Origin: Massilia sp. Leaf139 | GTDB lineage: Bacteria; Pseudomonadota; Gammaproteobacteria; Burkholderiales; Burkholderiaceae_D | Assembly: GCF_001424165.1 (NCBI RefSeq) | Contig: NZ_LMOJ01000001.1 | Coordinates: forward strand, 523,194-587,193 | Direction of reading: 5' to 3' | DNA: 64,000 nucleotides | In this document: piece by piece, positions 1 through 64,000 of the stretch | Layout of the letters: the number at the start of each line of letters is the position of its first letter | How positions within the stretch are numbered: the first letter of the stretch is position 1 | The notes under the pieces: model-generated | What the model saw: only the letters and a program-made list of their open reading frames with translations | The model's database searches: none | Told to the model about the DNA's origin: nothing | Translations under genes and position numbers: made by a program

Positions 1-1
1 C

Positions 2-724
2 CTGGCCGCCGAAGGCGCCAGCGTCGGCGTGCTCGATGCCGACATCTACGGCCCTTCGCAGCCGATGATGCTCGGGATTAACGCGCGTCCGGAAAGCACC
101 GACGGCAAGACCATGGAGCCGCTGGAAAACCACGGCGTGCAGGTCTCCTCGATCGGCTTCATGATCGATCCGGACGAGCCGATGGTCTGGCGCGGCCCGA
201 TGGTCACGCAGGCGCTGCAGCAGCTGCTCGAGCAGACCAACTGGCGCGACCTGGATTACCTGATCGTCGACATGCCGCCCGGCACCGGCGACATCCAGCT
301 GACCCTGTCGCAGAAAGTGCCGGTCACGGGCGCCGTGATCGTCACCACGCCGCAGGACATTGCCCTGCTCGACGCGCGCAAGGGCCTGAAAATGTTCGAA
401 AAGGTGGGCATCCCGATCATCGGCATCGTCGAGAACATGAGCACCCACGTCTGCTCGAACTGCGGCCATACCGAAGCGATCTTCGGCCACGGCGGCGGCG
501 AGAAGATGTGCAAGGACTTCGGCGTCGACTTCCTGGGCGCGCTGCCGCTGACCATGTCGATCCGCGAGCAGGCCGATTCGGGCCGGCCGACGGTGGTCGC
601 CGATCCGGATGGCGCCGTCGCCTCGGTCTACAAGCAGATCGCGCGCAAGGTGGCGGTCAAGGTCGCGGAAAAGGCCAAGGACATGACCAGTAAATTCCCT
701 AGCATCGTGGTCAAGAACGACTAA
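2..724 (+). CDS. apbC: Mrp/ApbC-type Fe-S cluster carrier ATPase (5' end outside window)
   Basis: This is the C-terminal part of a P-loop Fe-S carrier protein of the Mrp/ApbC/Nbp35 family, which binds a 4Fe-4S cluster and passes it to apoproteins in the cytoplasm. The frame is open from base 2, so the start and the Walker A loop lie upstream. Visible landmarks are the switch region VLDADIYGPSQP, the VDMPPGTGD stretch, and the CSNCGH CxxC motif expected to bridge the cluster in the dimer. The stop is TAA at 722-724. One copy of an intergenic repeat begins about 16 bp after it. The family call is secure. Whether any N-terminal MIP18/DUF59 domain exists cannot be seen. Confidence 0.93.
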   Translation: MAAEGASVGVLDADIYGPSQPMMLGINARPESTDGKTMEPLENHGVQVSSIGFMIDPDEPMVWRGPMVTQALQQLLEQTNWRDLDYLIVDMPPGTGDIQLTLSQKVPVTGAVIVTTPQDIALLDARKGLKMFEKVGIPIIGIVENMSTHVCSNCGHTEAIFGHGGGEKMCKDFGVDFLGALPLTMSIREQADSGRPTVVADPDGAVASVYKQIARKVAVKVAEKAKDMTSKFPSIVVKND

Positions 725-740
725 GAGCGGCTAACGAGTC

Positions 741-805
741 CCATGGCTGGGTTGCATCCGTCTTGCCGTACCAAGGTTTGTCTGCGACGAATGCGCCTTG
801 CCCTG
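741..805 (+). repeat. Intergenic repeat family A, copy 1
   Basis: About 64 bp starting CCATGGCTGGGTTGCATC and ending GCGCCTTGCCCTGG. It resembles the copies at 16787-16850 and, inverted, at 56918-56980. Shared blocks are CATGG-N-GTTGCA, GCCGTAC, GTCT-CGACGA and ATGCGCCTTGCC. It lies just after the mrp stop, and this copy is the most diverged. The rest of the 725-1157 gap holds no gene that I can support. Confidence 0.7.
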
Positions 806-1085
806 GAACTGGCCGGTCGCTCCAAGCGTGAGTAAGTAATACATCAGCGCTGGTCGGGGACGGCTCGCCGGCCTGGGAGCGCTTCCCGAATACCAGGGCG
901 CGCGCCCTGCACGACCGGGTGCAGGGCCGCGCGAAACCCCCGCTGGCTGACGCTGCACACCACCAAGCCGGCGCTGCAATCCACCTGCAGCCCGCCTGAA
1001 GTTTCTCCCAAGCCAACACGACAGTTTTTCTTGTCAAGCGTTGCGCGCATGTTTTTCCGTCTTGCATCTGTTTAAAAATAAAGTC

Positions 1086-1107
1086 TGTAGGAAATTTCCT
1101 TCCTACA
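1086..1107. promoter_or_regulatory. Palindromic operator candidate upstream of the c-di-GMP gene
   Basis: TGTAGGAA (1086-1093) and TTCCTACA (1100-1107) form a perfect 8-bp inverted repeat around a 6-bp spacer, and GGAAATTTCC at its left side is itself palindromic. It sits 50 bp before the ATG at 1158 in a 433-bp gap. The size and dyad symmetry fit a dimeric regulator site. No regulator is identified. Confidence 0.45.
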
Positions 1108-1157
1108 CTGGCGGTTGACCTCATTCGCCAAGCGGCCGAAAGCCGCACCAAGGACAC

Positions 1158-3707
1158 ATGAACAGCACCTGCGCGCGATGGAGCGACCGTTACCTGGGCG
1201 CGAACCACTGGTTCATCCCCGCCGACCTGTTGGATCAGGCCGCGAACGCCCGTACCCGCGCCGAAAACGTCGTCAATGCGGCCCTGCTCGCGGCCACCGC
1301 CGGCCCTTTCTATGCGCTCGCCTACCACCTGATGGGCTTCGATGCGGCCGCCGTCGAGATCCTGCTGTGCTGCGCCTGCATGCTGGCCTCGCCGCTGCTG
1401 CTGCGCGCCAGCGGCAGCATCTGGGCCGCGCGCGAACTCTTCCTGTGCGCGCTGTTCTTCAACTTCACCTGGCTCAGCTTCAACCTGGGCGGCATCGGCG
1501 CGCCCACCGCGAGCTGGCTGATCACGGCGCCCCTGGTCGCCATGTTCCTCGGCGGGGTAGCCAGCGCCCTGTTCTGGCTCGCGCTCAGCTGCACCGCCGC
1601 CGTCGTCATCTATGCGCTGCCCGGCGCCGGCTATCCGCTCCCGGCGCATCCGGTGGCCGACATGGCGCTGCTGTACCTGGTGTGCCACCTCGGCCTGTTC
1701 GTGGTGGTGCTGGTGTTCGCGCTGCTGTTCGAACTGACCAAGAACCGCGGTTTCGTGAAGCTGGAGCAGGCGCTGGGTACCATCAACGAGCTGGCGATCC
1801 GCGACGAGCTGACGGGCGTGCATAACCGGCGCTACCTGATGCGCCTGATCGAAAAGGAAAAGGAGCGCAGCGACCGCAACGGCCGCGCCTTCTGTCTCTG
1901 CCTGCTCGACATCGATTTCTTCAAACGGATCAACGACACCTGGGGTCATAGCGCCGGCGACACCGTGCTGCGCGCCTTTGCCGGCACCGTGCAGGGCATG
2001 GTGCGCGGCAGCGACAGCTTCGGGCGCTACGGCGGCGAGGAATTCCTCCTGATGCTGCCGGAAACGAGCGCGGACGACGCGATGGTGCTGGCCGGCCGCG
2101 TGCGCGCCGCCGTCGAAAAAATGCGCTGCATGGAGGGTGGCAGCGAGATCGCGCTGACGGTGTCGATCGGCGTGGCCGAGTACCGCATGGGCGAGGCGGT
2201 CGGCCTGGCGGTCGGACGCGCCGACGAGGCCCTGTACCTGGCCAAGTCGAGCGGGCGCAACCGGGTGGTCTGCCACGGCCAGGACGAGGAACCGCTGGCG
2301 CTGGCGCTGCGCGCGAATGCGCCGGCCACCGTCGAACTGAAAGACCTGGGCGTGAGCGTCGGCCGGATGCTCGACGGCGTGCACTGCGACCAGCTCACGG
2401 GCCTGCTCAACCGCCGCCTGCTGCGCGACCGCCTGCGCCACGCCATGGATCGCGCCGACCGCAACCGCCGTCCGGTGGCGCTGCTGCTCCTGAATATCAA
2501 CAAGTTCAAGGAAGTGAACGACGCCCTCGGCTACGAAGCGGGGGACGCGCTGCTGGTGCAGGCCGGCGCCATCATCCGCCAGTGCCTGCGCGACTCCGAC
2601 ACGGTGGCGCGCTGGAGCGGCGACGAATTCGTCGCGCTGCTGGAAGACCTGGCCGCCGAAGGCGATTCGCGCCAGGTGGCGGAGAAGATCCTCGACCGCT
2701 TCGGGCTCCCTCTGAACGCCGGCGAGCGTGAATGCTTCGTCACGCTGTCGGTGGGCGTGGCCCTGTATCCGGCCGAGGAGTGCGACCTCGATGCGCTGCT
2801 CAAGCGCGCCGACATCGCCATGCGCAGCGCGCGCGCCTGGGGCGAGAACAGCGTACAGGTGTATTCGAGCGCCGGATGGTCAAAATTAGGCGAACCGAAG
2901 AGCGAGCGCCTGACGCTCAAGAACGGCCTGCGCGAAGCCCTCGCGCGCGGCCAGCTCTTCCTCGAATACCAGCCCCAGGTCGATCTCGGCACGCGCCGCA
3001 TCGTCGGCGTCGAGGCGCTGGTGCGCTGGCAGCATCCGCTCTACGGCCGCATCGATCCGGGCCGCTTCATCCCGCTGGCCGAGGAGACCGGCATGATCGT
3101 GCCGATCGGCGACTGGGTGCTGCGCACCGCCTGCGCCCAGAACCGCGCCTGGCGCGATGCCGGCCTGCCCGGCGTGAAGACGGCCGTGAACCTGTCGGCG
3201 CGCCAGCTGCGCCATCCCGGCATCGCCGCGCGCGTAATGGAAATCGTCCAGGGCGCGGCATTGCCGCGCGCCTGCCTCGATCTCGAAATCACCGAAGGCG
3301 TGCTGATCGAGGATCTCGCTGCAAATCGCGAGGTGCTAGGCGCGCTGCGCGCCGCCGGCGTGCTGGTCTCGATCGACGATTTCGGCACCGGCTATTCGAG
3401 CCTGAACTACCTCTCCGAGCTGCCCGTCGACATCCTCAAAATGGATGGCCTGTTCGTGCGCCGCCTGGGCGGCAGCGCGCGCGCCCGGCCGTATGCGATC
3501 GCCGAAGCGATCGTCGCGATGGCGCACCGGCTCGAGCTGAAGGTGATCGCCGAATGCGTCGAGACGGGCGAGCAGCTGGGCGACCTGGGCGCCATGTGCT
3601 GCGACGAAGCCCAGGGTTACCTGTTCCACCGTCCGCTGCCCGCCGAGCAGGTCGGCGTGCTGCTGGCGCGCCAGGCCGCGCAGCAGGCGAGCATGGTGCC
3701 AGCCTGA
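1158..3707 (+). CDS. Membrane GGDEF-GGDEF-EAL cyclic-di-GMP enzyme
   Basis: An 849-residue signalling protein. Roughly residues 35-205 hold about six hydrophobic segments (an integral-membrane sensor I cannot name). A canonical GGDEF domain follows (GGEEF near residue 291, with RGSD five residues before it as a possible inhibitory site). A second, degenerate GGDEF domain has SGDEF near 487, and a C-terminal EAL domain has EALVRW near 618. The EAL domain keeps EITEG, the double Asp of IDDFGTGYSS, the ILKMD lysine and a VETGEQ element, so phosphodiesterase activity is plausible beside cyclase activity of the first GGDEF. The ATG at 1158 has AAGGA upstream. The stop is 41 bp before the oxoamine synthase gene, which suggests co-transcription. 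The net direction of c-di-GMP change cannot be told. Confidence 0.92.
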   Translation: MNSTCARWSDRYLGANHWFIPADLLDQAANARTRAENVVNAALLAATAGPFYALAYHLMGFDAAAVEILLCCACMLASPLLLRASGSIWAARELFLCALFFNFTWLSFNLGGIGAPTASWLITAPLVAMFLGGVASALFWLALSCTAAVVIYALPGAGYPLPAHPVADMALLYLVCHLGLFVVVLVFALLFELTKNRGFVKLEQALGTINELAIRDELTGVHNRRYLMRLIEKEKERSDRNGRAFCLCLLDIDFFKRINDTWGHSAGDTVLRAFAGTVQGMVRGSDSFGRYGGEEFLLMLPETSADDAMVLAGRVRAAVEKMRCMEGGSEIALTVSIGVAEYRMGEAVGLAVGRADEALYLAKSSGRNRVVCHGQDEEPLALALRANAPATVELKDLGVSVGRMLDGVHCDQLTGLLNRRLLRDRLRHAMDRADRNRRPVALLLLNINKFKEVNDALGYEAGDALLVQAGAIIRQCLRDSDTVARWSGDEFVALLEDLAAEGDSRQVAEKILDRFGLPLNAGERECFVTLSVGVALYPAEECDLDALLKRADIAMRSARAWGENSVQVYSSAGWSKLGEPKSERLTLKNGLREALARGQLFLEYQPQVDLGTRRIVGVEALVRWQHPLYGRIDPGRFIPLAEETGMIVPIGDWVLRTACAQNRAWRDAGLPGVKTAVNLSARQLRHPGIAARVMEIVQGAALPRACLDLEITEGVLIEDLAANREVLGALRAAGVLVSIDDFGTGYSSLNYLSELPVDILKMDGLFVRRLGGSARARPYAIAEAIVAMAHRLELKVIAECVETGEQLGDLGAMCCDEAQGYLFHRPLPAEQVGVLLARQAAQQASMVPA

Positions 3708-3748
3708 GTTTTCTTCCCCCTTTTCATTCCCATAGCGAGGAGTACACC

Positions 3749-5131
3749 GTGCACGAGGAAACGATCGTCTTCGAGCGGGCCGCCGACATCGCCGAACTGG
3801 AAGTTAGCGGCGCGCTGCGCGGCAGCGTCGCCCAGTTCGCGCAGCCGCGCGGCGCCAACCTGTTGCGCCGTACCGAGGCGCTCGACGCCTGGTGCCGGCT
3901 GCGCACCACGCATGGCGTCTGGCAGTACGCGCGCGCCATCGACGGCGCGCCGACGCCGGAGTCGAGCGTGCACGAGGAGGGCGAACTGCCGGGCACCGGC
4001 ACCCGCGGCATCAATTTCGCGTCCCAGGACTACCTGTCGCTGGCCTCGCACCCGACCGTGCGCGAAGCGGCCCAGGCGGCCCTGGTCGAGGCCGGCCCGC
4101 ACAGCGCCGGCTCAGCGGTACTGCTCGGGAACAGCCGCCTGTCGCTGCGCCTGGAAGAGGCGCTCGGCACGCTGCTGCAGATGGAACACGTGACCCTGTT
4201 CCCCACCGGCTGGGGCGCCGCCTTCGGCGTCATCACGGCGCTGGTCGGGGCGCGCGACTACGTGCTGGTCGACCAGCTCGCGCATGCCTCGCTGCGCCAG
4301 GGTGCGAACGCCGCCACCCGCAACGTGGCGCTGCATCGCCATCTTGACACCGGCCACGTGCGTGAACTGCTGGCCGCGATTCGCGCGCGCGATACCGAGA
4401 ACGGCATCCTGGTCGTCACCGAAGGCCTGTTCAGCATGGACGCGGATTGCCCGGATCTGCCGCTGATGCAGCACCTGTGCCGCGAGTACAACGCCACCCT
4501 GCTGGTCGACGTGGCGCACGACCTGGGCGCGCTCGGGCCGGGCGGCACCGGCAGCCTGGGCCAGCAGGCCATGCTGGGCAAGGTCGACCTGGTGATGGGC
4601 GCCTTCTCGAAAACCTTCGCCTCGAACGGCGGCTTCGTCGCCTGCGCCTCGCGCGCGGTGAAGCGCCAGCTGCAGCTGTTCGCCGGCCCGCACCTGTTCT
4701 CGAATGCGCTCTCGCCGGTGCAGGCGGCCTGCGTGCTCGAATCGCTGCGCATCGTCGCCAGCGGCGAGGGCGACGCCCTGCGCGAGGCGCTGCTGCGCAA
4801 TGCCGTGGCGCTGCGCGCCAACCTGGCCGAAACCGGCATGCGCTGCCTGGGCGTGCCATCGGCCATCGTGCCGCTCTGGATCGGCAGCGAGCAGGTGGCG
4901 CGCCTGGCGGGGCGCACGCTGGCGCGCGAGGGCGTCTTCGTCAACGCGGTCGAGTATCCGGGCGTGCCGCTCGGGGCGGCGCGCCTGCGCCTGCAGGTGA
5001 TGGCGGCGCACCGGCCGGCGCAGCTGCGGCAGGGAGCACGGATGATCGGCGCGGCGGTCAGCGGGGCCGGCGCGGCGCTCGGCGTCGAACCGGCGCGCCA
5101 GCCCAGCCCGAGGGAGCGCGCCCGTGGCTGA
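3749..5131 (+). CDS. Alpha-oxoamine synthase-family PLP enzyme
   Basis: A 460-residue fold-type I PLP enzyme of the family containing KBL, BioF, ALA synthase, serine palmitoyltransferase and CqsA. These condense an amino acid with an acyl thioester, with loss of CO2, to give an alpha-aminoketone. Family marks are the SQDYLSLASHP entry, DVAHDLG (Asp254, His257, cofactor contacts) and GAFSKTFASNGG with the predicted Schiff-base Lys288. About 95 residues precede the conserved core. The GTG at 3749 was chosen because GCGAGGAG lies 6-14 bp upstream and no better start exists in frame. The gene overlaps the next by 8 bp, and that protein carries its own acyl-carrier domain, so the acyl donor is probably ACP-bound. 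The amino-acid partner is unknown. Confidence 0.88.
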   Translation: MHEETIVFERAADIAELEVSGALRGSVAQFAQPRGANLLRRTEALDAWCRLRTTHGVWQYARAIDGAPTPESSVHEEGELPGTGTRGINFASQDYLSLASHPTVREAAQAALVEAGPHSAGSAVLLGNSRLSLRLEEALGTLLQMEHVTLFPTGWGAAFGVITALVGARDYVLVDQLAHASLRQGANAATRNVALHRHLDTGHVRELLAAIRARDTENGILVVTEGLFSMDADCPDLPLMQHLCREYNATLLVDVAHDLGALGPGGTGSLGQQAMLGKVDLVMGAFSKTFASNGGFVACASRAVKRQLQLFAGPHLFSNALSPVQAACVLESLRIVASGEGDALREALLRNAVALRANLAETGMRCLGVPSAIVPLWIGSEQVARLAGRTLAREGVFVNAVEYPGVPLGAARLRLQVMAAHRPAQLRQGARMIGAAVSGAGAALGVEPARQPSPRERARG

Positions 5132-8100
5132 CGCTTCCGACCCCGCGAACATGCCCCTTGTCCAGCAGCTGCGCGAACGCGCGCGGCGCACGCCGGGCCG
5201 CATCGCCTATACCTTCCTGCGCGAGAACGGCAGCGAACACGACATCTGCTATGCCGAGCTGGCCGCGCGCGTCGACGCCCTGGCGGCGCAGATGCTGGCG
5301 CAGCTGCGTCCGGGCGCGCGCGCCTTGCTGCTGTATCCGGCGGGGATCGACTTCATCGTCGCCTTTTTCGCCTGTCTGGCGGCCAGCGTGGTCGCTGTGC
5401 CGGCGGCGCCGGCCAACCGCGCGCGCGATAGCGCCCGCCTGGCGGCGCTGACCGGCGACGCCGCCCCGGCGCTGGTGCTGTGCGCGCCCGAGACGCAGGC
5501 CGCAACCGCCGCGGCGCTGGCGCACGTGGGCTGCACGGCGCCCATGCTGTGCGGCGCAGGCGCTGCCGCGGCGGCCGTCCTGCCCGCGCCATCCGGTACG
5601 TCGGTCGCCTTTCTCCAATATACCTCCGGCTCGACCGGCCAGCCGAAAGGCGTCGAAGTCACGCATGCGAACATCGCCGCCAACGTGGCGGCGATCGGCA
5701 GCGCCTTCGGCTTCGGGGTCGACACGGTCATGGTCAGCTGGCTGCCGCCCTTCCACGACATGGGCCTGATCGGCAGCATCGCCGCGCCGCTGGCGCACGG
5801 CTTCCGCTCGGTGCTGATGGCGCCCGGGGCCTTCCTGCGCCGCCCGGCGGCCTGGCTGGAAGCGATTATGCGCTACCGCGCCACCTGCAGCGGCGGGCCG
5901 AACTTCGCCTGGGATTTGTGCCTGCGGCGCGTCAGCGACGCGCAAAAGGCGGGGCTGGACTTGTCGAGCCTGGACGTGTTCTACAACGGCGCCGAGCCGG
6001 TGCGCGCGCAGACGCTGGCGCGCTTCATCGAGAGCTTCGGCCCCTGCGGGCTGCGGCCGCAGGCGGTCTTCCCCTGCTACGGCATGGCCGAGGCGACGCT
6101 GCTGGTGGCGGGCGGGCCGCGCGGCCGCGCGCCGCGCATCCTCCATCTGGACGGCGCGGCGCTCGAGCAGGGCGCCGTGTGCGAGGCGGCATCAAGCCAG
6201 GGCCGCGCCCTGGTCAGCTGCGGCCCGGCGGCGCCCGGCGTCGAGGTGGCCGTGATCGACCCGGCGCGCTGCATTCCGGCCGCCCCGGGCGTGATCGGCG
6301 AGCTCTGGATCGCGGGAGCCGGTGTCGCGCGCGGCTACCATGGCCGCGCCCAGGACAGTGCCCGGCTGTTCGGCCTGCGCGTGGCGGATGCGCCCGCGGC
6401 GCTGCTTGGAGCGCGCTGGCTGCGCAGCGGCGACCTCGGCTTCGTGCGCGACGGCGAAATCTATATTGCCGGCCGCCGCAAGGACGTCATCGTCATCAAT
6501 GGGCGCAAGATCCACGCCCGCGACGTGGAAGCGCTGGCGGAGGACGCCTGCCCCGAACTGGCGCCCAACAGCTGCGCCGCCTTTGCGCTGGAGGGAGAGG
6601 GCAGCGAGTGCATGGCGCTGGTGGTCGAGGCGCCGCGGGCGCTGGCGCGCGGCGGCGACATCGACGCGGTGGCGCGCCGCATCCGCGCGGCGGTCGTGCT
6701 GGGCACGGGCATGCCGCTGCACACGCTCGCCTTTGTCGCACCGGGCGTGTTCCCGCGCACGACCAGCGGCAAGGTGCAGCGCGCGCGCTGCCGGGAGGCC
6801 TTGCAGCGGGGCAGCCTGCCGCTGCTGGCCATGCGCTCGCCCGGCATCGGGGACGGCGGCGCGCGCGCGGACGCCGTCATCGCCTGGCTGCGCAGCTATG
6901 CGCAGCGCCGGCTCGATTCGCGCCTGGCCGACGAGCGCCGTTCGCTCGCGCCCCACGTGCTGCTCGATTTCGGCGCCCGCGGCCTGCTTGGCCTGCAGGC
7001 GCCGCAGGGCAGCGGCGGCCTGGCCCTGGCAACGGGCGACCTGGTACGCGTGATGGCGCAGCTGGCCGCGATCGACCTGACCCTGGCCACCATGGTGGGC
7101 GTGCACAACGGCCTGGGCTTGCGGCCACTGCTGCGCTTCGCGCCTGAGCAGCTGCGCGCGCAGTGGCTGCTCCAGCTGGCCTCGGGCCGCCAGCTGGCCG
7201 CCTTTGCACTGAGCGAGCCGCAGGCCGGATCGAATCCGCGCGCGATCGGCACCCGCGCCGACCGTGTCAAGGGCGGCTGGCGCATCAATGGCGAGAAGCA
7301 CCTGATCGGCCTGGTGGCCTGGGCCGGCGTGCTGACCGTGTTCGCGCGCGCCTTCGATGCCGGCGGAAAGGCGCTCGGCACCGTGGCCTTGCTGGTGCCG
7401 AGCGAGACGCCGGGCCTGGTGCTGGGGCCGGAAGCGCTGACGATGGGCATGCGCGCCATGCCGCAAAGCGCGGTGCGTTTCGACGCCGTCTTCGTGCCCG
7501 ATGCCCAGGTGCTGGGCAAACCGGGCGCCGGGATGGACGTGGCCCAGGACGCGATGGGCTTCGCGCGCCTCGGCATCGGCGCCCTGTGCGTGGGGGCGAT
7601 GAAGCGCTGCGCCCAGCTGATGGCGCGCTACAGCGCGCGCCGCGACGTCGCCGGCGGGCGCCTGCTCGACAACCCGGTGACCCTCCTGCGCCTGCACGAA
7701 CTCGATTGCGCCATCAAGGCCGCTGAATCCCTGGTCGACGCGCTGGCAACCTGCATGGACGAGCAGGGGCCACTGCCGCTGGACGCCTTCAGCGCCTGCA
7801 AGTGCGTACTGTCGGAACTGCTGTGGGAAGCGGCCGACCACCTGATGCAGATGCTGGGCGGACGCGGCTACCTCGAGACCAACCTTGCGCCGCAACTGCT
7901 GCGCGACGCGCGCGTGCTGCGCATCCTGGAAGGCCCGAGCGAAGCCCTGTATGTCCACCTGGGCGCGGTGGTGCGCGTGCCGGGCAATCCGATCGCGAAA
8001 ACGGTCGCGCGCCTGGGCGCCTTCGATTACCTGGCGCTGCTGGCGAACCTGCCGGCGCAGGGCCTTGGCGTCTGGCAGGACGGACGCAACGGCGAATTCG

Positions 8101-8849
8101 CCGCCTGGACGCTGCTGGCCGCCGCCGCACGGGGCGAAGCCGCAGCCTGGGCGGCGCGGCGCCTGGATGCGCTGCGCCGGGAGGTGGAAGCCGAGGGCGC
8201 GGCCGTCGACGACTGCCCGTCGGGCAGCGCCTTGCTGGCACGGGTGGCGCAGCATGCGCTGGCAATCGGCGACATCGAGCAGAGCGCGCCGGGCGAGGCC
8301 GGCGGGCTCGATGCGCTGCTGCGCCAGGCGCTGCCGGAGGCGCCACCCGCACCGGCCGCCCCGGCCCCGTTGGCCGCGCCGCCCGCGCTGCTGACGCCTG
8401 CTGCATCCGTGGCGCCGGCGGCAGCGGCGGCGCTGTCGAGCCTGGAGCTGGTGCACGCCTGCCTGCAGCGCTGGCTGCGCGAAGGCGGTACGGGCGAGGG
8501 TGCGCCAGGGATCGAGGGCTGGAACGTCGACACGCCCTTCAGCGACATCGGCATCGATTCGCTGGCCTCGGTGCCGTTGGCGCTGGAACTCGAGCAGGCC
8601 AGCGGGGTGCCGGTCACCGCCGAGCTGCTCTACGATTATCCGACGGTGCGCTTGCTGGCCGGGTATATAGACGAACAGCACGACGAACTGCGCGATGCAC
8701 AGTGCAATGAGCCGCGCGACCGGCAGCGCGATCCACGGCACGATGCGGATCGTGACGCGCAGGCTGACGTGGCGGACGACGCACAGGACGGCGCCACGTG
8801 TGCGCAAGCAGAGGAGGGGATCGCCGCCGCATCGGGCGCATCGGGGTAG
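5124..8849 (+). CDS. Fatty-acyl-AMP ligase / acyl-CoA dehydrogenase / ACP fusion
   Basis: A 1241-residue three-part enzyme. Residues ~1-575 are an adenylate-forming ligase: YTSGSTGQPKGV near 165, YGMAEATLLV, then GRRKDVIVINGRKIHARDVE, a pattern closer to fatty-acyl-AMP ligases than to CoA ligases. Residues ~590-955 are an acyl-CoA dehydrogenase domain with FALSEPQAGSNP and LEGPSEALY, where the catalytic glutamate is expected. Residues ~1105-1175 are an acyl carrier domain with GIDSL, Ser1146 being the phosphopantetheine site. A charged tail rich in Asp, Arg and His follows. The order suggests activation of a fatty acid, loading on the carrier, and alpha,beta-desaturation in cis. The GTG at 5124 overlaps the upstream oxoamine synthase. 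The product is not predictable beyond an unsaturated acyl chain. Confidence 0.88.
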   Translation: MADASDPANMPLVQQLRERARRTPGRIAYTFLRENGSEHDICYAELAARVDALAAQMLAQLRPGARALLLYPAGIDFIVAFFACLAASVVAVPAAPANRARDSARLAALTGDAAPALVLCAPETQAATAAALAHVGCTAPMLCGAGAAAAAVLPAPSGTSVAFLQYTSGSTGQPKGVEVTHANIAANVAAIGSAFGFGVDTVMVSWLPPFHDMGLIGSIAAPLAHGFRSVLMAPGAFLRRPAAWLEAIMRYRATCSGGPNFAWDLCLRRVSDAQKAGLDLSSLDVFYNGAEPVRAQTLARFIESFGPCGLRPQAVFPCYGMAEATLLVAGGPRGRAPRILHLDGAALEQGAVCEAASSQGRALVSCGPAAPGVEVAVIDPARCIPAAPGVIGELWIAGAGVARGYHGRAQDSARLFGLRVADAPAALLGARWLRSGDLGFVRDGEIYIAGRRKDVIVINGRKIHARDVEALAEDACPELAPNSCAAFALEGEGSECMALVVEAPRALARGGDIDAVARRIRAAVVLGTGMPLHTLAFVAPGVFPRTTSGKVQRARCREALQRGSLPLLAMRSPGIGDGGARADAVIAWLRSYAQRRLDSRLADERRSLAPHVLLDFGARGLLGLQAPQGSGGLALATGDLVRVMAQLAAIDLTLATMVGVHNGLGLRPLLRFAPEQLRAQWLLQLASGRQLAAFALSEPQAGSNPRAIGTRADRVKGGWRINGEKHLIGLVAWAGVLTVFARAFDAGGKALGTVALLVPSETPGLVLGPEALTMGMRAMPQSAVRFDAVFVPDAQVLGKPGAGMDVAQDAMGFARLGIGALCVGAMKRCAQLMARYSARRDVAGGRLLDNPVTLLRLHELDCAIKAAESLVDALATCMDEQGPLPLDAFSACKCVLSELLWEAADHLMQMLGGRGYLETNLAPQLLRDARVLRILEGPSEALYVHLGAVVRVPGNPIAKTVARLGAFDYLALLANLPAQGLGVWQDGRNGEFAAWTLLAAAARGEAAAWAARRLDALRREVEAEGAAVDDCPSGSALLARVAQHALAIGDIEQSAPGEAGGLDALLRQALPEAPPAPAAPAPLAAPPALLTPAASVAPAAAAALSSLELVHACLQRWLREGGTGEGAPGIEGWNVDTPFSDIGIDSLASVPLALELEQASGVPVTAELLYDYPTVRLLAGYIDEQHDELRDAQCNEPRDRQRDPRHDADRDAQADVADDAQDGATCAQAEEGIAAASGASG

Positions 8850-8879
8850 AATAGCCGCTTTATCATTACGCTTTTCGCC

Positions 8880-10283
8880 ATGACCGTCCGCACCCCTGTT
8901 CGTACCCGGTTCGCCCCCAGCCCGACCGGCTATCTCCACCTCGGCGGCGCCCGCACCGCGCTGTATTCCTGGGCCTACGCCCGCCATTTCGGCGGGACGT
9001 TCATCCTGCGCATCGAGGACACCGACCTCGAGCGCTCGACGCCGGAAGCGGTGCAGGCGATCCTGGACGGCATGCAGTGGCTGGGCCTCGCGCACGACGA
9101 AGGCCCGTTCTACCAGATGCAGCGCATGGATCGCTACCGCGAAGTCGTCAAGGGCATGCTGGAAGCCGGTACCGCCTACCTGTGCTACTGCTCGCCGGAA
9201 GAAGTCGAAGCCATGCGCGAGCGCATGCGCGCAGCCGGCGAGAAACCGCGCTACGACGGCACCTGGCGTCCCGAGCCGGGCAAGACCTTGCCCGCCGTGC
9301 CGGAAGGCGTGAAGCCGGTGGTGCGCTTCAAGAATCCGCTGGACGGCGAAGTAACCTGGAACGACGTCGTCAAAGGCCCGATCACGATCGCCAACAAGGA
9401 GCTCGACGACCTGATCATCGCGCGTCCGGACGGCACGCCGACCTATAACTTCTGCGTCTCGGTCGACGACTGGGACATGCGGATCACCCACGTGCTGCGC
9501 GGCGACGACCACGTCAACAACACCCCGCGCCAGATCAACATCCTGCGCGCCCTGGGTGCCGAGCTGCCGGAATACGGCCACCTGCCGATGATCCTGGGCC
9601 CGGATGGCCAGAAGCTGTCCAAGCGCCACGGCGCCGTCAGCGTGATGCAGTATCCGGAGCAGGGCTATCTGCCGGAAGCCATGCTGAACTACCTGGCGCG
9701 CCTGGGCTGGAGCCATGGCGACGACGAAATCTTCACGATGGAACAGTTCACCGAGTGGTTCAACCTCGAGCACCTGACCGCCTCGGCGGCCCAGTTCAAT
9801 CCGGAAAAGCTGGCCTGGCTGAACAACCATTACATCAAGGCGGCCGACAACGAACGCCTGGCCGCGCTGGTGCGTCCGAAAATGGACAGCCAGGGCGCGC
9901 AGTTCGAAGGCGCTCCCGCCTTGCCGGGCGTGCTGGCGCTGGTGAAGGATCGCACCAACACCATCAACGAGCTGGCCGACGCGGCCATGCTGTTCTACCG
10001 CCAGCCGCAGCCGGACGCGGCCCTGCTGAGCCAGCACCTGACCGATACGGTGCGTCCTGCGCTGGCCGCGTTCGCCGAGCGCTGTCAGACGGTCGAATGG
10101 AACAAGGCCGCGCTGGCCGCCATGCTCAAGGAAGTACTGGCAGCGCACGGGCTCAAGATGCCGCAGATCGCCATGCCGCTGCGTTTGCTGGTCACCGGCC
10201 AGCTGCAGACGCCGGCCATCGACGCAGTGCTGGAACTGTTCGGCCGTGAGACCGTGTTGGCCCGTGTAGGGAAGGGACTGTAA
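8880..10283 (+). CDS. gltX: Glutamyl-tRNA synthetase
   Basis: A 467-residue class I aminoacyl-tRNA synthetase that charges tRNA-Glu. The HIGH-type element is [11 protein letters not shown] (His20), and the KMSKS-type loop is KLSKR (residues 245-249). The length is normal for bacterial GluRS of the discriminating or non-discriminating type, which sequence reading alone does not settle. The ATG lies 30 bp after the preceding TAG. That TAG is itself part of a TAGAAT hexamer (8847-8852), but I see no matching -35. Three tRNA-Glu genes and two tRNA-Ala(GGC) genes follow directly. A gltX/tRNA-Ala(GGC) neighbourhood also occurs in Escherichia coli. Confidence 0.97.
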
Positions 10284-10347
10284 TTCGGACGTAATGCGGG
10301 CTTGTCGTTCGCGACTGCAATCCGTTTGATCTTCTTCAAAACGGTAT

Positions 10348-10376
10348 TTGCGTAATGCAAGAACCCCCGCTATAAT
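10348..10376 (+). promoter_or_regulatory. Sigma-70 promoter of the tRNA array
   Basis: TTGCGT (10348-10353), a 17-bp spacer, and a perfect TATAAT (10371-10376). The predicted start near 10383 leaves a leader of about 13 nt before the first tRNA-Ala. Confidence 0.75.
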
Positions 10377-10395
10377 GCTCGCACTTCAGCAGTAC

Positions 10396-10471
<76 letters not shown>

Positions 10472-10500
10472 AGTTGAAGTGTTGTAATCGGTAGTTCAGG

Positions 10501-10576
10501 GTCCCCATCGTCTAGAGGCCTAGGACATCACCCTTTCACGGTGAGTACCGGGGTTCGAATCCCCGTGGGGACGCCA
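10501..10576 (+). tRNA. tRNA-Glu (anticodon TTC), copy 1
   Basis: The acceptor GTCCCCA pairs with TGGGGAC, the anticodon loop CTTTCAC gives TTC, and the CCA is encoded. The body is identical to the other two Glu copies. It lies 29 nt after the first tRNA-Ala. Confidence 0.97.
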
Positions 10577-10640
10577 AGATGCCGGCAGAGGTTTGCCGGA
10601 CGCTGCGCCAGCGGCAGCGGTAGTAGAAGCAGTGGCAATA

Positions 10641-10649
10641 TGGTATGAT
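10641..10649 (+). promoter_or_regulatory. Internal extended -10 before the second Ala-Glu unit
   Basis: TGG followed by TATGAT (10644-10649), 15 bp before the second tRNA-Ala. No clear -35 is seen. This fits a second promoter carried along when the Ala-Glu unit was duplicated. Confidence 0.4.
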
Positions 10650-10664
10650 GTTGTTTTACCCGTG

Positions 10665-10740
<76 letters not shown>

Positions 10741-10792
10741 CGTTGAAGAATACGCAGTAAATCGCGTAGCAGGCAGTATCGGTAGTTCCAGG

Positions 10793-10868
10793 GTCCCCAT
10801 CGTCTAGAGGCCTAGGACATCACCCTTTCACGGTGAGTACCGGGGTTCGAATCCCCGTGGGGACGCCA
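10793..10868 (+). tRNA. tRNA-Glu (anticodon TTC), copy 2
   Basis: Identical in sequence to the copy at 10501. The anticodon loop is CTTTCAC and the CCA is encoded. Confidence 0.97.
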
Positions 10869-10912
10869 AGAATTTGGCAGCAGTAGTACATTAGCAGTCG
10901 GAACAGTTTTAG

Positions 10913-10988
10913 GTCCCCATCGTCTAGAGGCCTAGGACATCACCCTTTCACGGTGAGTACCGGGGTTCGAATCCCCGTGGGGACGCCA
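10913..10988 (+). tRNA. tRNA-Glu (anticodon TTC), copy 3
   Basis: Identical tRNA body. The 44-nt spacer before it differs from the other spacers, so this copy arose by a separate event from the Ala-Glu unit duplication. It is followed within 12 bp by a terminator. Confidence 0.97.
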
Positions 10989-11000
10989 GTCAAAGCAAAA

Positions 11001-11030
11001 AAAGCCGCTGAAAAGCGGCTTTTTGCTTTT
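11001..11030 (+). terminator. Rho-independent terminator of the tRNA array
   Basis: AAAGCCGCT (11001-11009), loop GAAA, AGCGGCTTT (11014-11022), then a T-rich run. The stem can be extended by the flanking A- and T-rich tracts. Confidence 0.9.
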
Positions 11031-11059
11031 CCACTTTGTTTTTCTCGACCATCCCGCCT

Positions 11060-12226
11060 ATGTCCACTTCCCCCAGCGCCTGTTCCACGCCATCGCTGGC
11101 GATCTTCTGCAAGGTCATCGACAACTACGGCGACATCGGCATCTGCTGGCGCCTCGCGCGTCAGTTGCACATCGAGCATGGGGTTGCGGTCACGCTCTGG
11201 GTCGACGACCTGGTCAGCTTCCGCCGGATCTGCCCCGAAGTCGATCCGGCAGCGTCCATTCAGCAGGTGGCGGGCGTCGCGGTGCGCCACTGGCGCGGCC
11301 AGGACGACGACTACACCCCGGACGAGGTCGCCGACATCGTCATCGAATTTTTCGCCTGCGACATTCCGCCCCGGTATATCGAGGCGATGGCCGCGCGCAC
11401 GCCCAAGCCCGTGTGGCTGAACCTGGAAGGCTTGACGGCGGAGGAGTGGGTCGAAGGCTGCCATGCCTTGCCGTCCATGCATCCGCGCCTGAAGCTGACC
11501 AAACATTTCTTCTTCCCCGGCTTTACTGAAAAAACCGGCGGGCTGCTGCGCGAAGCCGGCCTCGAGCGCGAACGGCGCGCCTTCCTGGCCGATCCGCAAG
11601 GGACGCGCACTTTCCTGCGCGCCCTCGGCCTGACGGACGGCGAACTCGATGCCCTGAAAGTGTCGCTGTTTTGCTATCCACATGCCCCGGTCGCCGAATT
11701 GTTCGCGGCCTGGCAGGGCGGGGCCAGCAAGGTCGCCTGCCTTGTGCCGGAAGGGGTCGCATCGGAAGCGGTCGCAGCCTTCCTGGGAACGGGAGCGCGC
11801 GCAGGCGCCGTTGCCACCCGCGGCGCGCTGACCGTGCGCGTACTGCCGTTCGTGCCCCAGCCCCACTACGACCGCCTGCTGTGGGCCTGCGACCTGAATT
11901 TCGTGCGCGGCGAGGATTCCTGGGTGCGTGCCCAGTGGGCCGGCAAGCCTTTCGTCTGGCACATTTATCCGCAAGACGAGAACCTGCACCACAAGAAATT
12001 ACGCGCTTTCCTGGCACGCTATGCGCCCGAGATCGCCAGCCTGCAGGCGCTGATGCTGGAATGGAACGGAGCGGGCACGGGCCCAGCCGACTGGCCTGCC
12101 TTATGGGCGGCACTGCTGGCCGATCAGGCGCAGATCGAGCGCCGTTCCGAGGAATGGCAGGACGCAATGTCGCGCAATGGCGACCTGGCATCCAACCTGC
12201 TGCGCTTTGCTGCTTCACTTCGTTAG
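11060..12226 (+). CDS. earP: EF-P arginine rhamnosyltransferase EarP
   Basis: A 388-residue glycosyltransferase that moves rhamnose from dTDP-rhamnose onto Arg32 of elongation factor P, which activates EF-P to relieve ribosome stalling at polyproline. Family motifs are DNYGDIG near the N-terminus (Asp21 and Asp25 in this numbering) and GEDSWVRAQWAGKPFVWHIYPQ in the C-terminal lobe, with the conserved Glu. The efp gene follows 68 bp downstream and encodes Arg at position 32, the substrate expected for EarP. The ATG at 11060 is preferred over an upstream TTG at 11036 that falls just past the tRNA terminator. Confidence 0.95.
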   Translation: MSTSPSACSTPSLAIFCKVIDNYGDIGICWRLARQLHIEHGVAVTLWVDDLVSFRRICPEVDPAASIQQVAGVAVRHWRGQDDDYTPDEVADIVIEFFACDIPPRYIEAMAARTPKPVWLNLEGLTAEEWVEGCHALPSMHPRLKLTKHFFFPGFTEKTGGLLREAGLERERRAFLADPQGTRTFLRALGLTDGELDALKVSLFCYPHAPVAELFAAWQGGASKVACLVPEGVASEAVAAFLGTGARAGAVATRGALTVRVLPFVPQPHYDRLLWACDLNFVRGEDSWVRAQWAGKPFVWHIYPQDENLHHKKLRAFLARYAPEIASLQALMLEWNGAGTGPADWPALWAALLADQAQIERRSEEWQDAMSRNGDLASNLLRFAASLR

Positions 12227-12243
12227 GCACGGCCCGCGTTACG

Positions 12244-12252
12244 TGGTATCAT
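12244..12252 (+). promoter_or_regulatory. Extended -10 for efp
   Basis: TGG followed by TATCAT (12247-12252), 42 bp before the efp ATG. It would allow efp transcription independent of earP. No strong -35 is visible. Confidence 0.45.
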
Positions 12253-12294
12253 GCTCGGTTACTGCAACCCCTTTTTTAGATTACTCATACTCCT

Positions 12295-12870
12295 ATGAAA
12301 CCCGCAAAAGAGATCCGTGTCGGCAACATCATCATGGTTGATGAGAAGCCTTTTATCGTGCTGCGTTCCGATGTCAACGGCTCGAGCCGCACGGGCTTCA
12401 CCTACAAGTGGAAGATGAAGAATCTTCTGACCAACGCTCCGCTGGAAAACGTGTTCCGTGGCGATGACAAGTTCGACGTCGTCGTGCTGGACAAGAAGCC
12501 GGTGACCTACTCGTACTTCGCCGATCCGCTGTACGTCTTCATGGACGAAGAGTACAACCAGTTCGAAATCGAAGAAGAGAACCTGGGCGATGCACTGCAC
12601 TACCTGAAAGACGGTATGCAATGCGAAGCCGTGTTCTATGACGGCAAGGCCATCTCGGTCGAACTGCCGACCACGATCGCACGCCAGGTTGTGTACTCGG
12701 AGCCTGCGGTGAAGGGCAACACCTCGGGTAACGTCCTGAAGGAAGCCAAGATCGAAAACGCCATCGAAGCCCACCAGCACATCGTCATGGTGCCGCTGTT
12801 CGTGAGCCAGGATGACACCATCGAGATCGACACCCGCACCAACGAATACAAGCGCGTTGTACGCAACTAA
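12295..12870 (+). CDS. efp: Elongation factor P (Arg32 type)
   Basis: A 191-residue translation factor that binds between the P and E sites and promotes peptide bonds at consecutive prolines. The loop reads DVNGSSR with Arg at residue 32, the residue rhamnosylated by EarP. Lysine is found there in the EpmA/EpmB type. Three beta-barrel domains are expected over this length, and the C-terminal TRTNEYKRV is typical. An intrinsic terminator follows at 12910. The upstream earP makes the modification system complete within 1.8 kb, apart from the dTDP-rhamnose genes, which are not in the window. Confidence 0.98.
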
Positions 12871-12909
12871 GCCGTAACTAAGACACTGCTGTAGCACGTT
12901 CTGCGAAAA

Positions 12910-12940
12910 AACGCTGCCCTCACCGGCAGCGTTTTTTTTT
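12910..12940 (+). terminator. Rho-independent terminator after efp
   Basis: AACGCTGCC (12910-12918), a 6-nt loop, GGCAGCGTT (12925-12933), then a run of T. Confidence 0.92.
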
Positions 12941-13024
12941 CGTCCCTGCGCTCCCGCTGGAAATGGTGCTGAAGAGAAAGCACTGCTATGCTAATGCTTT
13001 ACTAATAAATAAGATGGGGACAGC

Positions 13025-14623
13025 ATGGATCGCAGGGATTTCGTTCGACTCGGCGTAGCAGCCGGCGCCGTGGTGGGCGTGGCGGGGAGCGTGGCGGCGG
13101 CGCCGAAAGCGGCGACAGGCGCCGACGACCTGCTCGAGGCCGGCGTGCGTGAGCAGGGTGCGGCCATGGCGGCCGGCAAGACGAGTTCGCAGCAACTGGT
13201 CAAGCGCTACCTGGCGCGCATCGCCGCCGTCGACAAGGCCGGCCCGCGCCTCAATTCCGTCATCGAACTCAATCCCGACGCACTCAAGATTGCCGCCGAA
13301 CTCGACCGCGAGCGCGCGGCCGGCAAGCTGCGCGGCCCGCTGCACGGGATTCCGGTGCTGTTGAAGGACAACATCGCCACGGGCGACAAGATGAGCACCA
13401 GCGGCGGCTCGCTGGCGCTGGACGGCGTGCGCGCCACCCGCGACGCCTTCGTGACGGAACGCCTGCGCGCCGCTGGCGCCGTCATCATCGGCAAGACGAA
13501 TCTGTCGGAATGGGCCAACATGCGCTCGACCAATTCCGTCAGCGGCTGGAGCGCGCGCGGCGGCCAGACGAAGAACCCGCACGCCCTCGACCGCAACACC
13601 AGCGGCTCGAGCTCCGGCTCCGGCGCGGCCATCGCCGCCAGCCTGGCCACGCTCGCGGTCGGCACCGAGACCGACGGCTCCATCGTCTCGCCAAGCTCGA
13701 GCTGCGGCATCGTCGGCCTGAAGCCGACCCTGGGTCTGGTCAGCCGCAGCGGCATCATCCCTATCGCCCATTCCCAGGACACGGCCGGCCCGATGACCCG
13801 CAGCGTGGCCGACGCCGCCCTGATGCTGGCCGCCATGACCGGCGTCGACGGCGACGATGCCGTCACCAAGGAGAGCCAGGGCAAGGTGGCCGACTACGCC
13901 GCGGCCCTGCGCCTTGACGGCCTGCGCGGCAAGCGCATTGGCGTCGCACGCAATTTCTTCGGCGGCAGCACGGCGGTCGACGAGGTGGTCGAAAAGGAAC
14001 TGGCCATCCTGAAGGCGCAGGGCGCGATCCTGGTCGACGTCAAGGTGCCGAACACCAACAAGTACAACCAGACCGAGGTCGAAGTGCTGCTGTGCGAATT
14101 CAAGCCGGATCTGGCCGCCTACCTGGCTGCCTATGCGCCGCATGCGCCGGTCAAGAACATGGCCGACGTGATCGCCTTCAACGAGAAGAATGCGGCGCGC
14201 GAAATGCCGCATTTCGGCCAGGAGCACCTGATCGCCTCGCAGCAGAAAGATGGGCTCGACTCGAAAGCCTACCGCGAGGCGCTGGCGAACAACCGCCGCT
14301 ATTCGCGCGAAGAGGGTATCGACAAGATCATGCGTGAGGAAAAGCTCGACGCCTTGGTGGCGCCGACCGGCGGCCTGGCCTGGCTGACCGACTACATCAA
14401 CGGCGACCACTACGGCATGAGCTTCTCGTCGCCCGCTGCCGTGGCCGGCTATCCGCACATCACCGTCCCGGCCGGCTTCGCGCATGGGCTGCCGGTGGGC
14501 ATTTCCTTTGTGGGCGGCGCCTACAGCGAGGCGACCCTGATCGGCATGGCCTATGCCTACGAGCAGGCATCGAAGCGCCGTCGGGCGCCGCGCTATCCGG
14601 CCTCGGTCAACCGCAAGGCCTAA
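13025..14623 (+). CDS. Exported amidase-signature hydrolase
   Basis: A 532-residue amidase-signature enzyme using the Ser-cisSer-Lys triad. The lysine is in VLLKDNI, and the glycine/serine-rich core NTSGSSSGSGAAIA with DGSIVSPSSSCGIVGLKPT holds the serines. The N-terminus MDRRDFVRLG followed by a hydrophobic Ala/Val/Gly run and an AAA cleavage region looks like a twin-arginine signal, so the folded enzyme is probably exported. It stands alone between the efp terminator and a convergent gene pair. The substrate is unknown. It is not a GatA subunit, since no gatB or gatC is nearby and it has a signal peptide. The gene ends 50 bp before the convergent lipoprotein gene. Confidence 0.88.
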   Translation: MDRRDFVRLGVAAGAVVGVAGSVAAAPKAATGADDLLEAGVREQGAAMAAGKTSSQQLVKRYLARIAAVDKAGPRLNSVIELNPDALKIAAELDRERAAGKLRGPLHGIPVLLKDNIATGDKMSTSGGSLALDGVRATRDAFVTERLRAAGAVIIGKTNLSEWANMRSTNSVSGWSARGGQTKNPHALDRNTSGSSSGSGAAIAASLATLAVGTETDGSIVSPSSSCGIVGLKPTLGLVSRSGIIPIAHSQDTAGPMTRSVADAALMLAAMTGVDGDDAVTKESQGKVADYAAALRLDGLRGKRIGVARNFFGGSTAVDEVVEKELAILKAQGAILVDVKVPNTNKYNQTEVEVLLCEFKPDLAAYLAAYAPHAPVKNMADVIAFNEKNAAREMPHFGQEHLIASQQKDGLDSKAYREALANNRRYSREEGIDKIMREEKLDALVAPTGGLAWLTDYINGDHYGMSFSSPAAVAGYPHITVPAGFAHGLPVGISFVGGAYSEATLIGMAYAYEQASKRRRAPRYPASVNRKA

Positions 14624-14673
14624 ACAATTGTTTGGGCGGAGCCAACATTTGTTTGCTCCATCTTCCTTGAAGC

Positions 14674-15153
14674 TCAGCCGCGCTTGGCGCGCTCGAAAGC
14701 CGGGCCCCACAGCGGGTGGCCCTGTTCGCCTGCCTCGAGCGTGAAGTCCGGATCGATCTTCAATGCCTTTTCGAAGGCCTGCTCGCACTGCTTCGGACGC
14801 GAGGTCACGCAATAACTGAAGGCCGTGTACTTCAGCGCCGCGACGCGGATGCGTACCGGCGAGCCGTTGCGGATGTCGTTCGAATTCAGGCGCTTGATGG
14901 CCCCGTTGAAATCACCCTCGTTGTACAGGCGGATGCCTTCGCGCAGCGCGGCCTGGTCGCGTCCGGGCTGGGTGTCGCCTTTCGGCTCGCTGCGCGCGGC
15001 CGGGCGGTCGTCGTCCTGAGCGGCACGCGGCAGCGTGCGCACATGGGTGCGATCCGGCTTGCGCTCGAACAGCGGCGCCAGTTCGGCGCAGCCGGCCAGC
15101 AGGGCGCTTGCCAGGAGGGTGGCGAGCAGCTTGGGAGGAAGGGTTCGGGACAT
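14674..15153 (-). CDS. TssQ-like TPR lipoprotein
   Basis: A 159-residue lipoprotein. The signal peptide ends in LLAGC (Cys22, lipidation site). After a low-complexity linker comes a TPR-like stretch: GIRLYNEGDFNGAIKRL, CVTSRPKQCEQAFEKALKIDP, then the ending EQGHPLWGPAF. The latter, with the CVT/C pair, recalls the TssQ family of type VI secretion-associated lipoproteins, but no secretion-system gene is present here. The start at 15153 was chosen for AGGAGG 5-10 bp upstream and because the lipobox then falls correctly. It is the second gene after the PEGA protein, 10 bp apart. TssQ assignment is from memory of the family. Confidence 0.65.
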   Translation of the reverse strand: MSRTLPPKLLATLLASALLAGCAELAPLFERKPDRTHVRTLPRAAQDDDRPAARSEPKGDTQPGRDQAALREGIRLYNEGDFNGAIKRLNSNDIRNGSPVRIRVAALKYTAFSYCVTSRPKQCEQAFEKALKIDPDFTLEAGEQGHPLWGPAFERAKRG

Positions 15154-15163
15154 GGCTGCCTCC

Positions 15164-16690
15164 TTATTGGGCTTGCGCCGTGAAATCGTGTTCGATGACG
15201 CCCGACTCGCGCGCACCCGCGTCGACCGTCATGGTGTGTTCGGGGAAGTTCGGGTTGGCGATCCGGATCGTGTGGGGGCCCGGCGCCAGCGTCAGGCGCT
15301 TGATCGGCGGACTGACGCCGCGGTCGACGCCGTCGACATAGACAGTGCCCCAGGGCTTGATCAGGAGTTTATAGGTGGTGCCGTTGACGACCGCGCCAGC
15401 GGCTCCTGTGCCCGCTGCCGCCGGCATGACTGGCGCTGCCGTGACCGGCAGGCCCGGTTCGGATTCCGGCGCCGCGCCTGTGGTGGCGTCGAGCGGACTG
15501 TCGGCCGGCTGCGCACCCGCCGGCTGGTCGGTCGCAACGGCCTCGGCTGGCGGGGCGACGACGGTCTCGCCGGCATCGAGGCCGGGCGCGCGTTCGGCCG
15601 GCGGCAGGCTCAAAGGCATGACGTCGCGCGCATCGTTCTGCTGGAAGTAGGAGACGAGGGCGCCGCCGGCCGCCAGCACGACGATGGCGGCGCCGGCGAT
15701 CATGCCCCAGCGCTGGGCGCGGCCGCTGCGGCCCGCGGCGAGGCGAGCCTGGGTGGCGCCGGCCGGCTGTGCGCCCGGCGGGATGCCCGCGGACGGCTTG
15801 CGCGGTGCGGCGCGCGGCGCTTCGGCACTGGCCTGGGGCGGCGGCGGTGGCGCAACATGTTCGGTGGCACGCGGCGGCGGTTCGCCGGCTGACTGGCTGG
15901 CAGGCTTGCGCAACATGCCGGCTTCGGTTTTTTCGCGCAGGCTGAGCGGTTCGGCCGGCGTCGGCTCCAGGTTGTCCGGCACGGCGGTCTCGGGAGCGGC
16001 GATCGCCACCGGCTCCGGAACCGGATTTTCGACGGGTGCGGGCGCGATGGCTGGCGCGGAGAAATCGCCGCCGTGCGCATCTTCGTTCGGCGGTGAAACG
16101 GTCTCCGGGGCATCCACGGCGGGCGGCGGCGCAACGCTTTCGACGGGCGCCGTAGTCTCGGTCTGCCCGACGGGTTCAACAAACTGTTCATCATCGCCCT
16201 GCCGCACAGCCGGCGCCAGCACCCCGGCCGAGGCCTCGACACCCAGCAGGGTGCGCATGGCGTCGACCGTCGCCGGACGCAGCCTGCGGTTCGGCCCCAG
16301 GCAGGAGTCCAGCCCCTTGGTGAGCTGCTCGCTGTAGTTGTCGTACAGGCGTGGCCCGAGGGGGCCTTCCGGCGGCAGCTCGGCCGTGATGGCGTAGTGG
16401 ACGACCAGCGCCAGCGCGTGCAGGTCGGCCGGGAGATCGGAAGAGGGGGCCGCGTCCTCGGCCGCCGGCAGCAGCAAGGCTTCGCCATTGGCCAGCATGA
16501 CCAGCGTGTCGGGCGTGATCGCCCGGTGCGGCGCGCCGCTCGCGTATTGCCGCTCGAGCGAATCGAGGGTGTGGCGCAGCAGATTGCGGCACCAGGTCTC
16601 GTTCACCAACGCCGGCGTGTGCTCGACGATGTCGCGCACCGGACGCCCGTCCGCGAACGGGGTGTAGATCGTTGTATTCTGGCTGGTCAT
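15164..16690 (-). CDS. Pseudokinase C-lobe / transmembrane / PEGA protein
   Basis: A 508-residue protein with an unusual build. Residues ~30-165 read like the C-lobe of a Ser/Thr kinase: HRAITPDTLVM in place of HRDIKPxNxL (the catalytic Asp is Ala), DLHALALVVHYAITAELPPE in place of DIYSLGxxLYELLTG, and NRRLRPATVDAMRTLLG at the end. No ATP-binding N-lobe precedes it and no DFG is seen, so it cannot be a kinase. A Pro/Ala-rich linker leads to one membrane helix (MIAGAAIVVLAAGGALVSYF). The outer segment ends in a PEGA domain (GTVYVDGVDRGVSPPIK ... LAPGPHTIRI). It probably is a scaffold across the inner membrane, partnered with the downstream lipoprotein. Confidence 0.7.
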   Translation of the reverse strand: MTSQNTTIYTPFADGRPVRDIVEHTPALVNETWCRNLLRHTLDSLERQYASGAPHRAITPDTLVMLANGEALLLPAAEDAAPSSDLPADLHALALVVHYAITAELPPEGPLGPRLYDNYSEQLTKGLDSCLGPNRRLRPATVDAMRTLLGVEASAGVLAPAVRQGDDEQFVEPVGQTETTAPVESVAPPPAVDAPETVSPPNEDAHGGDFSAPAIAPAPVENPVPEPVAIAAPETAVPDNLEPTPAEPLSLREKTEAGMLRKPASQSAGEPPPRATEHVAPPPPPQASAEAPRAAPRKPSAGIPPGAQPAGATQARLAAGRSGRAQRWGMIAGAAIVVLAAGGALVSYFQQNDARDVMPLSLPPAERAPGLDAGETVVAPPAEAVATDQPAGAQPADSPLDATTGAAPESEPGLPVTAAPVMPAAAGTGAAGAVVNGTTYKLLIKPWGTVYVDGVDRGVSPPIKRLTLAPGPHTIRIANPNFPEHTMTVDAGARESGVIEHDFTAQAQ

Positions 16691-16786
16691 TTTGCTAAAC
16701 GTTTATTTTTAGCAAAACTATGCCAGATTTACAGCATCTGTGTTTTCAACGAATCAATCGTGCGCGCCGGCGCGCCTGGCCGCCTC

Positions 16787-16850
16787 CCATGCGGCGTTGC
16801 ACCGTCTCGCCGTACTAGCGTACTGTCTTCGACGATGCGCCTTGCCTGAG
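16787..16850 (+). repeat. Intergenic repeat family A, copy 2
   Basis: CCATGCGGCGTTGCACC at one end and ATGCGCCTTGCC at the other, with TACTGTCTTCGACGATGCG matching copy 3 (inverted at 56918-56980). It lies 34 bp beyond the dbpA stop in the gap between dbpA and the divergent-side PEGA gene start. Read in the direction of dbpA, it has the same orientation as the copy behind fabF. Confidence 0.75.
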
Positions 16851-16883
16851 AGGCAGCCAGGCGCACCGGCGTCTGTAATATAG

Positions 16884-18290
16884 TTAGACGTCCAGGAAAC
16901 GCATCTTGAAACTGCGCCCCTTGAAGCTGCCGAAGTCCGGCCCCAGCTTGTTGCCGCCGTTGAGCTTCCGGTAAGCGGCATCGGCCACGTCGCGCGCCAG
17001 CGCCACATAGGTCTGGAACTCGGTGACGTTGATCTTGCCGACCTGTTCCTTCGTCAAGCCGGCGTCGCCCGTCAGCGCGCCCAGCACGTCGCCCGGACGC
17101 AGCTTGTCTTTCTTGCCGCCGGCGATGATGAGCGTGACCATCGGCGCCGGCTCGGCCGGCAGCACCGAGTCGCCCAGGTCGTCGACCTTGTACCAGGAGA
17201 CCGGCGCGTTCTGGTATTCCTCGATCGCGCGCACCCACTTCTTTTCGTTCGGCGCGCACAGCGACAGGGCTAGACCCGTCTCCTCGCCGCGGCCGGTGCG
17301 GCCGATGCGGTGCACGTGGACTTCGGCGTCCTTCGAGACGTCGACGTTGATCACCGCTTCCAGGTTGGCGATGTCGAGGCCGCGCGCGGCGACGTCGGTG
17401 GCCACCAGCACCGAGCAGCTGCGGTTGGCGAACAGGATCAGGATCTCGTCGCGCTCGCGCTGTTCGAGTTCACCGTACAGGGCGAGGGCCGAGAAGCCCT
17501 GGTCGCGCAGGGAGTCGGCCAGTTCGCGGCAGTGCGCCTTGGTATTGCAGAAGGCCAGGGTCGACACCGGCTTGTAGTGGCGCAGCAGGCGCGCCACGGC
17601 CTCGTCGCGGTTGTCGAAGCCGACCTCGTAGAAGCGCTGCTCGATCTTGGAATCGTCGTGCTGGCTCTCGACCGCGATCTCGACCGGGTCGACCAGAAAG
17701 CCGGCCGTGGCGTGGCGGATGTCATCCGGATAAGTAGCCGAGAACAGCAGGGTCTGGCGGCGCTGCGGGCAGGCGGACACGATGCCGGCGATCTCGTCAT
17801 AGAAACCCATGTCGGTCATGCGGTCGGCTTCGTCCAGCACCAGGGTCTGCACTTTCGAGAGGTCGATCGTCGCGCGGCCCAGGTGATCGCGGATGCGCCC
17901 CGGGGTGCCGACCACGATATGGGCGCCGTGCTCGAGCGAGGCGATCTGCGGGCGCATGGCGACGCCGCCGGTCAGGGTCAGGATCTTGACGTTGCCGACG
18001 CCGCGCGCCAGGCGGCGCAATTCACCGGCCACCTGGTCGGCCAGTTCGCGCGTCGGGCACAGCACCAGGCCCTGCACGGCGAACCAGGCCGGGTTCAGTT
18101 TCTGCAGCAGGCCGATGCCGAAGGCCGCGGTCTTGCCGCTGCCGGTTTTCGCCTGCGCGATCAGGTCGCGGCCCTGCAGCACCGAGGGCAGGCTTTCGGC
18201 CTGGATCGGCGTCATGCTGTGGTAGCCGAGCGTGTCGAGGTTGGCGAGGAATTGCGGTGCCAGCGGCAGCGCGGAGAAGGAAATGGTCAT
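16884..18290 (-). CDS. dbpA: ATP-dependent RNA helicase DbpA
   Basis: A 468-residue DEAD-box helicase that remodels 23S rRNA during 50S assembly. The motifs are in order: AKTGSGKT (Walker A), PTRELA, TPGR, DEAD (VLDEADRM), SAT, then the helicase C domain ending HRIGRTGR. The last ~75 residues (VTLIIAGGKKDKLRPGDVLGAL ... GSFKGRSFKMRFLDV) match the DbpA RNA-binding domain that targets hairpin 92 of 23S rRNA, which separates it from RhlE, SrmB or DeaD. A small ORF lies 28 bp upstream on the same strand. Confidence 0.96.
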   Translation of the reverse strand: MTISFSALPLAPQFLANLDTLGYHSMTPIQAESLPSVLQGRDLIAQAKTGSGKTAAFGIGLLQKLNPAWFAVQGLVLCPTRELADQVAGELRRLARGVGNVKILTLTGGVAMRPQIASLEHGAHIVVGTPGRIRDHLGRATIDLSKVQTLVLDEADRMTDMGFYDEIAGIVSACPQRRQTLLFSATYPDDIRHATAGFLVDPVEIAVESQHDDSKIEQRFYEVGFDNRDEAVARLLRHYKPVSTLAFCNTKAHCRELADSLRDQGFSALALYGELEQRERDEILILFANRSCSVLVATDVAARGLDIANLEAVINVDVSKDAEVHVHRIGRTGRGEETGLALSLCAPNEKKWVRAIEEYQNAPVSWYKVDDLGDSVLPAEPAPMVTLIIAGGKKDKLRPGDVLGALTGDAGLTKEQVGKINVTEFQTYVALARDVADAAYRKLNGGNKLGPDFGSFKGRSFKMRFLDV

Positions 18291-18318
18291 GCGGCCTCCA
18301 GCCGGGTAAAAGCCGGAG

Positions 18319-18552
18319 TCAGGAGTCCGGCGCCCAGACCGGCAAGCCGGTCAAATCAAGTTTATCGTCGCGGCGCCAGACGGGCAGGCCGGTGGTGTCG
18401 GTTTCTTCGAGCAGGGGAATCTGTTCCTGCTTCATGCCTGTGCGGCGGGGACGGGGTGCACGTTTCGACTCGGGCTGAGCGACGGCTTCGAGCGGGGCGG
18501 CCGGTTCGAAACCCGGCAGGTCGATCGTGGCGTTGTCTTTCTTGTCTCTCAT
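18319..18552 (-). CDS. Small protein with repeated TGLPVW motif
   Basis: A 77-residue ORF that I do not recognise. It is polar and Pro/Arg-rich in the middle (SKRAPRPRRTG) and ends with two copies of TGLPVW (TTGLPVWRRDDKLDLTGLPVW). No signal peptide or membrane segment is seen. It lies 28 bp upstream of dbpA on the same strand and just downstream of the initiator-tRNA terminator, so it could share the dbpA transcript. No clear Shine-Dalgarno precedes the ATG at 18552. It may be real, since the repeated motif is unlikely in random frame, but this is unproven. Confidence 0.45.
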   Translation of the reverse strand: MRDKKDNATIDLPGFEPAAPLEAVAQPESKRAPRPRRTGMKQEQIPLLEETDTTGLPVWRRDDKLDLTGLPVWAPDS

Positions 18553-18570
18553 CCGGCGTCGCTGGGCCCA

Positions 18571-18603
18571 GAAAACAAAAGCCCGGCTACGAGAGTCGGG
18601 CTT
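18571..18603 (-). terminator. Terminator of the initiator tRNA
   Basis: On the minus strand, AAGCCCG pairs with CGGGCTT across an 11-nt loop (plus-strand arms 18579-18585 and 18597-18603), followed by TTTTGTTTT. It lies 18 bp beyond the tRNA 3' end. Confidence 0.8.
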
Positions 18604-18620
18604 CTTTCAATACGAGTGTT

Positions 18621-18697
18621 TGGTTGCGGGGACAGGATTTGAACCTGTGACCTTCGGGTTATGAGCCCGACGAGCTGCCAGACTGCTCCACCCCGCA
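18621..18697 (-). tRNA. Initiator tRNA-fMet (anticodon CAT)
   Basis: A 77-nt cloverleaf on the minus strand. The anticodon loop CTCATAA is closed by the GGG/CCC triplet typical of initiators, the D-arm is GGAGCAGTCTGGCAGCTC, the T-loop is TTCAAAT, and the CCA is encoded. Position 1 is T facing A72, where E. coli has the C1xA72 mismatch, so a weak U-A pair could form. Confidence 0.96.
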
Positions 18698-18702
18698 GCG
18701 CT

Positions 18703-18731
18703 ATTGTACTGCTTCGTGCGCCAGGATGCAA
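18703..18731 (-). promoter_or_regulatory. Sigma-70 promoter of the initiator tRNA
   Basis: On the minus strand TTGCAT (plus 18726-18731), a 17-bp spacer, then TACAAT (plus 18703-18708). Only five bases separate the -10 from tRNA position 1, so the transcript may start at or beside the mature 5' end. Confidence 0.6.
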
Positions 18732-18762
18732 ATGCGGGGGGAGTGCCCGGTGATTTCGGGCT

Positions 18763-19914
18763 TTACGCGACGCGCAGGCGCCACAGCGAAGTCACTTCCT
18801 GCGAGCGCGCGGCATGCAGCGGATCGTCGGCGTCGCTTGCCTTCGCATGGGTCGGACGCACGTTGTGGCGGCCGGCGACGGCCAGGCCCGCGGACGCGAT
18901 CCAGCCCAGCAGCTGCTCGCGCGAACGCAGGCCCAGGTGCTCGGCCAGATCCGACAGGATCAGCCAACCTTCGCCGTTGGCTGTCAGGTGCGCCTTCAGA
19001 CCGGCGAGGAAGCCGCGCAGCATGCGGCTGTCCGGATCGTAGATCGCGTATTCGATGGCCGAACTCGGCTTGCCCGGCAGCCAGGGCGGATTGCAGACGA
19101 CCAGCCCGGCCTGGCCCTCGGGGAAGAGGTCGGCCTGAATGACCTCGACCTGCGCGTCGAGGCCGAGGCGCGCGATGTTCTCGCGCGCGCAGCCGAGCGC
19201 CCGCGCATCCATGTCGGTGGCCACCACCTGCCGCAGGCCGCGCCGCGCCAGCACGGCGGACAGCACGCCGGTGCCGGCGCCGATATCGAAGGCGGTCGTC
19301 GCGCCCTGCGGCAGCGGCGCCTGCGCCACCAGCTCGACGTATTCACCGCGCACCGGCGAGAACACGCCATACCAGGGATGGATGCGCGCATCGAGCGCGG
19401 GAATATGCACGCCCTTGCTGCGCCACTCATGCGCGCCGATCAGTCCCAGCAGCTCGCGCAGCGAGACGACGAAGGGCTCGGTCGCGGCACCATAGGCTTC
19501 ATTGCAGGCCTGGCGCACGTCGGGCGCGCGCCGCAGCGGAATCGCGTAATCGGCATCGAAGGGAATCAGCAGCATCGCCAGTGTGCGCGCGCGCTGCAGC
19601 TGCGCCAGGCGATGGCGGTGGAACTGTTCGGTCAGCGTCGGCGCGGCCGCACCGGCTTTGGCTCCGCTGTTTGCACGTCTTGCGCGCGCCGGCTTATGAT
19701 CGATGCGGCGCGCCAGCGCCTGCACCAGCTGGCGCGCATTCTGGAAGTCGCCGCGCCAGAGCAGGGCGGTGCCGTCCAGCGCGAGGCGATACGCGGTATC
19801 GGCCGCCATCGTGTCGTCGGCGATCACGACCTTTTTAGGCGCCGGCCAGCCGCTCTCCGAACGCCACAGCGCCGAGCGCCGCTGGCCGCCTTCTTCCCAT
19901 TCGATGCGCGTCAT
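18763..19914 (-). CDS. Class I SAM-dependent methyltransferase (NPPW type)
   Basis: A 383-residue protein whose C-terminal half is a Rossmann-fold methyltransferase: FDIGAGTGVLSAVLARRG (motif I), VVATDMDARALGCARENI (post I) and VVCNPPWLPG (motif IV). NPP(Y/W) is the signature of N-methyltransferases acting on glutamine or on bases in nucleic acids, such as PrmC, RsmC and HemK relatives. The N-terminal ~190 residues are not recognised and may bind the substrate. The ATG at 19914 is 1 bp after the stop of a small cysteine-rich protein, so the two form an operon. The substrate is unknown. Confidence 0.8.
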   Translation of the reverse strand: MTRIEWEEGGQRRSALWRSESGWPAPKKVVIADDTMAADTAYRLALDGTALLWRGDFQNARQLVQALARRIDHKPARARRANSGAKAGAAAPTLTEQFHRHRLAQLQRARTLAMLLIPFDADYAIPLRRAPDVRQACNEAYGAATEPFVVSLRELLGLIGAHEWRSKGVHIPALDARIHPWYGVFSPVRGEYVELVAQAPLPQGATTAFDIGAGTGVLSAVLARRGLRQVVATDMDARALGCARENIARLGLDAQVEVIQADLFPEGQAGLVVCNPPWLPGKPSSAIEYAIYDPDSRMLRGFLAGLKAHLTANGEGWLILSDLAEHLGLRSREQLLGWIASAGLAVAGRHNVRPTHAKASDADDPLHAARSQEVTSLWRLRVA

Positions 19915-19915
19915 C

Positions 19916-20125
19916 TCAATGATGGTGATGCCAGTTGCCGTCGCCCGACTCGAGGAAGGACTTCACCGCATCCGGATTGCCGGTCGCATGGCGGCGCACT
20001 TCGCCGCAGCCGCAGATGCCCTGGTAAGGCTGGATGTGCGAGCAGGCCGAGACTTTCTGCAGGTAGACGGTGACGTTTTTCGCGCACTGGGCGCATTTGA
20101 AGGTGAGGGTGCGGGCGGGTTTCAT
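19916..20125 (-). CDS. Small cysteine-rich (zinc-ribbon-like) protein
   Basis: A 69-residue protein with FKCAQCAKN near the N-terminus and CSH...GICGCGE further on, giving five cysteines and a C-terminal run of four histidines. The spacing suggests one zinc site. It starts at ATG 20125 and ends one base before the methyltransferase start, so translation is coupled. A role as a partner or specificity factor of that methyltransferase is inference from position only. I do not recognise a named family. Confidence 0.6.
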   Translation of the reverse strand: MKPARTLTFKCAQCAKNVTVYLQKVSACSHIQPYQGICGCGEVRRHATGNPDAVKSFLESGDGNWHHHH

Positions 20126-20170
20126 GTGAAATTGGCGTGAATGTGCAAAGGGCGTCATTGTACAACGCTG

Positions 20171-20209
20171 GTTTTGTCGGGTGGGCACTCCGTGACCACC
20201 CGACAAAAC
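20171..20209. terminator. Perfect 14-bp hairpin between sbcC and the small-protein gene
   Basis: GTTTTGTCGGGTGG (20171-20184), an 11-nt loop, CCACCCGACAAAAC (20196-20209). It begins 3 bp after the sbcC stop on the minus strand. The A/T-rich outer arms and GC-rich inner stem allow it to work as an intrinsic terminator for sbcC. Confidence 0.75.
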
Positions 20210-20212
20210 CCG

Positions 20213-23200
20213 TTACGTGCCGACCGATACCGCGCTGCTGCCGCCGCCCGTCGGCCGCACCTGGATCTTCGCCGCGATCCGCTCCGTCATCTCCTGCACG
20301 TGCGAGATCACGCCGACTTTCCTCCCCATCGACTGCAGCGCGTCGAGGGCGTCCATGGCGACGCCGAGGGTGTCGCTGTCGAGCGAGCCGAAACCCTCGT
20401 CGATGAAGAGCGACTCGACCCGCACCCGGTTCGAGGACAGCGAGGCCAGGCCCAGGGCGAGGGCCAGCGAGACCAGGAAGGATTCGCCGCCCGAGAGCGA
20501 GTTGACCGAGCGGATTTCGCCGCCCATGTCCTGGTCGCGCACCATCAGCGCCAGCGACGGGGCGCCGGCGTTGTCGACGCGTTCCAGGCGGTAGCGCCGC
20601 GCCAGCTGGTTCAGGTGGCTGTTGGCGTAGCCGAGCAGGACGTCGAGCGTGAACTGCTGGGCGTAGTTGCGGAACTTCTTGCCGTCGGCCGAACCGATGA
20701 GTTCCGACAGCCGTCCCCAGCGCGCCTCGATCGCCTGCTGGCGCTCGATCTCGGCCAGCATCGACTGCGCCTTGGTGCGGCGCTCGTCGTCCTGCGCGGC
20801 CTGCAGGCGCAGGGCGGTGGCCCGTTCGTGCACGGCGCTGCGCTCTTCCAGCACGGCCTGCAGGGCGTCGGCGACGGCGGCGCCGTCCTGCATCGCGCCG
20901 TCGGGCGAGGCGCTTTCCTCGTGCAGGGCGCGCTGGTTCTTGCGCTCGGCCAGCACGACAGAGGCGCGGGCCAGGGCCGCGTCGAGTTCGGCCAGCTCGC
21001 TGCGCTCGGCGGCCAGCCAGGCGGCGCCGACGTTCAGCAGGCTGGCCAGCTGCGCCTGGCTTTCCACCGGTTCCAGCTCGCCGTGGTGGGCGGCATAGTC
21101 CTCGATCCAGTCGGCCAGGCGCGCCGCCGCGTCGCGGGCGTCGTCCTGCAGCGATCCGATGCGTTCCTGGGCCTGCGTCAGGGTGCTGCGCACCTGCGTT
21201 TCACGCTGGGCCGCCTCGGCGGCGACCAGCTGGCGCGCGGCCAGCAGCTCGCGCGCGCTCGTCACCGCACTGCGCAGCGCCGTCTCGACCTCGGCCACGG
21301 CGCGGCCTTCGAACAGGGCGGCGCGGGCCGAGCGCCGTTCATCGAGTTCGGCTTCGCTGCGCGCACTGGCTTCCTGCGCCGCCGCCGCTGCCTCTTGCGC
21401 ATGCTCGGCGCGCACGGCGGCCTCGCGCTGCGCCGCTTCCAGCGCCGCCAGGGCGGCGCGCTGCTCGGCCAGCTGCTGCGATTGCGCCGTCCAGGCCTGC
21501 GCTTCGGCGGCGCGCGCCGCCTGCCACTGTTTCGGATTGCGGCGCCACAGCGCCTGCCAGCCGTCGCCGTTCGACTCCACCAGCACGGGATCGAGTTCGG
21601 CCAGTACGGCATCGACCGCTGCACGATCCCGCTCGAGCTGGAGGGCGATCGTCTTGTGCTCGTTCTCGAGCGTGACGAGCGCCGCCTGTGCCTTTTGCGC
21701 GGCCTCGCGCTGGCACAGGTGTTCGGCCGTCGCCGCCTCGAAAGCGGTTTGCGCGGCGGCGCGCGCCTGGGTGGCGCGCCGCGCATCCTGCTCGCGCGCA
21801 TCGATGGCGGCGAGCGCTTCGCGCACCGTGCCCGACTGCGCCTCGAACCAGGGCTGGCGTTCGCCCGCGGCCGGCGCCTCCATCGACACCGGATTGGCCG
21901 CCCACGCTTCCTCGAGTTCGCCGAGGTCGGCGGCCAGTGCCCTGCGTTCCTCGTCGAGGGCTCCCAGGCGCTCGCCGCCGGATTCCAGCTGGGCGCGCCG
22001 GGTCGCCTGCTCGGACAGGTTGCGCTGCACTTCGGCGCGGCGCTCGTTCACCTGCGTGCGCAGCAGCTCGAAGACGGCATGCAGGCGCGCGTCCTGGTGG
22101 GCGTAGGGGTGGGCCTCGCTGCCGCAGACCGGGCAGGGGTCGCCCTCGACCAGGGCGCCGCGCAGCGCCTCGACATTGTCGGCGCAGGCCAGTTCGGCGG
22201 CGGCGAGTGCATGCTCGGCCTGGGTGGCAGCGCCGGCCAGCTGCGGCGCGGCGGCCAGCGCCGCCGCCAGCGCGGTCTCGGCGCCGGCATGCCCGCTGCG
22301 TATGCGTTCGCGTTCGGTGTCGAGCTTGGCCAGGCGTTCGCGCGCCAGGTGCAGGCCCTTGGCGATGCGGGTGGCGGCCGCCAGTTGTTCGCGGCGCGCC
22401 TCGAAACGCTGACGTTCGGCGTGCAGAGCCTCCGGATCGAAGCCGGCCAGCGCGGCGCTTGCCGCCTGGCGCGCAGCATCGAGTTCGGCGATGCGGGCGG
22501 CTGCCCGTTCGGCCGCTTCCAGCGTGGCCTGGGCGGTGGCAGCGCCGTTCACGCGGGCGCGGTCGGCTTTCGCCAGCGCGGCCAGGTTCGCCTCTTCGAG
22601 CGCGGCGGCGTTTGCGGCTTGGGTGAACAGCTTGTCCCAGCGCAGCCACTGGCCGGCCAGGGCCGCGTGCTTGCCGTGCGCCGCCAGCCAGCCGGCGCTG
22701 CGCGCCTCGGCTTCGCGGGTCTGGCCGAGCCGCGCCTCGGCCTCGGCCAGCAGGGCCCGCGTGCGCACCGCCTCGGCCGCGGTCGCGTCGCGCCGCTGCG
22801 CCAGTTGGGCATGGGCGCCGGCCAGGGTGCCGATCGTCGCGTCGAGCGCCTTGGCCGCGTCGAGCCGGGCGGCGGCGTCCAGCTGCGCGCTTTCCGCCGC
22901 TTCCAGCGCGGCGCCGGCTTCCTGCACGCCCTGGACAGCCTGGCGCGCCGCTTCGGCAGCGCGCGCCAGTTCTCCCTGGCCGTTGGCCAGCGTCGCCTCG
23001 ATCTGCACCCGCTCGGCATCCAGGCGCGCCAGTTCCGCCATCAGCGGACGCGCGGCCTGCACCGCGTCGAGCATGGCCAGGCGTTTGCGGCGCTCGGCCG
23101 CGCTTTCCACCCGCGCGCCCGCTTCGGCCAGCAGGCTCTCGGCTTGCCCTTCGCTCTGGCGCAGGCGTTCGCGTTCCTGGTGCCAGCGCAGCTGCGCTTC

Positions 23201-23974
23201 GAGCAGGGCGCGGCGCACGTCGACGGCCTGCAGCGCCACGTCGGCGGCGGCGCGCTCGGCGTCGAGCTCGGCGCGCGTCTCCTGCGCCAGCGGCGCGTGG
23301 TCGGCCAGGCGCGAAGTCAGGCGCCGCACGGCATCCTGTTCCTGCTTGTAGCGCTCGTAGGCGCGCCTGGAGATCTCGCTGTAGACGGCGCTGCCGGTCA
23401 AGGTCTCGAGCAGCTCGCCGCGCTCGTTCTCGTCGGTTTTCAGGAAGGCGGAAAATTCGTTCTGCGCCAGCAGCACCGAGCGCGTGAACTGTTCGAAGGA
23501 GAGCCCGATGCGCGCCGCGATCTCGAGCTGCGCCTCGGTCTTGGTGCCGCCCAGCGCTATCCCTTCGGGCAGGCGGTGCAGGGTCATGTTCGAGGCCTGC
23601 AGCAGGCCGCTGACCTTGTTGCGCGAACGGCGCACGCTCCAGCGCGCGCGGTAGTGCACGCCGTCGTTGCCGATGAAGTCGACTTCGGCATAGCCTTCCG
23701 CGGCGCCGCGGCGCAGCAGGTTGCGCGCGTCGCTGGTCGAGACGGATTCGCCGCCGGCATCGGGCAGGGCGCCGCGGCTGCTGCGCTGCTGCAGGCGCGG
23801 CGTGTTGCCATATAAAGCCAGGCAGAGGGCGTCGAGCAGGGTGCTTTTACCGGCGCCGGTCGGGCCGCAGATGGCGAACAGGCCGGAACTGGCCAGCGGC
23901 TCGCTCTCGAAATCGACGCAAAAGTCTCCCGCCAGGGACGCCAGGTTGCGTCCCGCGATCCGCAGAATCTTCAT
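20213..23974 (-). CDS. sbcC: Nuclease SbcCD subunit C (SMC-like ATPase)
   Basis: A 1253-residue ATPase that with SbcD opens and trims hairpins and protein-blocked DNA ends. The N-terminal half ATPase has CGPTGAGKSTLLDAL. Long coiled coils with very high Ala/Glu/Arg content flank the zinc hook CPVC (about residue 612). The C-terminal half has NSLSGGESFLVSLALALGLA (signature) and LFIDEGFGSLDSDTL (Walker B and D-loop). The start ATG at 23974 overlaps the sbcD stop by 4 bp. The length is somewhat above the ~1050 residues of E. coli SbcC, through longer coiled coils. Confidence 0.97.
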   Translation of the reverse strand: MKILRIAGRNLASLAGDFCVDFESEPLASSGLFAICGPTGAGKSTLLDALCLALYGNTPRLQQRSSRGALPDAGGESVSTSDARNLLRRGAAEGYAEVDFIGNDGVHYRARWSVRRSRNKVSGLLQASNMTLHRLPEGIALGGTKTEAQLEIAARIGLSFEQFTRSVLLAQNEFSAFLKTDENERGELLETLTGSAVYSEISRRAYERYKQEQDAVRRLTSRLADHAPLAQETRAELDAERAAADVALQAVDVRRALLEAQLRWHQERERLRQSEGQAESLLAEAGARVESAAERRKRLAMLDAVQAARPLMAELARLDAERVQIEATLANGQGELARAAEAARQAVQGVQEAGAALEAAESAQLDAAARLDAAKALDATIGTLAGAHAQLAQRRDATAAEAVRTRALLAEAEARLGQTREAEARSAGWLAAHGKHAALAGQWLRWDKLFTQAANAAALEEANLAALAKADRARVNGAATAQATLEAAERAAARIAELDAARQAASAALAGFDPEALHAERQRFEARREQLAAATRIAKGLHLARERLAKLDTERERIRSGHAGAETALAAALAAAPQLAGAATQAEHALAAAELACADNVEALRGALVEGDPCPVCGSEAHPYAHQDARLHAVFELLRTQVNERRAEVQRNLSEQATRRAQLESGGERLGALDEERRALAADLGELEEAWAANPVSMEAPAAGERQPWFEAQSGTVREALAAIDAREQDARRATQARAAAQTAFEAATAEHLCQREAAQKAQAALVTLENEHKTIALQLERDRAAVDAVLAELDPVLVESNGDGWQALWRRNPKQWQAARAAEAQAWTAQSQQLAEQRAALAALEAAQREAAVRAEHAQEAAAAAQEASARSEAELDERRSARAALFEGRAVAEVETALRSAVTSARELLAARQLVAAEAAQRETQVRSTLTQAQERIGSLQDDARDAAARLADWIEDYAAHHGELEPVESQAQLASLLNVGAAWLAAERSELAELDAALARASVVLAERKNQRALHEESASPDGAMQDGAAVADALQAVLEERSAVHERATALRLQAAQDDERRTKAQSMLAEIERQQAIEARWGRLSELIGSADGKKFRNYAQQFTLDVLLGYANSHLNQLARRYRLERVDNAGAPSLALMVRDQDMGGEIRSVNSLSGGESFLVSLALALGLASLSSNRVRVESLFIDEGFGSLDSDTLGVAMDALDALQSMGRKVGVISHVQEMTERIAAKIQVRPTGGGSSAVSVGT

Positions 23975-25212
23975 GCGCGCTCCGCGTCGCCGGGCAGCAT
24001 CAGTTCGGCGAAGGCCGTCAATTGCTCGTTGGGGGCGTCTTCGCCGAAGCGCTGCTGCCACAGGCGGCGGAAGATGTCGTCCGGCTGCAGCTGGGCCAGC
24101 TGGTCGAGGGTCAGTGCGTCGGCGCCGTCCTCGCGCGTGACGACCTTGCGGGTCGGCTCGATCTTCGCCAGGCGCACCGGCTTGCCGGCAATGGCGGCCT
24201 CCACCTGGGCGCGCAGGCTCGGCTCGGGGCCGTCGAGCAGCACCCGCACTTCCAGGTAGGGACGGCATTGCGGCGGCAGCTCCGGGTCGAGTTCGAGCGC
24301 CTCCAGCGCGGCCAGCACGTCCGGCAGCGGCGCCGGCTTGGGCGGCACGCGCAGCAGCTCGACCGCGCGCGGCACCAGCAGCGGCGTGACTTCCTTCGCC
24401 ACCGGGCCGTCGAGGTCGATGCGCAGCACCTGGTGCTGGTAGCCGACTTCCGCGAAGGACAGCGGCAGCGGGCTGCCCGAATAGCGCAGGTGCTCCTTCT
24501 TGCCGACGCGCTGGGCCAGGTGCAGGTGGCCCAGCGCCGCGTAGGCGATCTCGGGCGCGAACATCGAGGCCGGCAGCGCCTCGGTGCCGCCGATGACGAT
24601 GCGGCGCTCGGAATCGTTCGAAGACTGGCCGTCGACCATATGGCAGTGGCCCATGGCCAGGATTGCCTGGTGCGCTTCGCGGCGCGATTGCGCGAGGGCG
24701 AAGGCCTGTTGATAGAGCAGGGCGATGCCGTTCAGGTAGGCGTCGCCTTCGACCTCCGCCTTCGGTACGTCGCCCGGACGCAGGAAGGGCACGCCCAGGC
24801 ACCAGGCCCGGATGTCGCCCGCCTTGTCCTTCAGCGGCACGACCAGGCGCTCGAGGTCGATCTCGCCGTCGCGTCCGCGCACCACGTTGCCGATCACGAC
24901 CGTGCCATGCGCTTCCAGCAGCGGCCCCGGCGCTTCCAGGCGGCTGGGCGAGTCGTGGTTGCCGGCGATGACGACGATCTGCAGGTGCGGCGCGCGCGCC
25001 TTGGCCCGCTGCAGGAAGCCATACAGTTGGCGCTGGGCGCTTGATGACGGATTGGCGTTGTCGAAGATGTCGCCTGCGATCAGGAGCGCGTCGGCCTCTT
25101 CTTCGACGAGCGTGTCGAGTAGCCAGTCGAGGAAACACTGGTGTTCGTAGCTACGGTCGTAGTTGTGCAGGGTCTGGCCGAGGTGCCAGTCGGAAGTGTG
25201 CAGCAGCCGCAT
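23971..25212 (-). CDS. sbcD: Nuclease SbcCD subunit D (Mre11-like)
   Basis: A 413-residue metallophosphoesterase-type exonuclease/endonuclease, partner of SbcC. The metal-binding motifs are in order: LHTSDWHLGQ, AGDIFDNANP, VIAGNHDSPSRL, GHCHMVDG and LGHLHLAQ. The start MRLLHTSDW (25212) is chosen because the family begins right at this strand, although the frame stays open a further 78 bp upstream. It is the first gene of the sbcDC operon, coupled to sbcC by the overlap ATGA. It diverges from ycaQ with a 131-bp gap that holds no clear promoter. Confidence 0.97.
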   Translation of the reverse strand: MRLLHTSDWHLGQTLHNYDRSYEHQCFLDWLLDTLVEEEADALLIAGDIFDNANPSSSAQRQLYGFLQRAKARAPHLQIVVIAGNHDSPSRLEAPGPLLEAHGTVVIGNVVRGRDGEIDLERLVVPLKDKAGDIRAWCLGVPFLRPGDVPKAEVEGDAYLNGIALLYQQAFALAQSRREAHQAILAMGHCHMVDGQSSNDSERRIVIGGTEALPASMFAPEIAYAALGHLHLAQRVGKKEHLRYSGSPLPLSFAEVGYQHQVLRIDLDGPVAKEVTPLLVPRAVELLRVPPKPAPLPDVLAALEALELDPELPPQCRPYLEVRVLLDGPEPSLRAQVEAAIAGKPVRLAKIEPTRKVVTREDGADALTLDQLAQLQPDDIFRRLWQQRFGEDAPNEQLTAFAELMLPGDAERA

Positions 25213-25343
25213 GCGGAATCTGGGGAAAAGAGAGATGGAGATCGGCTGCACTATAGCGCAGCTGGGCCGGCGCTTCAAAACGCGCTGCAAAAAAATTCCG
25301 GCAGGACATGCGCGGCTTGCCGAAACCTCATTAGAATATTTAT

Positions 25344-26582
25344 ATGAGCGACATTATTCTCTCGATGGGCGCTGCGCGCGCCCTGCACCTGGGCGCGCAG
25401 GGCCTGCTGCAGCCGCGCCGCCGCAAGGCCGTCCAGGCCGACGTCATGGACGCGATCCGCCGCATGAGCGTGTTGCAAATCGACACCATCAATGTCGTCG
25501 CGCGCAGCCCGTATCTCGTACTGTGGAGCCGGCTCGGCGACTATCCGTCCGAGTGGTTGGACGCGGCGCTGGTCGAGGGGGAGCTCTTCGAATACTGGGC
25601 CCACGAGGCTTGCTTCATCCCGCGCGAGGACTACGGCCTCTACCGCCACCGCATGCTCGATCCGAGCGCCATGGGCTGGAAGTATTCGGCCAACTGGATG
25701 CGCGAGCGCGCCGGCGAAGTGGCGGCGCTGCTGGCCCATATCCGCACCCATGGGCCGGTGCGTTCGTCGGACTTCGAGCGCAGCGACGGCAAGGCCGGCG
25801 GCTGGTGGGAATGGAAGCCGGAGAAGCGTTCGCTGGAAGTGCTGTTCACCTCCGGTGCCCTGATGATCGCGCGCCGCCACAACTTCCAGCGCGTCTACGA
25901 TCTGGCCGAACGCGTCCATCCCGAATGGGACGATGCCCGCATGCCGGCGCTGACGGACGTGCAGCGCACGTTGGCCCTGCGGGCGGTGAGGGCGCTGGGA
26001 CTGGCCCGCGCGCACTGGATCCCCGACTACCACCGCACGCGGCGCCCGCATGTCGACCCCGCCCAGCTGGCCGTCGAAGGCCTGCTGCTGCGCGCCCGCG
26101 TCGAGGGCTGGGACGATCCGGTCTACATCCACCCCGATCATGCCGAACTGGCGCGGCAGGCGGCAAGCGGCGCGCTGGCGCCGACCCTGACCACCATCCT
26201 GTCGCCCTTCGACCCGGTGGTCTGGGATCGGCGCCGCGCGCTGGAACTGTTCGGCTTCGATTACCGGCTCGAGTGCTACACGCCGGCGCCCAAGCGCCGC
26301 TACGGCTATTTCACGCTGCCGGTGCTGCGCCGCGGCGCCCTCGCTGCCCGCATCGACGCCAAGGCGCACCGGCGCGCCGGCGTGTTCGAGGTCAAGGCCG
26401 TGTTCTTCGAGCCCGGCGTGCGCACCAGCGATGCGCTGCTGCGCGACGTGGCCGGTGCCGTGCTGCGCTGCGCGCGCTGGCATGGCTGCGCGCAGGTCGC
26501 GCTCGGCCGCAGCGAGCCGGCCGTGCCGGGTGCGCGGCTGGCCGAACTGCTCGGCGCCATGCCGGGCGCGGCCGCCGCATGA
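25344..26582 (+). CDS. YcaQ-family interstrand-crosslink DNA glycosylase
   Basis: A 412-residue winged-helix (HTH_42) protein of the YcaQ/AlkX family, which excises alkylated bases and unhooks interstrand crosslinks. The catalytic QxD motif is present as LQIDTINVV (Gln45, Asp47), followed by ARSPYLVLWSRLGDY. The later ILSPFDPVVWDR and RLECYTPAPKRRYGYF segments are typical. The gene lies back to back with sbcDC, a second DNA-repair operon. Its stop overlaps the ATG of the DUF2804 gene. Confidence 0.88.
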   Translation: MSDIILSMGAARALHLGAQGLLQPRRRKAVQADVMDAIRRMSVLQIDTINVVARSPYLVLWSRLGDYPSEWLDAALVEGELFEYWAHEACFIPREDYGLYRHRMLDPSAMGWKYSANWMRERAGEVAALLAHIRTHGPVRSSDFERSDGKAGGWWEWKPEKRSLEVLFTSGALMIARRHNFQRVYDLAERVHPEWDDARMPALTDVQRTLALRAVRALGLARAHWIPDYHRTRRPHVDPAQLAVEGLLLRARVEGWDDPVYIHPDHAELARQAASGALAPTLTTILSPFDPVVWDRRRALELFGFDYRLECYTPAPKRRYGYFTLPVLRRGALAARIDAKAHRRAGVFEVKAVFFEPGVRTSDALLRDVAGAVLRCARWHGCAQVALGRSEPAVPGARLAELLGAMPGAAAA

Positions 26583-27559
26583 TGCTGCCGCCGGCGCCCC
26601 TCGACGCGGTCGGCCCGGACGGGCTGCTTCGTTCCGGGCGCTACCAGGGGCTGGCCGGCGCCCCCGGCTGGGCCAGGCTGGCGCCGCCCCGGGCCCGTGG
26701 CGCGCTCTGGCGCCGCCTGCACCACAAGCGCTGGCATTTCGTCGCCCTCGTCACCGAAGAGCTGTTCTGCGGCGTGGCAATCGTCGACATCGGCTGGAGC
26801 AACACCTGCTTCGCCTATGTCTTCGATCGGGCCCAACGCCGGGTCGTGGCCGCCTTTTCCCCCCTCGGGGTGGCGGGCCTGACGGCGCGGGTCGGCGCCA
26901 CCGTGGGCGAGGGCGCCCGCTTTGCCATGCCGGGGCGGCGCATCGCGATCGAGGCGGATGGCGCGCATGGCCACCGGCTGCGCCTGCGCGCGCCCGGATT
27001 CCGGATCGACGCCCGCTACGGCGGCGCAGGGCCGCGCCTGCTGGCGGTCGGGCCGACCTTCGACGGCGGCAGCGTCCACACGACGCAAAAGTCGCCCGGG
27101 CTGGCGCTGTTTGGAGAGCTGCAGGCCGGCGGCCGCGGCTACCGGCTCGACGGCGGCGTGGCCAGCTACGATTTTTCGAACGGCCTGCTCGGACGGCGCA
27201 CGGCCTGGCGCTGGATCTCTGCGCACGGCCCACGCCTCGGCTTCAATCTGCAGTGCGGCTATTTCGGCGACGCCGAGAACGCGCTCTGGCTGGACGGCAT
27301 GCTCGTGCCGCTGGGGCGGGTCGAGGTGGAGGTCTTGCCCGATGGTTGCTGGACGATGCGCACCCTGTGCGGGCTGCTGGCGATGCGTTTTACCCCCGAG
27401 GGCACGCGCTGCGACGACAAGCAATTGCTGGTGGCCAGCAGCCGCATGCGCCAGCACGTGGGCCGGTTCGACGGCTGGGTGAAGGGCAGTGTAGAGGGGC
27501 CGCGCCACCCGGTCGCGGGGCTGGCGGGCCTGGCCGAGGATTACCGCGCGCGCTGGTGA
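26579..27559 (+). CDS. DUF2804-family protein
   Basis: A 326-residue protein of the DUF2804 family as I recall it: an opening PDGLLRSGRY, then HHKRWHFVAL, the GYRLDGGVASYDFSNGLLGRRTAWRW block and FGDAENALWLDG. No signal peptide or membrane helix is seen. Related families are beta-sandwich proteins whose activity is not established. The ATG at 26579 overlaps the ycaQ stop by 3 bp, so it is translated with the glycosylase, though a shared pathway is not known. The 262 bp after it contain the FNR-type site of the next gene and no ORF worth calling. Confidence 0.75.
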   Translation: MMLPPAPLDAVGPDGLLRSGRYQGLAGAPGWARLAPPRARGALWRRLHHKRWHFVALVTEELFCGVAIVDIGWSNTCFAYVFDRAQRRVVAAFSPLGVAGLTARVGATVGEGARFAMPGRRIAIEADGAHGHRLRLRAPGFRIDARYGGAGPRLLAVGPTFDGGSVHTTQKSPGLALFGELQAGGRGYRLDGGVASYDFSNGLLGRRTAWRWISAHGPRLGFNLQCGYFGDAENALWLDGMLVPLGRVEVEVLPDGCWTMRTLCGLLAMRFTPEGTRCDDKQLLVASSRMRQHVGRFDGWVKGSVEGPRHPVAGLAGLAEDYRARW

Positions 27560-27653
27560 AAGGCTGCAGTCCGTACTCCCCATCACCTGGTCTGGCCGTA
27601 ACGCATGGCGCCTGCGGCGGTTGACGATCGCAGCGCGGCCGTATCCCCCGAGT

Positions 27654-27694
27654 TTGATCAAGATCAAAGTCGCAAGGTTGGCGCTCCGTAAACT
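27654..27694 (+). promoter_or_regulatory. FNR/ANR box with -10, class II arrangement
   Basis: TTGAT-CAAG-ATCAA (27654-27667) is an exact match to the TTGATNNNNATCAA consensus of FNR/ANR-type oxygen regulators. TAAACT (27689-27694) lies where a -10 would fall if the box is centred at -41.5, putting the start near 27701. The downstream gene starts at 27822. Confidence 0.7.
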
Positions 27695-27821
27695 AGACCT
27701 TCCTTCAGGCCGAAGAGAAGAAAAACATCCGCCCGGCTTGTCCAAAAAACCATAGCGTCCAGCCTGCCGTGTTCCCCTGCGGAGCATGCGCTCGTGCTGA
27801 CGACGCCGAGAGGAGATCCGA

Positions 27822-28412
27822 ATGCTGACCGCGACCTATACCCTCGTTGCGCTTTCCGTCGAACAAACCAATATGCGGGTCAGCCTGCATGCCGTGCAAC
27901 AGCTCGTCAAGAAGAGCTATGCCCGCCAGACTGCGTTGACGGAGGGTCAGGCCGATTATGTGTGCGCCACCTTGCGCGGCCTCTACGAAGGCTGCCAGGG
28001 CCGCAAGCTCGACCGTTTCCTGCTGCCGGCCCTGCGCCGCACGGGCGCCGCCACCGAGTCGCTGCTGTGCGAGCTCGACCTGCTCAGCCGCGGCGCGGCC
28101 GAGGCGCTCGGTACGGCTTGCCGCCTGGCCGCCGGCGGCATCGAGGACGAGGAGGGCGTCGATGCCTTCTGCGGCGCCGTCGAGCGCTTCTGCACGGCGC
28201 TCGAACAGCGCTTCGACCGCGAGGAGCGCGAGCTGTTTCCGGTCGCGCGCGCGGCGATCGCCGGCGACGCCTGGTTCGCGGTGGCCAACCAGATGCTGGC
28301 CCACGACGCCTACCGCGAAGAGCACCGCGCGCGCACGCCGCCGCCCGCCAACCGCTTCAGCCGTGCCGAACATGCCCATCGGCAAGGGGTGTCCGCCTAC
28401 TACATGCACTAG
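27822..28412 (+). CDS. Hemerythrin-like helical protein lacking the usual histidines
   Basis: A 196-residue, almost wholly helical protein. The segments RKLDRFLLPALR, LCELDLLSRGAAEAL and LEQRFDREERELFPVARAAI line up in my reading with the hemerythrin pattern (kHxxxE...LFP, eH, HxxkEE..LFP), but the iron-ligand histidines are replaced (Leu/Asp, Leu, Phe). If the alignment is right, it keeps the four-helix fold without the di-iron site. It has no signal peptide. An FNR/ANR box lies 155 bp upstream, so expression at low oxygen is likely. It could instead be an unrelated helical bundle, as I cannot test the alignment. Confidence 0.5.
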   Translation: MLTATYTLVALSVEQTNMRVSLHAVQQLVKKSYARQTALTEGQADYVCATLRGLYEGCQGRKLDRFLLPALRRTGAATESLLCELDLLSRGAAEALGTACRLAAGGIEDEEGVDAFCGAVERFCTALEQRFDREERELFPVARAAIAGDAWFAVANQMLAHDAYREEHRARTPPPANRFSRAEHAHRQGVSAYYMH

Positions 28413-28511
28413 GCGTGCATCAGCTGCGTGCACTAAGGCCATGCCGGGGACGCCAGAAAAAACCGTGATCGTTCTTTGCTATGATGAGGGTTTTGCAAGT
28501 GGGTCTTCTCC

Positions 28512-31184
28512 ATGTTCGAATTCCTATTCAAGCGCCAGGGCGACAAGTCGGGCAATGGACGCGGCGCGCAGGCGCCGGCCAAGTCGACGCCGGCCAAGTC
28601 GACGCCGGTCAAGTCAAATTCGCCGCCAGCGCCGGCCGGTGAAGGGGGCGCTTCCTCGAACAAGGGCGGTGCGCCGTCCACGGCAGGCAGCGCACCGGCG
28701 CGTGCCGGCGCCGCCCTGCGCGAGCAGCAAGCCCTGCAGCTGAAAGCGCTCGACGGTGACGAAAACCGCGCCGTCGACTTCATCCTTGCCTGCGAATTTT
28801 CCGAGCTGCGCCTGGCCGCCGCCGAGCTGGTGCACAGCCGCGCCGCGCTCGAACGCGTGCACACGGCAATGCGCAACCTCGACCGCCGCGTCGCCAAGCT
28901 GATGCAGGCGAGACTGGATGCGATCCGCCACCATGACGCCGAACTGGCGCGCGGCCAGGCCACGCTGGCCCAGGCGCGCGCCTTGCTGGCGGACGAGCAC
29001 CTGACGCCGAACCAGGTCGCCGATCTCGACCGCAAATGGGCGATCATCGCCGCCCCCGAGCTGCAGGGAGAATTCGCACCTGTACGGGCCGGGCTCGGCG
29101 CCCGTCTGGAGGCCCAGGTGCAGCTGCAGCGCGCCATGATCGACCGCCTGGCCGCCCTGCGCCGGCTCGAAGCGGCCGGCCTGAACGCGGCGGACATGGC
29201 TGCCAGCCTGGAACAGATGCGGGGCGAGCAGGGCGCGGCCCTGGCGGCGCCGGAACACGCTTCGCTCCCGCGCGCGCTGGTGGCGGAATTCGCCGCCGAG
29301 CACGCACGCCTCTCCGGCGCCCTGGCCACGCTCGAACAGTCGCAGGCGGCCCTGGCCGCGCGCGAAGCCGCGCTCGCCGAATGGCAGGCGCAGCCGGTCG
29401 CCGATCTGAGCGCCGACTCCCTGCGCCGCGCGTGGCAAAAACTGCCGGCCTTGCCCGAGGGCGCCGCCGGCAGCGCCTTGCAGACGCGTTTCGACGCGCT
29501 GCTGGCAAGCTTGCCGCAGCCGGTGCGCAAGGCCGCGCCCGAGCCGCGCGCCGCGGATGCAGCGGGCGCCGAAGCCCGTGCGCCGAAAGTGCCGAAGGGC
29601 GCCGACCAGGCCTTCCTCGATAACCTCGATGCGCTGGAAGCGGCCTTGCAGCAGGGTTCGCTCGCCCATGCCGCCGAACTCGACAAGGTACTGAAGGACA
29701 CCAAGGGCAAGGGCATGCGCCTGACGAGCGCCCAGGCCGACCGCCTAGCGCATCTGCGAGCCGAACTGAAACGCCTGTCCGACTGGGCGCGCTGGGGCGG
29801 CAACGTCTCGCGCGAGGAACTGATCAAGACGGTGGAAGCGCTGCCGACCCAGAACCTGGCGATGGCCGAGCTGGCGAAGAAAGTCGGCAGCATGCGCGAG
29901 CGCTGGAAGGCGCTCGACAGCCTGTCGGGCGCGGCTCCGAAGAGCCTGTGGGAACGCTTCGACCATGCCTGCACCGTGGCCTATGCCCCGGCCGCGGCCC
30001 ATTTCCGCCACCTGGCCGACGAGCGCCATGCCAACGCGGCGAAAGGCGAGGCGATCGTGCAGGAGGCCCAGGCCGAGATCGCGCGCCTGGCATCGGGCGA
30101 AGCCGACTGGAAGCACGTGGCCGGCACCGTCCAGCGCCTGCGCCTGGCCTGGAGCCACCTCGGCGCCATCGACCGCAAGGACAAGAAGCGCCTCGATACC
30201 CTGTTCGGCGCGGCCCTCACGACGCTGCAGGGGCCGCTGGAAGAACAGCGCAAGGCCGAAGTCGCCGGGCGCGAGGAACTGATCGAGGAAGTCCTGGCGA
30301 TCGATCCACACGACCGCCACGCGGTCGACCACCTGCGCGACATCCAGTCGCGCTGGCAGGAACATGCGCGCGCGCTGCCGCTCGAACGCAAGGCCGAGCA
30401 GGCACTGTGGCAGCGCTTCCGCGCCGCCTGCGACGACCTGTTCGCGCGCCGCAAGGAAACCGCGCATGCGCTCGATGCCGAACGGCGCGCCCACGAAGCG
30501 GCCAAGGAGGCCGTCAGCGCGCGTCTGGAAGCGGCCGCGCCGGACGCCACTGCCGCCAGCGCGCCAAAGCTGCTGCGCGAGGCGGCCGCCGAATGGCATG
30601 CGATCGGCCCGGTGCCGCGCGCCCATGAAGCCCGCGTCGAGAAGCGCTACCACGAAGCCGTGGCCAAGGTGCAGCACCACGCCGACCTGTCGCGCCGTGC
30701 CGCCGGACTGGCCCTGGCCGGCGCCCTGCGCGACAAGCTGCGCGCCTGCCAGGAACTCGAAGACTCCCTGGCCCAGCCGGAGCAAGAAATATCGAAAGCC
30801 GACTGGCGTGCGCGCTGGGCGGCCTTGCTGGCGGCCGGCCCCGAGTACGATCCCGTGCTCGACGCCCGCTTCGAGGCGGCGCTGAATGCCCTCGAACTCG
30901 ACCGCGGCGGCTATGCGCGCCTGCTCGAGGCGAACCGTTCTACCCTGCTGGCCGAGCTGCTGCGCCAGGAAGTCGCGGCCGGCATCGACAGCGGCGCCGA
31001 GTTCGCGCGCGACCGGCTCAAGCTGCAAGTGGAAGCCCTGCAGTCGACCCTCAAGGCGGGCAACAAGCCGGCCGGGCGCCATGCGGCCCTGCACGCCTTG
31101 TGCGCGCTGCCGGCCCTGGTCGACGAACGCAGCGCGCACCGCATCGAGCAGCTGATCATGCGCACGGCACGGGAGGGCAAATGA
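28512..31184 (+). CDS. DUF349 repeat protein
   Basis: An 890-residue cytoplasmic, highly charged helical protein. The N-terminus (MFEFLFKRQ) leads into a Lys/Pro/Ser linker with repeated PAKST (encoded by 15-bp direct repeats at ~28575-28614). The body contains several DUF349-type three-helix repeats, such as ERWKALDSLSGAAPKSLWERF, LRLAWSHLGAIDRKDKKRLD, and SRWQEHARALPLERKAEQALW. The function of DUF349 proteins is not established. TATGAT at 28480-28485 could be the -10. The stop overlaps the moaE start (ATGA), so the two are translationally coupled. Confidence 0.8.
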   Translation: MFEFLFKRQGDKSGNGRGAQAPAKSTPAKSTPVKSNSPPAPAGEGGASSNKGGAPSTAGSAPARAGAALREQQALQLKALDGDENRAVDFILACEFSELRLAAAELVHSRAALERVHTAMRNLDRRVAKLMQARLDAIRHHDAELARGQATLAQARALLADEHLTPNQVADLDRKWAIIAAPELQGEFAPVRAGLGARLEAQVQLQRAMIDRLAALRRLEAAGLNAADMAASLEQMRGEQGAALAAPEHASLPRALVAEFAAEHARLSGALATLEQSQAALAAREAALAEWQAQPVADLSADSLRRAWQKLPALPEGAAGSALQTRFDALLASLPQPVRKAAPEPRAADAAGAEARAPKVPKGADQAFLDNLDALEAALQQGSLAHAAELDKVLKDTKGKGMRLTSAQADRLAHLRAELKRLSDWARWGGNVSREELIKTVEALPTQNLAMAELAKKVGSMRERWKALDSLSGAAPKSLWERFDHACTVAYAPAAAHFRHLADERHANAAKGEAIVQEAQAEIARLASGEADWKHVAGTVQRLRLAWSHLGAIDRKDKKRLDTLFGAALTTLQGPLEEQRKAEVAGREELIEEVLAIDPHDRHAVDHLRDIQSRWQEHARALPLERKAEQALWQRFRAACDDLFARRKETAHALDAERRAHEAAKEAVSARLEAAAPDATAASAPKLLREAAAEWHAIGPVPRAHEARVEKRYHEAVAKVQHHADLSRRAAGLALAGALRDKLRACQELEDSLAQPEQEISKADWRARWAALLAAGPEYDPVLDARFEAALNALELDRGGYARLLEANRSTLLAELLRQEVAAGIDSGAEFARDRLKLQVEALQSTLKAGNKPAGRHAALHALCALPALVDERSAHRIEQLIMRTAREGK

Positions 31185-31651
31185 CGGGCGGCGCACCTGA
31201 AGTCCGGGTGCAGACGGAAGACTTCGATCTCGGCCAGGAATTGGCGCGCTTGCGTGCGAACGATGCGCGCGTCGGCGCCGTCGTCAGTTTCGTCGGCACC
31301 GTGCGCGACATGAACGAGGGCGCGTCCGTGTCCGAGATGGAGCTCGAACACTATCCCGGCATGACCGAGCGCGCGTTGCAGGAGATCGTGGAGCTGGCGC
31401 GGGCGCGCTGGCCGCTCTATAACGCGCTCGTCATCCACCGCGTCGGGCCGTTGGCGCCGCTGGCGCAGATCGTGCTGGTGGCGGTGAGCGCGGCGCACCG
31501 CGGCGAAGCCTTTGCCGCCTGCGAGTTCATCATCGACTACCTGAAGACGGACGCCCCGTTCTGGAAGAAGGAGCAGACGCCGGAAGGTGCGCGCTGGGTC
31601 GACGCGCGCATCACCGACGACAGTGCCAAGGCCAAGTGGAGCATGGCTTGA
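31181..31651 (+). CDS. moaE: Molybdopterin synthase large subunit MoaE
   Basis: A 156-residue catalytic subunit that, with thiocarboxylated MoaD, converts precursor Z (cPMP) to molybdopterin. Marks are GAVVSFVGTVRDMNEG, LEHYPGMTE, HRVGPL and the active-site region DYLKTDAPFWKKE with the two conserved lysines. The ATG overlaps the DUF349 stop. moaD is not in the window, so the pathway is split on the chromosome. Confidence 0.96.
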   Translation: MTGGAPEVRVQTEDFDLGQELARLRANDARVGAVVSFVGTVRDMNEGASVSEMELEHYPGMTERALQEIVELARARWPLYNALVIHRVGPLAPLAQIVLVAVSAAHRGEAFAACEFIIDYLKTDAPFWKKEQTPEGARWVDARITDDSAKAKWSMA

Positions 31652-32046
31652 CTGCGGGCGTGACCGCGGGCTCGAGCTGGCTGGCGGTCGGGGCCGGCGC
31701 CGCGCTCGGCGCCTGGCTGCGCTGGGGGTTGGGCTTGTGGCTGGGTTCCCTGCATGCCTACGTGCAGGCGGGCACACTGGCGGCCAACCTGGTGGGCGGC
31801 TACCTGGTCGGCCTCGCGCTGGCCTTCTTCTCGCAGCATCCGCAATTGACGCCGGAGTGGCGGCTGTTTGTCGTCACCGGTTTTCTCGGCGGGCTGACGA
31901 CCTTTTCCAGTTTTTCGGGCGAGTCGGTAGCGCTGCTGCAGCGGGGCGATTATGGGTGGGCGCTGGTGCATACCTTGCTGCATCTGGTTGGGTCGATCCT
32001 GTTGTGTATTGCCGGGTTTGCGACCTGGCGCGCGCTGCGCGGTTAA
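31648..32046 (+). CDS. crcB: Fluoride channel CrcB/Fluc
   Basis: A ~132-residue four-helix membrane protein that forms a dual-topology dimer exporting fluoride. Marks are ALGAWLRW, the Asn-containing LAANLVGGYLVG, and GFLGGLTTFSSFSGE, whose Thr/Ser/Phe residues line the pore. The start is uncertain. A TTG at 31648 overlaps the moaE stop and has GTGGAG 6-12 bp upstream; GTG codons at 31636 and 31660 are also in frame. No fluoride riboswitch is seen ahead of it, as expected if it is expressed from the moaE transcript. Confidence 0.9.
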   Translation: MTAGVTAGSSWLAVGAGAALGAWLRWGLGLWLGSLHAYVQAGTLAANLVGGYLVGLALAFFSQHPQLTPEWRLFVVTGFLGGLTTFSSFSGESVALLQRGDYGWALVHTLLHLVGSILLCIAGFATWRALRG

Positions 32047-32051
32047 GCTTT

Positions 32052-32118
32052 ATGTAGGGTGGGCTCAAGAGCCCGGTGAAACCGTGAGCGATGCCATTGG
32101 CATCGCCCACCCCTACAT
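32052..32118. repeat. BIME-like paired palindrome, copy 1 (family B)
   Basis: ATGTAGGGTGGGC at one end and GCCCACCCCTACAT at the other frame two internal hairpins: GGGCT-CAAG-AGCCC (32061-32074) and GCGATGCC-ATT-GGCATCGC (32088-32106). It follows crcB by 5 bp. The same GTAGGG(T/C)GGGC ends occur at 37906-38005 and 60598-60733. Confidence 0.75.
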
Positions 32119-32225
32119 ATCGCGATGACCCGCAAAGTACCACCAGACGATACTTCTGCCGTTTCGCAAGCATCCCAAAAATTCCAGTGCTACGCTTGCT
32201 GCCGGATAATTAACCGGAGCCAAGC

Positions 32226-32651
32226 ATGAACACCGTTCAACGACCGACCGCCGCCTTCGTCGGCGCTTCCTGGAGCGCGCTGTGCATCGGCGCTTGTGCT
32301 TTCCTGTGGGGTCTGTGGAATGCCCAGATGCAGCTCAACGAGAAGGGCTACTACCTGAGCCTGCTCCTGTACGGCTTGTTCGCCGCCATCTCCCTGCAGA
32401 AATCGGTGCGCGACCGCAGCGAGGGCATCGCCGTGACCGGCCTGTATTTCGGCCTGTGCTGGGTGTCGCTGTGCACGGTCTTCGTGCTGCTGACGGTGGG
32501 CCTGTGGAACGCCACGCTGCAGCCGAGCGAAAAAGGCTTTTATGCGATGTCCTTCGTGCTGAGCCTGTTCGCGGTGGTGGCTGTGCAGAAGAACGTGCGC
32601 GACCTCGGCAGCGTCAAGGAAGGCGGGCTGGCCATGGCTGACCACAGCTGA
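32226..32651 (+). CDS. YiaA/YiaB-family inner-membrane protein
   Basis: A 141-residue membrane protein with four helices arranged as two copies of the two-helix YiaAB unit. Each unit ends in a similar basic turn, LQKSVRD and VQKNVRD, and each holds GLWNA followed by EKG(Y/F)Y. The function is unknown. In enterobacteria, relatives have been linked to stress survival. GATAAT at 32205-32210 may be the -10. A bidirectional terminator separates it from terC. Confidence 0.82.
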   Translation: MNTVQRPTAAFVGASWSALCIGACAFLWGLWNAQMQLNEKGYYLSLLLYGLFAAISLQKSVRDRSEGIAVTGLYFGLCWVSLCTVFVLLTVGLWNATLQPSEKGFYAMSFVLSLFAVVAVQKNVRDLGSVKEGGLAMADHS

Positions 32652-32670
32652 ATCCACAGGCCATCATAAA

Positions 32671-32700
32671 AAAGGCGCCGCACGTCGCGGCGCCTTTTTC
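32671..32700. terminator. Bidirectional terminator between yiaA-like and terC genes
   Basis: AAAGGCGCCGC (32671-32681), a 5-nt loop, GCGGCGCCTTT (32687-32697), with A-rich and T-rich flanks that serve both strands. Confidence 0.9.
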
Positions 32701-32702
32701 AT

Positions 32703-33683
32703 TCATCGGGCCGGCGCTTCGATCCTGCTGCGCCACAGCGAATACCCGATCCCGGCCGCGATCAGCGTCGCGGTCACCGCCAGCGACAGCCCGGCCGGCA
32801 CCTTGCCGTCGAACACGAAGTCGCCCAGGAAGATCTTCGAGCCGATGAAGACTAGCACCGCCGCCAGCGAATACTTCAGGTAGCGGAAGCGCTGCACGAT
32901 GTCGGCCAGCGCGAAATACAGGGCGCGCAAGCCCAGCACGGCGAAGATGTTCGAGGTGTACACGATGAAGGGATCGCTGGTGATGGCGAAGATCGCCGGC
33001 ACGCTGTCGACCGCGAAGATCAGATCCGTGATCTCGACCATGCACAGGGCCAGGAACAGCGGCGTGGCGTGCCAGAGTGCGCGTCCGGCCCCGTTCGCCG
33101 GCGCCTGCTTGACGAGGAAGGCGTTGCCGTGCACCTCATCGGTGACGCGCAGGCGGCGCCGCAGCCAGGCCAGCACGGCGCTGTCGCGTACCGCGTCCGG
33201 ATTCTCGCTGGCGAAGAACATCTTGATGCCGGTGACGACCAGGATCGCGCCGAACAGATACAGCACCCACGCATAGCTCGCCACCAGGGCCGCGCCGGCG
33301 CCGATCATCACGCCGCGCGTGACGATCACGCCCAGGATGCCCCAGAACAGCACGCGGTGCTGGTAGGCCGGCGGGATGGCCAGCGTCGCGAAGATCAGCG
33401 AGATGACGAAGATGTTGTCGAGCGAGAGGCTCTTCTCGATCAGGAAGCCGGTGTAGAAGTGCAGCGCCTTTTCGCTGCCGAAGCCGTGCCATACCCAAAG
33501 GCCGAACAACAGGCCGGCGCTCAGGTAGAGGGCGGACAATTTGAGGCTTTCGCGCACGCCGATGACGTGGTCGTCGCGGTGCAGGACGCCGAGGTCGAAG
33601 GCCAGCAGCAGGACGACCACGGCCAGGAAGACGAGCCACATCCAGACCGGCGCGCTCATCCAGATAGCGTGCAGGAATTCCAT
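32703..33683 (-). CDS. TerC/Alx-family membrane protein
   Basis: A 326-residue protein with about nine membrane helices. Conserved acidic residues lie in helices: AFDLGVLHRDDH, FLIEKSLSLDNIFV and EITDLIFAVDSVPAIFAIT. This is the Alx-type length, and Alx and related TerC proteins act in manganese export and in metalation of exported enzymes. No yybP-ykoY manganese riboswitch can precede it, because a TerB-like gene ends only 3 bp upstream, so both are read from one promoter. The substrate is inferred from family only. Confidence 0.9.
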   Translation of the reverse strand: MEFLHAIWMSAPVWMWLVFLAVVVLLLAFDLGVLHRDDHVIGVRESLKLSALYLSAGLLFGLWVWHGFGSEKALHFYTGFLIEKSLSLDNIFVISLIFATLAIPPAYQHRVLFWGILGVIVTRGVMIGAGAALVASYAWVLYLFGAILVVTGIKMFFASENPDAVRDSAVLAWLRRRLRVTDEVHGNAFLVKQAPANGAGRALWHATPLFLALCMVEITDLIFAVDSVPAIFAITSDPFIVYTSNIFAVLGLRALYFALADIVQRFRYLKYSLAAVLVFIGSKIFLGDFVFDGKVPAGLSLAVTATLIAAGIGYSLWRSRIEAPAR

Positions 33684-33686
33684 GGC

Positions 33687-34103
33687 TTAGGCCCTCCGCA
33701 AGACGTCGCCGCTATCGGCCGGCGTCGACCAGACGCGCAGCGCGCGCTGGATCAGCAGGTGCTCGCGGCTGTCGATCAGGCGGTCGGCGTGAACCACGTC
33801 AAGCATCGCCTTCAGGGTGCACATGCGCAGCAGGGGATCGGCGACCTCGCCCAGCAGGCCGTCGATCGCGTGCCGGTCGAGTTCGATCTCGGCGCTGTCC
33901 AGGCGCGTGGCGTTCGCCAGCATGTCCTCGCACAGTTGCTGCACCACGGCGTCGAAGGTGTCGGCATCGGCGCCGACCCGCTCCAGGATGGCGCTGTGCT
34001 CCATTGCCCGCAGTTCCGAGGGCGCCATGTGGCCGTCGACGATCATCGACAGGGCTAGCAGCCTGCAAACGGCGTTCTTGCTATCAAGTGGGTAGGTTCT
34101 CAT
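33687..34103 (-). CDS. TerB-like small helical protein
   Basis: A 138-residue all-helical protein with the TerB pattern near the N-terminus (ALSMIVDGHMAPSELRAME) and near the C-terminus (LKAMLDVVHADRLIDSREHLLIQRAL), each with the acidic A-DG-(x)-E spacing thought to bind a metal ion. It has no signal peptide. It is co-transcribed with terC. The gene is divergent from a LysR regulator, 109 bp away. TerB and TerC are known to associate in tellurite-resistance systems, and a similar pairing here is inference. Confidence 0.75.
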   Translation of the reverse strand: MRTYPLDSKNAVCRLLALSMIVDGHMAPSELRAMEHSAILERVGADADTFDAVVQQLCEDMLANATRLDSAEIELDRHAIDGLLGEVADPLLRMCTLKAMLDVVHADRLIDSREHLLIQRALRVWSTPADSGDVLRRA

Positions 34104-34212
34104 TGTGTCCTCTCAAGGGTGTGATTGATGAACTGCAGCTTAGAGGAGCGAGCCATGAAAGAAAAATCGATTAATCTTTCGCGATCCTCAATTTTTCTGG
34201 AGCTGTGCGGCC

Positions 34213-35106
34213 ATGAACTACAAGCATCTGCAGTACTTCCATGCGGTGGCCACGAGCGGCTCGATCGCGCGCGCCGCCGCCCAGCTGCACGTCACGGCCC
34301 AGGCCATCAGCACCCAGCTCGGCCTGCTGGAGGAACGCTTCGGCGCGCCGCTGTTCCGGAAGAAGGGACGGGGGCTGGAACTCACCGAGGCCGGCAAGAT
34401 CGTGCTCCAGTACACGGGGCGCATCTTTGACCTGGGCAATGAGCTGGAGCAGACGATGCGGCGCGGCGCGGCCCCGGTGCCGGAGACGCTGCGGGTCGGC
34501 ATCTGCGACATCGTGCCCAAGACGATTGCCTTCCGCCTGCTGCAGCCCGCGCGCGAAGCGGGCATGGCGATGCGCCTGATCTGCCGCGAAGGCCGCTTCG
34601 ACGAACTCCTGGTCGAGCTGGCCGCGCACCGGCTCGACCTGGTGCTGGCCGACCGCGGCCCGGCGCCCGGCGGCGCGATCCGCGCCTATTCGCATCTGCT
34701 GGGTTCGACCACCTTGAGCGTGCTGGGCCACCCGGAGCTGTGCCGCGCCTGGAGCGGCGATTTTCCCGGCCGCCTGCGCGAGGCGCCCTTCCTGCTGCCG
34801 GGCCTGGAGGCGGCCGTGCGCAGCCAGCTGCAGGCCTGGTTCGACGAGCACGACCTGCGCCCCGTCGTCGTGGGCGAATTCGACGACGGCGCCCTGCTGA
34901 AAGCCTTTGCGCGCGCCGGCGCCGGCTTCATGGTCGCGCCGACCGCGGTGGCGGCAACGGTCGCCGTCGAATACGGCCTGGAAGACGTCGGCGTCGCCGG
35001 CACGATCGCCGAGCAGTTCCATGCCGTCACCGTCGAGCGCCAGCTCGATCACCCGGCCGTCAAGCGCATCCTGCGCCAGGCCGGCAGCGTCTTCGCCGCG
35101 GCCTGA
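34213..35106 (+). CDS. LysR-type regulator (NhaR-like)
   Basis: A 297-residue LysR-family activator. The winged helix-turn-helix is MNYKHLQYFHAVATSGSIARAAAQLHVTAQAISTQLGLLEE (first ~60 residues), close to the NhaR subgroup in its MNYxHLxYF opening. The effector domain follows. It faces terB-terC, and AAAAATCGA (34162-34170) and TCAATTTTT downstream in the 109-bp gap form an imperfect dyad that could be its site. Autoregulation and control of terBC are likely from the divergent layout but not shown. Confidence 0.88.
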   Translation: MNYKHLQYFHAVATSGSIARAAAQLHVTAQAISTQLGLLEERFGAPLFRKKGRGLELTEAGKIVLQYTGRIFDLGNELEQTMRRGAAPVPETLRVGICDIVPKTIAFRLLQPAREAGMAMRLICREGRFDELLVELAAHRLDLVLADRGPAPGGAIRAYSHLLGSTTLSVLGHPELCRAWSGDFPGRLREAPFLLPGLEAAVRSQLQAWFDEHDLRPVVVGEFDDGALLKAFARAGAGFMVAPTAVAATVAVEYGLEDVGVAGTIAEQFHAVTVERQLDHPAVKRILRQAGSVFAAA

Positions 35107-35154
35107 TCGCATCGGGCGTCGCGTAGGAGGACGCTGACCGGACGACGGCCAGAT

Positions 35155-35182
35155 CTTGAAATGCGCCGTGCGGCCCCTATCT
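35155..35182 (+). promoter_or_regulatory. Sigma-32 heat-shock promoter of clpB
   Basis: A perfect CTTGAAA -35 (35155-35161), a 12-bp spacer, then CCCCTATCT (35174-35182) close to the CCCCATNT consensus. The leader to the ATG at 35221 is about 30 nt. Confidence 0.85.
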
Positions 35183-35220
35183 TGTTTCACAGTCAAGAAC
35201 ACTCACTAGGGAGCACACAT

Positions 35221-37827
<2,607 letters not shown>

Positions 37828-37847
37828 GCCGGTTCACCCGACAGAAG

Positions 37848-37876
37848 AGGGGCGCAGCGATGCGCCCCTTTTTCTT
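37848..37876 (+). terminator. Rho-independent terminator after clpB
   Basis: AGGGGCGCA (37848-37856), loop GCGA, TGCGCCCCT (37861-37869), then TTTTCTTT. Confidence 0.92.
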
Positions 37877-37905
37877 TGCACGATCGCGGATGATGATCGA
37901 AGGGG

Positions 37906-38005
37906 CGTAGGGCGGGCATGCCCGCGTACGTACCGATGCATACCGCACAGTTACCGGAGACGGTGCGGCATGCACGTGTACGCACGCGGGCATGCCCGCC
38001 CTACG
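37906..38005. repeat. BIME-like paired palindrome, copy 2 (family B)
   Basis: A perfect 22-bp inverted repeat: CGTAGGGCGGGCATGCCCGC plus GT at 37906-37927, and its complement at 37984-38005, each arm itself a hairpin. The 56-bp centre also folds (CCGCAC ... GTGCGG). It lies between the clpB terminator and the MFS gene. The remaining bases of the gap show nothing else. Confidence 0.85.
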
Positions 38006-38095
38006 TAAACACGCGGCCACGAGAATATCCCTCCGCCAGCAAAGCGCATCGGTTTTGACTACACTGATCCCTTTCGTATCTCAACGAGTAACACC

Positions 38096-39298
38096 ATGAG
38101 CACAACAAGCTTGCGCCAGGATGCGCGCGTGATCGGCCTGGTCGGCGTCTCGCACGGGGTATCGCACTTCTATCACCTGATCCTGGCCGGCCTGTTCCCC
38201 TGGCTGAAGACCGCCTTCGCCCTGTCGTATGCGGAGCTGGGGCTGTTGATGAGCGTGTTCTTCGTCGTCTCCGGCGTCGGCCAGGCGCTGTCGGGCTTCC
38301 TGGTCGACCGCGTCGGCGCGCGCCGTGTGCTGTTTACCGGGCACGCACTGCTGGGCGGCGCCGCCCTGGTGCTGGCGAGCGCGCCCAACTATTCGGTGCT
38401 GCTGCTGGGTTCCCTGATCGCGGGCTGCGGCAACGCGGTGTTCCACCCGGCCGGCTACACCCTGCTGAACCAGAACGTGTCGAAGGAGCGCCTGCCGCAT
38501 GCGTTCTCGGTGCATGGCATCTCGGGCAATATCGGCTGGGCGGCCGCACCCCTGTTCCTGGCGGCCGTGGCGACCCTGTCGAGCTGGCGCACGGCGCTGC
38601 TGGCGGCGTCCGCCATTCCGGCATTGATGCTGCTGACGCTGTTCCTGAACCGCAAGGTGCTGGGCGCGCGTGTGCCGGCGCCGGCGGCCGCGCAGGGCGG
38701 CGGCTCGCTCGACTTCCTGCGCCTGCCGGCGGTCTGGATGTGCTTCGGCTTCTTCTTCCTGACCTCGGTGGCGCTGGGCGGGATCCAGGCCTTTTCGTCG
38801 ACCAGCCTGACGGCCCTGTACCCGATCTCGCTGCCGACCGCGGCCAGCGCCTATACGGCCTACATGCTGTGCTCGGCGGCGGGCATGGTAGCGGGCGGCT
38901 TCCTGGCGGCGCGCGCGCGCAGCTACGACCGCACGATCGCGATTTCCTTCCTGTTCGCGGCGGCACTGGCGCTGCTGCTTTCCAGCGCGATCCTGCCGGG
39001 CGCGCTGGTGGTGCCGGTCATGGGTGCGATCGGCCTGGCGAGCGGCGTGGCCGCGCCTTCGCGCGATTTGCTGATCCGCGCCGCGGCGCCGCCGAACGCC
39101 ACCGGACGCGTGTTCGGCGTCGTGTATTCGGGCCTGGACAGCGGCATGGCCGTCGGCCCGGTGCTGTTCGGGATGCTGATGGATGGCGGCCACCCGGCCG
39201 GCCTGTTCATCGGCGTCGCCCTGTTCCAGACATTGGCGATCGCCACCGCGGTGGGTGCCGGCGGCAAGGGCAGGGCGCCGCTGCCGCACAAGGCGTAA
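38096..39298 (+). CDS. MFS transporter, fosmidomycin-resistance-like
   Basis: A 400-residue major-facilitator protein with twelve predicted helices. The opening GVSHGVSHFYHLILAGLFPWLK and the FLVDRVGARRVL loop after helix 2 recall the Fsr/fosmidomycin-resistance and oxalate/formate-like groups. A linker with AAAQGGGSLDFLRL divides the two halves. The substrate cannot be deduced. It stands alone between a BIME-like element and a terminator at 39315. Confidence 0.85.
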   Translation: MSTTSLRQDARVIGLVGVSHGVSHFYHLILAGLFPWLKTAFALSYAELGLLMSVFFVVSGVGQALSGFLVDRVGARRVLFTGHALLGGAALVLASAPNYSVLLLGSLIAGCGNAVFHPAGYTLLNQNVSKERLPHAFSVHGISGNIGWAAAPLFLAAVATLSSWRTALLAASAIPALMLLTLFLNRKVLGARVPAPAAAQGGGSLDFLRLPAVWMCFGFFFLTSVALGGIQAFSSTSLTALYPISLPTAASAYTAYMLCSAAGMVAGGFLAARARSYDRTIAISFLFAAALALLLSSAILPGALVVPVMGAIGLASGVAAPSRDLLIRAAAPPNATGRVFGVVYSGLDSGMAVGPVLFGMLMDGGHPAGLFIGVALFQTLAIATAVGAGGKGRAPLPHKA

Positions 39299-39314
39299 TG
39301 GAATAGAAACGAAA

Positions 39315-39347
39315 AAAGCGCGGGCCATCACGGCCCGCGCTTTCTTT
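39315..39347. terminator. Terminator between the convergent MFS and PEP-CTERM genes
   Basis: AAAGCGCGGGCC (39315-39326), loop ATCAC, GGCCCGCGCTTT (39332-39343), then CTTT. A-rich and T-rich flanks suit both strands. Confidence 0.9.
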
Positions 39348-39359
39348 GTGTCGGTGCGG

Positions 39360-40301
39360 TCAGCCGCGCTTGCGCAGGGCCGCACCCATCAGCAGCAGGC
39401 CGCCGAGCAGCAGGGCGGCCGTGTGCGGTTCCGGCACCTCGGCGGCGGATTCGGTCTCTGCCACCAATTCGAGCACCGGTTGCGGCCGCGGCAGTAGCGC
39501 CGGCGCCGGCGCCGGGATCGGAACCGGCTCGAAGGGCAGCACGGCGACCACGTTCTCGGTCGGCACCGTGGTATTGCCGACCGAGGGTGCGGTCGTTGCC
39601 GGGGTTGCTGCGGGCGTCGGTGCGCTTGTTTCCACGACCGGCTGCGCCGGCGCGGGAGCGGCTGGGGCCGGTTGGGCGGGCGCTGGGGCTGGTGCAGGAG
39701 CGGGCGCTGGGGCTGGTACAGGGGCGGGAGCCGGCGCTGGCACAGGAGCCGGAGCCGGAGCTGGCGTAGGCGCTGGTGCGGCCGGCGGCGCAGCCACCAC
39801 CGGCGCCGCGCTGATCGTCTTCGACAGCAGGTCGCCGACCTTGTTCTTCGACGCGTCGAGGAAATTGACCTTCAGGTGAGGTTCGTCCAGATCCGGCGTG
39901 CCGCCGGTGAAGGTGAAGGTGAACACCATGTTGTCGGTCAGCGCGATCGGCGCACCCGTCAGGCACAGGCCCTTGCCGCCGCGTCCGCTGCCGCCGGCGC
40001 AGCCGTTGGCGGTCAGTTCCTTCGCATTCAACTTCCAGGCTTCGACGCCTTTCGGCGCCGCCGTCACCGCTACGCTGCGGAAGCTGCCAATGTCCTTCAG
40101 GCTGAGCGCGCCGAGCATGGTCGCGCTGCTCCAGTCGCCGCTGTGTTTGGCGGCGTCGATCTCGAGCGTCAACACATTGTTTTTCCAGGTGGTCGTGAAC
40201 ACAACATCCTGGAAGCTGAGTACGCCGGCGTGCGCTGGGCCGAATCCGGCCGCCAGCGCGAGTGCCAAGCTGATGTTGCGAAAAATAGGTTTCACGTGCA
40301 T
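39360..40301 (-). CDS. PEP-CTERM sorting-domain protein with an Ala-Pro repeat
   Basis: A 313-residue exported protein. The N-terminal signal peptide (cleavage near GPAHA) is followed by a ~130-residue globular region with a GGSGRGGKGLCLTG loop. A long Ala-Pro (and Pro-Val) tract of about 50 residues (near 170-225) looks like a rigid spacer. The C-terminus VPEPHTAALLLGGLLLMGAALRKRG is a PEP-CTERM signal: PEP, membrane helix, basic end. Such proteins are processed by an exosortase and usually reach the cell surface or exopolysaccharide. No exosortase gene is in the window. The ligand is unknown. Confidence 0.88.
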   Translation of the reverse strand: MHVKPIFRNISLALALAAGFGPAHAGVLSFQDVVFTTTWKNNVLTLEIDAAKHSGDWSSATMLGALSLKDIGSFRSVAVTAAPKGVEAWKLNAKELTANGCAGGSGRGGKGLCLTGAPIALTDNMVFTFTFTGGTPDLDEPHLKVNFLDASKNKVGDLLSKTISAAPVVAAPPAAPAPTPAPAPAPVPAPAPAPVPAPAPAPAPAPAPAQPAPAAPAPAQPVVETSAPTPAATPATTAPSVGNTTVPTENVVAVLPFEPVPIPAPAPALLPRPQPVLELVAETESAAEVPEPHTAALLLGGLLLMGAALRKRG

Positions 40302-40745
40302 GTCCTTGTCTGCCGCTGTCGGCGAATTCGATAAATTTTAATCAAGCCGGACGAATGTTGCCGATTTTGCCGATTCAAGTCAACAATAAATTGAATAAAG
40401 CAATAAATCTAGCCTTTTAGCAACATTGCGCAATATGCCGGCGTGTAGGTGAGGAACTCTCGAGGGTTACCTGTGCATGTCGACATTTCACCATGTGAAA
40501 CGCAGGCACCATTGCGTGAAAAGCCGCAGCAGACGGGGCCGCAAAACGGCTTCCATGCTGAGAAATTCCTTTCCGTATCATGGAAAACGCCAGGTAAACA
40601 TCTGAATATAAAGAAGAAAAAAATAATCAGATGTCTTATATAAGAGTGATTGTGCGCTGCGCAACCTGGGCTATGATTTATCCAACAGATTTCACTTCGC
40701 AACCTAGAGCAACTGAGCACTACCTTCACTATCAGGAGAAACAAC
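40302..40745 (+). other. Regulatory gap upstream of aceA
   Basis: A 444-bp, comparatively AT-rich gap without a convincing gene. It carries a promoter for aceA (TTGTGC at 40650-40655, 16-bp spacer, TATGAT at 40672-40677) and two TGCGC-type dyads, TTGCGCAA near 40425-40432 and GCGCTGCGCAAC near 40654-40665, which are candidate sites for a carbon-source regulator. The minus-strand promoter of the PEP-CTERM gene must also lie here. No further element can be named. Confidence 0.5.
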
Positions 40746-42044
<1,299 letters not shown>

Positions 42045-42081
42045 ACGAACTGCCGCGCTCGCGCGGCCGAAAATGGCTGTC

Positions 42082-42109
42082 CCAAGCACCCGTTCGCGGG
42101 TGCTTTTTT
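42082..42109 (+). terminator. Rho-independent terminator after aceA
   Basis: AAGCACCCG (42082-42090), loop TTCG, CGGGTGCTT (42095-42103), then a T run. The AT-rich 200 bp that follow hold no gene and probably the promoter of the lipoprotein operon. Confidence 0.92.
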
Positions 42110-42310
42110 TATGCTTATTGCATCTGTTGTTGTCGGTTGTGTCATTACAACAAGCGCAAACTTTCCAATTTGCTTTCTAACCTGTCTTTATGTAAATTGC
42201 TGCTTCGCAAATAAAGTTACCTGTTTGCACAACGATGGAGGCGCCCGCTTCCTCGCATAAATGAGCGGCCCGCAATGACGGGACTGCCTTTCTAAAACTT
42301 TGGATCTCCC

Positions 42311-42826
42311 ATGAAAAAAATCTCCGCCCTCGTCCTCGCCCTGATGCTGACCGCCTGCGCCAGCGCTCCCCGTATCGCCGCGCCAAACCTGATCAAGGCG
42401 CCGCAGCCGATCGTCGGCAATAGCGGCAAGTTCATGTCGCCGTACACCGAAGACGGCACCGTGGCCGCGTGGGTGGAGAAGGGCCGCAACGCCAGCATCG
42501 GCGCCAACCTCGGCGGCTTCGTCGGCGCCCAGGCCGGCCAGAAAGTGGCCGAGCAGATCCCGTTCGTCGGCGGCCTGATCGGCCAGAAACTGGGCGAAAC
42601 CGCCGGCCGCGCGATCGCCATCAAGATGGCCGGCGGCGAGGAATTCATCCGCGCCAACTCGGATCTGTCGTTCAACACCGTGAACGAGATGGCCGTCTAC
42701 ATGTACGCCAAGAACTCGACCCACAAGGACTTCGCCGAAGCCCTGAAGCTGGCCCAGGACATCTACCCGGAACTGAAGACCGCCTACTACCCGGCGATCA
42801 TCAACGCGTCCGTCGGCGTGAACTAA
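42311..42826 (+). CDS. Lipoprotein with glycine-zipper segment (operon gene 1)
   Basis: A 171-residue lipoprotein: MKKISALVLALMLTAC puts the lipidated cysteine at residue 16. The middle has a Gly/Ala-rich helix (GANLGGFVGAQAGQKVAEQIPFVGGLIGQKLGETAGRAI) resembling a glycine zipper that could associate with a membrane. A more polar C-terminal third follows. I do not recognise a named family. It is the first of five genes (42311-45747) with gaps of 13 bp or less, or overlaps, all predicted to be exported. The ATG follows a weak purine run. Confidence 0.7.
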   Translation: MKKISALVLALMLTACASAPRIAAPNLIKAPQPIVGNSGKFMSPYTEDGTVAAWVEKGRNASIGANLGGFVGAQAGQKVAEQIPFVGGLIGQKLGETAGRAIAIKMAGGEEFIRANSDLSFNTVNEMAVYMYAKNSTHKDFAEALKLAQDIYPELKTAYYPAIINASVGVN

Positions 42827-42839
42827 GCAGGGAGCCGAT

Positions 42840-43472
42840 ATGACGATCAAACTCTTCGCAGGGGCGCTCGCTGCCCTGGTGCTGGCTGGCTGCGCCACGC
42901 CGAATCTCGACAACTCGGCCGGCCGCGCCGTCGTCTACCAGGACGTCTCGACGACCTCGAAACGCGTCGCCGGCGTCGGCGTCGAATCGCAGGACGTGGT
43001 CTCGATGACCGACCGCATGATCCGCGACATCCTGGCCACGCCGCAGATCGCCGGCCGCGCCACGCCGCCGCGCATCATCATCGATTCCGAGTACTTCGCC
43101 AACGACAGCTCCTCGCGCATCAACAAGAACCTGATCACCGACCGCCTGCGCATCGAGCTGAACCGCGCAGCGCAAGGCCGCCTGGTGTTCGTCGCCCGCC
43201 ACTACGGCGACATGGTTGCCAAGGAACGCGATGCCAAGCGCAGCGGCGAAACCGACAAGGGCACGATCCGCGCCACCAAGGCCAAGGCCGGCGCCGATTT
43301 CCGCCTGGGCGGACGCATCACTTCGCTCGACGCCAACTCGGCCCAAACCGGCACGCTGTCGCGCTACCACCAGATCAGCTTCGAACTGATCGACCTCGAA
43401 TACGAAACGATCGCCTGGAGCGGCCTGTTCGAATTCAAGAAGGAAGCGCAGGATGACGTCCTGTACCGCTAA
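42840..43472 (+). CDS. LpoB-like outer-membrane lipoprotein
   Basis: A 210-residue lipoprotein (LVLAGC, Cys18) of the LpoB/YcfM family. In E. coli, LpoB activates the peptidoglycan synthase PBP1b from the outer membrane. Strong marks are the block MTDRMIRDILATPQI, ATPPRIIIDSEYFANDSSSRINKNLITDRLRIELNRAA and RLVFVARHYGDMV. It is the second gene of the operon, with a purine-rich GCAGGGAG 5-12 bp before the ATG. Whether it acts on a PBP1b homologue in this organism is inference, since the family also has CsgG-like relatives. Confidence 0.82.
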   Translation: MTIKLFAGALAALVLAGCATPNLDNSAGRAVVYQDVSTTSKRVAGVGVESQDVVSMTDRMIRDILATPQIAGRATPPRIIIDSEYFANDSSSRINKNLITDRLRIELNRAAQGRLVFVARHYGDMVAKERDAKRSGETDKGTIRATKAKAGADFRLGGRITSLDANSAQTGTLSRYHQISFELIDLEYETIAWSGLFEFKKEAQDDVLYR

Positions 43473-44604
43473 TCGGTATCTGAAGGCGGCCATGCTGACC
43501 ATGGCCGTTTTGGCTGCCCCGGCGCACGCGGACTATGCCAGCGAAGCTGCGAAGATCCGCAGCGCGCCCGCCAAGGACGCCACGCTGTACACGCTGCAGG
43601 CCGGCGTGGCGGCGCTGGCCGAGAACCGCCAGGCCGAATCGAGCGAGCTGTTCGACACGGCCCTGGCCAGCATCGAAGGCATGTTCGCCAACACCGAGGG
43701 CGCGGCGAAAGCGCGCTCGCTGTGGTACGAGGAGGGCGCCAAGGACTACAAGGGCGAACCCTACGAGCGGGCGATGGCCTTCTACTACCGCGGCCTGCTG
43801 TACCTGGCGGGCGGCGACTACGAGAACGCGCGCGCCTCGTTCCGCGGCGGCATCCTGCAGGACGCCTTTGCCGAGGAACAGCAGCACCGCAGCGACTTCG
43901 CCTCCCTGATGCTGCTCGAGGGCTGGGCCAACCAGCTCAACGGCGACAAGGGCCAGGCCGAGGACGCCTACAGGGAAGTGGCGCGCCTGCGCCCCGGCTT
44001 CCAGCTGCCGGCGAAGGACGCCAACATGCTGGTGATCGCCGAACTGGGCGGCAGCCCGCGCAAGGTCGGCGACGGCATCGGCAACCACGAGATCGTCTAC
44101 CGCAAGGCCAAGCGCATGCCCGAACGATCGCTGCGTATCGAGATCGACGGCAAGCCGGTCGCCATCGCCCAGGCCGAGGACGTCTTCTACCAGGCCACGA
44201 CCCGCGGCGGCCGTCCGGTCGACCGCCTGATCGCCGGCAAGGTCGCGTTCCAGAACGTGGCCGGCGGCATCGGCGAAGTCGCCGGCACGCTGGCCTCCGA
44301 CCTGAGCGTGTGGAACGCGGCGTCCGGCGCCAGCAGCGGCAACGCCCTCGGCGCGGTCGCGGCGGTGGGCGCGATCGCCTCGCTGGTCGCGGTCAACGTC
44401 AAGCCGCGCGCCGACGTGCGCTATTGGGCCAACCTGCCCGAGACCGTGCACATGACGGCGCTGCGCCACGACGGCCTGCCCGGCAAGATCGAGGTCGCGC
44501 TGTTCGACGAGGCCGGCCAGCCGGTCGCCGCGGAGAACGTGCGCGTACACAAATGGATCGACAAGCGCGGCAACGTGCTGGTCTGGATCAAAACCAGGAA
44601 TTGA
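43453..44604 (+). CDS. Exported TPR protein (operon gene 3)
   Basis: A 383-residue protein with a signal peptide (RYLKAAMLTMAVLAAPAHA, cleavage near residue 26). TPR-like helices around residues 50-200 include AMAFYYRGLLYLAGGDYENARASFRGG and EGWANQLNGDKGQAEDAYREVARLRPG. The C-terminal half contains a Gly/Ala-rich segment that may touch the membrane and a beta-rich end. Its start overlaps the LpoB-like gene by 20 bp. The ATG at 43453 is preferred over 43492 because it supplies the basic n-region. The family is unnamed to me; similar TPR genes occur beside lpoB-like genes in gammaproteobacteria. Confidence 0.72.
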   Translation: MTSCTANRYLKAAMLTMAVLAAPAHADYASEAAKIRSAPAKDATLYTLQAGVAALAENRQAESSELFDTALASIEGMFANTEGAAKARSLWYEEGAKDYKGEPYERAMAFYYRGLLYLAGGDYENARASFRGGILQDAFAEEQQHRSDFASLMLLEGWANQLNGDKGQAEDAYREVARLRPGFQLPAKDANMLVIAELGGSPRKVGDGIGNHEIVYRKAKRMPERSLRIEIDGKPVAIAQAEDVFYQATTRGGRPVDRLIAGKVAFQNVAGGIGEVAGTLASDLSVWNAASGASSGNALGAVAAVGAIASLVAVNVKPRADVRYWANLPETVHMTALRHDGLPGKIEVALFDEAGQPVAAENVRVHKWIDKRGNVLVWIKTRN

Positions 44605-44605
44605 A

Positions 44606-45052
44606 ATGAACCAAGTGAAAACCATCATCGCCGCCGGCTGCCTGTTGCTGCTGGCCGGCTGCCAGACCGTCTCGCAGGAAGGCGCCAAGATGGGCGTGCG
44701 CGTCGACGACGCCAACGCGCCCACCGCGCGTATCATGTACGACCAGGTCGTCATCCTCGACAAGGTGCTGCAGAACGGCAGCACCGGCAAGATCGCCATC
44801 GAAGGCCAGGGCGCCAGCCGCACCGCCACCGGCACCCTGAAGGTGACCGTCGCCGTGCGCAACCGCACCGACTTCACCCAGACCCTCGAACTGCGCACCA
44901 GCTATTTCGACAGCGGCTTCGGCCCGACCGAGAAACCGTCCGCCTGGACGCGCCTGCACCTGGACGCCAACGGCGTCGGCCACTACCAGGAAAGCTCGCT
45001 CGGCGCGGCCAATGTCGCCCACTACTACGTCGAAGTGCGGGAGGCGCGGTGA
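44606..45052 (+). CDS. YcfL-like lipoprotein (DUF1425 type)
   Basis: A 148-residue lipoprotein (LLLAGC, Cys19). The C-terminal two thirds form a beta-sandwich-like pattern: GTLKVTVAVRNRTDFTQTLELRTSYFD, typical of proteins that resemble YcfL, whose gene is next to lpoB (ycfM) in E. coli. The start is one base after the preceding stop, and its end overlaps the next GTG by 4 bp. This conserved neighbourhood supports the LpoB assignment. The function of YcfL is not established. Confidence 0.75.
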   Translation: MNQVKTIIAAGCLLLLAGCQTVSQEGAKMGVRVDDANAPTARIMYDQVVILDKVLQNGSTGKIAIEGQGASRTATGTLKVTVAVRNRTDFTQTLELRTSYFDSGFGPTEKPSAWTRLHLDANGVGHYQESSLGAANVAHYYVEVREAR

Positions 45053-45747
45053 TCAAGCCTAGCCTGTTCGCCGCCCTGATGGCGGTCAGCATCCTGGCCC
45101 CGGCCCAGAACCTGAGCGCACCGCGCGCGCTGGCCCCAATCCAGGCCGCGCCCGGCGTGTCCGATCCGATGGACACCGGCGTGATGGCCGCGCCGAGCGA
45201 TGCCGGCAGCCTGCGCACCTGGTACGCCGCCCAGCGCCGCCCGGGCGTGGTGCTGTACTTCGAGCGCAAGCTCGCGCAGCTGCCGCCGGGCTGGCGCGGC
45301 GCCAGCCGCCTGCACATCGAGGACAAGCGCCTGGTCGACGGCAAGGAATCGAAGCGCAACGTGACCGTCGGCGTCGAGCATAACGTCGCCAGCGAGGCCC
45401 CGACCTCGCAGTTCGCTGCGCTGTTCCAGCAGTCGCTGCAGCAGGAAATGAAGCGCCAGCAATTGACCGTGCTCGACGGCTCGGTACTGCAGCGCAAGCA
45501 TGCCGGCAGCGGCAAGGGTGGCGACGTCGAGTACGCTTCGCTGAACGCGGCCGCGCGCTTCGTCTTCGAAGTCGAATTGCTGAACCTGAACGGCAACTGG
45601 GAAATGGTCGGCGCGCTGAAGGACATCCGGAGCGGCGCCCTGGTCGCCACCGTCAACCTGCCATTCGACGCCATCGATTCGCGCTCGGCGATGGATCGCG
45701 CCAGCCGCAGCCTGATCGCGCGCCTGCTGCAGGCAAACGTCGGATAA
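45049..45747 (+). CDS. Exported protein of unknown function (operon gene 5)
   Basis: A 232-residue protein starting at GTG 45049 within the overlap GTGA. A hydrophobic N-terminus (LFAALMAVSILAPAQ) suggests a signal peptide, without an obvious lipobox. The rest is mixed alpha/beta. The central block VVLYFERKLAQLPPGW and FAALFQQSLQQEMKRQQLTVLD and the ending FVFEVELLNLNGNWEMVGALKDIRSGALV resemble the CsgG/LpoB-type fold in outline (unconfirmed). It is the last gene of the operon. Confidence 0.6.
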   Translation: MIKPSLFAALMAVSILAPAQNLSAPRALAPIQAAPGVSDPMDTGVMAAPSDAGSLRTWYAAQRRPGVVLYFERKLAQLPPGWRGASRLHIEDKRLVDGKESKRNVTVGVEHNVASEAPTSQFAALFQQSLQQEMKRQQLTVLDGSVLQRKHAGSGKGGDVEYASLNAAARFVFEVELLNLNGNWEMVGALKDIRSGALVATVNLPFDAIDSRSAMDRASRSLIARLLQANVG

Positions 45748-45883
45748 ATTCGCATCACGGCCGCCGATTTGGGCGGCCCGGCGGTTCTGGGCGATAATGG
45801 CGGCATCTTGCCGGCATTTTCCCCGGAGCCACGCCCCCCGCGCCGGCTTCCCGCCGGCGCTTTCTATTTAGGATTCCCAGATT

Positions 45884-47200
45884 ATGTTGAGCTACCGCCA
45901 CGCCTTTCACGCGGGTAACCACGCCGACGTCCTCAAGCATTTTGTCCAAGTGCAATTGCACGAGTATATGAATCAAAAGGACACCGCCTACACCTACATC
46001 GACACCCACTCGGGCGCCGGCGTGTATGCGCTCGACAGCAGCTTTGCCTCCAAGAACGCCGAGTTCGACACCGGCATCGGCCCGCTCTGGGGCCGCACCG
46101 ACCTGCCGCCGGCGCTGGCCGCCTACGTCGACCTGGTGAAAGGCATGAACCCGAGCGGCAAGATGCGCTACTACCCGGGTTCGCCCTGGGTGGCCGACCA
46201 GATGACGCGTCCGGACGACCGCCTGCGCCTGTTCGAACTGCATCCGGCCGACAGCAAGATCCTTGCCGACAATTTCCGCAAGGCGGAAGCGCACAAGGCA
46301 GAGCAGGGCGAGCGTTCGCGCGGCAAGCGCGTGATGATCGAGCGCGGCGACGGTTTCCTCAGCATGAAAGCGCTGCTGCCGCCGCCGTCGCGCCGCGCGC
46401 TGGTGCTGATCGACCCGCCCTACGAGATGAAGGACGATTACCGCAAGGTGAAGGATGCGCTGGAAGAAGCCCTGGGGCGCTTCCCGAGCGGCATCTTCGC
46501 TGTCTGGTATCCGGTGCTGCAGCGGATGGAATCGCGCCAGTTCGCCGACCGCCTGAAACGCCTGCCGGCCAAGGAATGGCTGAACGTGACGCTGACCGTG
46601 TCGACGCCGGGGCCGGACGGCTTCGGTTTGCACAGCAGCGGCATGTTCATCCTGAATCCGCCGTATACGCTGGAACCCATGCTGCGCGAAGTGATGCCCT
46701 ACCTGGTGAAGGTGCTGGGCAAGGATGCGGGCGCCAGCTTCGTGATCGAGCGCGGCACCCAGGTCACGGGGGCGGCCGCCGCCCGCGTCGGCGCCGGCGG
46801 TAGCGCGCGCCAGCCGGTCGGCAATGCGCGCCGCGCCAGCCCGCTGTCGGGTGCCGGCAGCCTGCGCCTGCCGGGCCAGGCCGCGCCGGTGCGTGCGCCT
46901 GCCGAGCCGGTTGATGCGCGCCGTCCGGATGGCGCTGCCGCGACCAAGGTCGGCGCCGCCGAGCGCGCGCGCCGCTTCTCTCGTCCGCAAGAGGCGGTAC
47001 CGACGGGCGAGGCCCGTCCGGCGCGCCGCCGCGACAATAGCGGCGAGCGTCCGGACGAGCGTTTCGATCCGGCCCGCGAGCCATCGAAGGCGCCGCGTGC
47101 CCGCTACAGCGACGAGCGTCCGGCACGCGCCGCCAGCGGGCGCCCGACGGCGGGGCGTCCGGATGCGCGCGGCCCCGCCGGCCCGCGCAAGCGCGGCTGA
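45884..47200 (+). CDS. rlmJ: 23S rRNA A2030 N6-methyltransferase RlmJ with long basic tail
   Basis: A 438-residue protein. Residues 1-~290 match RlmJ, which methylates A2030 of 23S rRNA: MLSYRHAFHAGNHADVLKH opening, FELHPAD, and the catalytic LIDPPYEMKDDY (DPPY motif). E. coli RlmJ ends near residue 280. Here ~145 more residues follow, rich in Arg, Ala, Pro and Gly (RRDNSGERPDERFDPARE, ending GPRKRG), without hydrophobic core, so they are likely disordered and able to bind RNA. The frame runs cleanly to the stop at 47200, so it is not a frameshift artefact in this sequence. Confidence 0.92.
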   Translation: MLSYRHAFHAGNHADVLKHFVQVQLHEYMNQKDTAYTYIDTHSGAGVYALDSSFASKNAEFDTGIGPLWGRTDLPPALAAYVDLVKGMNPSGKMRYYPGSPWVADQMTRPDDRLRLFELHPADSKILADNFRKAEAHKAEQGERSRGKRVMIERGDGFLSMKALLPPPSRRALVLIDPPYEMKDDYRKVKDALEEALGRFPSGIFAVWYPVLQRMESRQFADRLKRLPAKEWLNVTLTVSTPGPDGFGLHSSGMFILNPPYTLEPMLREVMPYLVKVLGKDAGASFVIERGTQVTGAAAARVGAGGSARQPVGNARRASPLSGAGSLRLPGQAAPVRAPAEPVDARRPDGAAATKVGAAERARRFSRPQEAVPTGEARPARRRDNSGERPDERFDPAREPSKAPRARYSDERPARAASGRPTAGRPDARGPAGPRKRG

Positions 47201-47407
47201 GGTTTGCGCCTGTCCATCACCTGCCGCAGCACGTCCGGATGGGCGTGGGCGGCGCATTTGCGCAACGCGGCAGCGCGTTCGTTTCGATGTAAAAATGTAA
47301 AGATTAGCGCGATGGTGTATAGTCGGTAGAGGTGCGCAAACGATGCGTGCGCCTTCCCGCGCCTGCTATGAAGCAAGTGTCTGTCGCAAGGGTTTTCAGG
47401 AGTCTAC

Positions 47408-48682
47408 ATGCTTGCCGAAGTGAGGGCGGTATCGGCACCGATGCTGTCCGACGAATTTTTCCTGGCGCGCCAGCCCATCCTGGGCCGCGACCAGCACCTG
47501 ATTGCTTACGAGCTGCTCTTTCGTGCAGCCGGCGAGCATGACGACGCACGCCTCACCGACGGCGCCGCGGCGACCGCGGCCGTCATTTCCCATGCGTCCC
47601 AGCTCGGCCTGGAGCAGGTCGTGGGCAACAAGCTGGCATTCGTCAACGTCGACGACGTTGTCCTGATGAGCGATTTCGTTCGCTTCCTGCCACCGCATAA
47701 GGTTATCCTCGAAATCCTCGAAACCGTCAAGCCGACCGAGCCGTTGCTGGCGCGCGTGGCCGAGCTGAAGGAACTCGGCTTCAAGTTCGCGCTCGACGAT
47801 GTCGTCGACCATAGCGCCGAGGTCGACAAGCTGCTGGGCCTGGTCGACGTGGTGAAAATCGACCTGCAGGGTGTGGCGCACGCGGCGCTGGGGCATCTGA
47901 CGGCTTCCCTGCGCAAGAGCGGCAAGAAGCTGCTGGCGGAAAAGGTCGAAACCCAGCAGGAATTCCGCCTGTGCCAGGAACTCGGCTTCGATTATTTCCA
48001 GGGCTATTATTTCGCGCGGCCCGTGATCCTCAGCGGACGCAAGATCACGCCTTCCGAAATGGGCATCCTGCACCTGCAAAAGCTGATCAATTCCGATGCC
48101 GACGACGCCACCATCGAGACCGCCGTCAAGCGCGATCCGCTCATCAGCCTGAACCTGCTGCGCCTGGTGAACAGCCGCGCCGCCGGGCCCGAGCGCCGCA
48201 TCGAGTCGGTGGCCGAGGCACTGACCCAGCTGGGGCGCAAGCAGTTGCGGCGCTGGCTGCAGATCCTGATGTTTGCCGCGCCGGGCAGCAAGGTCGAGCT
48301 CACATCGCCCCTGCTGCAGCTGGCCACCACGCGCGGGAAGCTGCTCGAGCTGATGTCGCTGCAGGTGCGGCCGGGCGACGTCGTCGGCGCTGAGCGCGCC
48401 TTCACGGTCGGCATCATGTCGCTGGCCGACGCCCTGTTCTCGATACCGATGCCCGACATCCTCGACAACGTCGAGCTGGCCGACGACGTGCGCGCCGCGC
48501 TACTGGGCCGGGCAGGGGATCTGGGGGCGATGCTCGACGTGGTCGAACGCCTGGAAAACGCCGATACCGGCCGCCAGTTCAGCGCCGCCCTGCGCCGCCT
48601 GAACCTGACCTCGAAGCAGGTGCGCGAAATCGAGCTGGCCGCCTTCGACTGGGTGCGCGAGCTGGTGCACGACGCGGCTTGA
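47408..48682 (+). CDS. EAL-HDOD signalling protein (degenerate EAL)
   Basis: A 424-residue protein. The N-terminal EAL-like domain has AYELLFR in place of EALxR, ILEILE in place of ELTE, FALDDVVDHS in place of IDDFGTGYSS, and AEKVET. Several metal-binding residues are altered, so it probably does not cleave c-di-GMP, though binding remains possible. A HDOD domain follows from about residue 220 (LINSDADDATIETAVKRDPLISLNLLRLVNSRA). This YuxH/CdgJ-type architecture is known to affect motility in other bacteria. A TATAGT at 47318-47323 could be its -10. Confidence 0.85.
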   Translation: MLAEVRAVSAPMLSDEFFLARQPILGRDQHLIAYELLFRAAGEHDDARLTDGAAATAAVISHASQLGLEQVVGNKLAFVNVDDVVLMSDFVRFLPPHKVILEILETVKPTEPLLARVAELKELGFKFALDDVVDHSAEVDKLLGLVDVVKIDLQGVAHAALGHLTASLRKSGKKLLAEKVETQQEFRLCQELGFDYFQGYYFARPVILSGRKITPSEMGILHLQKLINSDADDATIETAVKRDPLISLNLLRLVNSRAAGPERRIESVAEALTQLGRKQLRRWLQILMFAAPGSKVELTSPLLQLATTRGKLLELMSLQVRPGDVVGAERAFTVGIMSLADALFSIPMPDILDNVELADDVRAALLGRAGDLGAMLDVVERLENADTGRQFSAALRRLNLTSKQVREIELAAFDWVRELVHDAA

Positions 48683-48721
48683 TCGACGTGGGTTGAATCA
48701 CGCCGGCACCGACGAACAAAC

Positions 48722-49471
48722 TTATTGACCGAGGAACAAAAACACCGTCGGCTTCTTATGGAAATCCGGCATCTTCCCGCCCGCCAGCTGCGCCTTCCAC
48801 TTGGCGGCAGTCAAGGTGCGCACCGACTCGCTCGCCAGCGACAGATCCGTCGCGACGCAGATCAGGGTGCCCGGCTGACAGGCGCCGGCCAGGGCTTCGA
48901 GCATCTGCCCGTTGCGATACGGCGTTTCGATCAGCAATTGGGTCTGCTTTTCAGCCCGCGAGCGTGATTCCAGTTCGCGGATGCGCTTGGTGCGCGCGGC
49001 CGCATCGGTCGGCAGGTAGCCGTTGAAGGCGAAGCTCTGGCCGTTCAGGCCGCTTGCCATCACGGCCAGCAGCAGCGACGAGGGCCCGACCAGCGGCCGC
49101 ACCGTCACCCCATGCTGGTGCGCCAGGCGCACGAGATCGGCGCCGGGGTCGGCCACGGCGGGCACGCCCGCTTCCGAGACGAGACCGGCATCCTCGCCCG
49201 CCAGCAGTGGCTCGAGCAGTTGCGCCAGGGCCGCGGCCGGGGTATTGACGTTGAGTTCGGTGATGCGGATTTCCTGCAAGGGTTTGGCCAGCGGATGGTC
49301 GATTGCGACCAGTTTCAGGAAGGCGCGCGCCGTCTTCGCGTTTTCGGCGACGAAATAGCTCAGTTGCGAAGTAATCGCCTGCACCTGGCCGGGCAGGACG
49401 TGGGACAGGGCGCCGGGAGCAGCGTCGGTGGGACCAAGGGTGTTCGGAATCAGGTAAAGGGTGCCGGGCAT
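48722..49471 (-). CDS. SAM methyltransferase of the tetrapyrrole-methylase fold (RsmI-like)
   Basis: A 249-residue protein opening MPGTLYLIPNTLGPT, with the glycine-rich VSEAGVPAVADPGADLVRLAH and GPSSLLLAVMASGLNGQSFAFNGYLP motifs of the RsmI/CobA fold. RsmI itself methylates the ribose of C1402 in 16S rRNA and is usually near 280-290 residues. This shorter form, sited next to yceF, is a common separate group whose substrate is not known to me. It lies 15 bp after yceF on the same strand, as an operon. Confidence 0.8.
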   Translation of the reverse strand: MPGTLYLIPNTLGPTDAAPGALSHVLPGQVQAITSQLSYFVAENAKTARAFLKLVAIDHPLAKPLQEIRITELNVNTPAAALAQLLEPLLAGEDAGLVSEAGVPAVADPGADLVRLAHQHGVTVRPLVGPSSLLLAVMASGLNGQSFAFNGYLPTDAAARTKRIRELESRSRAEKQTQLLIETPYRNGQMLEALAGACQPGTLICVATDLSLASESVRTLTAAKWKAQLAGGKMPDFHKKPTVFLFLGQ

Positions 49472-49486
49472 GGATGGTGAAATAAA

Positions 49487-50122
49487 TTAGAGGCCGAAGA
49501 AAGCGACGCCCGCGCGGCGCAGCATGCCCGTCAGGGCGATCAGCGGCAGGCCGGTGAGGGCGGTCGGGTCGGAAGAATCGATGCGTTCGAGGAGGGCGAT
49601 GCCCAGGCCCTCGTTCTTGGCGCTGCCGGCGCAATCGTAGGGCTGCTCGATGCGCAGGTAGGCGTCGAGTTCGGCGTCCGGCAGGTCGCGGAAGCGGACG
49701 AAGACCTGTACATTCTCTACCTGCGCGACCTGCGCCGCCTGCGCGGCATCGGCCACGCGGCCGTCCCACAGGCATAGCGCCGTATGGAACACCACTTCGC
49801 GCCCGCGCATCTGCCGGAGTTGCGCCAGGGCGCGCGCATGGTCGCCCGGCTTGCCGATCTGTTCGCCATCCAGGGTCGCGACCTGGTCGGAGCCGATCAC
49901 CAGCGCGCCCGGGTGGAGACGGGCGATCGCCTCGGCCTTGGCGCGCGCCAGGCGCAGGGCGGTGTCCTGCGGCGCCTCGCCGGGCAGGGGCGTTTCGTCG
50001 ATGTGCGGGGCAATCGCTTCGAAGGGCAGCTGCAGGCGTCCGAGCAGTTCGCGACGGTAGCTGGAGCTCGATGCAAGAATCAGGCGCAAGGTCGGGCGCG
50101 ATGCAGAAGAACTTGGTATCAT
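49487..50122 (-). CDS. yceF: Maf-family nucleotide pyrophosphatase, YceF type
   Basis: A 211-residue house-cleaning enzyme that hydrolyses modified nucleotides. The YceF branch prefers m7GTP. Motifs: LILASSSSYRRELL, VIGSDQVATLDGEQIGKP, and CAGSAKNEGLGIALLERIDSSDPTALTGLPL, all closer to YceF than to YhdE (Maf). It diverges from yceD, as in E. coli. The ATG at 50122 was chosen because the frame upstream lacks family similarity. Confidence 0.92.
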   Translation of the reverse strand: MIPSSSASRPTLRLILASSSSYRRELLGRLQLPFEAIAPHIDETPLPGEAPQDTALRLARAKAEAIARLHPGALVIGSDQVATLDGEQIGKPGDHARALAQLRQMRGREVVFHTALCLWDGRVADAAQAAQVAQVENVQVFVRFRDLPDAELDAYLRIEQPYDCAGSAKNEGLGIALLERIDSSDPTALTGLPLIALTGMLRRAGVAFFGL

Positions 50123-50279
50123 GTGCGCGGTCAAAAGCAGAAGTATAAGAAAAACTGATCGATGTCGCATCCCGGCAAGCAATGCCGATGAATGGGCGAT
50201 GCAAAGCGCAACATACCGCAGCGCGCCGTGGATCGCTGCAACAGATCGCGCCGCCGCGGCAAAAAAACGCGGCAAGGCT

Positions 50280-50309
50280 TTGACTGCACGCGGATAACCC
50301 TGTTATTAT
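50280..50309 (+). promoter_or_regulatory. Promoter of yceD-rpmF
   Basis: TTGACT (50280-50285), an 18-bp spacer, then TGT-TATTAT (-10 at 50304-50309 with an extended TG). It lies 28 bp before the yceD ATG. Confidence 0.8.
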
Positions 50310-50337
50310 CGCAGGTTTTCCGGGGACGTTTTCTGCA

Positions 50338-50835
50338 ATGAGTGCATTTGTCATCGACGCCTTTGAATTCTGCCGCACCGGCGGCTTTCGCGAAGGGGTG
50401 ACCCCAGTCACGGAAATGACCCGCCTGGCTGCCGACTGCGCCAACGACAGCGGCGAGATCGCCTGGTCGATCCAGGGCGGAACGACGCCGCAAGGCTATC
50501 CGACCATGACCCTGTCGGTTGCCGGCCCGGTGCAGCTGGTATGCCAGCGTTGCCTGGCCCCGTTCGACTACCGCATCGATTCGTCCACCCAGCTGGTGCT
50601 GGGACGCGACGACGAGGAAGCCGACGGGATGGAAGAAGTCCTCGACGACGAGAGCATCGACGTGATCGTCGGCAGCCACACTGCCGATATCCGCGAGCTG
50701 CTCGAGGACGAAGCGCTGCTGGCCCTGCCGCAGGCGCCGAAACACGAGGTATGTCCGGGCGCCACGCCCCTCGATAACCTGAAGTCTGAAAAGGTATCGC
50801 CGTTCGCCGGCTTGAAGAACCTGAAATCCGAATAA
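50338..50835 (+). CDS. yceD: YceD/DUF177 family protein
   Basis: A 165-residue protein of the YceD family, which is needed for proper 23S rRNA accumulation in bacteria and plants, and whose gene is almost always beside rpmF. Marks are FEFCRTGG, VCQRCLAPFDYRID (CxxC pair), DESIDV and the ending CPGATPLDNLKSEKVSPFAGLKNL. It is translated ahead of rpmF from the strong promoter at 50280. The order yceF-yceD-rpmF-plsX is the same as in E. coli. Confidence 0.93.
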   Translation: MSAFVIDAFEFCRTGGFREGVTPVTEMTRLAADCANDSGEIAWSIQGGTTPQGYPTMTLSVAGPVQLVCQRCLAPFDYRIDSSTQLVLGRDDEEADGMEEVLDDESIDVIVGSHTADIRELLEDEALLALPQAPKHEVCPGATPLDNLKSEKVSPFAGLKNLKSE

Positions 50836-50888
50836 GCCGTATTGGCAAATAAGTCGTAGTAGGCAGTTGTAGTCAAACGCGCGCACAG

Positions 50889-50953
50889 TCGAGTATGTCA
50901 GGGCAGCGTTTCAAATATTCCGGCAATCGTGAGATTGCCGGTGGGATACTCGA
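50889..50953. promoter_or_regulatory. Nested inverted repeat between yceD and rpmF
   Basis: Outer arms TCGAGTAT (50889-50896) and ATACTCGA (50946-50953) and inner arms CCGGCAAT (50920-50927) and ATTGCCGG (50934-50941) are all perfect. As RNA this gives two stacked stems with an asymmetric internal loop. It lacks a T run, so it is not an ordinary terminator. It lies upstream of the rpmF -10. Confidence 0.6.
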
Positions 50954-50978
50954 TGTGCATGTTTTTGCAAATCGATTG

Positions 50979-50987
50979 TGTTAGAAT
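50979..50987 (+). promoter_or_regulatory. Extended -10 for rpmF
   Basis: TGT followed by TAGAAT (50982-50987), 28 bp before the rpmF ATG. There is no clear -35. AGGAG precedes the start codon. Confidence 0.5.
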
Positions 50988-51014
50988 TTTAGAACTTTAG
51001 TATTAGGAGTCATC

Positions 51015-51197
51015 ATGGCAGTTCAGCAGAATAAGAAGTCCCCATCGAAGCGCGGTATGCACCGTTCGCACGATTTCCTGGTTGCCCCTAACCTGGCAGT
51101 CGAGCCAACGACCGGTGAAACCCACCTGCGTCACCACATCAGCCCGAACGGCTTCTACCGTGGTCGCAAAGTCCTGAAGACCAAGAACGACGAGTAA
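51015..51197 (+). CDS. rpmF: 50S ribosomal protein bL32
   Basis: A 60-residue ribosomal protein. [20 protein letters not shown] and [20 protein letters not shown] are diagnostic. The form lacks the zinc-binding cysteines, like the E. coli protein. It lies between yceD and plsX, with a separate extended -10 and a terminator-like hairpin after it, so its level can differ from that of the fab genes. Confidence 0.98.
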
Positions 51198-51223
51198 TCG
51201 CCGTCTTGTTTTTCTGTACCATG

Positions 51224-51266
51224 AAAGCGGTGCAACGTATGTTGAGTGCGTGGCGCCGCTTTTTTA
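51224..51266 (+). terminator. Terminator-like hairpin after rpmF
   Basis: AAAGCGG (51224-51230) pairs with CCGCTTT (51256-51262), followed by TTTATT. The loop contains a second small stem, CAAC-GTAT-GTTG. It may be partial, allowing read-through into plsX. Confidence 0.55.
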
Positions 51267-51385
51267 TTGTCCCCGGCTGCCCGATTTCGAGCACCATCAC
51301 GGTTGAAGTTCCAAACCGGCATCGCGCCGCAGAGCGCATGCATCTTCCCGCGCTCGTCGTTTAAGCCGCGGTATCGTTCCCAAAG

Positions 51386-52408
51386 ATGACAATTAAAATA
51401 TCCATCGACTGCATGGGCGGAGACCATGGTCCTTCCGTTACCATTCCGGCAGCACTCGCCTTCCTCAAGCAGCAGCCAGACGCGGAACTGATCCTCGTCG
51501 GCCTGGAGGACATCGTGCGCGCGGAACTGAAAAAGCACCACGCCGACGCGAATCCGCGCCTGACGATCAAGCACGCTTCCGAAGTCGTTGCGATGGACGA
51601 CCCGATCGAAGTCGCGCTGCGCCGCAAGAAGGATTCCTCGATGCGCGTCGCGGTCGAGCTCGTCAAAGAGGGCAGCGCCCACGTGTGCGTCTCGGCCGGC
51701 AATACCGGCGCCCTGATGGCCGTCTCGCGCTATGTCCTGAAAACCATGGCCGGCGTCGACCGTCCGGCGATCTGCTCGATCCTGCCGAACCAGAAGAACG
51801 GCCCGACCTACATGCTCGACCTCGGCGCGAACGTCGACTGCAGCCCGCATCACCTGCACCAGTTCGCGATCATGGGCGCCGTGCTGTTCGCGGCCATGGA
51901 AGGGCGCAAGCCTACCATCGGCCTGCTGAACGTCGGCACCGAAGAGATCAAGGGCAACGAGGTAGTCAAGGAGACCGCCGTCTTGCTGCGCGCCGACCAC
52001 GAGCGCGGCGCCCTGAATTTCTACGGCAACGTCGAAGGCAACGATATCTTCAAGGGCACGACCGACGTCGTCGTCTGCGACGGTTTCGTCGGCAACGTCA
52101 CCCTGAAGGCGATCGAAGGCCTGTCGCGCTTCATGAAAACGGTGTTCAAGCAAAGCTGGCTGTCCATGCTGGGCGCGCTGATCGCGCGCGGTGCCCTCAA
52201 GAAGCTCAATCCCGAACGCTACAATGGCGCCGGCCTGCTGGGCCTGAAGGGCATGGTCTTCAAGAGCCATGGCGGCGCCAACGCCTATGCTTTCGAATGG
52301 GCAATCCGCCGCGCTTTCGACGCAGCGAAATATAATGTACAAGAGCAATTGTCGGCGATGATCGCCGAACTGATGCCGGAAACCCCTGACGCACAGCGCC
52401 AGGTTTGA
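51386..52408 (+). CDS. plsX: Phosphate acyltransferase PlsX
   Basis: A 340-residue enzyme making acyl-phosphate from acyl-ACP, the first step toward phosphatidic acid by the PlsX/PlsY route. Marks are [46 protein letters not shown] and [13 protein letters not shown]. It is the first gene of the fatty-acid block. The preceding 188-bp gap has the rpmF hairpin and no other gene. It is 29 bp from fabH. Confidence 0.97.
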
Positions 52409-52437
52409 TTGACGACGGAAACTCGGGTGGAGACGTA

Positions 52438-53421
52438 ATGACTGTCTACAGCAAAATCATCGGCACCGGCAGCTACCTGCCGGCGCGCAGGGTCACCAAC
52501 GACGAACTGGCGGCGGAGCTCGCCGCCAAGGGCATCGAGACTTCGGACGAATGGATCGTGTCGCGCAGCGGCATTTCGGCGCGCCACTACGCCGCGGCCG
52601 ATCAGAATTCGTCGGATCTCGCGGTCGAGGCGGCGCGGCGTGCGCTCGAGATGGCAGGCAAGTCGGCGCTCGACATCGACATGGTGATCGTCGCCAGCTC
52701 GACCCCGGACTTCCAGGGCAGCTTCCCGAGCACCGCCTGTGTCGTCCAGCAAAAGCTGGGCATGACCAACCACAGCGCCGCCTTCGACGTGCAGGCCGTC
52801 TGCAGCGGCTTCGTGTATGCGGTCTCGACCGCCGACGCCTTTATCCGCGCCGGCATGCACAAGACGGTGCTGGTGATCGGCGCGGAAGTGTTCTCGCGCA
52901 TCCTGAATTTCGAAGACCGCACCACCTGCGTGCTGTTCGGCGACGGCGCCGGCGCCGTGGTGATGACGGCCTCGAACGAGCCGGGCATCCTGGCCTCGAA
53001 GCTGCACGCCGACGGCACCCATGCCGACATCCTCTCGATTCCGCCGAACCCGGCCGGCAGCGCCGCCAGCGGCGGCTTCCTGCACATGGATGGCCAGGCC
53101 GTGTTCAAGCTGGCCGTCACGGTGCTGGAAGAGGTCGCGGCCGAGGTGCTCGGCGCCGCGCGCATGCAGGCGTCCGACGTCGACTGGCTGATTCCGCACC
53201 AGGCGAATATCCGCATCATGAAGAGCACGGCCAAGAAGCTCGGCCTGCCGCTCGAACGCATGGTCGTCACGGTCGACGAGCATGGCAATACCTCGGCCGC
53301 CTCGATTCCGCTGGCGCTCGACCTTGCCGTGCGCGACGGCCGCATCAAAGCAGGCGACAATATCCTGATGGAAGGCGTCGGCGGCGGCTTTACCTGGGGC
53401 GCGATCCTGGCGCGCATGTAA
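52438..53421 (+). CDS. fabH: 3-oxoacyl-ACP synthase III (FabH)
   Basis: A 327-residue condensing enzyme that starts fatty-acid synthesis from acetyl-CoA and malonyl-ACP. The catalytic triad is visible: Cys122 in [12 protein letters not shown], His254 in PHQANIRI and Asn284 in HGNTSAAS. The start [15 protein letters not shown] at 52438 is the family start, although the frame is open 33 bp further upstream. It is followed 41 bp later by fabD. Confidence 0.97.
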
Positions 53422-53462
53422 GTCCGCCGGGGCCCCGCAAGTCAGTTTAGGAGAAGAAGAAA

Positions 53463-54401
53463 ATGAACAAATTCGCATTCCTGTTTACCGGCCAGGGCGC
53501 GCAAGCGGTCGGCATGCTCAATGGCTTCGCCGGCAACGCCGTCGTCGCGCAGACCGTGGCCGAAGCCTCGGACGCGCTGGGCATGGACATCGGCAAGCTG
53601 ATCGCCGAAGGCCCGAAGGAAGAACTGGATCTCACCACCAATACCCAGCCCGTCATGCTGACCGCGGCCGTGGCTGTCTACCGCGCCTGGATCGCCGCAG
53701 GCGGCCCGGCGCCATCGCTCGTTGCCGGCCATAGCCTGGGCGAATACTCGGCCCTGGTGGCCGCCGGCGTGATCGACTTCAAGGACGCGGTGCCGCTGGT
53801 GCGCTTCCGCGCCCAGGCGATGCAGGACGCGGTGCCGGTCGGGCAGGGCGGCATGGCCGTCGTGCTGGGCTTGTCCGCCGACGATGTGCACGCCGTGTGT
53901 GCGCAAGCCGCCCAGGGCGAGGTCGTCGAGGCCGTCAATTTCAACGAGCCGACCCAGATCGTGATCGCCGGCCACGCTGCCGCGATCGACCGCGCCTGCG
54001 AGATCGCCAAGGCCAAGGGCGCCAAGCGCGCCATGAAGCTGTCCGTCTCGGCGCCGTTCCACTCCTCGCTGCTGAAACCGGCCTCGGATCGACTGCGCGA
54101 CTACATGGCCACACTCACCTTCCATGCGCCGCGCATCGATTTGATTAACAATGTCGATGTCGCGATCCAGAACGATCCGGACGCGATCAAGGACGCCCTG
54201 GTGCGCCAGGCCGCTGGCCCGGTGCGCTGGGTCGAAACGATGCAGAAGATGGCCGCCACGGGCCTCACCCAGGTCATCGAATGCGCGCCGAGCAAGACCC
54301 TGATCGGCATGGCCAAGCGCATCGATCCGGTGCTGGTCGGCGAAGCGCTGACGGACCAGGCCGCGCTCGAACGTGTGCTGGCCGCCGTGCAAGGCAACTG
54401 A
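53463..54401 (+). CDS. fabD: Malonyl-CoA:ACP transacylase (FabD)
   Basis: A 312-residue enzyme that loads malonyl groups onto ACP. FLFTGQGAQ at the N-terminus and GHSLGEYSALVA with the nucleophile Ser91 are present, and a later PFHSSLL carries the catalytic His. AGGAGAAGAAG stands before the ATG. A regular step of the plsX-fabHDG-acpP-fabF run. Confidence 0.97.
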   Translation: MNKFAFLFTGQGAQAVGMLNGFAGNAVVAQTVAEASDALGMDIGKLIAEGPKEELDLTTNTQPVMLTAAVAVYRAWIAAGGPAPSLVAGHSLGEYSALVAAGVIDFKDAVPLVRFRAQAMQDAVPVGQGGMAVVLGLSADDVHAVCAQAAQGEVVEAVNFNEPTQIVIAGHAAAIDRACEIAKAKGAKRAMKLSVSAPFHSSLLKPASDRLRDYMATLTFHAPRIDLINNVDVAIQNDPDAIKDALVRQAAGPVRWVETMQKMAATGLTQVIECAPSKTLIGMAKRIDPVLVGEALTDQAALERVLAAVQGN

Positions 54402-54442
54402 GAAGGGCGCGTGCCCGACGTTTTAGATAGAACAGGAACCAC

Positions 54443-55180
54443 ATGAATCTGGAAAACCAAGTCGCTCTCGTCACCGGCGCCTCACGCGGCATCGGCAAGG
54501 CCATCGCCCTCGAGCTGGCCCGTCAAGGCGCAAAAGTCGTCGGCACAGCTACCAGCGACAGCGGCGCGCAGGCCATCACCGACTACCTCGCCGAATTTGG
54601 CGGCAAGGGCCTGGTGCTGAACGTCACCGACGCGGCCAACTGCACGGCCGTCATCGACGAGATCCAGAAGAGCTTCGGCGCCGTCGCCATTCTCGTCAAT
54701 AACGCCGGCATCACCCAGGACAACCTGGCCATGCGCATGAAGGACGAGGAGTGGGACAGCGTCATCGCGACCAACCTGACGGCCGTCGGCCGCCTGTCGC
54801 GCGCTGTGCTGCGCGGCATGATGAAGGCCAAACACGGCCGCATCATCAACATCACCTCGGTCGTCGGTTCGTCCGGCAACCCGGGCCAAATGAATTACGC
54901 CGCCGCCAAAGCGGGCGTGGCCGGCATGACCCGTGCGCTGGCGCGCGAGATCGGCAGCCGCAACATCACCGTCAACTGCGTCGCGCCCGGTTTCATCGAT
55001 ACCGACATGACCAAGGGACTCGGCGAAGGCCAGCACGAGGCATTGCTTACCCAAATTCCGCTGGGCCGCCTCGGCCAGCCGGAAGACATCGCCCATGCGG
55101 TGGCTTTCCTGGCCGGCCCGACTGCCAGCTATGTCACCGGCACGACCCTGCACGTGAATGGCGGCATGTACATGAATTAA
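54443..55180 (+). CDS. fabG: 3-oxoacyl-ACP reductase (FabG)
   Basis: A 245-residue NADPH-dependent short-chain dehydrogenase, the first reduction of the elongation cycle. The cofactor loop is TGASRGIG, NNAG holds the structural Asn, and the catalytic Ser/Tyr/Lys are in NITSVVGSSG and YAAAKAG. The family ending HVNGGMYM is present. The gene ends 191 bp before acpP; the gap holds a hairpin and an acpP promoter. Confidence 0.97.
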   Translation: MNLENQVALVTGASRGIGKAIALELARQGAKVVGTATSDSGAQAITDYLAEFGGKGLVLNVTDAANCTAVIDEIQKSFGAVAILVNNAGITQDNLAMRMKDEEWDSVIATNLTAVGRLSRAVLRGMMKAKHGRIINITSVVGSSGNPGQMNYAAAKAGVAGMTRALAREIGSRNITVNCVAPGFIDTDMTKGLGEGQHEALLTQIPLGRLGQPEDIAHAVAFLAGPTASYVTGTTLHVNGGMYMN

Positions 55181-55202
55181 TCGCGGGAATGGGCCGATGT
55201 CG

Positions 55203-55221
55203 ATCGTACGGGGCGTACGAT
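55203..55221. repeat. Short perfect hairpin after fabG
   Basis: ATCGTACG (55203-55210), loop GGG, CGTACGAT (55214-55221). It begins 22 bp after the fabG stop and has no T run. It could slow 3' decay of the fab mRNA or act as an operator. Confidence 0.45.
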
Positions 55222-55322
55222 TGAATCGTCCCGTTTTACATCGCGACAGAATCTCATCTTTTAGCAGGAGTTTCGGCCGAATTAGCGTCAGACGCCGAAA
55301 ATAGTTTTTCAGCGCGCAAACC

Positions 55323-55331
55323 TGATAAAAT
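55323..55331 (+). promoter_or_regulatory. Extended -10 for acpP
   Basis: TGA followed by TAAAAT (55326-55331), 40 bp before the acpP ATG, fitting the separate high expression usual for acpP. The -35 is weak. Confidence 0.55.
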
Positions 55332-55371
55332 GCGCGCACTTTCCGCAACACATACCTAATGGAGCCATAAC

Positions 55372-55611
55372 ATGTCGGATATCGAACAACGCGTTAAAAA
55401 AATCGTCGCTGAGCAACTGGGTGTTGCAGAAGCCGACATCAAAATCGAGTCGTCGTTCGTTGACGATCTCGGCGCAGATTCCCTGGACACCGTCGAACTG
55501 GTGATGGCCCTGGAAGACGAGTTCGAAATGGAAATCCCTGACGAGCAGGCTGAGAAAATCACCACCGTCAAGCAGGCTATCGACTACGCAACTGCGCACG
55601 TTAAGGCCTAA
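55372..55611 (+). CDS. acpP: Acyl carrier protein
   Basis: A 79-residue acidic four-helix protein that carries acyl chains on a phosphopantetheine arm attached to Ser37 in [10 protein letters not shown]. It starts [18 protein letters not shown] and is the housekeeping ACP of fatty-acid synthesis, separate from the carrier domain fused in the 5124-8849 protein. It has its own -10 and lies 36 bp before fabF. Confidence 0.98.
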
Positions 55612-55647
55612 GCGGGCCGAAGCTGTCTTAGTTTTAGGGAGAATCGC

Positions 55648-56895
55648 TTGAGCCGTTCACGCAACCGCCGCGTCGTCATTACCGGCCTGGGCTGCGTTTC
55701 ACCAATCGGTAATTCGATTACCGAAGCGTGGAGCGCGGCGCTGGCTGGCAAGTCGGGCATTGCCAACATCACCAAGTTCGACGCCTCGCCGTTTTCGACC
55801 CGTTTCGCGGGTGAAGTCAAAGGCTTCAATATCGAGGATGTCATCCCCGCCAAGGAAGCCCGTAACATGGATACCTTCATCCATTACGGCATGGCGGCGG
55901 GTATCGAGGCGCTGCAGGATTCGGGTCTCGTCGTCACCGAGGAAAATGCCGACCGTATCGGCGTGATCGTCGGTTCGGGCATCGGCGGTCTGCCGCGGAT
56001 CGAAGAGCAGAAGGACGAGTACGACAAGCGCGGCCCGCGCCGCATTTCGCCGTTCTTCGTGCCGGCCTCGATCATCAACATGATCTCGGGCGACCTCTCG
56101 ATCAAATACGGCCTGCGCGGCCCCAACCTGGCCATCGTCACGGCCTGCACCACCGGCCTGCATTGCATCGGCGCGGCTGGACGCCTGATCGAATATGGCG
56201 ATGCCGACGTGATGATCGCCGGCGGCGCCGAGTCGACCATTTCGCCGCTGGGCCTGGGCGGGTTCGCCTCGGCACGCGCGCTGTCGTCGCGCAATGAAGA
56301 TCCGGCAACGGCTTCGCGTCCATGGGACCGCGACCGCGACGGCTTCGTACTGGGCGAGGGTGCCGGTGTCATGGTGCTGGAAGAGTACGAGCACGCCAAG
56401 GCGCGCGGCGCGAAGATCTACGCCGAGCTGCTGGGCTTTGGCATGAGCGCGGACGCCTACCACATCACCGCGCCGATGGAAGACGGCAGCGGCGCCAGCC
56501 GTTGCATGGTGGCCGCCATGGCGAATGCCGGTATCAACGCCGACCAGGTGCATTATGTGAACGCGCACGGCACCTCGACGCCGCTGGGCGACCTCGCGGA
56601 AGTGCAGGGCATCAAGCGCACCTTCGGCGACCATGCGCACAAGCTGGTGGTCAACTCGACCAAGTCGATGACCGGCCACTTGCTGGGCGGCGCCGGCGGC
56701 CTCGAGTCGGTATTCACGGTGCTGGCGATCCATAACCAGGTGTCGCCGCCGACGATCAACATGTTCAACCAGGATCCGGCCTGCGATCTCGATTTCGTGG
56801 CGAACACCGCCCGCGACATGCAGATCGACTATGCCGTGAAGAACTCGTTCGGTTTCGGCGGTACCAACGGTACCCTCGTTTTCGCCAAGGTTTAA
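55648..56895 (+). CDS. fabF: 3-oxoacyl-ACP synthase II (FabF)
   Basis: A 415-residue elongation condensing enzyme. The nucleophile is Cys167 in [10 protein letters not shown], with the two histidines in [11 protein letters not shown] and in the GHLLGGAGG region. The start is TTG at 55648. It has AGGGAGA 6-12 bp upstream, and no ATG or GTG lies near the family N-terminus [16 protein letters not shown] weak start codon may lower FabF relative to ACP. A family A repeat begins 22 bp after the stop. Confidence 0.97.
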
Positions 56896-56917
56896 ATTGC
56901 CGGGCGTTTGAAAGCCT

Positions 56918-56980
56918 TCAGGGCAAGGCGCATCGTCGAAGACAGTACGCAAGTACGGCGCGGTGATGCAACGTAGCCAT
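56918..56980 (-). repeat. Intergenic repeat family A, copy 3
   Basis: On the minus strand it reads CATGGCTACGTTGCATCACC ... then TACTGTCTTCGACGATGCG and CCTTGCCCTG, nearly identical to copy 2 over the last 30 bp. A short direct copy of CATGAA/TTCATG surrounds its end (56977-56995). It lies between fabF and the ygfX-like gene. Confidence 0.78.
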
Positions 56981-57099
56981 GAAGGTTTTCATGCGTTCGG
57001 ATGAACCTGCCGCGCCTGGTTCTGTCTAAAGAATCGGGCGCCTGACCCTGCCGCACCCCGCGCGCGGCAGGCGTTCCGTTTTACCTTCCCCCTCATCCG

Positions 57100-57588
57100 A
57101 TGTCAATTGCCGTGTCCGCACGCGTTGCGCCGTCACGCCGCTTGCGCGCAGCGCTGCTGCTGTTCGCGCTGGCGCAGTTATGCGCGGCTTTTTTTGTCGG
57201 CATTTTGTTGCCCGAGCGCTTCGCCGGCGCACCCGTCTGCGCGGCTTTTTTCCTGCTTGCAGCACTCTGTTCTCTGCACGGATGGGCGGGCGCGACAAAG
57301 ACGCACGGGATTGATGTATCTGGAACCGGCACACTGCACCTGACGGTACAACAGGAGATGGAAGCCGAAGCGACGGCGTCCGCCGATACCGTCGTGACGC
57401 TGTTGCCCGCCACACTCATCTGGCCCTCGATGCTGCTCCTGCATCTGCTTGACGAGGCCGGCAACAGGCGCATCGTCCCGGTGCTGCGGGACAGCCTGGC
57501 GCCGGCCGAATACCGGGCTCTGCGCGTTGCAATCGGCAGCTTGTCGCGGCGCCATGAACGTGCGGCACCGACACTCGAAATACTTTGA
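57100..57588 (+). CDS. YgfX-like inner-membrane protein
   Basis: A 162-residue protein with two adjacent hydrophobic segments (ALLLFALAQLCAAFFVGILL and APVCAAFFLLAALCSLHGW). A cytoplasmic part follows, ending in VPVLRDSLAPAEYRALRVAIGSLSRRH. This layout and the LRDSLxxxxxRALR pattern recall YgfX (CptA), but similarity is weak. It sits between fabF and rpoE, where betaproteobacteria often carry a small membrane protein of this kind. Its stop codon overlaps the -35 of the predicted rpoE promoter. Confidence 0.55.
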   Translation: MSIAVSARVAPSRRLRAALLLFALAQLCAAFFVGILLPERFAGAPVCAAFFLLAALCSLHGWAGATKTHGIDVSGTGTLHLTVQQEMEAEATASADTVVTLLPATLIWPSMLLLHLLDEAGNRRIVPVLRDSLAPAEYRALRVAIGSLSRRHERAAPTLEIL

Positions 57589-57613
57589 ACTTATTGCAGC
57601 AGGCCAACTCTTA
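57587..57613 (+). promoter_or_regulatory. Sigma-E type promoter of rpoE
   Basis: GAACTT (57587-57592), a 16-bp spacer and TCTTA (57609-57613) resemble the GGAACTT-N16-TCTGA consensus of RpoE promoters. The predicted start near 57620 is about 30 bp before the GTG, fitting autoregulation. Confidence 0.6.
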
Positions 57614-57648
57614 TGTAGTGACGGTCTGCTGCTAACGGGATCCTGTCA

Positions 57649-58251
57649 GTGACAACAGAACGCGAGGGTGATCAATTGCTGGTCGAACGCGTCCAGGCCG
57701 GTGACAGGCAGGCGTTCGACTTGTTAGTGGCGAAGTATCAGCGCAGGCTGATGCGCCTGGTGTCACGCCTTGTCCATGATCCCGCCGAGGCCGAGGATGT
57801 TGTGCAAGAAACGTTTATTAAAGCGTTTCGGGCCTTGCGGCATTTCCGCGGCGAGTCGGCGTTTTATACTTGGCTCTACCGGATCGGTATTAACACGGCA
57901 AAGAATTATCTTGTCACACAAGGGCGGCGCGCACCGACCTCCACCGAGGCCGATACGGAACGTGCCGAAGGGTTTGACGATGCGGATAGCTTGCGCGACA
58001 TAAACACGCCGGAGTCGGTGCTGGCGAGCAAGCAGATCGCCTACACGGTAAATGCGGCGATGGAAGCCTTGCCGCTGGAATTGCGGACGGCGATTGTCTT
58101 GCGCGAGATTGAGGGTTTGAGCTACGAGGAAATTTCCGAAGTGATGGCCTGTCCCATTGGCACAGTGCGCAGCAGAATATTTCGCGCCCGCGAAGTCATT
58201 GCCGAAAAATTGAAGCCCTTGCTTGATTTTCCTGCTGACAAACGTCGGTAG
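57649..58251 (+). CDS. rpoE: RNA polymerase sigma factor RpoE (sigma-E)
   Basis: A 200-residue ECF sigma factor for envelope stress. Region 2 contains DLLVAKYQRRLMRLVSRLVHDPAEAEDVVQETFIKAFRAL and FRGESAFYTWLYRIGINTAKN. Region 4 contains LPLELRTAIVLREIEGLSYEEISEVM and PIGTVRSRIFRARE. It starts at GTG 57649, which gives the family N-terminus (DQLLVERVQAGD). It is the first gene of rpoE-rseA-degQ, under a promoter that looks sigma-E dependent. Confidence 0.97.
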   Translation: MTTEREGDQLLVERVQAGDRQAFDLLVAKYQRRLMRLVSRLVHDPAEAEDVVQETFIKAFRALRHFRGESAFYTWLYRIGINTAKNYLVTQGRRAPTSTEADTERAEGFDDADSLRDINTPESVLASKQIAYTVNAAMEALPLELRTAIVLREIEGLSYEEISEVMACPIGTVRSRIFRAREVIAEKLKPLLDFPADKRR

Positions 58252-58303
58252 CTAGCGTGAGCGTAAAAAGCCAGTGTCCCGGGTAAGCGGGGCAACGGGT
58301 TAA

Positions 58304-58325
58304 TCCAGGTTCCCTGATACCTGGA
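58304..58325 (+). other. Hairpin in the rpoE-rseA gap
   Basis: TCCAGGT (58304-58310), an 8-nt loop, ACCTGGA (58319-58325), 35 bp before the rseA ATG and without a T run. It may tune rseA translation or mRNA stability. Confidence 0.4.
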
Positions 58326-58360
58326 CATTTATTTGGATCACATAGCTACTGGAACGACCG

Positions 58361-58660
58361 ATGGACACGAACAAAAAGAACCGCGAACGTATTTCCGCCC
58401 TGAGCGACGACGCGTTGCCGAAGGACGACCACGAGCTGGCCTGCGCAGCTTTGCGCACGGCCGATGGAATAGCAGCGTGGGAAGTGTATCACCTGATCGG
58501 CGACGTGCTGCGCACGGGAGAGTCTGCCGACCTCTCGCCCGGCTTCGCGGCGCGCCTTTCCGCCCGCCTGGCCGAGGAGCCGCTGCACGCGCGCCGTCCG
58601 GCGGGAGAGCTCGAGCACGCAAAGCCGGTTGCGCTGGCGGCGTCGACGCCGTCCACCTGA
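58361..58660 (+). CDS. rseA: Anti-sigma factor RseA, N-terminal domain only
   Basis: A 99-residue protein matching the cytoplasmic sigma-binding domain of RseA: NRERISALSDDALPKDDHELACAALRTADGIAAWEVYHLIGDVLR followed by SPGFAARLSARLAEEP. It then ends in a short Ala/Pro/Thr stretch with TGA at 58658-58660. Full-length RseA proteins of this group are about twice as long, with a membrane helix and a periplasmic region that RseB protects and DegS cuts. Neither is found here, and no rseB follows. The next 226 bp (58661-58886) are GC-rich with no recognisable remnant in any frame. Either a deletion removed rseA's 3' half and rseB, or a short soluble anti-sigma factor is normal here. Confidence 0.8.
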   Translation: MDTNKKNRERISALSDDALPKDDHELACAALRTADGIAAWEVYHLIGDVLRTGESADLSPGFAARLSARLAEEPLHARRPAGELEHAKPVALAASTPST

Positions 58661-58886
58661 GGCGCGAGGCCGCCGCACCCCACACCGCGTCCACCGCCGC
58701 GGCTGCATAGTCCGCCATCGTCTCCAGAAAGCGCGCCGGCGCCACCCGCCCGGCGCCGCGCCCCACCTCCCGGGTGCATCCGCACCCGCCGCCGCAGCGC
58801 CCACGCGCGCCCTCATCCGCATGCGCGACAAGAGGCCGGGTTTTGGCTTACCATAACGTCAATCCCGTCCTCACCTCCTGACTCTC

Positions 58887-60335
58887 ATGACCAGCACATT
58901 TGCGCGCGTAGTCCTGTCGGCCCTGCTGTGGACGGGCGCCAGCCTGTCCGTTTCCTCCGTGGCGCATGCCGCCGCACCCGTCCCGACACCGGTGGTAACG
59001 GGGCTGCCCGACTTTTCCGACCTGATCGACAAGGCCGGCCCTGCGGTCGTCAACATCCGCACCACCGAGCGCGTGCGCCTGGGGCAGGGCGGGCCGGGCG
59101 AAGAGGAGATGCAGGAATTCCTGCGCCGCTTCTTCGGCCAGCCGATCCCGCGCCGCCGTTCGCCCCAGCCGCAGCAGGAGGAGCAGGAAGTGCAGCGCGG
59201 CGTCGGTTCCGGTTTCATCATCTCCGACGACGGCTACGTGCTGACCAATGCCCACGTGGTCGAGGGCGCGGACGAGGTCACGGTCACGCTGACCGACCGC
59301 CGCGAATTCAAGGCCAAGGTGCTCGGTTCCGACCGCCGCTCCGACGTCGCCCTGCTGAAGGTGAACGCCACCAGCCTGCCTTATCTGCGCACGGGCGACT
59401 CGAGCAAGATCCGCGTCGGCGAATGGGTGATCGCGATCGGTTCGCCCTTCAACCTCGACAATACCGTCACCGCCGGCATCATCTCGGCCAAGTCGCGCGA
59501 TACCGGCGAATACCTGCCGCTAATCCAGAGCGACGTGGCGGTCAACCCCGGCAATTCGGGCGGCCCCCTGATCAACATGCGCGGCGAAGTCATCGGCATC
59601 AATTCGCAGATCGCCACGCTTTCCGGCGCGTATAACGGCATCTCCTTCGCGGTACCGATCGACGAAGTCATGCGCGTGGCCGACCAGCTCAAGAAAACCG
59701 GCCGCGTCACGCGTGGACGCCTGGGAGTACAGATCAGCGAAGTCACGCGCGACGTGGCCGAGTCGCTGGGTCTCGGCAAGGCGCGCGGCGCCGAGGTGTC
59801 GATGGTGGAAGCGGGCGGGCCGGCCGAGAAGGGCGGCATCAAGGTCGGCGACATCATCCTCAAATTCAATGGCCAGCCGATCGAAACGACGCGCGACCTG
59901 CCGCGCCTGGTCGGCGCCTCCAAGATCGGCACCCGCGCCACCGTCACCGTCTGGCGCCGCGGCGCCCAGCTCGACGTGCCGGTCACGATCGTCGCGCTGG
60001 AAGACGAAAAGGCGGCCGTCGCCAAGCCGCAGCCGAACAAGCCGGCCCCGGGTGCGGCGCCGAACGCGCTCGGCCTGCACGTGTCGAACCTGAGCCCCGA
60101 GCAGCGCCGCAGCCTGAAGCTCGAAGGCGGCGTCGTGGTCGACGCCTCGACCGGCCGCGCCTCGGTCGCCGGGGTGCGTCCGGGCGACCTGATCCTGCAG
60201 ATGGACAATGTCGAGATCAAGGACGCCACCCAGTTCAACGCCCTGGCCGCCAAGCTCGATCCGAAGAAGAGCGTGGCCGTGCTGGTGCGGCGCGAAAACG
60301 TCACCCAGTACCTCGTCATCAAGCCGGCCAAGTGA
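58887..60335 (+). CDS. degQ: DegQ/MucD-type periplasmic serine protease
   Basis: A 482-residue HtrA-family protease and chaperone of the periplasm. A signal peptide (cleavage near VAHAAA) precedes the trypsin-like domain with the triad His123 (TNAHVV), Asp153 (SDVALLK) and Ser224 (GNSGGPL). Two PDZ domains follow (RGRLGVQISEV onward, and GVVVDASTGRASVAGVRPGD onward). In related bacteria it follows rpoE-rseA-rseB as mucD. Here rseB is absent and the gene starts 226 bp after rseA. It overlaps the glutaredoxin-like gene by 4 bp. Confidence 0.95.
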   Translation: MTSTFARVVLSALLWTGASLSVSSVAHAAAPVPTPVVTGLPDFSDLIDKAGPAVVNIRTTERVRLGQGGPGEEEMQEFLRRFFGQPIPRRRSPQPQQEEQEVQRGVGSGFIISDDGYVLTNAHVVEGADEVTVTLTDRREFKAKVLGSDRRSDVALLKVNATSLPYLRTGDSSKIRVGEWVIAIGSPFNLDNTVTAGIISAKSRDTGEYLPLIQSDVAVNPGNSGGPLINMRGEVIGINSQIATLSGAYNGISFAVPIDEVMRVADQLKKTGRVTRGRLGVQISEVTRDVAESLGLGKARGAEVSMVEAGGPAEKGGIKVGDIILKFNGQPIETTRDLPRLVGASKIGTRATVTVWRRGAQLDVPVTIVALEDEKAAVAKPQPNKPAPGAAPNALGLHVSNLSPEQRRSLKLEGGVVVDASTGRASVAGVRPGDLILQMDNVEIKDATQFNALAAKLDPKKSVAVLVRRENVTQYLVIKPAK

Positions 60336-60595
60336 TGCGATTTACCCTGTATTCGCGCAGCTACTGCCACTTGTGCGAAGACATGCTGGCGGCGCTGCAG
60401 ACGCTGGCGCCGCCGGGGCAGGCCTTCGCGGTGGACGTCATCGACGTCGATGCCGATCCGGCCCTGGTCGAACGCTTCGACGAGCTGGTGCCGGTGCTCT
60501 ACGGCCGGCTCGACGAACCCGAGCTGTGCCACTACTTCCTCGACGAAGCGGCCGTGCGCCGTTACCTCGAGCGCGCGCCCGCACCGGCGGCATAG
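60332..60595 (+). CDS. Glutaredoxin-family small thiol protein
   Basis: An 87-residue thioredoxin-fold protein with a CxxC near the N-terminus (RSYCHLCEDM, residues 12-15 approximately) and the cis-Pro region ELVPVLY. It is of the glutaredoxin-like group (DUF836 type) rather than a classical glutaredoxin, which has CPYC. It starts inside the degQ stop (ATGATG), so it is co-translated. A role in thiol redox is expected, but partners are unknown. Confidence 0.85.
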   Translation: MMRFTLYSRSYCHLCEDMLAALQTLAPPGQAFAVDVIDVDADPALVERFDELVPVLYGRLDEPELCHYFLDEAAVRRYLERAPAPAA

Positions 60596-60597
60596 AC

Positions 60598-60733
60598 GCA
60601 GGGTGGGCGGCTCTGCCGCCCACGCGTTCAACCGACAGACGTCTGCCCGGGCAGCGTTGCGCCGGTGGCGGCCCTTCCCCGGCATGCATCCGGCAACGAT
60701 CGCGCGTGGACGGCAAAGCCGTTCACCCTACGG
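60598..60733. repeat. BIME-like paired palindrome, copy 3 (family B)
   Basis: AGGGTGGGCGGC-TCT-GCCGCCCACGCG near 60600-60627 and its inverted relative CGCGTGGACGGC-AAA-GCCGTTCACCCTACG near 60703-60731 face each other across ~75 bp. The rest of the 402-bp gap up to lepA has a TAAAAT (60795-60800) that may be a -10 and no ORF of note. Confidence 0.75.
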
Positions 60734-60997
60734 CCGATTCGGCGGCGAAGTCCACCGCTCCCACAGAAACCGGGCTTTCTACCTTGAAATCCGGTAAAAT
60801 GCCTGGCTTGGAAAAGCCGTTGTTGCCAGCACATTTGCCGGCACAGCGGCCAATCACCTTGAGCTTGGTTGAATGAGGGCGCTCGCCTGGGGAGAACAGC
60901 CCCACACGAAGCGCCTTTTTCGTATTGCGCCGGCAGTTCGCGGCGCCGCCCGGCACGGCCCGGCGGCTTCGCCCCTTTTTGGTTTTGAGCTTTGTTA

Positions 60998-62787
<1,790 letters not shown>

Positions 62788-62791
<4 letters not shown>

Positions 62792-63705
62792 ACCTGCAAA
62801 CGATCCTGGGGAATTTTGCGCTCATTTTGTTCGTGCTCATGGTGGTCACGGGCGTCATCTGGTTTTGGGATGTTTTCGTTCTGTCCAAGCAGCGCCGCGC
62901 CGCGGCCGACGCCGCCCTGGCCGCCTACGACGCCCATCGCAGCAAGCTGACCGCCGACGGTATCAAGCCCGACAACCAGGCCAAGCGCGCGGAGATCGAA
63001 GCCGACATCCTGCGCCAGCCGACTTGGGTTGAGTATTCGGGCAGCTTCTTCCCCGTGATCGCTGCGGTCTTCTTCCTGCGCTCCTTCCTGTGGGAGCCGT
63101 TCAAAATCCCGTCGAGCTCGATGGTGCCGACCCTGCTGGTGGGCGACCTGATCCTCGTGAACAAGTACACCTACGGCATTCGCCTGCCGATCGTGAACAA
63201 GAAGATCATCGACCTCAACGACCCGCAGCGCGGCGATGTCATGGTCTTCAAGTATCCGAAGGACATGAGCCAGGACTACATCAAGCGCGTCATCGGCGTG
63301 CCTGGTGACAAGATCACTTACGAAAACAAGCGCCTGAGCGTGAATGGCGTGCCGGTGCAGTACACGGCGCTGGACGATTACCTCGACGACGAGCGTCCGG
63401 TCTACCACAAGCAGTTCATCGAAAAACTGCCGGGCAGCGAGCACCGCATCCTAAACACGGAACCGGCGCGTTCGTTCAACCTCGATAGCGTGGAGAACTT
63501 CCCGCTGCGCGAAGCCTGCGATTACTCCTACGATAAATTCACCTGTACCGTCCCGGCAGGCAATTACTTCATGATGGGCGACAACCGCGACAACAGCGCG
63601 GACAGCCGTTACTGGGGCTTTGTGCCGGACAGGAATATCGTCGGCAAGGCCTTCCTGGTGTGGATGAACTTCGGCGATCCGAAGCGCATCGGCGGCATCC
63701 AGTAA
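62788..63705 (+). CDS. lepB: Signal peptidase I (LepB)
   Basis: A 305-residue inner-membrane protease that removes Sec and Tat signal peptides. It has two N-terminal membrane helices (about residues 8-28 and 84-100), the catalytic Ser111 in [11 protein letters not shown], Lys166 in [11 protein letters not shown], and the [17 protein letters not shown] box. The start overlaps the lepA stop, as in the common lepA-lepB operon. Confidence 0.98.
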
Positions 63706-63732
63706 CGCGTCGTGCAAACCGGAGAAACCAAC

Positions 63733-64000
63733 ATGGTCGAGCGCAAACGGGTAGTGGGCAGCAAGCAGGGCGGTATGTCGCTCACCGGGCTGATCCTGGT
63801 GCTGATGGTGCTGGGCGCTTTTGCCCTGCTGGCCATCAAGATCGTGCCGTCCTTCCTCGAATACCGCGCCGTACACGACGGCATCGTACGCGCCAAGGCA
63901 GCCGGCGGCAGTATCGTCGAGATGCAGCAGAGTTTCGACAAGTTTGCCGAAGTTAACGATGTCGAGGCGATCCGCGGACGCGACCTGGTGATCAGCCACG
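63733..64000 (+). CDS. DUF4845 membrane protein (3' end outside window)
   Basis: The first 89 residues of a small protein. After MVERKRVVGSKQGGMSL comes one membrane helix (TGLILVLMVLGAFALLAIKIVPSFLEYRAVHDGI), as in DUF4845 proteins that lie between lepB and rnc in betaproteobacteria. The GGMSLTGLILVLMVLG segment recalls a type IV pilin-like N-terminus. GGAGAAACC precedes the ATG 28 bp after the lepB stop. The frame is open to the last base. Confidence 0.85.
   Translation, partial: MVERKRVVGSKQGGMSLTGLILVLMVLGAFALLAIKIVPSFLEYRAVHDGIVRAKAAGGSIVEMQQSFDKFAEVNDVEAIRGRDLVISH

Follow-up and report, generated by a model that had tools for sequence, protein, structure and literature searches.

Gene company of an oxoamine synthase in Massilia and other bacteria suggests an undescribed signalling circuit of a fatty signal and its sensor

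The company kept by an alpha-oxoamine synthase (OAS) gene of Massilia sp. Leaf139, and by its relatives in other bacteria, suggests that a fatty signal and its sensor form a chemical-signalling circuit not described before. The window, i.e. the whole stretch of 64,000 nucleotides that was analysed, carries what is, on balance, likely to be a CqsA/CqsS-like signal-synthase/receptor module, wherein a lipid aminoketone made by the OAS would be sensed by a six-helix receptor controlling c-di-GMP. The module rests on the genes present, their adjacency and co-occurrence, the conservation of active sites and the homology of its membrane domain to those of OAS-linked kinases. A literature search, with most subscription papers outside its reach, yielded neither a description of this unit nor a paper joining FAAL, oxoamine synthase and acyl-CoA dehydrogenase.

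The putative receptor gene (1158..3707, + strand, 849 aa) encodes an N-terminal six-helix membrane domain (residues 1-212, about 1158-1793), followed by a first GGDEF domain (GGEEF, with an RxxD site recognised by eye), a second GGDEF domain (SGDEF, about 2382-2849) and an EAL domain (about 2928-3635, Pfam). A gap of 41 bp separates it from the OAS gene (3749..5131, + strand, 460 aa, GTG start), in which the codon of the PLP lysine K288 occupies 4610-4612. The reading frame of the FAAL-acyl dehydrogenase-ACP fusion (5124..8849, + strand, 1241 aa, GTG start) overlaps that of the OAS by 8 bp. The frames of the PLP enzyme and the overlapping fusion, with Lys288 and Ser1146, agree with the earlier note, in which the upstream gene, part of the unit, had been overlooked.

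The OAS matches Pfam Aminotran_1_2 (1.1e-40) and displays the features of the alpha-oxoamine synthase superfamily, namely those of a fold-type I PLP enzyme with a PLP lysine, a His and an Asp-x-x-His. Residues H179, D254, H257 and K288 are invariant in all 23 aligned homologues; we take them to be the ring-stacking His, the Asp-x-x-His motif and the PLP lysine, respectively. The nearest solved structures are KBL, SPT and AONS, and the enzyme falls below the NCBIfam equivalog cut-offs for bioF (281.7 of 426.45), glycine C-acetyltransferase (234.4 of 460) and SPT (221 of 640). Membership of the CqsA/LqsA/JqsA family was rejected at 163.3 bits against a cut-off of 428 (NCBIfam NF005526). Grouping with JqsA was also rejected, as this OAS forms a separate clade with 100/99 support in a tree of 38 rows of the clade, 3 JqsA rows and 11 other OAS rows (row L211, with one stop, was entered with an X).

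The OAS served as query in a survey of 195 family genomes, in which the distribution of the three genes was followed and presence of the OAS was set at 60% identity or more. The OAS was recorded in 11 genomes, the next best match having 38% identity. A GGDEF-EAL receptor gene lies directly upstream of the OAS in all 11 (interrupted in L151), and the fusion is present in 6 and absent from 5. Close homologues of the membrane domain occur in 13 of the 195 genomes, including all 11 with the OAS (Fisher p 2.7e-16); when all 22 domain-positive genomes are counted and the genome of the window is left out, p is 2.1e-11, and such tests, like the adjacency counts, are non-independent due to shared ancestry. 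In nine of these 22 genomes, from which this OAS is missing, the domain is represented by distant copies alone, none above 37% identity; GGDEF was present in all six of the distant-copy loci that were opened. Close receptor copies without the OAS were seen in G091 and G098 and as the paralogues L148 and L156. Since only 6 of the 11 OAS genomes have the fusion while 11 of 11 have the GGDEF-EAL gene upstream, the fusion is accessory, a putative supplier of acyl thioester, and the OAS and the receptor are the core. Purifying selection acts on the OASs of strains that lack the fusion, with dN/dS of 0.15-0.28 in 10 pairs. A CqsA-type synthase over the cut-off was found in 44 of the 184 genomes lacking this OAS and in 0 of the 11 with it (Fisher p 0.055), a pattern that is only suggestive.

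The AlphaFold2 model of receptor residues 1-212 (pLDDT 86.6) displays six long membrane-type helices, counted by eye, so that a six-helix membrane topology is predicted ahead of the output domain. Each of the 23 distinct OAS loci examined in Oxalobacteraceae has a receptor homologue upstream of the synthase and on its strand. The first GGDEF, the EAL and the DDFG motifs are present in the window receptor and in 22 of 23 other OAS-locus receptor genes, the exception being the interrupted frame of L151, and the second GGDEF motif is variable. The upstream membrane sensor probably makes and breaks c-di-GMP. The window receptor gave no MASE match at E 0.1, placing it outside MASE6/MASE11, and a related single-domain protein (L045) reached 17.7 bits with both models, for which the Pfam gathering scores are 27.3 and 27.4. 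In OAS-linked receptors the membrane domain is almost on a par with the first GGDEF in conservation (mean identity to the window 67% and 72%, n=23), which mostly does not hold for the unlinked relatives (41% and 55%, n=10), two sets that also differ in kinship; the unlinked L148 and L154 behave like linked ones, and the linked L041 and L153 differ by more than 10 points. A Foldseek search with the membrane domain returned nothing at E 0.001 or better, its best match being 7yzk (E 0.094, TM 0.52, not significant), the six-helix domain of a cyclase which is regulated upon fusion of the CqsS domain.

The fusion comprises a putative FAAL part (about 5157-6824), an acyl dehydrogenase part (about 6876-7949), a stretch without Pfam match and an ACP (about 8523-8669, Ser1146 codon 8559-8561). 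The adenylating, acyl-CoA dehydrogenase and carrier parts named in the earlier note are borne out by Pfam (AMP-binding, residues 16-406; Acyl-CoA_dh N/M/C, 585-942; PP-binding, 1134-1182), and Ser1146 is kept in 15 of 15 aligned fusions. The adenylation motifs are likewise kept in all 15, except for a change of the P-loop Lys in L045, in which the dehydrogenase motifs are eroded as well. Of the six NCBIfam models that fit the first part best, all below cut-off, the top one is NRPS/PKS and the other five are FAALs; its best solved chains are 7r7e ('Polyketide synthase') and 3kxw ('Saframycin Mx1 synthetase B'), followed by the FadD23 and FadD32 ligases. The dehydrogenase part matches, among others, the equivalog models of RedW and PigA, both below cut-off. 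The name of the RedW model states a carrier-bound substrate, and PigA presumably acts on one too. The three-domain fusion is not a chance product, since 14 homologues in named genomes hold the three domains in one frame, with the OAS directly upstream in 14 of 14; the question raised earlier, whether the OAS always stands beside it, is answered in the affirmative for these close fusions. The fusion was found neither in a known pathway of different chemistry nor commonly without the PLP enzyme. Lower-identity FAAL-dehydrogenase genes occur in L046, L048 and L051, with no OAS within the fetched stretch.

Beyond the family, 249 genomes of a different order of the phylum were searched for the membrane domain (E 1e-20) and the OAS (E 1e-80), which were found in 5 and 8 genomes, respectively. 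All five domain genomes are among the eight with the OAS (p 7.3e-9; p 4.1e-6 without G575, G644 and G617, the content of which was known beforehand), and in four of the five (L206, L238, L239, L240) no more than about 1.5 kb separates the two genes. They are also close on a Pseudorhodobacter plasmid (L197). Beside these related OASs the domain is carried by histidine kinases or by another GGDEF-EAL protein. Alignment of the window-type membrane domains with those of the OAS-linked kinase set by hhalign gave a probability of 98% (E 1.9e-13), and no reversed or shuffled null exceeded 4.8%; by this profile comparison, the two sets are homologous. Pfam finds GGDEF-EAL in one protein with the domain in Massilia and L240, next to the OAS gene in L238 and L239, and on a response regulator adjoining the kinases in L206, L241 and L242. 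The Pseudorhodobacter stretch holds a kinase and a receiver without a GGDEF-EAL match. The OAS and kinases are unlinked in G575 and G691, and the membrane domain is absent from the OAS-clade members G711, G588 and G617 at E 1e-8 and from G1009 and G872 at E 1e-20.

The proposed sequence of events begins with the FAAL part, which would activate a free fatty acid and load it onto the fused ACP, where the dehydrogenase would introduce a 2,3-unsaturation into the tethered chain. The OAS would then join the chain to an amino acid in a decarboxylative condensation, the product being an unsaturated alpha-aminoketone with a long chain, whereas in fusion-less strains an ordinary acyl thioester may feed the OAS to give the saturated variant. 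The hydrophobic product would reach the six-helix membrane domain encoded next door, whether in the producing cell or in a different one, and shift the receptor's balance of diguanylate cyclase and phosphodiesterase, so that c-di-GMP, and with it attachment versus motility, would track the amount of signal. The loading, dehydrogenation and OAS release advanced in the earlier note fit the domains and residues; the unit can do without the desaturation, as the dehydrogenase motifs are eroded in L045 and the domain is absent where the fusion is absent. Of the signal, lipid base or pigment precursor offered there as the product, the signal is best supported.

The chances are about even that these are new lipid quorum-sensing circuits of Alpha- and Betaproteobacteria that parallel CqsA/CqsS, with an OAS clade of their own, a long-chain aminoketone, receptors distinct from CqsS and nearly all versions ending in c-di-GMP, the Massilia FAAL-dehydrogenase-ACP providing an unsaturated dialect lost in some lineages. 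The routes to c-di-GMP in such circuits would be a directly fused GGDEF-EAL or a histidine kinase partnered by a GGDEF-EAL protein. If true, another directly sensed extracellular signal would join c-di-GMP networks, for which a review counts two with direct evidence of sensing. It would further provide a candidate signalling system for the Massilia strains found here without CqsA-type synthase and a natural test bed for lipid sensing by six-helix membrane domains, with one receptor family placed on kinases and on cyclase/phosphodiesterases beside one kind of synthase.

The OAS might instead make an internal lipid, be it a membrane component resembling a sphingoid base or a lipid that serves as a cue, monitored by the six-helix protein within the same cell, i.e. 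lipid homeostasis with a real receptor and ligand rather than signalling between cells. This is possible but unlikely: both solved structures and NCBIfam models place serine palmitoyltransferases among the best relatives of the OAS and no exporter adjoins the unit in the window, but the SPT models are far under their cut-offs, a spread as patchy as 11 of 195 family genomes would be strange for a bulk lipid, and no ceramide-type genes were recognised by eye beside the loci. FAAL can recycle free fatty acids, which would suit such a role. PMC12505454 reports six-helix domains as fatty-acid sensors, which would suit it as well.

A pigment, antimicrobial or lipid-base natural product made by the OAS and the fusion, with the GGDEF-EAL regulator merely co-travelling, is quite improbable. 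Related OASs sit in apparent natural-product clusters, with an ACP, a ketosynthase and an AMP-binding/NAD_binding_4 reductase in Streptomyces clavuligerus (L195), within a large FAAL-ACP-OAS protein adjoining an MMPL transporter (L210) and with an FtsX/ABC exporter (L243); however, the receptor is the most constant Massilia partner (11/11 vs 6/11 for the fusion), and the homologous membrane domain recurs on kinases beside the OAS. The self-contained two-gene route to an unsaturated aminoketone, as proposed earlier with no signalling partner, draws on the 8 bp overlap in the window and on adjacency in all 14 named loci, but it has very little left to recommend it and was rejected as a unit: in 5 of the 11 survey genomes the OAS persists without the fusion, under purifying selection, and in none of the 11 does it occur without the upstream GGDEF-EAL gene.

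The signalling module resembles CqsA/CqsS, LqsA/LqsS and JqsA/JqsS in that a PLP oxoamine synthase gene lies beside a sensor with a multi-helix membrane domain; according to PMC3566124, the synthase gene adjoins a sensor kinase gene in all organisms with such a synthase. It differs in the clade and sub-threshold score of its OAS, in a receptor output that is GGDEF-EAL in one polypeptide, and in a dedicated FAAL-dehydrogenase-ACP supplier. A CqsS-type receptor was rejected by sequence, as the membrane domain aligned with JqsA-linked kinases at 0.1% probability (E 0.7), a comparison confined to kinases at five of six fetched JqsA loci; the model of the JqsA-linked kinase domain is too poor (pLDDT 56.4) for fold comparison. 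According to PMC4821796, the six-helix domain of CqsS, which receives a signal made by an OAS, regulates a cyclase once fused to it, and that cyclase's own six-helix domain (7yzk) is reported as a fatty-acid receptor in PMC12505454. The adenylyl cyclases Rv1625c/Cya, whose six-helix domains serve as lipid or autoinducer receptors in these same sources, share with the unit a weak and non-significant fold match in the membrane domain (7yzk) and differ in the output enzyme. The RpfF/RpfR diffusible-signal-factor system works alike, a c-di-GMP enzyme directly reading a fatty signal, but RpfR senses via a PAS domain rather than a six-helix membrane domain and its synthase is RpfF rather than an OAS. 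A dehydrogenase often takes part in the FAAL/ACP starters of lipopeptides. FAAL and ACP begin lipid attachment in lipopeptide antibiotics (PMC9113097), whereas here both belong to one fused protein with predicted delivery to the OAS and not to an NRPS.

The unit is flanked by an Mrp/ApbC-like P-loop NTPase gene (2..724, + strand, Pfam PF10609), which we take to be Mrp, and a glutamyl-tRNA synthetase-like gene, GltX (8880..10283, + strand, Pfam tRNA-synt_1c). Both are chromosomal neighbours excluded from the unit. No gene for an amine-to-alcohol step adjoins it in the window, and a sigma-70 scan gave no promoter, an uninformative result. The Mrp/ApbC-like neighbour also adjoins the unit in L149-L153 and a lone receptor in L154, and the unit stays together in several genomic settings beyond the Mrp-GltX interval.

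The oxoamine synthase gene (OAS, 3749-5131) and the fusion gene (5124-8849) of the window lie where the earlier note had placed them, with an overlap of 8 bp, and the positions given there for Lys288 of OAS and Ser1146 of the fusion are correct. OAS starts with GTG, preceded by a stretch that appears purine-rich by eye. Pfam and NCBIfam assign a single PLP domain to OAS, and a FAAL-like AMP-binding domain, an acyl dehydrogenase and an ACP, in that series, to the fusion. These domains and their conserved residues suggest that an acyl chain would be loaded, then desaturated and then condensed by OAS. The unsaturated alpha-aminoketone route proposed earlier is plausible in its chemistry, but it puts the interest on a dispensable part of the unit; two of the three genes were recognised, and the one directly upstream of OAS (1158-3707, + strand), encoding a GGDEF-GGDEF-EAL protein, was overlooked.

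The N-terminal membrane domain of this upstream protein, predicted as six long helices in a confident structure model, matched no Pfam model at E 0.1; the c-di-GMP motifs of the protein are intact. Adjacency, co-occurrence, two types of output and conservation when linked to OAS lead us to infer a putative receptor function, in which the membrane domain would act as the receptor, with output via c-di-GMP. A synthase-receptor module with c-di-GMP output, a stronger claim than that of the earlier note, is considered reasonably probable from sequence comparison.

The fusion was scanned in one genome per species by exact peptides of the query, a non-exhaustive search; of 172 candidates the best 80 were retained, giving 79 loci, each of which was checked. 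FAAL, dehydrogenase and ACP share one frame in 14 of the 79 (L033-L045 and L047), in Massilia, Noviherbaspirillum and one Janthinobacterium MAG. OAS, whose constant place beside the three-domain fusion had been put forward for verification, is directly upstream in 14/14, at 60-90% identity; as these loci were found via the fusion, they are uninformative on OASs lacking it. Twelve others of the 79, all planctomycetes by title, carry a FAAL with an OAS of another kind behind it (29-34% identity), and the four of these placed in the tree fall outside this OAS clade. By gene calling, a homologue of 1158-3707 precedes OAS in all 14 fusion loci, even with different outer neighbours. Including the window and 8 further loci from the family survey, the receptor gene is upstream of OAS on the same strand in 23/23 distinct loci, which have common ancestry and so cannot be counted as 23 separate events. 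An interruption breaks the receptor frame in L151. One locus, L045, has the gene for a FadL/TodX-family outer-membrane transporter (L045:4549-5868) between receptor and OAS; the transporter might take up a hydrophobic signal.

In the family survey, OAS was detected at no less than 60% identity in 11 of 195 genomes, the next best match dropping to 38%, and all 11 carry the receptor gene directly upstream. The three-domain fusion occurs in 6 genomes and the membrane domain in 22, 13 of them with a close copy (at least 47%). Five OAS genomes (L149-L153) share the Mrp-GltX interval of the window (flanks 2-724 and 8880-10283), and the fusion is absent there; in a sixth genome (L154), without this OAS, only the receptor remains in the interval. 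The fusion-less OASs are nested among fusion-bearing ones in the tree, which suggests loss of the fusion in these strains; their pairwise dN/dS is 0.15-0.28 (10 pairs). In the fusion of L045 (L045:7368-11306) neither GGRGY nor the consensus of the catalytic loop is kept in the dehydrogenase domain, and another residue replaces the P-loop Lys of the FAAL. These changes suggest decay in that MAG, and the eroded dehydrogenase motifs suggest that desaturation may not always be needed.

Mean identity to the window is 67% in the membrane domain versus 72% in the first GGDEF for OAS-linked receptors, and 41% versus 55% for unlinked relatives; this contrast is suggestive only, since unlinked L148 and L154 show the opposite trend, linked L041 and L153 lag by more than 10 points, and the two sets differ in kinship.

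OAS relatives with 44-52% identity to the window's enzyme are found further afield. Among 398 phylum genomes there are 8 matches at E 1e-65, window genome and G018 included. Plasmid relatives at the same identity are the five best of 617 matching records, from three organisms; three records were opened. The order of G575, apparently alphaproteobacterial from its likeness to Pseudorhodobacter, was covered by 249 genomes; OAS relatives of this kind occur in 8 of them and the membrane domain in 5, all five within the eight (Fisher p 7.3e-9; leaving out the centre G575, 2.3e-7; leaving out G644 and G617 as well, 4.1e-6, all three having been seen before these searches). Profile comparison, one of the two profiles having just 4 rows, indicates homology of the Massilia-side and outside membrane domains (98%, E 1.9e-13; controls at most 4.8%). 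OAS adjoins the membrane domain in 5/7 cases. In Pseudorhodobacter (L197, on a plasmid) a histidine kinase, its membrane domain comparable, comes after OAS together with a response regulator; that stretch gave no GGDEF-EAL match. Near OAS in L206 are a receiver-GGDEF-EAL protein and a pair of kinases of this type. In L238 and L239 OAS lies between a PAS-GGDEF-EAL protein and a hybrid kinase that carries the membrane domain; in L240 the neighbour is a single Massilia-like protein of membrane domain and GGDEF-EAL. In G575 and G691 OAS is apart from the kinase pair, which has a receiver-GGDEF-EAL protein.

The unit resembles in logic the CqsA, LqsA and JqsA systems, oxoamine synthases whose genes are described as adjoining their own sensor kinases (PMC3566124). 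The CqsS membrane domain is reported to drive a fused cyclase upon CAI-1 (PMC4821796), and RpfR is reported as a GGDEF-EAL protein directly controlled by a fatty signal (PMC8846402). The window OAS is not itself a CqsA (score 163, cut-off 428; separate clade in the tree), and its neighbour's membrane domain has no detectable relation to five kinases beside JqsA. CqsA-type synthases occur in 44/195 family genomes and in 0/11 with this OAS (p 0.055).

A signal-synthase role need not hold for every clade member, given the varied company of those without the membrane domain. On the Streptomyces clavuligerus plasmid pCLA1 (L195:12714-19332), a reductase protein of AMP-binding/NAD_binding_4 type adjoins OAS, ACP and a ketosynthase, and the group is a candidate cluster for an aminoketone natural product. 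OAS accompanies an ACP in L209, and in L210 (851-11317) it adjoins a 1937-aa frame (FAAL, ACP, second OAS part), followed by an MMPL-family transporter. Genes for LuxR-like regulators (376-378 aa), perhaps a third kind of partner, stand upstream of two OASs from a single subclade (L196:16783-19278; L243:6546-9191), with GerE above cut-off in L196 and below it in L243, where FtsX and ABC transporter genes follow. The neighbours in L211 and L244 are nothing clear.

Two congeneric genomes have an RND-pump gene, possibly for an exporter, directly upstream of OAS (L207:5183-8287, by an ACR_tran match; L208:5713-8814, by likeness). A membrane-domain-only protein of ~190-215 aa, which may serve as decoy, co-receptor or signal carrier, is encoded just downstream of the fusion in 9/11 loci outside the Mrp-GltX context (L037, L038, L043, L044, L045, L047, L143, L144 and L145; e.g. 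L047:13778-14347) and is absent after the fusion in L040 and L041. The window's own genome encodes a possible second receptor (L148, G000:C24:361000-380000), 53% identical in the membrane domain, which adjoins another GGDEF-EAL gene, with no OAS match within the stretch. Massilia horti ONC3 carries two complete units on separate contigs (L042 and L044), and in L145 (G070:C1:2849000-2868000) the series receptor, OAS, fusion, membrane-domain-only protein is continued by another full receptor gene.

Follow-up and report, generated by a model that had tools for sequence, protein, structure and literature searches.

A gene cluster of Massilia sp. Leaf139 is proposed to encode the synthase of an alpha-aminoketone signal and a dedicated receptor domain with a swapped output, and we consider this reading rather probable. 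A single family of alpha-oxoamine synthase (AOS), a single membrane domain whose outputs are swapped, and the joint presence of the two even when unlinked are what would be expected of a signal with its receptor, and the AOS-sensor pair has the look of a chemical signal and receptor so far undescribed. The cluster lies in a stretch of 64,000 nucleotides, hereafter the window. The original prediction for this DNA was a self-contained two-gene route, in which the AOS and a fusion protein form an unsaturated alpha-aminoketone as a signal, lipid base, or pigment precursor. Its enzymology agrees with the protein domains found, and its two-gene unit was not upheld; of the products named, the signal is favoured here and the others are treated as rivals.

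The features of the cluster are summarized in Table 1. The GTG-started PLP enzyme and the adjoining protein with adenylating, acyl-CoA dehydrogenase (ACAD), and carrier parts were confirmed from the open reading frames and their starts, the parts of the latter also by Pfam; the two frames overlap by 8 bp (5124-5131). Upstream, the AOS frame stays open as far as 2732, and its homologues start where the GTG at 3749 stands. Codon-position GC supported coding at 5124-8849; the AOS, owing to the upstream extension of its frame, failed this filter as a single ORF. The GGDEF-GGDEF-EAL gene, which the original prediction had left unconnected, ends 41 bp upstream of the AOS gene on the same strand, and gltX begins 30 bp downstream of the fusion gene. 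The remaining scanned neighbours were ordinary-looking (Mrp/ApbC, EarP, EF-P, amidase, and DbpA, with one ORF without a family). Scanning of 500-11100 gave 0 promoter-like signals against 0.7 expected and 4 terminator-like signals against 5.8 expected, none of either kind being on the + strand from 1158 to 8880.

Table 1 Features of the AOS cluster in the window (positions are those of the window).
Feature	Position	Strand	Remarks
Membrane GGDEF-GGDEF-EAL protein	1158..3707	+	849 aa; Pfam GGDEF x2 and EAL; proposed receptor with c-di-GMP output
N-terminal six-helix membrane domain, residues 1-205	1158..1772	+	From hydropathy and structure model; proposed ligand sensor
Alpha-oxoamine synthase (AOS)	3749..5131	+	GTG start; 460 aa; PLP Lys288; proposed alpha-aminoketone signal synthase
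Fusion protein (FAAL/ACAD/ACP)	5124..8849	+	GTG start; 1241 aa
FAAL part of fusion	5124..6833	+	About residues 1-570
ACAD-like part of fusion	6834..8003	+	About residues 571-960; EGP glutamate
Linker, ACAD to ACP	8004..8522	+	About 170 residues; no Pfam match
Acyl carrier domain of fusion	8523..8669	+	Phosphopantetheine Ser1146

The AOS fitted models of the bioF, KBL, SPT, ALAS, and CqsA types, every score being under the cut-off: 281.7 bits for BioF (cut-off 426.45), 163.3 bits for the CqsA/LqsA/JqsA model NF005526 (cut-off 428), and 221, 212.2, and 171.1 bits for three SPT models (cut-offs 640, 500, and 670, respectively). The same genome encodes another BioF (G000:C23, 440.2 bits) and a separate KBL, and a search of it for a CqsA/LqsA/JqsA-type synthase gave no match at E<=1e-100. 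With the family HMM, made from an alignment of Massilia-group members, the AOS rows scored 464-820 bits versus 66-202 bits for other reference paralogues of the AOS fold. In a tree of 57 rows, several of whose reference rows are long-branched, the 39 AOS rows (some duplicates) stood together on one side of a 100/100 branch, outside which fell BioF, KBL, ALAS, one SPT-like row, and the CqsA/JqsA rows (four JqsA). Assignment of the AOS as a biotin, threonine, or sphingolipid enzyme was rejected by the BioF, KBL, and SPT membership results.

The PLP lysine and the conserved Asp and His of the AOS superfamily were all found. Asp254, His257, and His179 were invariant across the 36 AOS rows and the eight references; Lys288 was Lys in the eight references and in 35 of the 36 rows, the exception being Val (locus L108). 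Arg412 was likewise invariant in the AOS rows and shared with the BioF, KBL, and ALAS references, the position being Leu, as aligned, in the SPT-like row and three CqsA-type rows. His118 and Glu402 occurred in every AOS row and in none of the eight references. Since Glu402 stands ten residues before Arg412, it may perhaps help to choose the amino acid. Judged from these alignments and the tree, the AOS forms its own family with an intact PLP site; it is a little-known enzyme whose probable reaction is to couple a fatty acid with an amino acid.

The matches to SPT models (171-221 bits) also raise the reading that the AOS acts as a serine palmitoyltransferase served by a dedicated supply of acyl-ACP, forming a sphingolipid-like long-chain base for membranes. 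In Caulobacter, the genes for an ACP and an acyl-ACP synthetase adjoin that for SPT among the sphingolipid genes, a precedent for such a supply. However, the scores lay under all the SPT cut-offs (500-670), the AOS family was separate from the one SPT-like row of the tree, and neither a reductase nor an N-acyltransferase was found among the scanned neighbours; this reading is thus highly improbable.

Subsequently, the protein encoded upstream of the AOS was analysed. Its N-terminal 200 residues were hydrophobic by hydropathy, and an AlphaFold model of the membrane domain (pLDDT 93.1, pTM 0.87) contained six long helices, the predicted arrangement agreeing with the six transmembrane helices of CqsS/LqsS/JqsS-type sensors. 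The domain had no match in Pfam or NCBIfam and nothing in the PDB at E<=0.001 (Foldseek). In its consensus, WFIP precedes the first long helix, whereas GGVxSPTLPW lies in mid-domain. When the domain was compared with 13 JqsS sensor regions by hhalign, no profile homology was found (probability 0.4%, E 0.14), and identity with a CqsS-type sensor was rejected on this ground. In the 38 aligned membrane GGDEF-EAL proteins (window included), the first GGDEF motif (GGEEF) and the EAL motif were kept throughout; at the second GGDEF motif, 26 proteins have GGDEF and 10, including that of the window, have SGDEF. The conservation of GGEEF and EAL would make both synthesis and breakdown of c-di-GMP possible. 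The genome encodes a second membrane GGDEF-EAL protein, surrounded by ORFs of flagellar appearance as judged by eye (L233), in a stretch where no AOS was found; such surroundings would fit a motility output.

We also examined the distribution of the AOS in Massilia and its relatives. Forty stretches (L071-L110) were fetched, comprising 37 Massilia AOS loci, two AOS loci of other genera (L082 and L083), and one stretch without AOS (L084); the Massilia loci came from 36 of the 39 other AOS genomes, G327, G334, and G344 being left out. The membrane GGDEF-EAL gene lay directly upstream of the AOS gene on the same strand in 37 of the 39 loci (split in L073), and the domain was on a long ORF with GGDEF-EAL in 36. 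L108, whose AOS has Val for Lys288, had no membrane GGDEF-EAL gene. Both mrp and gltX were missing from the stretch in nine of the 39 loci, indicating that the AOS-sensor unit holds together at more than one genomic place. Among 62 Massilia genomes, AOS (E<=1e-60) was found in 40, including a partial AOS (G327) and one in two pieces (G334), and the domain (E<=1e-40) also in 40: 39 genomes had both and 21 neither. The single AOS-only genome (G336) has Lys288 replaced by Val, and in the single domain-only genome (G312) gltX adjoins where the AOS would stand. Matches to the domain in three further genomes were weak (E about 1e-14 to 1e-16) and were not counted. Fisher's test gave 2.6e-14 for the co-occurrence, a value that is overstated because these counts are dependent, reflecting one inherited, linked locus. 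It is with the membrane sensor gene that the AOS is usually paired, rather than with the fusion.

The fusion protein matched Pfam AMP-binding (16-406), the N, M, and C parts of acyl-CoA dehydrogenase (585-942), and PP-binding (1134-1182), with the carrier serine 1146 within GIDSL. An alignment of the window protein with 26 homologues showed that all 27 sequences retain the lysine of the A domain (SGK.QR) and the glutamate of the ACAD (EGP); the carrier serine was retained in 26, the other sequence (L101) having no ACP aligned. For the FAAL part, an NRPS model (matched over its first 568 positions) ranked highest, ahead of fatty-acid-AMP ligase models, and no score reached its cut-off. Its best solved chains were 7r7e (titled polyketide synthase) and 3kxw, followed by the fatty-acid-AMP ligases FadD23 and FadD32, so that it was nearer to FAALs than to acyl-CoA ligases. 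The ACAD part scored 130.5 and 115.5 bits with the RedW and PigA models, under their cut-offs. These domains and conserved residues are consistent with the predicted combination of an AOS, acyl activation, and desaturation of a tethered chain.

An ACAD match (E<=1e-80) was found in 27 of the 62 Massilia genomes, all 27 with an AOS. In a family sample of 145 genomes, in which limited candidates were scored per genome and copies may be missed, six had an ACAD match; five of these carried the full fusion adjoining the AOS (G000, G056, G328, G419, and G485), and in G358 the ACAD (44% identity) sits in an NRPS, without AOS. The original prediction would have been undermined by a fusion that is common without the PLP enzyme; in the genus and family genomes searched, the lone ACAD found without it is this NRPS-borne one. 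FAAL and ACAD follow the AOS in 26 of the 39 fetched loci; of the remaining 13, L097 is cut off by the edge of its contig, and its genome carries the ACAD on a different contig. The idea that the two genes always stand together was rejected, since 13 of the 40 AOS-bearing Massilia genomes had no ACAD match, and with the sensor as the usual partner the self-contained two-gene route is not upheld. As all 27 ACAD genomes fall inside the 40 with AOS, it is the fusion that seems to be accessory to the AOS and not the other way round.

Relatives beyond Massilia were sought by a pattern-based scan of one genome per species (84,980 species), which gave 220; the best 80 of 220 were kept, 52 of them not titled Massilia or Telluria. 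Among these 52 loci, no FAAL-ACAD fusion was seen; weak AMP-ligase matches occurred in several, and one ACAD-like match (30%) in L142. The domain was found near the AOS in 36 of the 52. These were titled as alphaproteobacteria (33), Proteobacteria (L149 and L152), and Frankia (L150), the last grouping with Xanthobacteraceae in the tree. Of the 16 loci without the domain in the stretch, five were from Myxococcota, four from Mycobacterium, and one each from Armatimonadota, Sericytochromatia, and Flavobacteriaceae; two were short contigs (L159 and L169), and two were from alphaproteobacteria with the domain elsewhere in the genome (L167 and L188). When 26 genomes were searched whole, 42 copies of the domain were found in 20, 35 of the copies lying within the stretches fetched around the AOS, which reach no more than 8 kb to each side. 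The domain was absent at E<=1e-10 from the other six whole genomes (two Myxococcota, two Mycobacterium, Flavobacteriaceae, and Sericytochromatia).

The output attached to the domain differed in these loci from that in Massilia. Over the kinase region, 68 of the 70 domain ORFs in the 52 loci resembled the L150 kinase, the other two being fragments. Pfam HisKA and HATPase were found in 3 of 3 domain ORFs run (L150 twice and L182), and also in a hybrid kinase from a further genome (L234). A receiver, and GGDEF-EAL without the domain, were often present in these loci. Thus, the same six-helix domain is the usual AOS partner in two distant lineages, with differing outputs.

These outputs bear on whether the membrane domain is a sensor at all. 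If it instead handled the product, by transport or processing, stand-alone copies would be accounted for: a short stand-alone domain ORF occurs in seven of the 39 Massilia-group loci, all among the nine without mrp and gltX, and a single ORF of Telluria aromaticivorans (L076, named from its twin L132) joins most of the domain (142 of 174 positions) to the AOS. This reading is improbable, however, given the kinase-like character of 68 of the 70 domain ORFs outside Massilia and Telluria and the GGDEF-EAL on the long domain ORF in 36 of the 39 loci.

Furthermore, co-occurrence was examined in 249 genomes of one order, in each of which no more than 12 and 7 candidates were scored, so that copies may be missed. 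The domain (E<=1e-40) was found in six genomes, all with AOS, and in none of the 240 without AOS; the AOS was found in nine, of which three had no domain and one of these three has a stop inside the AOS (Fisher 2.7e-10, kinship ignored). Weak domain matches (E 1e-10 to 1e-20) were observed in 22 other genomes without an AOS match, in open frames of about 590-670 aa; these proteins may be distant relatives of the domain with other roles. In G688, the AOS and the domain are on different contigs. Together with L167 and L188, this unlinked pair means that linkage alone cannot explain the co-occurrence.

The loci without the domain have metabolic-looking neighbours, including acyl-CoA ligases, an FAD oxidoreductase, and patatins; two ordinary kinases are near the AOS in L158, and GGDEF-EAL in L140. 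AOS enzymes commonly work in biosynthesis, and the cluster might accordingly be a small metabolic route to a lipid base, pigment, or antibiotic precursor, with GGDEF-EAL proteins or kinases regulating it on another cue. Such a route agrees with the neighbours of some distant relatives, patatins in L170 and acyl-CoA ligases with an FAD oxidoreductase in L138, and with L183, where by eye the AOS shares one ORF with an FAD oxidoreductase-like part. In contrast, no tailoring enzyme or exporter was found among the scanned neighbours in the window. In 12 of the 39 Massilia-group loci the AOS lies beside gltX or other genes without the fusion, and 11 of these (L071-L079, L104, and L105) keep the sensor, one as the domain-AOS ORF and one split. 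One domain with swapped outputs is, moreover, hard to square with ordinary pathway regulation. We therefore regard the metabolic route as unlikely, though the strongest of the three rivals.

Under the preferred signal-receptor reading, the AOS would condense an amino acid with an acyl thioester, with loss of CO2, to form an alpha-aminoketone, as expected from the chemistry of its superfamily. In Massilia with the fusion, the FAAL would load a fatty acid onto the ACP, the ACAD would desaturate the tethered chain (presumably to an enone), and the AOS would release an unsaturated aminoketone from the carrier. The membrane domain would then bind the AOS product or a compound that forms from it spontaneously. 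In Massilia, the bound domain would shift the synthesis or breakdown of c-di-GMP, and this shift would probably act on the motile-sessile switch. More broadly, a widespread class of alpha-aminoketone signalling can be envisaged, with one synthase family, one six-helix receptor, swapped outputs, and a desaturated dialect in Massilia; the chances for and against this wider proposal seem to us evenly balanced. Its histidine-kinase side in alphaproteobacteria includes Bradyrhizobium, Microvirga, Phenylobacterium, and Methylocapsa. If true, Massilia and alphaproteobacteria of plants and soil would communicate by a common chemistry distinct from the AHL, DSF, and CqsA classes, its receptor domain would be recognisable from genome sequence, and the Massilia receptor would tie a lipid signal straight to c-di-GMP without a phosphorelay.

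An AOS with such a sensor or fusion was undescribed in the open-access titles and abstract openings examined, a scope that makes this weak evidence of novelty. Excerpts of two papers provide the nearest precedents: CqsA and LqsA are paired with the six-TM kinases CqsS and LqsS (PMC3376566), and JqsA/S/R are known in Oxalobacteraceae (PMC5080296). The present loci resemble CqsA/CqsS of Vibrio, LqsA/LqsS/LqsR of Legionella, and JqsA/JqsS/JqsR of Janthinobacterium and Duganella in that a synthase of the AOS fold stands beside a six-helix sensor. In many alphaproteobacterial AOS loci the sensor is a kinase and a receiver protein is present, as in the LqsR and JqsR systems. However, the AOS forms a clade separate from CqsA/LqsA/JqsA, the sensor domain has no profile homology to the JqsS regions compared, and the Massilia output is GGDEF-GGDEF-EAL, with FAAL-ACAD-ACP often added, unlike in the alpha-hydroxyketone systems. 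By analogy, the AOS-sensor pair most likely acts in the manner of CqsA/CqsS while belonging to neither family.

Other known systems share single features with the cluster. In the DSF-type RpfF/RpfR system, the gene for a fatty-acid-derived signal adjoins that for a GGDEF-EAL protein; RpfF is enoyl-CoA hydratase-like, whereas here the synthase is an AOS and the sensor is a membrane domain. TamT and TamP of tambjamine synthesis combine acyl activation with a dehydrogenase acting on a carrier-bound chain, and PigA and RedW are similar in this pairing of acyl or aminoacyl activation with such a dehydrogenase; in the present cluster, by contrast, a single polypeptide carries FAAL, ACAD, and ACP, and its partner enzyme is an AOS. 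Finally, BioF, KBL, ALAS, and SPT have the AOS fold and the PLP residues in common with the present synthase, and differ from it in lacking His118 and Glu402 and in their low scores with the family HMM.

The alpha-oxoamine synthase (AOS) of the window has relatives in several other gene settings. In Flavobacteriaceae, an AOS relative and an apparent FAD oxidoreductase form a single ORF; in Myxococcaceae, the relative adjoins an apparent FAD oxidoreductase and two acyl-CoA ligases. These two relatives perhaps belong to a pathway to a different product. The relative in Mycobacterium simulans was flanked on either side by patatin-like phospholipases. Of the relatives that lack the membrane domain, the one in Sericytochromatia still has two ordinary histidine kinases nearby, and the one in Armatimonadota a GGDEF-EAL protein. 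In the AOS homologue of L108, Val replaces the PLP lysine, and neither the membrane sensor nor the FAAL-ACAD-ACP fusion is present; this homologue is a copy in decay or a repurposed one. L150, titled Frankia sp. RB7, was placed with Xanthobacteraceae in the AOS tree, and this label is probably wrong.

Besides the membrane GGDEF-EAL protein of the window, its genome encodes a second one, which belongs to the same domain family and is 48% identical. Its neighbouring ORFs looked flagellar by eye, and AOS was absent from the fetched stretch around it. In Telluria aromaticivorans (L076 and its twin L132), 142 of the 174 membrane domain positions continue into AOS within one ORF without GGDEF-EAL.

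Pfam gave no match for the linker of about 170 residues joining the acyl-CoA dehydrogenase (ACAD) to the ACP in the fusion. An NRPS from another genome of the window's family bears an N-terminal ACAD with 44% identity to that of the fusion; accordingly, such dehydrogenases serve lipopeptide lines too.

Positions of the features
Feature	Source	Positions
ORF of AOS and apparent oxidoreductase	L183	6693-9722
AOS, oxidoreductase, ligases	L138	6292-12321
AOS, phospholipases	L170	6334-10136
AOS, kinases	L158	9903-12829
AOS, GGDEF-EAL	L140	9490-11706
AOS with Val	L108	9769-10944
Second membrane GGDEF-EAL	L233 (G000:C24)	5706-8156
Domain-AOS ORF	L076	9064-11070
Linker	window	8004-8522
ACAD-NRPS	L084 (G358)	8600-14056
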